Below are positions 1-32,700 of a stretch of 32,700 nt of DNA, piece by piece. Below the pieces are notes generated by a model. The model did not search any database. It was not told where the DNA came from and saw nothing but the letters and a program-made list of their open reading frames with translations. Position 1 is the first letter of the stretch. Every line of letters starts with the position of its first letter. Position numbers and translations under genes: made by a program. The DNA is from Chloroflexota bacterium. Lineage in GTDB: Bacteria; Chloroflexota; Anaerolineae; Anaerolineales; UBA4823. Location: the NCBI GenBank assembly GCA_020346705.1, contig CP070785.1, forward strand, positions 2,768,370-2,801,069. Reading direction: 5' to 3'.

Positions 1-1
1 C

Positions 2-1477
2 GGATGGGTTTTGGACTACTTTTCCACCATCATTTCAGTGCGAAATGGCGGAAACGCGATTAGCGATCTTATCGGAGAGTTTTTCAATCCCACTTCGCGA
101 AAATTAATCCTGGTCTTCATTTATATCTATTTGTTGACCATCCTTGGCCAATTTGGTTTGCTCTTCTCTACACTCTTAGGTAGGGAGAATGTTGCTTCAG
201 GAATAATCATCCTGGTTTTTGCTGGTTTTATTTCTGGTCTCATGATTTATCGCTGGCGGATAAATATAATCCTTGCCAGCTTCCTTTCAGTTATGATCGC
301 TCTTGTTGGTATCTGGACGACCACCACTCCAACCGTCCACCTTTTTTTGAATACTGTCAATCAAAATCTGGCCGAAATTGGATCACTCACCTTACCGAAA
401 TTTTTCAGTACGAGCCAGGTCTCTTTTCAATCATTGTTTTGGATTTTGTTCTTATTTGCCATTTGTTACCTGATCGCGGTGCTTCCGATGTGGCGAATTG
501 CTATCCCCATCAACTACGTGGCTTCCTGGCTGGTTATCCTAACCCTTGGGCTAGCTGTAGCAGGTTTATTGTTTGGTACATTAAACGGTTCAATCAATTC
601 CAACTTTGAAATCCCGCCGTTAGTAACCACTACTCATCCGAATCTGGGACCAATCTGGCCAATTCTTTTCGTAACACTCTCAAGCGGTGCTGTCTCAGGT
701 TGGCATTCCCTCGTCTCAACTTTTTCGACATCCCGCCAGATTGAAAAAGAGCCGCTTGTATTACCTGTTACCACTGGAGCTATGTTTACGGAAACGGTGA
801 TGGTCGTCCTAGTGATCATTTTCGCAGCAACATATGGAGTCTCTTCAGGATTATTCAATCCCGGACAGGATTATTCTCTGACTGCTGGCCCTGCCAGTAT
901 CTTTGCAGTCGGACTTGCAAAATCCTGGCATGAACTCGGTTTTACAGAATCATTAGGTGGTTCCTTTAGTGCCCTATTTCTGACCATAATGGGTATAACC
1001 GTCCTCCATTTAGTCCTGCGTTTCTCCGGTGTGGTTAGTAAAGATCTTTTCGGACAACGATTTCGAACTTTGATGAAACCTCAGTTTAATATTCTAGTTA
1101 TCATCCTTATCGCTTTGCTCATTATTTACTTTGGATATTGGCAATCTTTGTGGGTATTGTTTGCTGGTGCGAACCAGCTTCTTGCTGCAATTGTCCTGCT
1201 GCTTGCTTCCACATGGTTGGTCAAGATAAGGAAATCTTTTTGGTGGGTCTTCATTCCTTCGGTTATTCTTTTTTTGACTGCGATGGCGGCATTCTTTTAT
1301 AACACCATCTACCAGGTTCTTTACCAGCAGGTTGTCTTTGGACAATTTGATAATCCAGTCTCAGTCGGCGGAAATATCATTACGATCGTTATCGGCGTAT
1401 TATTCATGATCTTTGGCGTTTATTTATTCTATGCAGGGTTTAAGCAATTCAATCATTACCGATCAATTCACACATGA
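2..1477 (+). CDS. cstA: CstA-family carbon starvation/peptide transporter, 5'-truncated by window edge
   Basis: Polytopic membrane protein of the CstA family, which is linked to peptide or pyruvate uptake. The reading frame is open to the window edge: codons before the TTG at 11 still read through, so the N-terminus lies outside and TTG is not the true start. The visible part begins in a conserved CstA stretch (DYFSTIISVRNGG) and carries about ten hydrophobic segments. The family signature GAVSGWHSLVSTFSTSRQ lies near residues 228-245, followed by KEPLVLPVTTGAMFTETVM. The later GPASIFAVGLAKS segment also fits CstA. Family members are usually 550-700 residues, so roughly 100-200 are missing. 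Substrate cannot be read from sequence. The SDR gene follows after about 90 nt on the same strand. Confidence 0.85.
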   Translation, partial: GWVLDYFSTIISVRNGGNAISDLIGEFFNPTSRKLILVFIYIYLLTILGQFGLLFSTLLGRENVASGIIILVFAGFISGLMIYRWRINIILASFLSVMIALVGIWTTTTPTVHLFLNTVNQNLAEIGSLTLPKFFSTSQVSFQSLFWILFLFAICYLIAVLPMWRIAIPINYVASWLVILTLGLAVAGLLFGTLNGSINSNFEIPPLVTTTHPNLGPIWPILFVTLSSGAVSGWHSLVSTFSTSRQIEKEPLVLPVTTGAMFTETVMVVLVIIFAATYGVSSGLFNPGQDYSLTAGPASIFAVGLAKSWHELGFTESLGGSFSALFLTIMGITVLHLVLRFSGVVSKDLFGQRFRTLMKPQFNILVIILIALLIIYFGYWQSLWVLFAGANQLLAAIVLLLASTWLVKIRKSFWWVFIPSVILFLTAMAAFFYNTIYQVLYQQVVFGQFDNPVSVGGNIITIVIGVLFMIFGVYLFYAGFKQFNHYRSIHT

Positions 1478-1569
1478 GCATTCACAAAATGTATGCTCTT
1501 AATCAATTCAACCAATACATTCAAACTTGAGCACCTTAATTACATAATAGAAATACAGGAGACATAAAA

Positions 1570-2361
1570 ATGGATTTAGGTTTGCATGGGAAAAAAGCAA
1601 TTGTGACAGGTGCCAGCCGTGGGCTGGGATTCGCCACTGCCCTTCAACTGGCGAGAGAAGGTTGCGATATCGTCATCAATAGTCGGAGTAATTCCAACCT
1701 GGACGCCGCATTAGAGAAAATTTCCGCAGGTATAAATGTTCAAATTATCCCCCTTACTGGTGATATCACCTATGAAGGAAAAGCGGCTGAGGTCATCCAG
1801 AAAGCAGCGGACGCACTCGGTGGTATAGATATTCTGATTACGAATACAGGTGGACCTCCGACTGGGAGCATCGAAAATATCGATGACCAAACCTGGCACG
1901 AGGCAGTTGAATTAAACTTTCTGAGCCATATGCGCCTGATCCGTGCTGCACTACCTTACTTATCGGTTTCTGATGCGGCTAGCGTTCTCACCATAACCTC
2001 AATGTCAGTTAAACAACCGGTCCCAAACCTGCTCTTGTCAAATAGCATAAGAGGAGCAACGATAGGTTTAACCAAAACCTTAGCGCTCGAACTCGGGAGT
2101 GAGGGAATCCGTTTCAATACAATATTGCCAGGGTTTATTCGCACAGAACGTGTCCTTGATTTGCTTGCCCAAAGAGCCGAGGCAAATTCAACTACAGTCG
2201 ATCAAGAAATTGCTAAACAATCCAAGCAGAGCTCAATCGGTCGCATCGGTGACCCCCAGGAATTTGCCAATGTCGCAACTTTTCTCGTCTCTCCCGCAGC
2301 ATCTTATCTGACTGGAGGGGTATTCTTGGTAGATGGAGGCATGTATAAAGCCACTTATTAA
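1570..2361 (+). CDS. SDR-family protein, BKR-like, lacking the catalytic Tyr/Lys
   Basis: Rossmann-fold short-chain dehydrogenase/reductase of 263 aa, the usual length. The nucleotide-binding glycine motif TGASRGLG is at residues 13-20, the NTGG motif at 92-95, and the C-terminal SYLTGGVFLVDGG is typical of FabG-like proteins. Ser144 is in place, but the Tyr and Lys of YxxxK are replaced by Ser157 and Arg161 (in LLLSNSIRG). A recognised BKR-like SDR subgroup lacks the catalytic Tyr in the same way, so this is probably subgroup character, not damage. Annotation as a 3-oxoacyl-ACP reductase would therefore be unsafe. ATG start with AGGAG 8 nt upstream. A strong terminator follows. Confidence 0.88.
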   Translation: MDLGLHGKKAIVTGASRGLGFATALQLAREGCDIVINSRSNSNLDAALEKISAGINVQIIPLTGDITYEGKAAEVIQKAADALGGIDILITNTGGPPTGSIENIDDQTWHEAVELNFLSHMRLIRAALPYLSVSDAASVLTITSMSVKQPVPNLLLSNSIRGATIGLTKTLALELGSEGIRFNTILPGFIRTERVLDLLAQRAEANSTTVDQEIAKQSKQSSIGRIGDPQEFANVATFLVSPAASYLTGGVFLVDGGMYKATY

Positions 2362-2366
2362 GCAAA

Positions 2367-2400
2367 AAATGGACAGGGTTTTCCCATCCATTTATTTTTT
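2367..2400. terminator. Rho-independent terminator, probably bidirectional
   Basis: Hairpin AAATGGA / TCCATTT (7 bp) with an inner GGG-TTTT-CCC extension, followed by a T-rich run (ATTTTTT) on the plus strand. On the minus strand the same stem is followed by TTTTTTG. It sits 5 nt after the SDR stop and about 70 nt after the convergent RsfS stop, so it can end both units. Confidence 0.8.
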
Positions 2401-2466
2401 ATAATTGGTCAGTTACTTTTCTGATAAATTAGTCTTAGAAAAGGCTCTGGAAACGTTCCTCCTGAC

Positions 2467-2811
2467 TTACTGCACATGGAGTAATACTTTTCCATTGCTC
2501 CACAATTCCTCCAGGCGGTAATAATCTCGCCGCCGCGGAGAAAAAATGTGCAAAATAATGTCTCCAAAATCTACAAGCATCCAGCCATCTTCAGCCTGTC
2601 CCTCAACTCTCGGGTTGATCTGGAAATCCTTTTTTACTTGATCAATTGCCGAATCAACCAGAGCCTGTATCGTGCGATCTGTATTTCCGGAGCAGATGAC
2701 AAAATAGTCTGCAAAAATAGCGATCTCTTGAAGGTCTATCAGAACAATGTTCTCCCCCTTCTTATTTTCCAAAGAAGCAACGATTGTGCGTGCAATGTCT
2801 AAATTTTCCAG
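2467..2811 (-). CDS. rsfS: Ribosome silencing factor RsfS
   Basis: Binds ribosomal protein uL14 and blocks subunit joining when nutrients are scarce. The core is diagnostic: KKGENIVLIDL, ADYFVICSGNTDRTIQAL, then GWMLVDFGDIILHIF and the C-terminal YYRLEELW. The first ATG/GTG/TTG-type start (TTG at 2772) would cut off the conserved N-terminal helix. The frame continues upstream through LDIARTIVASLEN, which belongs to the family, back to a CTG at 2811 that lies two codons after a stop (TGA, 2815-2817). AGAGGTG sits about 5 nt before this CTG, so I take CTG as the start, giving 114 aa. ThpR ends 28 nt upstream on the same strand. The frequent partner nadD is not in view. Confidence 0.88.
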   Translation of the reverse strand: MENLDIARTIVASLENKKGENIVLIDLQEIAIFADYFVICSGNTDRTIQALVDSAIDQVKKDFQINPRVEGQAEDGWMLVDFGDIILHIFSPRRRDYYRLEELWSNGKVLLHVQ

Positions 2812-2839
2812 GTTTCACCTCTCTTCATTAGTACCGTAA

Positions 2840-3436
2840 TTAATTGATTTGCTCAGCCTCCCCTAAGGATGCTGAATAAATTGGGGTATATACTGCACCG
2901 TCAGGTTTCAAATCACTCCGGTATAAATAGACGGTTTTCAGACGAGCTGCGCCTAAAAAACCAACTTTAAAAGTTTCTAAGACATCCGCGATTGCATGCA
3001 CATCCTGGGCTGATGCATTCCGTGAAACTCGCCCAAAAGTTAGATGTGGGGAAAATGGCCGGTGTTCACGCGAATATCCCAGCCGCGCAGTTTCAATCTC
3101 GATATTATGTTGCAGCGCCACGAGCTCCTGTGGTACTTCCATACCAATCCAGATTACCCTGGGATTATGTGATTTTGGAAATGCACCAATACCTCCCACG
3201 CTGATGTCACACTCGTGATGGCTCGAGACAACATTACCAAGAATATCCTTTAAAATTTCCAGATTCGCAGTTGAGACATTTCCAAGGAATTTTAAAGTCA
3301 GGTGGATATTTTCAACCGGCACCCACCTGACGGGAACTCCTTTCATTTTCTTTCGCAAGTCTTGTGAAACCTGATCGATCCTTTCCAGAATTTCCTCAGA
3401 CAAATTTACCGCGATGAATGCCCGGATCACAGACAT
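2840..3436 (-). CDS. thpR: RNA 2',3'-cyclic phosphodiesterase (2H family)
   Basis: Member of the 2H phosphoesterase/2'-5' RNA ligase-like family that opens 2',3'-cyclic phosphates on RNA. Both HxTx motifs are present: HLTL (His45) and HLTF (His131), spaced as in the family. The length of 198 aa is normal. The start at 3436 (MSVIRAFIAV) matches the family N-terminus and follows the response regulator stop by 1 nt (TAAGATG). An in-frame ATG 15 nt further up at 3451 would overlap that gene and adds nothing conserved. Probably translationally coupled to the response regulator. Confidence 0.88.
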   Translation of the reverse strand: MSVIRAFIAVNLSEEILERIDQVSQDLRKKMKGVPVRWVPVENIHLTLKFLGNVSTANLEILKDILGNVVSSHHECDISVGGIGAFPKSHNPRVIWIGMEVPQELVALQHNIEIETARLGYSREHRPFSPHLTFGRVSRNASAQDVHAIADVLETFKVGFLGAARLKTVYLYRSDLKPDGAVYTPIYSASLGEAEQIN

Positions 3437-3437
3437 C

Positions 3438-3833
3438 TTATGCCCTACCATCTAATGATGATGTGGAGATTTCTTCAATCGCATTCTTTAAATCACTGAA
3501 TGCGACTGGTTTTGTTAAATACACATCTGCACCGGCGTTCAAACCTTCGTGGATTTCCTCCGGTAAGGTCTTAGCAGAAACGATAATCACAGGGATTTCG
3601 GATAAGTTGCGATCAGCTCTCATGTAGTTCAAGACATCCAATCCTGAAAAATCGGGCATCATAATATCCAAGATAACTGCGGCTGGTTTTTGGTCTGCGA
3701 TTTTGGAAACAGCAGCTTTACCTCCAAAGAATATCTCGACTTGATAACCGCAAATGCGCATCATTTCAGCATACATCTCAGCCGTATCTGGTTCATCCTC
3801 GATAATAACAATCTTTCTAGAATCAGCTTGCAT
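3438..3833 (-). CDS. Single-domain response regulator
   Basis: A stand-alone CheY-like receiver of 131 aa with no output domain. Acidic pocket Glu12/Asp13, phospho-acceptor Asp56 (in ILDIMMPD), switch Ser86 and conserved Lys108 (YLTKP) are all present, so it should be phosphorylatable. No histidine kinase is in the window, so its partner is unknown. It is the first gene of a short unit with thpR and rsfS, with a plausible promoter about 60-90 nt upstream. Confidence 0.9.
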   Translation of the reverse strand: MQADSRKIVIIEDEPDTAEMYAEMMRICGYQVEIFFGGKAAVSKIADQKPAAVILDIMMPDFSGLDVLNYMRADRNLSEIPVIIVSAKTLPEEIHEGLNAGADVYLTKPVAFSDLKNAIEEISTSSLDGRA

Positions 3834-3891
3834 AGTTATTTATCTAATTACATTGGTTTCCAGAATGGGAAAGCCAATTCCTTGGGTAAAA

Positions 3892-3920
3892 AACATAGCA
3901 TAAGTTTAGCATTCTATCAA
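3892..3920 (-). promoter_or_regulatory. Sigma-70-like promoter for the response regulator-thpR-rsfS unit
   Basis: On the minus strand a TTGATA -35 element and a TATGTT -10 element are separated by exactly 17 nt, ending about 58 nt upstream of the response regulator ATG. Match to consensus is 5/6 and 4/6. It lies in the 110-nt gap after the YqeC-MocA stop. Confidence 0.42.
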
Positions 3921-3943
3921 GGGATGGTTAAATTGTGGATAAT

Positions 3944-5317
3944 TCAATACTCGCCATTAAGCAATCGCTGATAATCCTCTTCTGTATCTATATCCAGTAA
4001 TACTCTAGCATCGTGCCATTCTAACCATTCAACCGGATACCGGGAGAAAAGCTCTCTACCGCCGGTATCACCTTGGATGCTCATAAATTCGTTGAAAACT
4101 CTCCGATCAAAGAGCACCGGGTTTCCTCGCTTTCCATCCACTATCGGCGCAATAATTGGGGCCAACGTCGTGGCATGCTTCTCAATCAATGAACGGATCA
4201 GAGTAGGTGAAACCTGCGGCTGATCGGCCAATAAGAAAATCGATGCCCCGATTTGTGGAGATAATGCTCTCAATCCCACCTGGAGAGATGTGCTCTGTCC
4301 AAGCTCCCAATCAGGGTTTTCTACAAACCGCACATTAAGGTCATTTAGCGATTCTCTTATCTGTTTCCCTTCCGCTCCGATAACGATGATAACTTCTTCC
4401 AACCCTTCACTGAGCGCAGCTTGAGCGACATGCCATAATAGGGGTTTGCCTTTCCAGGGAAGCAGCTGCTTTATGCGACCCATCCGGACTGCCTTTCCTG
4501 CTGCCAGGATGATCGCCCCAACAGGTTCATGAGCTGCAAAGATTTTATACCCCTCGACTCGCTGATCCTCTGAAAGTCTATTGTCTGGCACACTTCTTGT
4601 TTTGAGCGAGGCCACGATAATTGAATCGTAATCTCCAGTCAACTGCTTTGCTATTCGCGTTCCTTGGGATTGAAGTTGATGAATATCTGCCTGGTTGAGT
4701 AAAACTATGCGTTTAGCCTCCGGTGGAATACCTTTCTGCCCTCCATATGGAGATCTCAAGACATCAACTACCACGAAGGGAGAAATTGATTCTCCTAGAT
4801 TCAAACCTGAAATATAAGCAAATTGTTTTGGTCTGTGAACCCATTTCTCACTCAATGGTTGTCCCAATCCAGAGAGACCTGCAACAACAATTACTCGATC
4901 GACGAATGGTGGGATCTGCGGTTCGTGAGAGGCAGGTGCTTTAAGGGGAAGCTGTCGCGAGCCATCCGCTTCAATCAACAGCGTGATCTCCCGCTCTCGA
5001 GAAGCAAAGTAAATCTCTTCCAATTTATCATCGGGAATTCCTGCTACTTTATTTTCAGCGGTTTCGGCACCTCTTAATAACAATACCCCATCCTGTAATA
5101 TTTCGAAAATTTCACCAATGTCGGTTGAGGCGTCCACTCGCATATTTTTATCTGCCAGAGTTAATTGATCTAGACCAAAATGAGTCGTAGTTGTGACTAA
5201 AACAGGTGTATTCAATTCCCGAGCGAGGATAAAAAGCGCAGTAGTCTTTCCCCCTGCACCGCTGAAAGCAATACATTCACCAGGAGCAATGCGTGTAGCT
5301 TGCTTCAAATTCATCAT
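3944..5317 (-). CDS. Fusion of YqeC-type Se/Mo hydroxylase accessory protein and MocA-type molybdenum cofactor nucleotidyltransferase
   Basis: Two maturation factors in one 457-aa chain. Residues about 1-235 match YqeC, a marker of selenium-dependent molybdenum hydroxylases: P-loop-like SGAGGKTT at 19-26, TTTTHF at 42-47, EADGSRQLPLKAP at 116-128. Residues about 266-457 match MocA/MobA-like nucleotidyltransferases, which convert Mo-molybdopterin to the cytidine dinucleotide form: LAAGKAVRMGRIKQLLPWKG at 271-290, LLADQP, the GNPVLF motif and DIDTEEDYQRL at the end. It overlaps the yqeB stop by 4 nt (ATGA), indicating translational coupling. The fusion implies that the unknown YqeC step and cytidylylation act on the same cofactor. 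YqeC chemistry is not established. Confidence 0.9.
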   Translation of the reverse strand: MMNLKQATRIAPGECIAFSGAGGKTTALFILARELNTPVLVTTTTHFGLDQLTLADKNMRVDASTDIGEIFEILQDGVLLLRGAETAENKVAGIPDDKLEEIYFASREREITLLIEADGSRQLPLKAPASHEPQIPPFVDRVIVVAGLSGLGQPLSEKWVHRPKQFAYISGLNLGESISPFVVVDVLRSPYGGQKGIPPEAKRIVLLNQADIHQLQSQGTRIAKQLTGDYDSIIVASLKTRSVPDNRLSEDQRVEGYKIFAAHEPVGAIILAAGKAVRMGRIKQLLPWKGKPLLWHVAQAALSEGLEEVIIVIGAEGKQIRESLNDLNVRFVENPDWELGQSTSLQVGLRALSPQIGASIFLLADQPQVSPTLIRSLIEKHATTLAPIIAPIVDGKRGNPVLFDRRVFNEFMSIQGDTGGRELFSRYPVEWLEWHDARVLLDIDTEEDYQRLLNGEY

Positions 5318-6177
5318 TCAGATCTGTTGATACGTGAAGCCAGGATAGCTTCCAATACCCCCCCTGCAATGGCCAAAGATTTATCTGAGACCAGCCGGCA
5401 ATAGCTGGGATCATCCCTTGGATCGATATCGCCGACTTTAAATCCCTTTTCCACCCACAAACCAGTATGCAATAAACCACGCAATACTCCATCAAATGGT
5501 GCAAAAATTTGCTGCCCACCAACTTCTGCAACAAGGTCTCCCTTTTTCAATCGATCACAAATCACTGAACGAGCCTGGAATTCACCTTCTGCAGGAGCTC
5601 TTAACACTCGATCTCGGTTCCGATCGTCATAGCCCTCTGGCACGCCTGAATTGGGTAGTGGGCTACCTTCCCAGATTACTCTCCCCAAATAATGCCCCCG
5701 GTTTGTTTCAATAACTGCGTGACAGTTCTCACCGGTCACAAATCCTGGTCCCAATCCAATCACCAGGGGGGCAGAGTTTATAGCAAGATAAGGGGGACCT
5801 TTCGTCATACGCGCATCTACCAGCGCAGAAACTTGGTCAGAGGTACTGTTCAGCTGATTGAGAATCAGGCAATCCGGATCAACTAGAACCGGTATAATCC
5901 CTTCACTCCAAAACGCTTCCATTTCTGAAACCGATTCTACTCTTACAGCCAAAACGCCTTCAACTCGGGTTTCTCCCTGGTAAATCGCTTCAGCAAACGA
6001 AACCGTCCTGCGGATCACCAATGGTTTATCAAGTTCGGTAATCAGGGTGCGCAATCCTGAACGATGCAGCCTGAGAGCAACCCCACTGGCTAAATCCCCA
6101 CCCCCTCTAATAACGACAAGTTCTTGTCTTCCAAGACCAGTCAAATGATCCCTAACCAATTGTTGGCCTTTATTCAA
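5314..6177 (-). CDS. yqeB: Selenium-dependent molybdenum hydroxylase accessory protein YqeB
   Basis: Matches the YqeB (EF2563-type) family found with selenium-dependent molybdenum hydroxylases. Features are VIRGGGDLASGVALRLHRSG near residues 22-41, PVLVDPDC, DARMTKGPP, and the GLGPGFVTGENCHAVIETNRGH stretch in the middle. A C-terminal half rich in Gly and Val resembles a biotinyl/lipoyl-like fold (KGDLVAEVGG...FDGVLRGLLHTG). Length 287 aa is normal. No ATG is available near the N-terminus. The TTG at 6177 or a second TTG six codons later are the candidates, so the start is uncertain. It lies 36 nt after the molybdopterin subunit stop and is coupled to the next gene. Confidence 0.9.
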   Translation of the reverse strand: MNKGQQLVRDHLTGLGRQELVVIRGGGDLASGVALRLHRSGLRTLITELDKPLVIRRTVSFAEAIYQGETRVEGVLAVRVESVSEMEAFWSEGIIPVLVDPDCLILNQLNSTSDQVSALVDARMTKGPPYLAINSAPLVIGLGPGFVTGENCHAVIETNRGHYLGRVIWEGSPLPNSGVPEGYDDRNRDRVLRAPAEGEFQARSVICDRLKKGDLVAEVGGQQIFAPFDGVLRGLLHTGLWVEKGFKVGDIDPRDDPSYCRLVSDKSLAIAGGVLEAILASRINRSE

Positions 6178-6213
6178 AATAAGTTAAGGCCAGTATTGAT
6201 GATTAAATCCGAT

Positions 6214-8451
6214 TTAAATTTTCCCCAATCCGCGCAGCACCCTCTCCGGAGTGAGGGGAAAATCGTTGAACCAGACCCCGGTGGCATCATGAACAGCCGC
6301 GATAACTGCAGGAGCTATTGGCAGGTAAGGCATCTCAGCCATCCCTCTGGCTCCAAAAGGTCCTAAAGGATCTGGATATTCCAAGATTAATGAATGAACC
6401 CGTTCGGGAATATCCAACACAGTCGGGATGAGGTAAGTAGACAGGTGTGGAGTTTGGACATAGCCATCCTCCTGGCTGAAATCCTCCAGGATGGTATATC
6501 CAGCTGCTTGAACGACCGCACCTTCGATCTGCCCAACGATTTGTTGAGGATTGATCGCCTTACCCACATCATCAGCTGATATTAGATCAAGTATCCGCAC
6601 ATGCCCAGTTTCGGTATCAACCTCTACAATTACTGCCTGGGCGACATACCCATATGAGAAATTTGGATCACAATATCCAGTCTCGGGATCATATGCCTGC
6701 GTCTTTGGGGGGATATATCTGTATTTCCCAATCGCAGGTCGATCTTCCTCACGCCAAAGTTCCTTGGCTTTCTCAGCTGCTCCCTGAATTGAATTTCCAG
6801 ACATGAAGGTCAATCGGGATGCGGAAGCACTGCCCGAGTTATCACTGGTGGCAGTATCCGAGGCGATCATCTCCACCTTTTCAAGTGGTACCCCAACCGC
6901 ATCTGCGGCAATCTGCGCCATGACCGTATGAGCTCCCTGCCCAACATCTGCCCCAGCATGGTAAACGACAACCTTTTCAATTTCTGCTCCCCCATGCAAC
7001 TCCACAGTTGCCCAGCATTCCTCTGGAAAGCCAAAAGAGAAGCCCACATTTTTGAAGGCACAGGCGAACCCAATTCCTCGTTTAAGATGAGCTTCCGCAG
7101 GAATTTCAAGTTTGAAAAACTCAGGTTGTTCCGTTGAATCCGGTCGCGCCCAACCCTCGACTAAATACTGCCATCCGCCCGCCCTGGCACAATCCTCAAT
7201 TACCTGGGGCATCGAAACCCCTTTGGGTAAGGGTGTTCCAACGGATAACAAGCTGCCCTCCCTTAAGACGTTTCGCAATCGCATTTCCACCGGATCGATA
7301 TCCAATTCCTCGGCCAGATAATTCATCTGTGTTTCAGCTGCGTAGGCACCTTGCGGTCCACCAAAGCCCCTGAAAGCACCGCCGGGAATATGGTTGGTAT
7401 AGATTGCGTAGGAATCCACCTTCACATTCTCAATCTCATACGGTCCTGTGCACATCAGTGTGGCATTTCCAAGCACCTTGGTTGAAGTATAGGCATAAGC
7501 GCCTCCGTCCGCAATAACTTCCATCTCCGCAGCAATCACATTTCCGTCTTTGGTCGCCCCCCATTTTGCCCGTATGATATAGGGATGGCGTTTGTGGTGA
7601 CCCAGGATCGATTCTTCCCGGCTCCAAATGATTTTGACTGGACGATTTATTCCCCTTTGCGAGAGTCTCCAGGCTGCCAAAGCGAGCACGATTTGGACCG
7701 ACATGTCCTCGCGTCCCCCAAACGCACCTCCGATTGCAGGATAAATCACCCTGACTTGATCTTTAGGCAAATCGAGTGCATGGGCTATTTGATCCCGGTC
7801 CTCATGTGTCCATTGCCCGGCAACCTCAACAGTCACTCGACCCTGTTCATCAATATAACTCACCCCTGCTTCGGGTTGTAGATAAGCATGTTCCTGGGCT
7901 GGTGTACGGTACTCCTCTTCGATGATCACATCAGCCTGATCAAACGCGGAATCTACATCACCTTTACGAATCCTGTAATGGCAGAAAATATTCGATTCCG
8001 TTTCCGGATGTAGCAGGACCTGCCCTTCTTTTCTCGCTATAAGAGGATCTGTGATGACGGGCAGATCTTCATATTCAACTTCAATTAAGTGGCAGGCGTC
8101 CGAGGCGATTGATTCGCTCTCAGCGATTATAAGTGCGACCTGGTCACCGATGAATCTCACCCGGTCCGCATGCTGTTTCTCAGATCCAGGACCGCATAAA
8201 ACCGGCTGATCTGTCATGATCAAACCATATTCATTGACTGGGACATCCTTGGCAGTGAATACTCCCAGTACTCCAACCAATTCCTCAGCTTTGTTGGTAT
8301 TAATTTTTTTTATTATGGCGTGCGGGCGATCGGCAAACAGGATTTTCATATAAGCCTGGTTTGGCTTATCGATATCACCCGGGTACAATGTCTCTCCGGT
8401 GACTTTCCCAAGAGCATCCGATCGCTGAGCAGAATGACCGATTGATCGCAT
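6214..8451 (-). CDS. Xanthine dehydrogenase-family molybdopterin-binding subunit
   Basis: Large catalytic subunit of a molybdenum hydroxylase, which inserts water-derived oxygen into C-H bonds of purines, other heterocycles or aldehydes. The N-terminal Ald_Xan_dh_C domain begins GKVTGETLYPGDI. The Mo-binding domain has GGAFGGRED, GAFRGFGGPQGAYAAE, DVGQGAHTVMAQI and the C-terminal GARGMAEMP, where the Glu corresponds to the catalytic base. I prefer the ATG at 8451 (MRSIGHS, GGAG 9 nt upstream) because homologues start there. The ATG at 8535 adds 28 unconserved residues but also has a possible AGGGA site. There is no FAD or Fe-S domain, so it must pair with other subunits, most likely the FAD/2Fe-2S fusion at 14118-15554. 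Substrate unknown. Confidence 0.9.
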   Translation of the reverse strand: MRSIGHSAQRSDALGKVTGETLYPGDIDKPNQAYMKILFADRPHAIIKKINTNKAEELVGVLGVFTAKDVPVNEYGLIMTDQPVLCGPGSEKQHADRVRFIGDQVALIIAESESIASDACHLIEVEYEDLPVITDPLIARKEGQVLLHPETESNIFCHYRIRKGDVDSAFDQADVIIEEEYRTPAQEHAYLQPEAGVSYIDEQGRVTVEVAGQWTHEDRDQIAHALDLPKDQVRVIYPAIGGAFGGREDMSVQIVLALAAWRLSQRGINRPVKIIWSREESILGHHKRHPYIIRAKWGATKDGNVIAAEMEVIADGGAYAYTSTKVLGNATLMCTGPYEIENVKVDSYAIYTNHIPGGAFRGFGGPQGAYAAETQMNYLAEELDIDPVEMRLRNVLREGSLLSVGTPLPKGVSMPQVIEDCARAGGWQYLVEGWARPDSTEQPEFFKLEIPAEAHLKRGIGFACAFKNVGFSFGFPEECWATVELHGGAEIEKVVVYHAGADVGQGAHTVMAQIAADAVGVPLEKVEMIASDTATSDNSGSASASRLTFMSGNSIQGAAEKAKELWREEDRPAIGKYRYIPPKTQAYDPETGYCDPNFSYGYVAQAVIVEVDTETGHVRILDLISADDVGKAINPQQIVGQIEGAVVQAAGYTILEDFSQEDGYVQTPHLSTYLIPTVLDIPERVHSLILEYPDPLGPFGARGMAEMPYLPIAPAVIAAVHDATGVWFNDFPLTPERVLRGLGKI

Positions 8452-8568
8452 AAATCGAATCTCCGTGAAATTGTTTATGATATTTTTATGGAATTCCTGA
8501 TCAAGATTATACCTCTCCTGATATTGATACTTCATTTGAAAATCCCTAATAGGTTCATTGATATAATC

Positions 8569-8580
8569 GACAATCTTGTC
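8569..8580. repeat. Short palindrome upstream of the 773-aa Mo subunit
   Basis: GACAA-TC-TTGTC, a 5-2-5 palindrome. On the minus strand it overlaps a TTGACA hexamer, 34 nt upstream of the far start codon (8535). It could be an operator over a -35 element, but no well-spaced -10 is visible. Confidence 0.25.
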
Positions 8581-8666
8581 AACCTTAGCGATAAACTCTG
8601 GAAATCACCTTCTCCACAGATTTTGATGGATAATGTATGAAAGAGCTGGATGAAGAATGAGAATTA

Positions 8667-8690
8667 CCATCAAGAGGTATCGCTTGATGG
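8667..8690. promoter_or_regulatory. Perfect 8-8-8 inverted repeat in a divergent intergenic region
   Basis: CCATCAAG and CTTGATGG are perfect inverted copies separated by 8 nt. The repeat lies about 130-215 nt from the Mo subunit start and 72 nt from the DinB gene start, between divergent genes. The spacing suits a dimeric regulator. No poly-T follows, so it is not a terminator. Confidence 0.4.
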
Positions 8691-8762
8691 CTCCATTGAA
8701 ATACCTGATAAGTATTCAGTCACCAATTTGAATTTTCAGATAGAACCCGATAAGGAGATTTT

Positions 8763-9251
8763 GTGAAAACAATCGATACTCTCACCACCCTGTTCAGTCA
8801 CAACCTCTGGGCGAACCTGCGTTTACTGGAACGATGCGCTGATTTAACTAGTGAACAATTGGCAGCCAGCATACCCGGCGCCCGCGGCTCCATCCGCGAC
8901 ACACTGGAGCACATGACCACCGCTGAACAATCTTACTTCTCGCGTATCAGCACCGATAAACCGTTCATTCGTCCAGAAGATTCCCTACCAATGACCATAG
9001 TTGAGATGAAGGACTCTATGCGTGCGACCGGCAATGGTTTGATCGAGTGGGCGACGAAGGTGCAGGCAGAGGACATGGTACACCTAGATTGGGATGGTAC
9101 TCCACGCGAAGTACCAAAGACCATCATCCTAACCCAGGTGATCAACCATGCAACTGAACATCGCGAACAGGTCAAAGCCATCTTGACAGAGATGGGAATC
9201 GAACCTCCGGATTTGCAGAGCTGGGCGTATTTTGACGAAATAGATCTTTAG
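8763..9251 (+). CDS. DinB-family four-helix metal-binding protein
   Basis: DinB/YfiT-like four-helix bundle of 162 aa. The metal-binding His triad is visible as His50 (LEHM), His129 and His133 (NHATEHREQ). Such proteins include thiol-dependent S-transferases (mycothiol or bacillithiol dependent), but most are uncharacterised. GTG start with AAGGAG 7 nt upstream. No operon partner hints at a substrate. Confidence 0.88.
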   Translation: MKTIDTLTTLFSHNLWANLRLLERCADLTSEQLAASIPGARGSIRDTLEHMTTAEQSYFSRISTDKPFIRPEDSLPMTIVEMKDSMRATGNGLIEWATKVQAEDMVHLDWDGTPREVPKTIILTQVINHATEHREQVKAILTEMGIEPPDLQSWAYFDEIDL

Positions 9252-9303
9252 ACAGTTGTGGTGTCTTACAAGGAAATGTTTAGTTCTACCTGGAGGTACT
9301 CGA

Positions 9304-9804
9304 ATGGCTTCTAATCACTCCCCAGAAATATTAGATCAATGGAAGCTCTTCCAGTTCTTCCTCGGCTCATGGGATGGGACCGCATCGGGACAGGTAGGCG
9401 CTGGTTCTGTTGAAAGAACCTATTCGTTGATACTGAACAACCAGTTCATCGAGGTCAGGAATCGATCCGTCTATCCACCTCAGGAGGCCAACCCATCAGG
9501 AGAAATCCATGAGGATTTAGCTCTTGTAAGTTATGACAAAGATAGGTCTCTTTACGTCATGAGGGAATTCCACGTTGAGGGGTATGTTAATCAATACATC
9601 CTTGAACTACCAAGCGTTGGTGATCATACACTTGTCTTCGTTACAGAATCAATCGAGAATTTTACGCCAGAGTGGCGTGCTCGCACCACTCTGGAGATAA
9701 TTTCAGACGATCTTTTCCGGGAAACATTCGATCTGGCCGGATCAGACCAAGAGTGGGCCTGTTTTATCATCAACGAGTTCACGCGATCCCATATGGGGGA
9801 GTGA
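9304..9804 (+). CDS. DUF1579-like / FABP-like beta-barrel hypothetical protein
   Basis: A 166-aa protein whose N-terminus (LGSWDGTASG, then SVERTYSLILNNQFIEV) and alternating hydrophobic strands resemble DUF1579-type or lipocalin-like beta barrels. No catalytic residues can be named. The ATG at 9304 has GGAGG 8 nt upstream and is preferred over an upstream TTG at 9256 that has no ribosome site. It lies 52 nt after the DinB-like gene and may be cotranscribed with it. Confidence 0.7.
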   Translation: MASNHSPEILDQWKLFQFFLGSWDGTASGQVGAGSVERTYSLILNNQFIEVRNRSVYPPQEANPSGEIHEDLALVSYDKDRSLYVMREFHVEGYVNQYILELPSVGDHTLVFVTESIENFTPEWRARTTLEIISDDLFRETFDLAGSDQEWACFIINEFTRSHMGE

Positions 9805-9990
9805 TTTTAGAGCTGGTTTAAGATTCACAATTGCAGAAACCAAGTTGGAGGTCCACTCATATTTCCAGGATTTAAAAAAAATTGATGGTCAAAAGTTTGC
9901 TTTCACTGATTGCCAGGTATAGAATCAAATACATTTCCTCTGGTTTTTCATTCCAAAGGGGTATGCAATCCGAGAATAATTAACTTGGTA

Positions 9991-10440
9991 TCAGAATCCG
10001 GGGAGCAGAGGCCTAAACCAGGGCATTCCGAGCAATAAGGCGATCAAGGAAAGACTGAACCAGATCGCCGATCGACGGTGTTTGATAACCGACTCTTCCA
10101 CACGTCTTGCAGTCGCAACACCAATATGAGCAAACACGAGGGCCAGGATCATATAAAAAAAATGTTCGATGCCAAAGAATCGAAGTTCTGGTGCCGACAT
10201 CGCGGCACTGAAATTACTCAAAATAACTTTTGTAAGGTCGCTGAGAAAGAAGTAAAGGATCAAACCTAACAATAATTGAATATCTAACCCAATTGAGTAA
10301 AACCTTCCAACTCGTGTGTCTGTTTGTGTCCAATCTCGATTCCCAAACCAACCCCAATAGGCTCTCACCAAAGCAATGATCAATAAAACAAGAACGATCC
10401 ACCTCAAGATGTTATGGACAGCAAGGACGAAAGTGTGCAT
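9991..10440 (-). CDS. Four-helix membrane protein, 'cytochrome B'-like hypothetical
   Basis: 149-aa protein with four hydrophobic helices (about residues 10-28, 45-68, 88-108, 124-142). The N-terminal HNILRWIVL and internal FGIEHFFYMILALVFAHIG contain His residues inside or at the edge of helices. This resembles small proteins often labelled 'cytochrome B' in Bacteroidetes and Chloroflexota. Haem binding is not demonstrated. It is transcribed divergently from the aminotransferase, 159 nt away. Confidence 0.68.
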   Translation of the reverse strand: MHTFVLAVHNILRWIVLVLLIIALVRAYWGWFGNRDWTQTDTRVGRFYSIGLDIQLLLGLILYFFLSDLTKVILSNFSAAMSAPELRFFGIEHFFYMILALVFAHIGVATARRVEESVIKHRRSAIWFSLSLIALLLGMPWFRPLLPGF

Positions 10441-10599
10441 AGTTAACTCCTCAACGTAAACAATGGATTTCAGAAATTGTGATTCTCTGCTACCGGTAAG
10501 CTCCCGCCAAAAACAGAAAAATTGTAATCAGCGTTAGGAATTCTGTCAAACCTATGATACGATTCACAACGATAAAAATCCAAACCGCACGAGGCGCCA

Positions 10600-11949
10600 A
10601 TGATAACCATTCCAGATTCCGAAATCCTGTCCCAGTCCTTAGAACACAGCTTTTGGACCTGGTCAGCTCAAGGCAGTGTGTCCCCTATCCCTGTAACTCG
10701 CGCAAAAGGTGTTTATTTCTGGGATGCGGATGGCAAACGTTACCTGGATTTCAATTCCATGTTAATGTGCGTCAACATCGGTCACGGAGACGAAAGGGTA
10801 ATCGATGCTATCGCTGAGCAAGCGCGCCAGCTGCCTTATGTCGCCCCCTCTTTGACGAGTAAACCGAGGGCGATCCTGGGAAAGATGCTTGCTGAGATCA
10901 CACCTGGGAATCTCAATCGCTTCTTCTTCACCTTAGGGGGTGCTGAAGCGAATGAGAATGCGATCAAAATAGCCCGGGCATATACTGGAAAACATAAAAT
11001 AATGGCCCGCTACAGGTCCTATCATGGTGCCACCGCTGGGGCAATGTCCCTGACTGGCGATCCGCGACGATTAGCCTGGGAACCAAATCTGATGACAGGT
11101 GTGGTTCACTTCCTGGATCCATTTCGCTACCGATCAACCTTTCATCGATTAAATCCAGATATCTCGGAGGCTGAGTTCACCAATGATTATCTCAATCACC
11201 TGGAAGAGATGATAATTTATGAAGGTCCAGAAACGATCGCTGGCATCATCCTGGAGACAGTCACTGGAACCAACGGGATCATTATCCCCCCGGAGGGATA
11301 CTTGCAAGGTGTGCGCGATCTTTGCGACAAGCACGATATTCTGCTGATTTGTGATGAGGTGATGAGTGGGTTCGGCCGAACTGGAGAATGGTTCGCGGTT
11401 GACAATTGGGATGTTGTTCCGGATCTGATGACCATGGCTAAAGGGCTAACTTCTGCCTATGCTCCTCTCGGTGCAGTGGCAATGAAGGAAGAAATCGCTG
11501 AGTATTTCAACGATAGAGTCTTTTATGGAGGCTTGACATACAACTCCCACCCGATTTCAATGGCAGCAGCCATAGCCACAATAAACGTGATGAAAGAAGA
11601 TGGTATTGTTGAGAACACCAAAAAAATGGGTACAGTTCTTCGCCAGCATCTCAACGATTTAGGTGAGCAGCACGCATCAGTCGGAGAAGTTCGTTCAATC
11701 GGACTATTCAGCGCGATCGAATTGGTTAAAGATCGCCAAACCAGGGAACCTATGGCCCCTTATAACGGTACCTCCCCTGAGATGATCGATTTGCGACAAT
11801 ACCTTTTGGATAAAGGGATCTACACTTTTGTCCATTGGAATGTGATCCTTGTCAACCCCCCGCTGATCATCAATGAAGACCAGCTGGCGGAAGGATTCAA
11901 GGTGATCGATGAGGCGCTGGCAATCACCGATCGCGCTGTTGTTGGATAA
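10600..11949 (+). CDS. Class III pyridoxal-phosphate aminotransferase
   Basis: PLP-dependent omega-type aminotransferase, 449 aa. The N-terminal region includes FWDADGKRYLDFNS. GGAEANENAIKIAR is the cofactor phosphate-cup region, YHGAT the stacking aromatic, and LICDEVMSGFGRTGEWFA holds the ring-nitrogen Asp. Lys281 (MTMAKGLTSAYAPLGA) is the Schiff-base Lys. Overall resemblance is to taurine:pyruvate, beta-alanine or putrescine-type enzymes, so the amino donor cannot be fixed. Weak GAGG ribosome site 6 nt before ATG. It ends at a strong terminator shared with the convergent 566-aa gene. Confidence 0.9.
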   Translation: MITIPDSEILSQSLEHSFWTWSAQGSVSPIPVTRAKGVYFWDADGKRYLDFNSMLMCVNIGHGDERVIDAIAEQARQLPYVAPSLTSKPRAILGKMLAEITPGNLNRFFFTLGGAEANENAIKIARAYTGKHKIMARYRSYHGATAGAMSLTGDPRRLAWEPNLMTGVVHFLDPFRYRSTFHRLNPDISEAEFTNDYLNHLEEMIIYEGPETIAGIILETVTGTNGIIIPPEGYLQGVRDLCDKHDILLICDEVMSGFGRTGEWFAVDNWDVVPDLMTMAKGLTSAYAPLGAVAMKEEIAEYFNDRVFYGGLTYNSHPISMAAAIATINVMKEDGIVENTKKMGTVLRQHLNDLGEQHASVGEVRSIGLFSAIELVKDRQTREPMAPYNGTSPEMIDLRQYLLDKGIYTFVHWNVILVNPPLIINEDQLAEGFKVIDEALAITDRAVVG

Positions 11950-11979
11950 AACTCAAGATATTCTTTAGAGAGAATTAAA

Positions 11980-12008
11980 AAAAATTCATCCTTGAAGGAT
12001 GAATTTTT
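11980..12008. terminator. Bidirectional hairpin terminator
   Basis: A 12-bp perfect stem AAAAATTCATCC / GGATGAATTTTT with a TTGAA loop. The A/T ends provide U-runs in either direction. It sits between the convergent aminotransferase stop (11949) and the 566-aa gene stop (12034), ending both units, including the long minus-strand operon. Confidence 0.88.
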
Positions 12009-12033
12009 CGCATTGAATGACAATTACACTTTT

Positions 12034-13734
12034 CTACTGTAGCCTTCTTCTCTCTAAATCGAAAATGCGCCGTAGGATGGCAACTGTTACCCCATATGTG
12101 GAATCCATGCCATAGTAGGAAAGACTGCCCGCACCAAGATTTCTACCCTTACTGAGTGGAGTATCCGAGGCGTAATGCAGGATGCCCACATCAAATGGAA
12201 TTCCATACAAATTCACAACCTCATTTATTGGATGACGTTGTGGCCGATACATCTCATACATAGCAGATAAATAGGGACCAGCTTCCATTTCGATATCTGT
12301 GTACCCTTCCCTATAAAATACATCCATGTAGATATCATTTTGAAGGAAAGTCCCTCGAACTGTGACCGCCTTCTGGTTATCAAGGATTGCACCATACACT
12401 ACGTAAGGAGTAACATCGGAGGCAGTGAAGGAATTCGGAAAGAGGTAAGTATTGTGAGATTGTTCATCCTGAACCACGGTAGGAATCATCACGTCGCCTA
12501 TTACCCCGTTCAAGGTGGCAGCTTTCCCTGTAATATAGACACCCAGGATTTCTCCGACTTGTTCTGAGATTTTAAATAGGATATTGTAGGCGGCCATTCC
12601 CAATGGATAATCAATATTGAGGATCAGGGCATCGCTTTCATTCAAGAAACCCAGATCTTGACCCAGTCTGGAATCCATCACAGCTGGATCCAATTGTGAA
12701 AGCTGGATAACTTGAGCTTCGACATCAAAGCTGTGCAAACTGGGGATATGCTGGATACCCAATTTTTCCTCATGTGCCTTCATTTCTCTTTGCAGTTTTG
12801 CGCTCTGTCGATGGTTCAAGAATTCTTTAAACACATAATAGAAAAAATTTTCGCGATTGGATGGAACCCGGTCTTCCCTTATTTTGCGCCATTCTCTCGC
12901 TAAATCCCCATTTTTAGATTTTTCGATATGGGTTAGCAAATCATCCTTATGCTTTAGAGCAAAACCTGAGATCAGATTAACTAAGCTGTGTTTGTTGCTT
13001 GACACAAAATAAACTGGTCTTTCTCGTAAATCTGGGCAATCCTCCTCAATATTATTCCACCATATTCGGGTTGCACGCCAGTAATCGCTCAAAGAACCAC
13101 TCAAAAGTTGTAGGCGGATTCGACTCGGCCTGGATGCCATCTCGCACATTACTTCGGTGAAATCACTACCCAAAAGCGTTTGCAGCTGTGCTAACTCTTC
13201 AACTGAAATCTTTAAGGCTTCGGCTACTTGAGCGAAGGTAACTGCATCATCTTCTAAACCAGCGATGTCAATTGAGCTTGGAATCATCTGCAGAAGACCG
13301 TGAATTTTATTCCATTCAATTTGGAAAGCAGTCAGGAGTGGCACGACATCATCAATATCAGTCCGGCTGGCGATATAAACTGCCAGATTCTCCTTTCCAT
13401 CATAAAAACATCTTCTTCGCCTGGCTGGTGCAAATACTTGCTGCCACGATTCAACATCACCAAAACCCCTGCGTTCAAAAACCTCGGGAGATTGTCCCAA
13501 TACCACCAGCTGCACAAGGTGCATTAAGGGAGGCAAGCGTAAAATCGAATAAAAAAAAGCAGAAAGATCTGGGGAAGCTTCCCTCGCTTCGGGGTGGAGC
13601 AGCGAGTTCATCCGTGCATGGGCTTCCTCCAAGGTGCGGATCTGCACCTCGGCGGTAGAGCGAAGCAAAGAATAATAGGTTCTTTGATATAGATCGATCT
13701 CTTCGGAGGCAGTGCTGGGTACAGTTCGTTCCAT
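12034..13734 (-). CDS. Conserved uncharacterised protein with nucleoside-phosphorylase-like C-terminal region
   Basis: 566 aa, last gene of the hydroxylase operon. Residues 1 to about 340 are mostly helical, charged and unrecognised. The C-terminal region carries motifs that resemble the purine nucleoside phosphorylase/AMP nucleosidase superfamily: TGKAATLNGVIGDVMIP near residues 400-416 (compare G.AG.LNP.l.iGDvViP) and DIEMEAGPYLSAMYE near 480-495 (compare the EMEA substrate-binding motif). A following SDTPLSKG near 523 resembles the SD segment of that fold. I see the motifs directly. Fold assignment and a role in nucleoside or nucleobase handling are inference. Its position behind xanthine dehydrogenase-type genes fits purine metabolism. 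No signal peptide or membrane helix. Confidence 0.7.
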   Translation of the reverse strand: MERTVPSTASEEIDLYQRTYYSLLRSTAEVQIRTLEEAHARMNSLLHPEAREASPDLSAFFYSILRLPPLMHLVQLVVLGQSPEVFERRGFGDVESWQQVFAPARRRRCFYDGKENLAVYIASRTDIDDVVPLLTAFQIEWNKIHGLLQMIPSSIDIAGLEDDAVTFAQVAEALKISVEELAQLQTLLGSDFTEVMCEMASRPSRIRLQLLSGSLSDYWRATRIWWNNIEEDCPDLRERPVYFVSSNKHSLVNLISGFALKHKDDLLTHIEKSKNGDLAREWRKIREDRVPSNRENFFYYVFKEFLNHRQSAKLQREMKAHEEKLGIQHIPSLHSFDVEAQVIQLSQLDPAVMDSRLGQDLGFLNESDALILNIDYPLGMAAYNILFKISEQVGEILGVYITGKAATLNGVIGDVMIPTVVQDEQSHNTYLFPNSFTASDVTPYVVYGAILDNQKAVTVRGTFLQNDIYMDVFYREGYTDIEMEAGPYLSAMYEMYRPQRHPINEVVNLYGIPFDVGILHYASDTPLSKGRNLGAGSLSYYGMDSTYGVTVAILRRIFDLERRRLQ

Positions 13735-13759
13735 ATAATGGGTCTTCTCGTCTTAGTGG

Positions 13760-14113
13760 TTAACCTGGAGGGGAATCCAATGGTCCATACCTGGGAACAC
13801 CAACAACCTTATAAATAATTGCATAAATGACAGTAATGATTGCGAAAACAAGAAATACTAATCCAAAAGCCACCACAAGGTCAGCATAAAAAACCCTTCC
13901 AATTACCGGCACAATAAACGAACCTGTCAGTTCAGACGGTATTTGAACCCATCTCCGAGTTCTATTCGCCTGGACAAGTAATTTTGCTCCAGCAAAGGCG
14001 ATAATTGGTATTATGATCAATAAGAAACAGCCAATCCCTCGCCAGACAGGATGGGTTGGAGGGAGAATCGATCTGCGACTCTTGGGCTGATAGGTTGGAT
14101 CGTATTTACTCAT
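13760..14113 (-). CDS. Small two-helix membrane protein of the hydroxylase operon
   Basis: 117-aa protein starting MSKYDPTYQPKSRR, with membrane helices at about residues 26-46 and 73-108. The ATG at 14113 follows the FAD/2Fe-2S fusion stop by 4 nt. Longer readings of this frame start inside the upstream gene and are not credible. I recognise no family. Its conserved operon position could mean it tethers a hydroxylase or electron acceptor to the membrane, but nothing in the sequence proves this. Confidence 0.65.
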   Translation of the reverse strand: MSKYDPTYQPKSRRSILPPTHPVWRGIGCFLLIIIPIIAFAGAKLLVQANRTRRWVQIPSELTGSFIVPVIGRVFYADLVVAFGLVFLVFAIITVIYAIIYKVVGVPRYGPLDSPPG

Positions 14114-14117
14114 TGCC

Positions 14118-15554
14118 TTACTCCACTTGACTTGCCTTCTCAACAGCTGAGATGATTTTGTAATATCCAGTACATCTGCACAGGTTACCGGTGATGGAAT
14201 GCTTGATCTCATCTTCGGATGGATGTGATCGTTCTTCAAGTAATTTTGCAGCTGACATGATAAAGCCAGGAGTACAATAACCGCAGTGAACCGCTCCTTC
14301 ATCAATAAAAGCTTGCTGTACTGGGTGTAAATCACCATTCGAGGCTAGACCTTCAATAGTGACAATATTTGCACCATGTGCTCTCGCTGCTGCCACCATA
14401 CAGCTCATCACCGCGGCACCATCCAAAAAGACTGTACAGGCGCCGCATTCTCCTTCTGCACACCCTTCCTTGGTTCCTACCAGATGAGCGTCTTCCCTGA
14501 GCAAGCGTAGAAGGGTTTTACGATACCCGTTTTCAAAGGTATACTCTTCGCCGTTTATGCGGGTTTTAATCTGATTTGTTTTGGCAGAATGTTTCGTCGA
14601 TTTACTCAAAATTTCCCCAGAACCATTTTCCCCCCATAAAAGAACCGGATCCTCGGGAACGATTCTTTCAATCTCTCCGCTGGCTATATCACGCATAGCC
14701 CTTAACGTGCAAACTCGGACCATCTCCCTGCGATATTCACTCGAGCTGCGGACATCGTCTATCGGTGTCGAAGCCTCTTCCGCTAATTTTGCAGCTTTTT
14801 CAATCGTCCTCTGATCAAGGATTTTACCCTTGAGAAAATTTTCCGCTTCTTCAGCATGGATGATCACCGGTGCCACTGCTCCTAAGGTGATCGAGGCTTT
14901 CTCGACCATTCGTTCAGCATGTTCCTCATCTGTGGATTCCGAGAAGGTCATGATCACGGCTACATTGACAAGCGATATCGCCTGCGCCTGCCTTAAAGCC
15001 AGTTTAATGAATTTACCCAATTGATTTGAAGCCATTGCGGGGAAAGATATATCAACCATCATCTCATCTGGCTCCATGACGGTATCTCTAACCCCTCGAT
15101 AAAATCTTTGTAATGGGACAACTCTTTCCTTTTTGCTCGAACGCAAAGTAACCAATGCACCCAGAGCCATCAGAGGTGTGATCGTATCATTCGCAGGGGA
15201 AGCAGTGATCAAATTCCCTGCTACAGTACCCCGGTTTCTAATTTGCGGTGATCCTACCTCCCAGGCAGCTTGTGCCAGCGGAAGAGCTTTCTCACGGATT
15301 AATTTTGATGCCACGCAGTGATTGTGGGTCACAAGTGGTCCAAGATGGATCAAGCCATCCTCATCCAAAGAAATTTGATCCAAATTAGGAATACGGGTAA
15401 TATCCACCAGGGTATCAATTCCAGTCCGCACTCCATTCTCTATCTCGATGATCAAATCTGTCGCCCCAGCTATCAATCTCGCCCGTTCACGATGATTTGC
15501 TAATGTCTCCAATGCTTCATCGAGAGAAGTCACATTCAGATATTCATTCCACAT
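14118..15554 (-). CDS. Fusion of molybdenum hydroxylase FAD subunit and 2Fe-2S subunit
   Basis: Electron-transfer part of a molybdenum hydroxylase in one chain of 478 aa. Residues 1 to about 290 are a CoxM-type FAD domain: ARLIAGATDLIIEIENG, SPQIRNRGTVAGNLITASPA and the C-terminal SEYRREMV. From about 325 comes a CoxS-type domain with two [2Fe-2S] clusters: CAEGECGAC plus a later Cys, then CGYCTPG and CRCTGY. Lacking an Mo domain, it complements the 773-aa Mo subunit. The order FAD then Fe-S is reversed relative to eukaryotic XDH. ATG at 15554 is preferred to ATG at 15566 because homologues begin near W-x-x-Y, but both are possible. XdhC lies just upstream. Confidence 0.9.
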   Translation of the reverse strand: MWNEYLNVTSLDEALETLANHRERARLIAGATDLIIEIENGVRTGIDTLVDITRIPNLDQISLDEDGLIHLGPLVTHNHCVASKLIREKALPLAQAAWEVGSPQIRNRGTVAGNLITASPANDTITPLMALGALVTLRSSKKERVVPLQRFYRGVRDTVMEPDEMMVDISFPAMASNQLGKFIKLALRQAQAISLVNVAVIMTFSESTDEEHAERMVEKASITLGAVAPVIIHAEEAENFLKGKILDQRTIEKAAKLAEEASTPIDDVRSSSEYRREMVRVCTLRAMRDIASGEIERIVPEDPVLLWGENGSGEILSKSTKHSAKTNQIKTRINGEEYTFENGYRKTLLRLLREDAHLVGTKEGCAEGECGACTVFLDGAAVMSCMVAAARAHGANIVTIEGLASNGDLHPVQQAFIDEGAVHCGYCTPGFIMSAAKLLEERSHPSEDEIKHSITGNLCRCTGYYKIISAVEKASQVE

Positions 15555-15605
15555 GTAGTTCACCATCCAATCTTTGTGTATAGGTTTTTCAGATTCTTTA
15601 TTTCA

Positions 15606-16394
15606 TCAGATGGCAAATTCTGACTTTTCCTCTCCACGTCGAATACGAATAAGCTCAGCCATAATACTCACCGCGATTTCTTCCGGAGTTTCTGCATGAA
15701 TATCGATTCCCATTGGGGATTGAACCCGGTCAATTTTTTCTTTTGAAATACCCTGTTCTTCAAGCTGTGCTCGCGTAGTTTCCCAACGGCGTTTTGAACC
15801 GATCACACCAATATAGGCTGCTGGAGAATCCAGGACCATTGGCAAACCAGGAACATCCACATCGACGCTGCGAGTGGTCAACACCAGATACGTCCATGGG
15901 GTAATTTCGATCTTCTCAGTTAATTCTTCGAATGGGATTGGTAAAAATTCATCTGCCTCAGGGATAAGTTCTGGGTCACAAAATTCCACCCTGTCATCAC
16001 TCACCACAACTCGGAAATCTAGCCAATCAGCTAAGTGAGCCACTTCCTTGCCGACATGACCTGCTCCGACAATAATCAAGGTTGGTTTAGGAATAATCGG
16101 TTCCACATAAACCTCAACTTGTCCACCACATACTCCTGGATCACCTTGGTTGGGATCCACCATATTATATTGCAGCCGGCGTGGTTTCCCATCGCGAAGA
16201 GATTCAAGCGCCGCGTCGATTGTTCGACCTTCTAATTCTCCACCTCCAACGCTGCCAAAAATAGTTCCATCCGCATAGACCAGCATTTTGCTGCCTGCAT
16301 GACGCGGGGTTGAGCCCTGGCTGTGAATGATCGTACAGAGAACCCCTGCTTCGTTTTTACGTTCCAAGTCCGTTATTAACTTCCAGACTGACAT
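15606..16394 (-). CDS. xdhC: XdhC/CoxI-family molybdenum hydroxylase maturation factor
   Basis: Chaperone that binds mature molybdenum cofactor, promotes its sulfuration or analogous maturation, and inserts it into xanthine dehydrogenase-type enzymes. The N-terminal XdhC/CoxI domain shows HSQGSTPRHAGSKMLVYADG and GSVGGGELEG (about residues 24-56). The C-terminal Rossmann domain begins LIIVGAGHVGKEVAHLA (about 106-122) and ends with GIDIHAETPEEIAVSIMAE. Length 262 aa is normal. It is 31 nt from the pyrophosphatase and precedes the FAD/2Fe-2S fusion, as expected for a helper of that enzyme. In selenium-dependent systems the added ligand may be Se instead of S. Confidence 0.92.
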   Translation of the reverse strand: MSVWKLITDLERKNEAGVLCTIIHSQGSTPRHAGSKMLVYADGTIFGSVGGGELEGRTIDAALESLRDGKPRRLQYNMVDPNQGDPGVCGGQVEVYVEPIIPKPTLIIVGAGHVGKEVAHLADWLDFRVVVSDDRVEFCDPELIPEADEFLPIPFEELTEKIEITPWTYLVLTTRSVDVDVPGLPMVLDSPAAYIGVIGSKRRWETTRAQLEEQGISKEKIDRVQSPMGIDIHAETPEEIAVSIMAELIRIRRGEEKSEFAI

Positions 16395-16425
16395 GAGTTA
16401 TGAATTCCTCATCAATTCTTGCAAA

Positions 16426-17769
16426 TCAACCTTCAAGCAAACCAAGAACAACAGGCAGAAGCTGCTTCTTACGCGACACAACACCCTCGGCATATAAGGT
16501 GCCGTCAGACTGCTTTGGATAAGGCAGTTCTCCCAGGATTGGCAGGTCTTCGGTAAACACCAGTCGGCTGGATCCTTCAACCACATCAGTCACCATCAGC
16601 ATTGCAAAATCCAGGCCACGTTTATCTCGCAAATCGCATAGAGCCTGCTGCAAATTAGGCAGTCTTTCTTTCAACAGGACAAAGTCCGTCACTTCTGCTT
16701 GGGCAATGGCGAAATCCTCTCCACCCGCAGAATAAACTTTGGTATCCGTATTAACAACTTCGCTTGGTTCCCTCGATGCGATCCCTGAACCTGCGCGAAT
16801 GACCTGTTCTCCATAGGATTCCATAGATTCGCCGTCAAGGGGGGCGCCTGGGATGAAAGACCAGCGGGCGAGGCGTTCCGCAGCCTGCCGATCACGGTCA
16901 GTAGTTGTTGGAGAATGCAATAATAAAGTATCCGCTAATAACCCGGCCAGTAATAAGCCGGCCAGGTTTGGTGGTGCGCTTAGACCGGATTCCTCGATTC
17001 GTTCAGTGACCAATGTGCTTGTGCTTCCAACTACGTCGATTGTAAAACGTATTGGAACATGGGTCGTTGTGCTCCCCAACCGGTGATGGTCTAAAATCTC
17101 GACTAATTCGGCATCTTCCAATGCGCCTATAGCCTGGTTGGGTTCATTGTGATCAACTAAAATCAGTCTCAATCGGGGAGGATTCAATGCTTCCCGTTGG
17201 CGGCAAACACCGACATATTTTCCCTGTTCATTTACTACCCAGAAATCATCTCCCTCTGCACGCATGATCCTCAAGATCGAATCTCTAATCCGTCCAGATT
17301 CCTGAAAACGAGGAACGTTAGTATCTGCAGCTTCTCGGCAAGGCAGATCCAATATTTCAGAAATCTTCATCTCCTGCCTGCGAGGGTGAGGCCCTACCAG
17401 CTTGCTTAACAGGGCAAATAAGCTGGGGCCATTGACCAATCCATAGGGTGTACCATCATCCCTGACGATTGGAGCAACTCCCCAAGTTCGGCTGGCGATC
17501 GCCCAGGCTTCCCTTAACGGATCATCTGGGGATGTTGTATCAAGCCGTACGGAAACCGACTCAAACCGGGGAGAGGCATCATTTAACAAGACCGGGGATT
17601 CCAAACCTAACTTTTTCAAAACCCACATGGTTTGTGGATTTACTGGACCTGCTCTTGCAGCTTGAATATCTTCACCTTCCAATTCATGCAGAAACCAGGC
17701 ATACCCCATTGCCGAAGCAATAGAATCCGTATCGGGGTTGACATGGCCAATTACATAGGTTCGGGTCAT
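16426..17769 (-). CDS. ppaC: CBS-domain manganese-dependent inorganic pyrophosphatase (family II)
   Basis: Cytoplasmic DHH-family pyrophosphatase, 447 aa. GHVNPDTDS (residues 8-16), LVDHNE, DHHRLGS and DVVGSTST carry the metal ligands, and the DHHA2 domain ends with the family motif SRKKQ (432-436). About 110-120 residues inserted after the first DHH segment are a CBS pair, which in known enzymes binds adenine nucleotides and inhibits or activates. It seems too short to contain a DRTGG domain. It lies within the hydroxylase operon. CTP- or GTP-using cofactor enzymes in the window (MocA, CofC) release PPi, so a pulling role is possible. Confidence 0.93.
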   Translation of the reverse strand: MTRTYVIGHVNPDTDSIASAMGYAWFLHELEGEDIQAARAGPVNPQTMWVLKKLGLESPVLLNDASPRFESVSVRLDTTSPDDPLREAWAIASRTWGVAPIVRDDGTPYGLVNGPSLFALLSKLVGPHPRRQEMKISEILDLPCREAADTNVPRFQESGRIRDSILRIMRAEGDDFWVVNEQGKYVGVCRQREALNPPRLRLILVDHNEPNQAIGALEDAELVEILDHHRLGSTTTHVPIRFTIDVVGSTSTLVTERIEESGLSAPPNLAGLLLAGLLADTLLLHSPTTTDRDRQAAERLARWSFIPGAPLDGESMESYGEQVIRAGSGIASREPSEVVNTDTKVYSAGGEDFAIAQAEVTDFVLLKERLPNLQQALCDLRDKRGLDFAMLMVTDVVEGSSRLVFTEDLPILGELPYPKQSDGTLYAEGVVSRKKQLLPVVLGLLEG

Positions 17770-17808
17770 TAGCTTCTTATCGCATGGGAGACTATAAGAA
17801 TCAATTTC

Positions 17809-20800
17809 TTATCCACTTTTCATCAGTTCCCGCCAAACCTTTTCAGGCGTTATCGGATTCGCATCCACATTTACGCCAACTGCGTCAAACACTGCATTTC
17901 CGACAGCAGGAGCAACGCCATCCATTGGAATTTCAGCGACAGCTTTCACTCCAAATGGGTGGGATGGTTCAAATGTTTCAACAAAGATCGTTGTCAGTTC
18001 TGGCATCTCGTGCGCCTGAAAGATATGGTAATCCTGAAGATTTGTCTCCCGAGCCCGACCCTCGGAGTCGTAGACCATTTCTTCACAGACCGCATATCCT
18101 AAAGCCTGGGTCATTCCGCCCTCAATCTGACCGGATGCGGTGATCGGATTAACAATCACACCCGAATCAACTGCCATGACCAGTTTGTCAACAACGACTT
18201 GTCCAGTTTCAACATCAACAGTCACCTCGGCAAATTGCGCTGCAAAAGGAGGCGGGGCTACCTTTGACATGAAAGAACCAATTCCCATGATCTGTTCCTG
18301 GTCCTTATGGTGCAGCGTATCGAGGGCAATTTCAGACAAGGGTATTGACCGCCCATCAGGCGCTAATGCCTTACTATCCACCAGGCGAATATCATCTACG
18401 GTTATTTCTGATCCTTCCGAATTTTCATTGAACATACTCGCTGCGCGAACACGAATCCGGTTTGCAGCCTCCTCAGAGGCTTTGATCACCGCTGCTCCAG
18501 AAATATATGTAGTGGAGGAGGCATACGCGCCTTTATCGAAGGGTGTGAAGTCTGTATCTGAAGAGTAGATTATGATGTCTTCAACTTTCACGCCCAGAAT
18601 CTCTGCCGCCATCTGCGCCAATACTGTGTCAGAACCGGTTCCCAGATCTGTTGCACCTACTAAGAGATTGAAGGATGCATCATCGTTCATTTTGATGCTG
18701 GCGCCACCCATATCCAAATATGGAATGGCTGTGCCCTGCATAACCAGCGCCACACCAATCCCTCTGCGCAGGTGAAGTTTTCCAGGAACCTGATGCCAGT
18801 CGGAATTACCAAATTTCTGATCCCATCCAATAGCCGCCTTTCCTTGCAGGACGCATTCGTCCAAACCACAAGTTTCAATGGTTTCAGGTCGAGGTTCTCG
18901 TCCTTCGCTCCAGGCAGTGCTGAAAGGTTGCATTTCACCTTCCCGGATCGAATTCTTCGTTCGAAACTCGATCGGATCAATGCTAAGCTCGTGGGCAATT
19001 TTTTCCATATGTCGTTCTACAGCCCAAAATCCTTGGGGAACGCCATACCCTCGGTATGCCCCTGACGGTGGGTGATTTGTATAAACAATATCTGCATAGA
19101 ATTGTATGTTAGGAGACTTGCGGTACTCCCCGGCACCAACATACAAAGCCATTGATTTGTGCCCGGTATTCCCTGTGACAGTCAAGGCATGGCTTCCATA
19201 AGCGCCGGTATCCGATAGCGCATACATCGCATTTGCTGTTATGGTGCCATCTGACTTGACTCCAGTTTTCATGCGGATGCGCATCGGGTGGCGTGACCTG
19301 GAGGCAATAAATTCTTCTTCCCGGGTGTATTCATAGATAACAGGTCGACCAGTTGCAATCGTCAGGTGCGCAGCAACATCCTCAGATAACACTTCCTGTT
19401 TTCCTCCAAAACCACCTCCAATCCGTGGTTTGATCACTCTAATCCGCTTTATTGGTAAACCCAGGACCGGTGCCAGCTGACGCCGGGCATGAAAGGGAAC
19501 CTGGGTGCTGGTGAGGATCACCAGTCGGTCATCCTCATCCCAGTAAGTTATTGAGACATGAGGTTCAATATGCGCTTGTTGAACTTTCGGGACTTCGTAT
19601 TCATCCTCAAAAATGTGATCCGCTTCGGAAAAACCCTGCTCTACATCGCCGATATCGATCCGGATTTCGGCTGCCAGGTTGCGGGAAGGGTCCGACTCGG
19701 CAAAATTTACATATTCTGGTTCATCATGCAAGATAGGAGCTCCAGGTTGTAAAGCTGCTGCAGGATCAAAGACCGGTTCTAATAGCTCATACTCAACATC
19801 AATTAATTCGAGAGCATGGCTAGCGATTTCTTCGCTCTCAGCAGCCACAAAAGCCACCCGGTCACCAACGAAACGGACCTTGTTATCCAGTGAAAAAGAA
19901 TCCAGTGGACCAGGGATTGGATCCGATTGACCCGCAGTCGAATAAACCACCCTGGGGATATCCTGCCAGGTGAGCACAGCGGAAACACCTGGTAACGCTT
20001 CAGCTTTTGATTTATCAATATGTTTGATTCTTGCATGGGCGATTGGACTGTGCAGCACTTTAGCGTACAGCATACCTCGCCTCTCGAAATCGGCCGCAAA
20101 AGCTGGTTTCCCCTGTACCAGCTTCACCGCATCAACCTTTTTCTCAGGTTTTCCCACCCGCTGCCAGGCTTCGGTCTCAGGAGTAATTTGGATGCTTGGC
20201 ATAACCCTGGTTGGAGCGATCACTTCGCCGCTCTCTATTCCAGTGAATGGCCTATCGAATCCAGGCGAAGGTTCTCCTTCCCCTCCAAGCCATTCTGGTG
20301 AGGCTGGTATTCCACTTTCAAAGGGTTCAACTTCTTCACCCCTGGCGGTTGCGGCAGTCCTCAAAACAGCCTGGACAGGCTTCTTATATCCCGTACAACG
20401 GCATAATATTCCTGAAAATACCTCGCGAATTTCATCATCAGAGGGCTGTGGATTCTGGTCTAGCAGGGATTTCGCGGCCAGGATCATAGCTGGTGTGCAG
20501 TAACCGCATTGGATAGCACCACTTTCGACGAATGATTCTTGAATGCCGTGTAATCCAGCCGATTTTTTCCAACCTAGTTCTGGGTGTTCACCAACAGACT
20601 CGATCGTCACTACTGAATGGCCGACTGCTTGAGCGCTCGATAATAAACAGGCATTGGCTGGCTTGGAATCAATCAAAACCGTACAGGCGCCACATTCACC
20701 AGTCTCGCAACCGTGTTTTACGCCGTAGTATCCCAATCTCCTTAAAGTTTTTAATAGCGTATCTCCGGGTTTGATCTCTACTTCATGAGATTCGCCATTA

Positions 20801-20820
20801 AAAGTTAATTTTATATCCAT
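17809..20820 (-). CDS. Fusion of 2Fe-2S subunit and molybdopterin-binding subunit of a molybdenum hydroxylase
   Basis: 1003-aa catalytic subunit. Residues 1 to about 155 form a CoxS-like domain: CETGECGAC with a downstream Cys, then CGYCTPA and CRCTGY. A linker of about 55 residues rich in Pro, Gly and Glu follows. The Mo domain begins near GKPEKKVDAVKLVQGKPAF and has GGGFGGKQEV, GAYRGYGVPQG, DLGTGSDTVLAQM (GTG replacing the common GQG) and GVKAVAEIP with the catalytic Glu. It resembles the 2Fe-2S/Mo arrangement of 'selenium-dependent xanthine dehydrogenase' models, but substrate cannot be assigned. The FAD domain is the separate gene 37 nt upstream. ATG start with only a weak ribosome site. 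Confidence 0.9.
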   Translation of the reverse strand: MDIKLTFNGESHEVEIKPGDTLLKTLRRLGYYGVKHGCETGECGACTVLIDSKPANACLLSSAQAVGHSVVTIESVGEHPELGWKKSAGLHGIQESFVESGAIQCGYCTPAMILAAKSLLDQNPQPSDDEIREVFSGILCRCTGYKKPVQAVLRTAATARGEEVEPFESGIPASPEWLGGEGEPSPGFDRPFTGIESGEVIAPTRVMPSIQITPETEAWQRVGKPEKKVDAVKLVQGKPAFAADFERRGMLYAKVLHSPIAHARIKHIDKSKAEALPGVSAVLTWQDIPRVVYSTAGQSDPIPGPLDSFSLDNKVRFVGDRVAFVAAESEEIASHALELIDVEYELLEPVFDPAAALQPGAPILHDEPEYVNFAESDPSRNLAAEIRIDIGDVEQGFSEADHIFEDEYEVPKVQQAHIEPHVSITYWDEDDRLVILTSTQVPFHARRQLAPVLGLPIKRIRVIKPRIGGGFGGKQEVLSEDVAAHLTIATGRPVIYEYTREEEFIASRSRHPMRIRMKTGVKSDGTITANAMYALSDTGAYGSHALTVTGNTGHKSMALYVGAGEYRKSPNIQFYADIVYTNHPPSGAYRGYGVPQGFWAVERHMEKIAHELSIDPIEFRTKNSIREGEMQPFSTAWSEGREPRPETIETCGLDECVLQGKAAIGWDQKFGNSDWHQVPGKLHLRRGIGVALVMQGTAIPYLDMGGASIKMNDDASFNLLVGATDLGTGSDTVLAQMAAEILGVKVEDIIIYSSDTDFTPFDKGAYASSTTYISGAAVIKASEEAANRIRVRAASMFNENSEGSEITVDDIRLVDSKALAPDGRSIPLSEIALDTLHHKDQEQIMGIGSFMSKVAPPPFAAQFAEVTVDVETGQVVVDKLVMAVDSGVIVNPITASGQIEGGMTQALGYAVCEEMVYDSEGRARETNLQDYHIFQAHEMPELTTIFVETFEPSHPFGVKAVAEIPMDGVAPAVGNAVFDAVGVNVDANPITPEKVWRELMKSG

Positions 20821-20857
20821 ATTTTTTTCTCAAGAAGAATTCTGTAATTGCTGAAGG

Positions 20858-21619
20858 TTATTTCGAAATTTCCAATTTAGACAAACAACGATTTACCAAT
20901 ATCTTTGCCATTTCCTGCCGATACTCAGCTGACGCCCAGTCATCTCCCGCATGTCTATACGCATCAGCCGCAGATATTTCCTCCCCACCACTTTCAGGTC
21001 CATCCAGGGCCAAAATTGGCGCATCCCCAAATCCTCCCAGCACAACCCGTGTCCTCCCGGATGGCCATTTCGCAACCGAAGCACACACAATGGGTATATC
21101 AGCTGGTGTCCGGGCAACATATTCATAAGCCAATTGTACATTGAGTGGAATTGCAACTTTCGTTATCAGCTTTGAACCAAGTATCTCCTCCCGTAATGGG
21201 AAAAGATCCCCCAGAGAGATGGTTTCATCATCCGGTTTCAAGCTTAGGGCAGCATCTAGTGCTAGCATCGCTGTAGCAAAAGGAGATCTCCCATTTGATG
21301 AGACCAGAGTGCCAGCAACTGTAGCGACTTGGCGGAGGTTTTGAGCCCGCTCTCGATAAATTGAAGTTTTTAGGTTCAAAGGGATATTATCGTTTTCATA
21401 GAGTGTCTGGAGGGTTACTGTAGCTCCAATTTCGAGGATTCGCCCCTTTTCGTGGAGCGAATTCAATCCAGCATCCTGCAAATCTACTACGGCAAATGAT
21501 TCAGACGAGAAGCGATTAATGGCAGTTCCACCACCCATCAAGACCATTTTGATTTTTGGATTTTTGATAATCTCGAGCGTTTCGCTAACATCCTTTGGGC
21601 GGTAATACTCCACGATCAT
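20858..21619 (-). CDS. FAD-binding subunit of molybdenum hydroxylase (CoxM-like)
   Basis: 253-aa FAD domain of the CO dehydrogenase/xanthine dehydrogenase type. LMGGGTAINR near residues 27-36 corresponds to the AGGT flavin motif, and RQVATVAGTLVSSNGRSP (about 96-113) to the second TxGGN-like motif, here with AGT instead of GGN. The sequence is shorter and more divergent than the other FAD domain. It should pass electrons from the 2Fe-2S clusters of the 1003-aa subunit to an acceptor. It overlaps the PaaI-type gene by 4 nt (ATGA), so the two are translationally coupled. Confidence 0.88.
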   Translation of the reverse strand: MIVEYYRPKDVSETLEIIKNPKIKMVLMGGGTAINRFSSESFAVVDLQDAGLNSLHEKGRILEIGATVTLQTLYENDNIPLNLKTSIYRERAQNLRQVATVAGTLVSSNGRSPFATAMLALDAALSLKPDDETISLGDLFPLREEILGSKLITKVAIPLNVQLAYEYVARTPADIPIVCASVAKWPSGRTRVVLGGFGDAPILALDGPESGGEEISAADAYRHAGDDWASAEYRQEMAKILVNRCLSKLEISK

Positions 21620-22131
21620 GATTCACCACTCACTTCATCAAGTTCATATTCATCATCATAGACTTTCCATCCAAGAGCTTCCAGGTCTACATCGTTGATC
21701 GCTTCTTCAGGTAAATCGACGAGTAAAGCATTTGCTTCCGCCAGCAGCTCCCCACCTGGTCCAAAAATCTTTCCTGTGCTTGACGCCATCTTGCGCTTAG
21801 ATTTGACAATATTGCCCACCACTCGCAAGGGTGTTTCGATGGGCACATTCTTTCGAAACCGGATTTCCAGTTTGGCTGTATACATGAAACGTGTTTCTCC
21901 GTCCCTCATCATGTGGACTCGACCGGTTACTTCGTCCAACATGGCTGTGATAATCCCTCCATGAACCACCCCTGGGTATCCCTGAAACTGATCCGGCACG
22001 ATATACTCAGCCGTTACTTCACCAGGACCGGTTTCATAAAAACGCAGCTTCAAACCGTATTGATTATCTAATCCGCAGACAAAGCAATGGCGGGAATTTG
22101 GTTGTAGAGTGTGCTTACGTGTATCGCTCAT
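21616..22131 (-). CDS. PaaI-family hotdog thioesterase-like protein
   Basis: 171-aa single hotdog domain. The N-terminal HCFVCG with GLKLRFY and the central GVVHGGIITAMLDEVTG are typical of PaaI/YiiD-like acyl-CoA thioesterases. The acidic C-terminal tail (about 25 residues) is unusual. It is the first gene of the ten-kilobase minus-strand run and overlaps the FAD subunit. A link between a thioesterase and a hydroxylase suggests that the substrate may be a CoA thioester or aromatic acid, but this is inference. No ribosome site precedes the ATG; a -10 box lies only 10 nt upstream. Confidence 0.85.
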   Translation of the reverse strand: MSDTRKHTLQPNSRHCFVCGLDNQYGLKLRFYETGPGEVTAEYIVPDQFQGYPGVVHGGIITAMLDEVTGRVHMMRDGETRFMYTAKLEIRFRKNVPIETPLRVVGNIVKSKRKMASSTGKIFGPGGELLAEANALLVDLPEEAINDVDLEALGWKVYDDEYELDEVSGES

Positions 22132-22141
22132 AATGCATAAG

Positions 22142-22147
22142 ATTATA
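22142..22147 (-). promoter_or_regulatory. -10 element implying a nearly leaderless operon mRNA
   Basis: A perfect TATAAT on the minus strand ends 10 nt before the ATG of the PaaI-type gene, in CATAGTATAATCTTATGC. Initiation 6-8 nt downstream would leave a leader of about 2-4 nt. This fits the lack of a Shine-Dalgarno sequence. No good -35 hexamer is found at 16-18 nt. Confidence 0.45.
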
Positions 22148-22268
22148 CTATGCTGCCTCTCTCAATCTTACTGCTCAAACAGCTCCTTCTGTTTTTTGAA
22201 GTAAAAGCAGCAAACTGCGGTCGAAGTTGATCACTCTCTCAATTTGGCCAATTAATAATTAGCAATCA

Positions 22269-22288
22269 AGGCGGCATATAATCCGCCT
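22269..22288. terminator. Hairpin after the LLM-family gene, possible weak terminator
   Basis: AGGCGG / CCGCCT (6 bp, GC-rich) with an 8-nt AT loop, 48 nt beyond the stop of the LLM-type oxidoreductase on the minus strand. There is no real U-run, only A/T-rich sequence downstream, so termination would be weak or factor-dependent. It lies in the 204-nt gap that separates the two long minus-strand units. Confidence 0.4.
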
Positions 22289-22335
22289 CGATGTCCAAAA
22301 GATTCTGATTTTCGCCGGTTCGAATATGAGTGAAG

Positions 22336-23337
22336 TTATCCTTGTTCAGTGAAAGTATCGATCAGGAGTTTGACATCTCCACCAACTGGATACAGGATTG
22401 GAGAAGTGCAGCCATGCTTTCGGTACTCTTCTACTTTCTTCTGTGCTTCTTCTGGAGTTCCTGAAGCAGTTATCCGGTCGATCAATTCATCGGGTACCAG
22501 GTGCTTAGCCTGCTCAATCTGCTCTTTTGTCGCTGGCCAACCAAGAATAGACTGGATTTCGGTTACAACGTCCTGTGAAACGCCCGATGCTTTTGCAATA
22601 TGCGGCTGCTGGGCCAGATATTGTGTTAACAACTCTCGGGTGCTGTCTATCGCTTTTTCGCGATCGGTATCAACCGAGCAAACTACGAGCTGAGGCCGAT
22701 CGATGTCATCCAGAGTGCGACCAGCTTTCTCCGCTCCTCGAGCCAAGAACTCGAGTGCGCGATCGTTGTATTCTGGAGGGACGCAGTAGTTCAATACCAC
22801 CCCATCAGCGATTTCTCCCGTCAGCTCCATCATCTTATTACCTGTGGCGCCGATCATTATCGGCACATTTCTCGGTTCCCTGCGCCCATGTACGACATCC
22901 AGTTCAATCTCATCTACATGTACGAATTCACCATGAAAGGTCACCCGTTCCAAGTTCAATAACTTGCGCAAGGTCTCTACCGTTTCGCGCATTGCGGTTA
23001 ATGGTTTTCTTCTATTGATGCCTACGTTTTTGGCAAGCGGGTCCCACCAGGCACCTATCCCGCAGATCACACGATCTGGTGCCAGATCGTCTAAGGTCAG
23101 ATATGTTGCAGCGAGCAAACCAATATTGCGGGTCCAATTGTTGATCACCCCAGAACCCACTTTGATCCGTTCGGTTACTGCCGCATAGGCCGCCATCGGC
23201 ACTACTGCATCCCGTACCAACCGGGATTCAGCCTGCCAAACGGCCTCAAATCCTTTCTCCTCGGCATAACGCACATAATCCAATCCATCACGCAGATCGT
23301 GCGCATCCTGCAAATACAAAGCAATGCGTCCAGACAT
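22336..23337 (-). CDS. LLM-class (F420-type) oxidoreductase
   Basis: 333-aa TIM-barrel of the luciferase-like monooxygenase superfamily, closest in pattern to F420-dependent members such as methylenetetrahydromethanopterin reductase and F420-dependent dehydrogenases. Seen: [14 protein letters not shown] (about 26-39), [11 protein letters not shown] (about 82-92), [44 protein letters not shown]. The non-prolyl cis peptide region (GSGV) suits F420. Flavin versus F420 use cannot be proved from sequence, but the adjacent cofC/cofD/cofE genes favour F420. Substrate unknown. It follows cofC by 48 nt. Confidence 0.88.
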
Positions 23338-23385
23338 TTGAACCTCCGCACACCGACTATGAATTTTTGTTATGGGGTAATTCTA

Positions 23386-23997
23386 TCAGACAGACCAGCT
23401 TTCCAACTCATTGCTGACCAATTCCAGATCTTCAGGGACATCCATATCCAGAGCCAGCGAAGGCAATTCACAAATCTCCAGACGCGCGCCTATCTCCCGG
23501 GCGTTTTGGCAGTGGCGTTCAAATGAATTCGGTCCGTAATCGTATTCGATTAAGCCTACCGGACATATCAGCAAAGCATTCGTGCCCGTTTTCTTGCGAT
23601 CAGGAGCGACAACGACAACAGGAGGATCCTTAACTTTATCCAGCATCGCATAAACATCTTCTTTGGAAATCATCGGCAGATCCGACGGGATTATTAAAAC
23701 CCCGCGCGTTGCATATCTCTTGGCCACGATGGTTGCCCTGGTAAGTGCAACATTCAATTCTGGGGCACCCTTCTCCTGCACTGTGCGAGCCCCGTGGGCC
23801 CGCGCCAAAGATAGTGCTGCCTGGTCGCGGCTGACAACAAGGACATGTTCAATCTGAGGTATTTCTCTTAGGGTATCTACTGTGTGGGTTAGTAACTGAC
23901 TGTTCAGGCCTAAACGCTCCTCTTCTGTTAATACTCCCGCCAATCGTGATTTTCCCCGCCTCAAAGGTTTTACTGGAACGATCGCCCATAATGTCAT
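23386..23997 (-). CDS. cofC: Phospholactate/phosphoenolpyruvate guanylyltransferase CofC
   Basis: Makes the GMP-activated three-carbon acid that CofD transfers to FO in F420 synthesis. The N-terminus WAIVPVKPLRRGKSRLAG is the family nucleotide-binding signature. IIPSDLPMI is the metal-binding region, and DRKKTGTNALL followed by FGPNSF-like YGPNSFERH are further CofC motifs. Length 203 aa is normal. Whether the acid is 2-phospholactate, PEP or 3-phosphoglycerate depends on lineage and cannot be told here. The 125-nt gap to cofD upstream could carry its own promoter, but none is obvious. Confidence 0.92.
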   Translation of the reverse strand: MTLWAIVPVKPLRRGKSRLAGVLTEEERLGLNSQLLTHTVDTLREIPQIEHVLVVSRDQAALSLARAHGARTVQEKGAPELNVALTRATIVAKRYATRGVLIIPSDLPMISKEDVYAMLDKVKDPPVVVVAPDRKKTGTNALLICPVGLIEYDYGPNSFERHCQNAREIGARLEICELPSLALDMDVPEDLELVSNELESWSV

Positions 23998-24122
23998 TTA
24001 TCTTTTCCTTTCAGTTGTCTACGAGAATAAACACCAATCTTTCCCTCTTGCTGAGTATATCAATGAAAGTCAAATCTGGAGCCAGCAATTTTGTTATTTT
24101 CCATGCTGCCTCCAAATAATAA

Positions 24123-25091
24123 TTAATTTTTGGACAAATTCAGAGATTTTGAAAATTTTATCACCTCCTTTGCGAGTTCTATCCTATCCTCGGAAGATTC
24201 CATAATTGTATTCATTACTAATGTAGATAATCCTAATCCCTGGATATCTTTCTCCTGGTCAAGATCAAGGATGTCAAAAACATATCCGGTCAACAGCCCC
24301 TCATTTGTCCGAGAACCATAGTGTCGGGCAACACTTAGTGCTGAAGGTTGAATTCCTAATTCAGTGTACATTTTTGCCGCTGGTCCTTTCAATGCTGCGC
24401 CGGCAATAATTGGTGAAACCGCGATAATTTGCTTCCCATCAGGATCGCTTATCATCGTCTCTTTAATGCCTGGAATGGAAAGAATCGGATCGATGCTGAC
24501 CCAGGGATTGGATGGGCAGAAAATTACTACGCCTGCATCCTGAATCGCTTCCATGACACCAGGTGCCGGTCGAGCGGAGGCAATGCTTTCAAAGTGAAAT
24601 CCAGATACCTGAGGCTGGCAGCCCCGTCTGACGAAATAATCTTGGAAGGCTAACTGGCCTTCATCAGTATGGACGATGGTTGGTGTGTGATCATTACTCA
24701 TTGGCAAAATTGTGTGCTTTATATCCCATCGTCCGCAGAACTCTTTCGTCACTTCACTCAGAGTAAAACCTTCCGCCAAAAGTCTAGTTCTTTCCAGGTG
24801 CGTACCCAAATCTCGATCACCGAGTCTAAACCAGGAAGGACCACCTAATTGCTTGAGAGAATCCATAACATGCCAAGTTTCCGCCTCCCTTCCCCATCCA
24901 GTTACAGGATTGGCTAAACCTGCCAGGGTATAACAGACTGTATCCAGATCAGGGCACACACGCAATCCGAAGTGATCAAAGTCATCTCCAGTATTTACGA
25001 TCACTGTCAATGAATTTTCCGGCAGGATTCTTGATAAACCATCTGCAAGCTTGGCGCCACCAACTCCACCAGCTAAAGCTGCAATTTTCAT
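24123..25091 (-). CDS. cofD: 2-phospho-L-lactate transferase CofD
   Basis: Transfers the phospho-acid moiety from the GDP- or GTP-activated intermediate to FO, giving F420-0 or its dehydro form. Diagnostic features are LAGGVGGAKLADGL at residues 6-19, VNTGDDFDHFGLRVCPDLDTV near 33-53, WFRLGDRDLGTHLER and FCPSNPWVSIDPIL. Length 322 aa is standard. It is preceded by the PPOX-type F420 protein with a 40-nt gap. Confidence 0.95.
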   Translation of the reverse strand: MKIAALAGGVGGAKLADGLSRILPENSLTVIVNTGDDFDHFGLRVCPDLDTVCYTLAGLANPVTGWGREAETWHVMDSLKQLGGPSWFRLGDRDLGTHLERTRLLAEGFTLSEVTKEFCGRWDIKHTILPMSNDHTPTIVHTDEGQLAFQDYFVRRGCQPQVSGFHFESIASARPAPGVMEAIQDAGVVIFCPSNPWVSIDPILSIPGIKETMISDPDGKQIIAVSPIIAGAALKGPAAKMYTELGIQPSALSVARHYGSRTNEGLLTGYVFDILDLDQEKDIQGLGLSTLVMNTIMESSEDRIELAKEVIKFSKSLNLSKN

Positions 25092-25131
25092 ATCAGGTAA
25101 TCAAACCAAGGATGGATCTAATAATTCTTTC

Positions 25132-25533
25132 TCAACCAGCTACCTGAACTTTCTCAGGTAAGAGCTTATATATCAAGCGAACTTCATTTGGATCTTTAAG
25201 CTTGAACTCCTTGTTTCCGGTATATTTCTTCGATAAATCATTAATATGTTGCCTGGCTCCTTCGCCGCTAATTTCTACAATCCTCCCTCGCACCTGTGCA
25301 TAACGCAGGGGTATTTTTTGGTCGTGAATAACCAATGCAACCTGTGGACGCTCGCGCATGTTTACATCTTTTACCCGTCCTTTTGCAGAATTGAGTTGGA
25401 TAAAATCACCATCCACATTGAACCAAACAGGTGTTAGCTGTGGGGTACCATCACTCAAAATTGTTGCCAGGTAACCAAACGCCTTCGTTTCATCGGCTAG
25501 TAAATCCTGATGTGATTCAGGGAAATTGTTCAT
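25132..25533 (-). CDS. PPOX-class F420-dependent oxidoreductase
   Basis: 133-aa split beta-barrel of the pyridoxamine-phosphate-oxidase-like/FDOR type. FGYLATILSDGTPQLTPVWF at about residues 19-38 and LNSAKGRVKDVNMRERPQVAL at about 48-68 match F420-dependent members. The substrate is unknown. ATG preceded by AAGGAG 9 nt upstream. That ribosome site directly follows the stop of the decayed pyrophosphatase-like gene, so the two were cotranscribed. Confidence 0.9.
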   Translation of the reverse strand: MNNFPESHQDLLADETKAFGYLATILSDGTPQLTPVWFNVDGDFIQLNSAKGRVKDVNMRERPQVALVIHDQKIPLRYAQVRGRIVEISGEGARQHINDLSKKYTGNKEFKLKDPNEVRLIYKLLPEKVQVAG

Positions 25534-25548
25534 TGCTATGTTACTCCT

Positions 25549-25887
25549 TTACCTTCGGATCTGCATGGCACCCATGCTACCTGAATACTAACAATCCAAT
25601 ATCGTCTGCATCCAGGAATCTGAGAAACCTACTTATGTCTTGATCTCCAAATCATTTTTTCTGATATCCATGGTTCACACAAGTTCATAGATTTTCTTTT
25701 CTCTTAAACTTCCTATCCAAACTTCCACCTTCCCGCCATCACCAGAAGCTATTTCTTTATAAAAAACGTAATCAAGCGGATAAATTAGATTGTTGCAACG
25801 AAAGTGAGTTGATCCTTTGGGGCGATCAATGACCAACCTGCTATTTTCAACCAAACAATCCACATATTTCCAGAATTCGTGTTCCAT
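25549..25887 (-). pseudogene. Decayed small inorganic-pyrophosphatase-like gene with three in-frame stops
   Basis: Only the first 70 codons form an open frame, ending at TGA (25675-25677). The same frame continues with recognisable family sequence: after the TGA comes TMDIRKNDLEIKT, then TAA (25633-25635), VGFSDSWMQTILDC, TAG (25588-25590), YSGSMGAMQIRR and a normal-looking TAA at 25549-25551. The N-terminal part has VIDRPKGSTHFRCNNLIYPL, like small proteins labelled inorganic pyrophosphatase in Firmicutes and Chloroflexota (about 110-120 aa). The whole is 112 codons with no indel. The stops sit where relatives have Cys, Leu and His-type residues. It ends 15 nt before the PPOX gene start, in the place of a former operon member. 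Confidence 0.82.
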
Positions 25888-25903
25888 TGTCTATATGTTA
25901 TAT

Positions 25904-26677
25904 CTAACGAAACAGATCCTCCCGTTCTGGTCGGATCAGCTCACTCAGCTGACCTTCTCGTAATGCATAAGGAAAACCCCGCGCGTGGACAACCGGAGTC
26001 CCTTCAGCCGCCTGACCCATCACCAATGATGCAGCAGAAGCCAATTCGTCTGCCGCTCCAACCTGGGTAATTTCCAGTCTGAAGCCGAATAAATCCTTTT
26101 CCCCCCTTAAGTCCACCAAGCCTGGCATTCCAGAAAAACCGATCGCCACACCAGCAGTTCCCATTCGCCAGGCTCTGCCATGAGAATCGATAATCAAAAC
26201 TCCCAGCGACACGCCCGAATCCTTTTCGAGCTGATTGCGTAGATATTGGGCCGAAGCATCCGGATCCTCAGGGAGTAGCAGCACCCACTCACCCGAATCA
26301 TCCGTACTCCTCACATTGGAACGATCGATACCTGCATTTGCACAGACGAAACCAAGGCGGTGTTCCACGATGATCGTTCCTGGCCGGGTGCGCAGGATTG
26401 ATTTGCTTTCCTGGAGGATCAATTCAATGAGACGAGGATCCTTTTCAACCTTTGGAGCAAGCTCAACCGCTTCTTGGGAAGGCTTGACCTGGGCCAGGTT
26501 TACTGATCGACCCTCTGATTTGGAAACGATCTTTTGGGCTAGAACCAATATATCCCCATGATTTAAAGATAAACCAGCACGCTTTAATCCATCCAGGATC
26601 AAAACTTTCAAATCATCTCCAGGATTTACCACTGGAACTCCTGGTAGAGGAGTGAGTGTGAGAGTCAAAGTACTCAC
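25904..26677 (-). CDS. cofE: Coenzyme F420-0:L-glutamate ligase CofE
   Basis: Adds the first glutamates to F420-0 using GTP. PVVNPGDDLKVLI (about 15-27), LAQKIVSKSEGR (46-57), VCANAGIDRSNV and the metal/substrate segment DSHGRAWRMGTAGVAIGFSG are conserved, as is DLRGEKDLFGFRLE...ADELASAASLVMGQ. At 257 aa it is the archaeal-type single domain, without the nitroreductase-like C-terminal domain of actinobacterial FbiB. GTG start. The next gene upstream is the NADPH:F420 reductase, 20 nt away. Confidence 0.94.
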   Translation of the reverse strand: MSTLTLTLTPLPGVPVVNPGDDLKVLILDGLKRAGLSLNHGDILVLAQKIVSKSEGRSVNLAQVKPSQEAVELAPKVEKDPRLIELILQESKSILRTRPGTIIVEHRLGFVCANAGIDRSNVRSTDDSGEWVLLLPEDPDASAQYLRNQLEKDSGVSLGVLIIDSHGRAWRMGTAGVAIGFSGMPGLVDLRGEKDLFGFRLEITQVGAADELASAASLVMGQAAEGTPVVHARGFPYALREGQLSELIRPEREDLFR

Positions 26678-26697
26678 CTCAATAATGGCTTTCTGGA

Positions 26698-27372
26698 TTA
26701 TTCACCTTTATCGATGCCGGAAATTTGGATCGATCCAGTACGACTGCCATAATGCTTGTTCATACTGATCAAGATCGATGTCAATCCTTCAACAACCACC
26801 GCATTATCTAGGTTTCCGCTGTAATAAGCCTTCATACCCAGGGATTCGGCTAATTTGATCACTTCATCCGCATCTTTCGGATCATCAGCGCAAACTAACA
26901 CGTCTTCTTCAAGAGGTTTATCCAGGTTTTTTCGCAGCACTGCCGCAGGAACATTTTGGAACGCGGCCACAACCCGAACCTGATCTCCAAGGGTGGATTG
27001 AGCTAATCTGGCTGCCGAAGGAGGTGCTGGTGGTATTGGGTTTCGAAAATCAACCCTCGCGGTGGCATCGACCAGGATTTTTCCTTTCAAATCATCTTTG
27101 AGCGATTTGATCGCAGGTTCATGTGCTGTGTAAACGACGGTCAGCACACAAATATCTGCTTTACTTGCTGCCACACCATTCTCGAACCCTAGAATTGATT
27201 CGCTCTCTAAAATTTTGTTCAATTCGTCTGCAGTTTTTTGGGCTTTCTCATGCAGGCGTGAACCAATGATCACTGGGTAGCCGGCCATAGCCCAACGTAA
27301 CGCTAAACCGGGTCCCTCTTTCCCAGTGCCTCCTAATATTGCCAGCGTTGGTAGAGTATTTTGAGATGTCAT
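26698..27372 (-). CDS. npdG: NADPH-dependent F420 reductase
   Basis: Transfers hydride between NADP(H) and F420. LAILGGTGKEGPGLALRWAMAG at about residues 10-31 and IIGSRLHEKAQKTADELN match the NADP-binding half of Fno/NpdG-type enzymes, where the Ser-Arg after the second strand recognises the NADP phosphate. C-terminal SLGMKAYYSGNLDNAVVVEGLTS is also family-like. Length 224 aa is normal. It links the F420 pool to central NADPH and sits between SsnA and CofE with gaps of 11 and 20 nt. Confidence 0.92.
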   Translation of the reverse strand: MTSQNTLPTLAILGGTGKEGPGLALRWAMAGYPVIIGSRLHEKAQKTADELNKILESESILGFENGVAASKADICVLTVVYTAHEPAIKSLKDDLKGKILVDATARVDFRNPIPPAPPSAARLAQSTLGDQVRVVAAFQNVPAAVLRKNLDKPLEEDVLVCADDPKDADEVIKLAESLGMKAYYSGNLDNAVVVEGLTSILISMNKHYGSRTGSIQISGIDKGE

Positions 27373-27383
27373 TGCTGCTCCAA

Positions 27384-28736
27384 TTACATAGGTACAAATG
27401 TGTTATATCTTTCCCAAACCGCGGGAGCCAAATTCTGTGCTTTGGAGGTGACCGCTTCTTCGTCCATAGTCAGCAAAACCCGATCACGCATCAGAATCTC
27501 ACCATCAACGATCGTGGTTGTGACCATGCTCTCGTTAAACCCAAAGATGATTTGCCAGGGTAAGTTCCCCTCACTCAATGGAGTGTGAGGATGGTAATCA
27601 ACAAAGATCAGATCAGCGAAGGCTCCGGGAACTATCTGGCCTAAAGGGGCTTCTGGAAAGAACTTGTTCGCTAAAGCCGCATTATTATATACCCCTGTCT
27701 CGACAGCATCAATACCAGAAAATCTCCTTGGATCACGGTGCCAGACCTTATGCAGTAAATAGGCGGTTTTCCACTCTTCCCACATGGTATGACTAAAACC
27801 ATCCGTGCCGATTCCCACCCTGATTCCAGCCCTTAATAGATCCTCAACGGGGGCAACGCCGACGCCATTATTCATGTTGGAGCGCGGCTGGTGCGTTACC
27901 CATGTTTCAGTTTCCGCAAGGAGCTCCGCCTCTTTAATATCGATATGAACCGCATGTGCGACGATGGTCTTGGAACCCAGGATGCCATGCTCAAATAACC
28001 GGTCAACGACACGTTTTTCTGACTTTCCCAGGCTGTCGTACTCATCGGCTTCATGCTCGGCGACGTGGATATGGAATCCTTCACCTTCTGGTGCAGCCTG
28101 GCGGCATGCCTCCAAGGTTTCATCGGAGAGTGTCAGGCTGGCGTGCAAACCAAAAGTAGCAGCTACCCTGCCTCCTGCATTTCGCTCGATGAGGTTGCGT
28201 TCCAGGAAACGGACATTTTCCTGTATACCTGCTTCAGCTTTCTCATTTCCATCTCGATCAGTGACTTCATAACACAGGACCGCACGTAAACCAGATCGGT
28301 TGACAGCCTCGGCGATCACATCCAAAGATCCATCAATGGCGTTTGGTGATGCATGATGATCGATTAGTGTGGTTGTGCCGTGCTTTATGGCATCAATCAA
28401 CATCACCTCCGCTGAAGCGCGTACATCATCCACTCCCAGGGCTTTGTCTAACGGCCACCAAAGTTTGCGCAGGATGTCTGGAAAATCCTTCGGTGCAGTT
28501 CCAGGGATAGCCATCCCGCGCGCAAATGCGCCGTAGAAATGGGTGTGTGCACAAATATTTCCCGGCATTACATACTGGCCATTTGCGTCCAGAATTTCAG
28601 AATCCGGGAAATCCTGCTTTAGCTGGTCTTGCGGCCCAATTTTTTTTATTCGACCAGATGAGATTTTGACTGCCTGCCCATCCAAAACATGATTGGGATT
28701 TTCCCAGGTTATCAACTTTCCATTGGTGATCAACAT
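27384..28736 (-). CDS. ssnA: SsnA-like amidohydrolase/aminohydrolase
   Basis: Metal-dependent hydrolase of the cytosine/guanine-deaminase-like amidohydrolase group, 450 aa. His64/His66 (AHTHFYG), LIDHHASPNAIDGSL, HIHVAEHE, VAHAVH and GTDGFSHTMWEE supply the expected metal and catalytic residues. ILRKLWWPLDKAL, IDHHASP, CYEVTDRDG and RSNMNN match E. coli SsnA, a protein whose distribution follows selenium-dependent molybdenum hydroxylases. Its substrate is unproven and is presumed to be an amino-purine or related heterocycle. The presence of YqeB and YqeC in the same window supports the SsnA call. Co-directional with the F420 genes; 11 nt to npdG. Confidence 0.87.
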   Translation of the reverse strand: MLITNGKLITWENPNHVLDGQAVKISSGRIKKIGPQDQLKQDFPDSEILDANGQYVMPGNICAHTHFYGAFARGMAIPGTAPKDFPDILRKLWWPLDKALGVDDVRASAEVMLIDAIKHGTTTLIDHHASPNAIDGSLDVIAEAVNRSGLRAVLCYEVTDRDGNEKAEAGIQENVRFLERNLIERNAGGRVAATFGLHASLTLSDETLEACRQAAPEGEGFHIHVAEHEADEYDSLGKSEKRVVDRLFEHGILGSKTIVAHAVHIDIKEAELLAETETWVTHQPRSNMNNGVGVAPVEDLLRAGIRVGIGTDGFSHTMWEEWKTAYLLHKVWHRDPRRFSGIDAVETGVYNNAALANKFFPEAPLGQIVPGAFADLIFVDYHPHTPLSEGNLPWQIIFGFNESMVTTTIVDGEILMRDRVLLTMDEEAVTSKAQNLAPAVWERYNTFVPM

Positions 28737-28755
28737 GACCCTGCTTCTCCTATAA

Positions 28756-29229
28756 TTAGAATGACCGGACGATCATTTCTTGTTCCGGGTCTTCAACCGC
28801 TCCGGGAATTAGGTCGCGTATCCATTTTATCGCCTCTTCACTGGAATAATCCAAACCCTCCTTAGCCAGACAGGCAACAAACATGCCTGTCCGTCCAAGA
28901 CCAGCATGGCAATGAATGACTAACCCCTTTCCAGATTGAGAAATCGACAGCGCTTTCTGAATCATATCCCGGAGAGCTACCATGTCTGGGGTACCGAAAT
29001 CGGGGATGGGAAGATAAAGGATATCAAATCCCTCGCTGCGATAAAGTTGGCGCAAATCATATCCTGTAATCCGTTGGACTTCTTCGTCACTCGACAGCAT
29101 GATGATCCAGGAGATTTTCCGATCCTTATATTCAGGGATCAAATCTCCACCTCGGTCATATGTACTATAAGGCATCGCGCTGCGATATACGGATCCAGAA
29201 GTGTTAAGGGGGATTTCGGTCAGTTCCAT
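28756..29229 (-). CDS. Tyrosine/dual-specificity protein phosphatase
   Basis: 157-aa Cys-based phosphatase. The signature HCHAGLGRTG (residues 106-115) gives nucleophile Cys107 and Arg113, and Asp77 in PIPDFGTPD is the likely general acid. N-terminal GSVYRSAMPYS is typical of this group. The fold would accept phosphotyrosine, phosphoserine or small phosphates, and the substrate is unknown. It precedes ssnA by 19 nt, so it is in the same unit, although no kinase is nearby. Confidence 0.9.
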   Translation of the reverse strand: MELTEIPLNTSGSVYRSAMPYSTYDRGGDLIPEYKDRKISWIIMLSSDEEVQRITGYDLRQLYRSEGFDILYLPIPDFGTPDMVALRDMIQKALSISQSGKGLVIHCHAGLGRTGMFVACLAKEGLDYSSEEAIKWIRDLIPGAVEDPEQEMIVRSF

Positions 29230-29304
29230 TGATAAATATCGAATACGATCTCTTTTGAAATCGAAGATCCAGGAGGAATTTATTTCAGAATTAAAAACTC
29301 CAAA

Positions 29305-29916
29305 TTAATCAAATATCGTTGGACGATCTGAAGACAATGCCTGGAAAGCGTCATGGACGTGTCGTTCTCTAGTTCGCTCTCCAGATAACGAATTTGGAAT
29401 CTCTTCCTGGGCGAAAAAGGCAACCTCAGAAGTTTCATCGCTTACCCGAGGAGCTCCTCCGAGTATATCGCAGAGAAACACGATTTTAAACGCATGGAAG
29501 ATTTCCAATGGTCCTGTGCGATTCGCATCATAAACACCAATTACTTTGCGAGCCTTAACTTCGAATCCTGATTCCTCTAATACTTCCCTTTCCACAGCTT
29601 CTGAAGGAACATCTCCGACATCGGCCCATCCACCAGGCAGCGTCCATCCCCCATCCGCGATTTCACGGACGAACAGCAGTTTCTCCTGTTTAAATACCGC
29701 ACCCCTAACATCGATCCTTGGAGTTGCATAACCTGTTTGGCGACTGAATATCTCAACCAATTCAGAGCAATCTAGATTTGTATGGGTACTGATAATCTCC
29801 GCGGAAATCTCCATCAATCTGGAAAAGCGTTCTAGTTGGTAATGGTTTTCCGCAAAATGCAATCCCGTTTGGGAGATGGACTGGATTTCTCTTGCCCATT
29901 TAAGCCATAGTGGCAT
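29305..29916 (-). CDS. NUDIX hydrolase with N-terminal helical domain (ADP-ribose pyrophosphatase-like)
   Basis: Residues 1-70 form a helical N-terminal domain (LKWAREIQSISQTGLHFA..., ending YATPRIDVRGAVF) typical of the Nudix_N_2 group. The Nudix box is GGWADVGDVPSEAVEREVLEESGF, with Asp where many have Glu at its first acidic position, and REVLEESG intact. It probably hydrolyses ADP-ribose or a nucleotide sugar. The ATG at 29916 matches the homologous N-terminus but lacks a ribosome site. The frame stays open up to a TTG at 30003. A strong palindrome lies 60-83 nt upstream of the ATG. It may lead the SsnA/F420 unit. Confidence 0.87.
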   Translation of the reverse strand: MPLWLKWAREIQSISQTGLHFAENHYQLERFSRLMEISAEIISTHTNLDCSELVEIFSRQTGYATPRIDVRGAVFKQEKLLFVREIADGGWTLPGGWADVGDVPSEAVEREVLEESGFEVKARKVIGVYDANRTGPLEIFHAFKIVFLCDILGGAPRVSDETSEVAFFAQEEIPNSLSGERTRERHVHDAFQALSSDRPTIFD

Positions 29917-29975
29917 AATGTTTTTTTGTTGATTTGTAATATCTAACTCCAATCTGAAATCTAAGTTCTGATTAA

Positions 29976-29999
29976 TTGATAATAACTGATTATCATCAA
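29976..29999. promoter_or_regulatory. Inverted repeat upstream of the NUDIX gene, candidate operator
   Basis: TTGATAATAA-CTGA-TTATCATCAA is a 10-4-10 inverted repeat with one mismatch. It also contains a perfect 7-5-7 palindrome TGATAAT / ATTATCA. It lies 60 nt above the preferred NUDIX ATG, in AT-rich DNA. Half-sites resemble GATAAT-type Fur-family boxes, although the spacing differs. Confidence 0.45.
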
Positions 30000-30061
30000 C
30001 CAATTAGGGTTCGATCCTTGGGCGTGTAAATTATTAACCTCTTTTATTATCCAGGATCACT

Positions 30062-30936
30062 TCAATCAGCACTTCCTAAAACACTCCCAACCCTATCCCA
30101 GGCAACATCAAGTACTTCTTGGAGGAGGACCTTCACAATCGGTGAGCGATAATCCATTGCTGATCGATATGGGTTGGTCCTTAATAACAATTCATCCGAC
30201 ATGGCTTAGAAAACCATATCTTTCAAGGCTGGAGTCAAAGTTTTCACCTAGGATTACTTATTCATCCTGCCTGGTCCGCATTGGTACCGGACCTGAAGTA
30301 CCTAGAGCAAGACGAGCCTCAGCTATGTGGTTTTTTTCGCAATGCATCCAATGGGCAACAATAATTACCGGGTGTGAAATTCCTTGGGGGAGCATCACCC
30401 TCCAAAACGCAGAAGCTTTCCCATCGTCGAGACGGGGGATGTAAAATCCTACGATAAGTACCTGACTCTCCTCTATGGTTGAACGTCCTGGTCCGATGAA
30501 TATAATTTCTAGGTCTGTTATCCTTGCTCGTTCCAATCCAACAGCTTCCAACTTGGATCCGAGAGCTATAAAAACTACTGTTCCATCCCTGCCGAAATCG
30601 CCTGTCCGACATTATCACCCAATCTTGCGGTATTCCGAACTTAGAAAGCTACAATCTGGTTAAATGCTTCAACTATTGCCTGACCATTTTTATTAACCAA
30701 TGGAGATGTAATAATTTGGTTCAGAGGTACTGCCGCTCCATTGAAAAATTATCTCCCCTGTCCTCAATAGCATTTAGCTCCGGAATGTTGCAAATATCCA
30801 CCAGATTTTCTACCAGAGGTTGATTTCCGTGCTGAATTTCCAGAAGCAAGTCGGTGCCATCCGCGATCACCTTAGCTGCATTAGTGATCATGAATAAGAC
30901 TTCAGGTATAGATTATGCGAGGTAGTAATTCTTCTA
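30062..30936 (-). pseudogene. Decayed FAD-binding subunit of a molybdenum hydroxylase
   Basis: No single frame spans this stretch, but four successive pieces on the minus strand align with a CoxM-type FAD subunit of about 290 aa. Piece 1 (30933 to about 30745): NYYLA-stop-SIPEVL, KVIADGTDLLLEIQHG, LVDICNIPELNAIED. Frameshift in a T-rich run near 30741-30750. Piece 2 (to about 30600): GAAVPLNQIITSPLV, then TAA (30641-30643), VRNTARLGDNVGQAIS. Frameshift near 30585-30600. Piece 3: FIALGSKLEAVGLE, GPGRSTIEESQ, SAFWRVMLPQG, ARLALGTSGPVPMRTRQDE, TAA (30258-30260), VILGENFDSSLE. Frameshift near 30180-30200. Piece 4 (30169-30062): YRSPIVKVLLQEVLDVAW to a final TGA. It would have encoded a third FAD subunit. 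Confidence 0.85.
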
Positions 30937-31239
30937 GAGAGAAATGGATCGGCGACCGGCGGTTCTATAAACGGAAAATCCCGAATCGAGAGAAAACCAC
31001 GAGAATTGCGGCTCTTTTCGACAGGCTTAAATCCGACTCCACCGCAGGGTTTTCCTGCGACGACTACCGGTCCGAGTAAAAACCATACTTACTCACCGTC
31101 TGGATTAATACTTGGATAGTATTGATTAATCTCATCCCCTCGGTTCATTTTTTAGCATATAATCGGATAATTCTATCGATGCTTTGTAATTTATATACTG
31201 AAGAATCCCTTCCTGATAGATCAACGTGAGGTGGAAAGA
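30937..31239. other. Intergenic stretch without a convincing gene
   Basis: About 300 nt between the FAD pseudogene and the MOSC gene. It holds a perfect 6-bp hairpin CGCAGG-GTTTT-CCTGCG at 31043-31059. A 103-nt segment read on the minus strand (30972-31074) can be drawn as a damaged long-variable-arm tRNA (see findings). A TATAAT at 31158-31163 is about 76 nt before the MOSC ATG and is a plausible -10, but no good -35 precedes it. No open frame in this interval looks coding. Confidence 0.5.
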
Positions 31240-31746
31240 ATGGTATTTCAAGGTCAACTACTATCAATTTTTATTCGTCCGACACCTGGTGAACGAGTAT
31301 TAGAACTTAAAGAGGTCCATGCTGTGCCAGGTAAGGGATTGAAAGGGGATTATTACTATAATGGGATTGCTCATAAAGGTAGGGAACCAGCCCGCGAATT
31401 GACTTTGATTGAAAAAGAAACCTTACAGACTCTTGAACACGAGAATAAGATATCTCTTAGTCCTGCAGATAGCCGGAGAAATTTACTCACTGAAAATGTG
31501 CGATTAAACCAGCTGGTTGGTAAGGAATTTCGCGTTGGCGATGTAACCCTGAAAGGCATTCGACTTTGTGAACCATGCTCACATCTGGCTTCACTTACCC
31601 AAGAGGCAATACTTCCGGCATTGGTCCATCGCGGGGGATTGCGGGCGGAAATCCTAACAGAAGGCGTTATTCGCGTTGGCGATCCAATTTCATATTCTGG
31701 TGGTGTTCAGATGGAAGAGGTGCCACATGCAGAACCAAATAATTGA
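31240..31746 (+). CDS. MOSC-domain protein
   Basis: 168-aa stand-alone MOSC (Mo cofactor sulfurase C-terminal) domain, a fold that binds molybdenum cofactor or carries sulfur. GLKGDYYYNG, RELTLIEKET, SRRNLLTENVRLNQLVGKEFRVGDV and LCEPCSHL follow the family, with the conserved Cys in the CEPC segment. ATG at 31240 is preferred over GTG at 31231 because AGGTGG lies 7 nt before the ATG. It overlaps the DUF1361 gene by 20 nt. The link to molybdenum hydroxylases in the window is functional, although it is transcribed on the other strand. Confidence 0.9.
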   Translation: MVFQGQLLSIFIRPTPGERVLELKEVHAVPGKGLKGDYYYNGIAHKGREPARELTLIEKETLQTLEHENKISLSPADSRRNLLTENVRLNQLVGKEFRVGDVTLKGIRLCEPCSHLASLTQEAILPALVHRGGLRAEILTEGVIRVGDPISYSGGVQMEEVPHAEPNN

Positions 31747-32419
31747 TTTGAGAAGATTGCATCAATTTCTCTCCCAGCAAACAATTTATCCGTTATTACT
31801 CTCCACATTCTTATGCCTGGCATTATTTTCTGCCCGTGTTGTACAAAGCCATTCGCTTGCCTTCGGCAATCTGATATGGAATTTGTTTTTAGCCTGGCTG
31901 CCGTTCCTGTTTAGTATTTGGGCAGCTGCTCTTTACACGACAAATTCTGGGCGGTGGTGGGTAATTTCTTTTCTAGGATTTCTGTGGTTGATCTTCTTTC
32001 CTAATGCCCCATACATCATCACCGATTTCCTGCATTTAGCAGTTCGCCCCAGAGTTCCATTGTGGTTTGATATTTTGATGTTGGCCGCTTTTGCCTGGAC
32101 CGGATTTTTCCTGGCGATCGCTTCCTTGAGAACAATGCAATTACTGGTTAAGAAGCATGTCGGCTGGATGGTGAGCTGGGTATTTGCTGGCTCTGTACTC
32201 ACATTGGGTGGCATTGGAATCTACCTCGGACGATTTTCACGCTGGAACAGCTGGGATATATTTTTCTATCCCAAAGAGATTTTCTATGATGTGGCAGTTC
32301 GACTGGCCAATCCATTTAGCAATTTGAGCTTCTTTGGATTTACAGGTATTTTCACTGCATTTTTAATTGTTTCTTATCTTATGTTTATCTCTATTCGAAG
32401 AGACTCAAATATAATTTAA
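31727..32419 (+). CDS. DUF1361 integral membrane protein
   Basis: 230-aa polytopic protein with about six hydrophobic helices. The family motif FFPNAPYIITDFLHL is near residues 88-102, followed by PLWFDILMLAAFAWTGF. These are hallmarks of DUF1361, whose function is unknown. ATG at 31727 lies inside the MOSC gene with GGAAGAGGTG upstream. A longer reading starting at 31676 is out of frame with the MOSC protein and lacks a ribosome site. Confidence 0.85.
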   Translation: MQNQIIDLRRLHQFLSQQTIYPLLLSTFLCLALFSARVVQSHSLAFGNLIWNLFLAWLPFLFSIWAAALYTTNSGRWWVISFLGFLWLIFFPNAPYIITDFLHLAVRPRVPLWFDILMLAAFAWTGFFLAIASLRTMQLLVKKHVGWMVSWVFAGSVLTLGGIGIYLGRFSRWNSWDIFFYPKEIFYDVAVRLANPFSNLSFFGFTGIFTAFLIVSYLMFISIRRDSNII

Positions 32420-32464
32420 AAATCCTGAGTAAAATGAAATATCTCTACCAACAAGGAGAACTAC

Positions 32465-32700
32465 ATGCCCGATCTAAGGAGTGAAGCGCTTGAATATGCG
32501 CAAAGCAACAATTCACGGTTCCTAGGTGAATTAGAGGAATTCGTCACCATCCCTTCAATATCTACCGATCCTGAACATGCTGGAGATATGGAACAGGCAG
32601 CAAATTGGGTTGCTCAAAAATTTGAAAAACTGAATCTAGGCAATGTAAAAATTCTCCCTACTGGAGGCCATCCGGCAGTTTATGCAGAACTAAAGAGCAA
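32465..32700 (+). CDS. M20-family metallopeptidase, 3'-truncated by window edge
   Basis: 78 codons visible and open to the window end. The N-terminus (FLGELEEFVTIPSISTDPEHAGDM, then AANWVAQKFEKLNL and TGGHPAVYAEL) is typical of M20 dipeptidases or succinyl-diaminopimelate desuccinylase-like enzymes. AAGGAG lies 7 nt before the ATG. The metal ligands lie beyond the window, so the exact subfamily cannot be judged. Confidence 0.85.
   Translation, partial: MPDLRSEALEYAQSNNSRFLGELEEFVTIPSISTDPEHAGDMEQAANWVAQKFEKLNLGNVKILPTGGHPAVYAELKS

Follow-up and report, generated by a model that had tools for sequence, protein, structure and literature searches.

The question raised by this locus is whether a minus-strand stretch that is open in no single frame is the remnant of a gene and, if so, of which enzyme and in what order its parts were lost. 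Gene decay is common in bacteria. The DNA analysed here is a stretch of 32,700 nucleotides (hereafter, the window), which corresponds to C1:2768370-2801069 of a 3.27-Mb scaffold; the named relatives of the genome that carries it are metagenome bins of Anaerolineales and other Chloroflexota. A preliminary description of the window had proposed an ordered, nearly full-length CoxM-like pseudogene spread over several frames and had called for a frame-aware protein alignment, which we carried out.

The alignment gave an ordered match to the intact protein of a same-genus genome, G003, with a score of 716, whereas 100 dinucleotide shuffles reached a mean of 32 and a maximum of 43, which confirms the proposal. 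Read in three frames, the minus strand yields four pieces that, taken in order, span almost the whole of the intact homologues. The closest live paralogue in this genome gave a score of 383, compared with a maximum of 54 among 100 dinucleotide shuffles, and the plus strand of the stretch yielded only 33-38 (33 with the G003 protein). The joined pieces matched FAD_binding_5 (PF00941; E 1.4e-20, 74.2 bits, cut-off 27) followed by CO_deh_flav_C (PF03450; E 7.6e-6, 26.4 bits, cut-off 25.5), which are the domains, in the order, that characterize the family. The whole-genome family search detected the locus even unaided, at 24.7 bits, under the curated cut-off of 27. Based on the alignment with its shuffles, the Pfam matches and the same-genus orthologues, window positions 30062-30945 (minus strand) are, to judge by their sequence, a pseudogene of the FAD subunit of a molybdenum hydroxylase, of the XdhB/CoxM type assigned previously. 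The limits first given, 30062-30936, were right to about ten bases, with the 5′ end properly placed at 30945.

In the aligned DNA, the ancestral start codon falls at 30943-30945 (minus strand), where the window reads ATT, G002 reads AGG and G001, G003 and G004 read ATG. The first minus-strand piece (30760-30954) corresponds to the N-terminal part of the FAD-binding domain and contains the stops TAG (30936-30934) and TAA (30915-30913); its AGGT motif has become ADGT. The second (30587-30745, minus strand) covers the region of the QVRNxAxLGGN motif, which now reads stop-VRNTARLGDN, and has a TAA at 30643-30641. The third (30207-30584, minus strand) runs from the latter half of the FAD-binding domain into the start of the C-terminal domain, with a TAA at 30260-30258, and the fourth (30092-30202, minus strand) belongs to the C-terminal domain, its frame continuing to a TGA at 30064-30062. 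Frame changes occur near 30750, 30586 and 30205. The loss of the start codon, the four stops within the reading frame and the three frame changes, all in a homologue of a live gene, are the several disabling lesions expected of a pseudogene. Neither AGGT nor LGGN survives in the relic (ADGT and LGDN), and both are intact in G001-G004. Across 73 homologues, 63 columns are near-invariant, with a conservation of 97% or more; the relic departs from them at 22 (two of them gaps) and G002 at 10, while the whole operons depart at 3 (G003), 2 (G004) and 1 (G001), and the references at 2 or fewer. Judged by its domains and lesions, the relic descends from the PF00941 and PF03450 family and cannot work as a member of it.

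What had been called a single contig is a scaffold. Its 100-N gaps, together with a genome completeness of 73%, lend something to the reading that the gene is in fact live and that its frames were broken by mistakes in sequencing or assembly. Nevertheless, we regard such an error as extremely improbable because none of the flanking genes (Nudix, phosphatase, amidohydrolase, MOSC and DUF1361) is broken, the window contains no N, and changes at 22 of the 63 near-invariant columns are beyond what indel errors could produce by themselves. The lost start, the four stops, the three frame changes and these 22 breaks all lie within one 0.9-kb stretch, and the partner gene is absent as well, which further argues against it. 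Directly past the window end lies a run of 100 N (L012:5071-5170, that is, C1:2801070-2801169), and similar runs occur in L009, L054 and L025 (G004). A 637-aa Fe-S/Mo protein at this place (L012:5050-6963) was considered as a second pseudogene and rejected, since it is cut by the scaffold gap and measures 902 aa in G004. In this Fe-S/Mo fusion protein (L012:5050-6963 and L142), a MoCoBD_2 match (profile 51-171) comes before the MoCoBD_1 match, opposite to what the genome's other large subunits show; G004 has a relative of it.

Four same-genus genomes (Chloroflexota, Anaerolineales) have an uninterrupted FAD frame at the same place, 48-59% identical to the relic. In G001, G003 and G004, the gene after the FAD subunit encodes a fused 2Fe-2S/Mo large subunit (943-972 aa, about 2.8 kb) and is itself followed by the Nudix gene, with a phosphatase and an amidohydrolase beyond it where the contig extends that far. 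On the opposite flank, these three genomes carry a divergent DUF1361 gene, which is preceded by a MOSC gene in G001-G003. The large subunit adjoins the FAD gene in 78 of the 80 named related loci, the exceptions being L058, which is G002's own record, and L066, from a Candidatus Aquidulcis bin. In the latter, a short-chain dehydrogenase-like gene lies downstream of the FAD subunit (L066:7965-8894) in place of the large subunit; we dropped it as a second orphan case because a 69% large subunit is present elsewhere in that genome.

The window keeps every member of this locus except the large subunit. The Nudix hydrolase gene (29305-30003, minus strand; Pfam and synteny) is intact and in the relatives starts directly after the large-subunit gene. 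The divergent MOSC-domain gene (31231-31746, plus strand; Pfam and synteny), retained in G001, G002 and G003, is likewise intact, as is the DUF1361 gene (31676-32419, plus strand), whose product is 71-83% identical in the four relatives and thus provides a local yardstick for live genes. Synteny and a tblastn search with the large subunit place the missing gene at 30004-30061, where it has left no recognisable remnant; neither tblastn nor blastn found one between the relic and the Nudix gene or between the relic and the MOSC gene. Relocation of the large subunit within the same genome was ruled out, as the best match there is a 62% paralogue from another operon. No RNA or tRNA genes that might have caused the deletion were found in the window. 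These observations support the view that the enzyme to which the relic belonged has been lost from this genome; to describe it as being lost was correct as to the loss and understated its extent, given that the catalytic-subunit gene is absent from the locus and has no orthologue in the genome as assembled.

The closest relative, G002, lacks the large subunit too. Its FAD frame is open except for the start codon, lost as AGG, and the next ATG would drop about 24 N-terminal residues. About 0.2 kb separate the FAD stop from the apparent start of the Nudix gene, within which the contig ends. No large subunit covering the orthologue's range was found in the G002 genome, which is 80% complete, and the best long match was 39%. 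In the tree, the relic and G002 are joined at 100/99 within a five-gene locus clade at 100/100, and the two share six changes at near-invariant columns.

In this enzyme family, the role of the FAD subunit is to pass on electrons that come from the Mo and Fe-S centres, so that alone it would be useless. We favour, at a probability of roughly 80%, a history in which the large subunit was deleted once, in the ancestor that this genome shared with G002, and the orphan FAD subunit then decayed, further so in the window lineage. The ancestor of the genus would have had a two-gene operon between the Nudix and MOSC genes, with the FAD subunit followed by the fused 2Fe-2S/Mo large subunit. Once the latter had been deleted in the ancestor shared with G002, the partnerless FAD subunit would have had no electrons to carry, and the constraint on it would have weakened. 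The start codon would then have been lost separately in both lineages, and the window lineage would have gone on to acquire stops and frameshifts. The tree, the shared near-invariant breaks and the different start loss of G002 (AGG) are the reasons for preferring this order of ancestral loss, weakened constraint and separate decay.

Three observations count against a single ancestral deletion. One is the codon model, in which omega was 0.19 on the relic branch versus 0.125 elsewhere (log-likelihood gain 0.7, not significant) and 0.13 on the G002 branch, with omega of 1 rejected on both, in a test that is weak because synonymous sites are near saturation. The second is that the deletion junctions of the window and G002 resemble each other weakly, with a clear likeness over only about 19 bases, matched by 6 of 1000 shuffles. 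The third is that the G002 contig stops within the apparent Nudix start, in a genome that is 80% complete. Low omega and the weak likeness of the junctions would also fit two late and independent losses of the large subunit, here and in G002, with both FAD genes fully constrained until then. We consider such losses unlikely: the six shared changes and the ten near-invariant breaks of G002 speak against them, as does the restriction of this gene loss to the two sister genomes. Taken at face value, the saturated codon model says that most of the relic and G002 branches may have been lived under constraint; as proof of relaxed selection it was dropped, again owing to saturation. With omega well under 1 on both branches, the decay of the relic to its present state probably came late on its branch.

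The orphan G002 gene keeps an open frame and shows low omega, and the window genome has several other molybdenum hydroxylases. This could also mean that the FAD subunit outlasted its partner because it worked with a different large subunit of the cell, becoming useless only later. The missing start codon of G002, with about 24 N-terminal residues at stake, and its ten changed near-invariant residues make this very unlikely. A broader idea, that in molybdenum hydroxylases a flavin subunit orphaned by deletion of its catalytic partner can retain a use, for example with another large subunit, is scarcely more probable. If it were true, the window would represent the close of this second period of use, of which the open and apparently constrained frame of G002 could be a sign.

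The enzyme had been counted as a third molybdenum hydroxylase, and this count was wrong, as live FAD_binding_5 subunits number five in the whole genome, which also has seven MoCoBD_1 places. Within the window, the two live FAD domains had been put forward as possible pointers to the enzyme that replaced the lost one. They are remote from the relic (scores of 160 and 31 in the frame-aware alignment, versus 383 for the nearest live paralogue) and do not reveal what replaced it. That nearest paralogue, 37% identical to the relic, is found beyond the window at C1:2500-3378. Its orthologue was found only in G002 (84%), the other loser of the enzyme; among the matches listed, none of that grade occurred in G001, G003 or G004, of which G001 and G003 are 58-64% complete. 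That both losers are the two holders of the paralogous operon hints at replacement or redundancy, either of which it would fit, although two cases prove nothing. Elsewhere in the window, positions 23386-26677 hold a coenzyme F420 gene cluster (CofC, CofD and F420 ligase), with a luciferase-like monooxygenase and molybdenum hydroxylases close by, and positions 12034-13734 encode a 566-aa protein with a very strong DUF6909 match (740 bits).

The relic is a well-supported case of ordinary gene death, in which the order of events is unusually readable. Three stages are visible at one locus among relatives, namely the whole enzyme, an open flavin gene without its catalytic subunit, and a broken flavin gene. 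A search of the literature on this case returned nothing to the point. Since a family search of the genome picks up the dead gene, the locus also warns against counting enzymes from subunit matches alone.

Concerning known systems, the intact enzyme is a molybdenum hydroxylase of the xanthine dehydrogenase family, and no NCBIfam equivalog scored above its cut-off for the FAD or large subunit of G003. The relic has the same domains as XdhB (NF043083; PF00941 and PF03450), in the same order and over nearly the full length, but it is broken, and its intact G003 orthologue reaches 193 bits against a cut-off of 310. By sequence, the solved structures nearest to the intact orthologue are CutM/CoxM of CO dehydrogenase (PDB 1ffv and 1n5w; E 6e-31), with CutM (1ffv) the closest. 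The lost partner, in contrast, looks unlike that of CO dehydrogenase, as the G003 large subunit scores 270 against a cut-off of 991; its best NCBIfam model is selenium-dependent xanthine dehydrogenase (792 bits, cut-off 830), and its nearest solved sequence is aldehyde oxidoreductase (1sij). Within the same genome, the paralogous operon at C1:1-3378 (L050) has the same build, and its large subunit shares 62% identity with the G003 one, but it differs from the relic in belonging to a separate clade (100/100), in its FAD subunit (37% identical) and in its neighbours. The scaffold stops within the large subunit of this operon, and bringing the two ends of C1 together does not give an unbroken one. 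A further counterpart is the Anaerolineae operon of a FAD subunit and a fused 2Fe-2S/Mo subunit (e.g., G003:C66 and G004:C1), which occupies the same genus locus and encodes the FAD subunits 48-59% identical to the relic; the enzyme is whole in three genomes, whereas the window has a broken FAD gene and has lost the large subunit by deletion.
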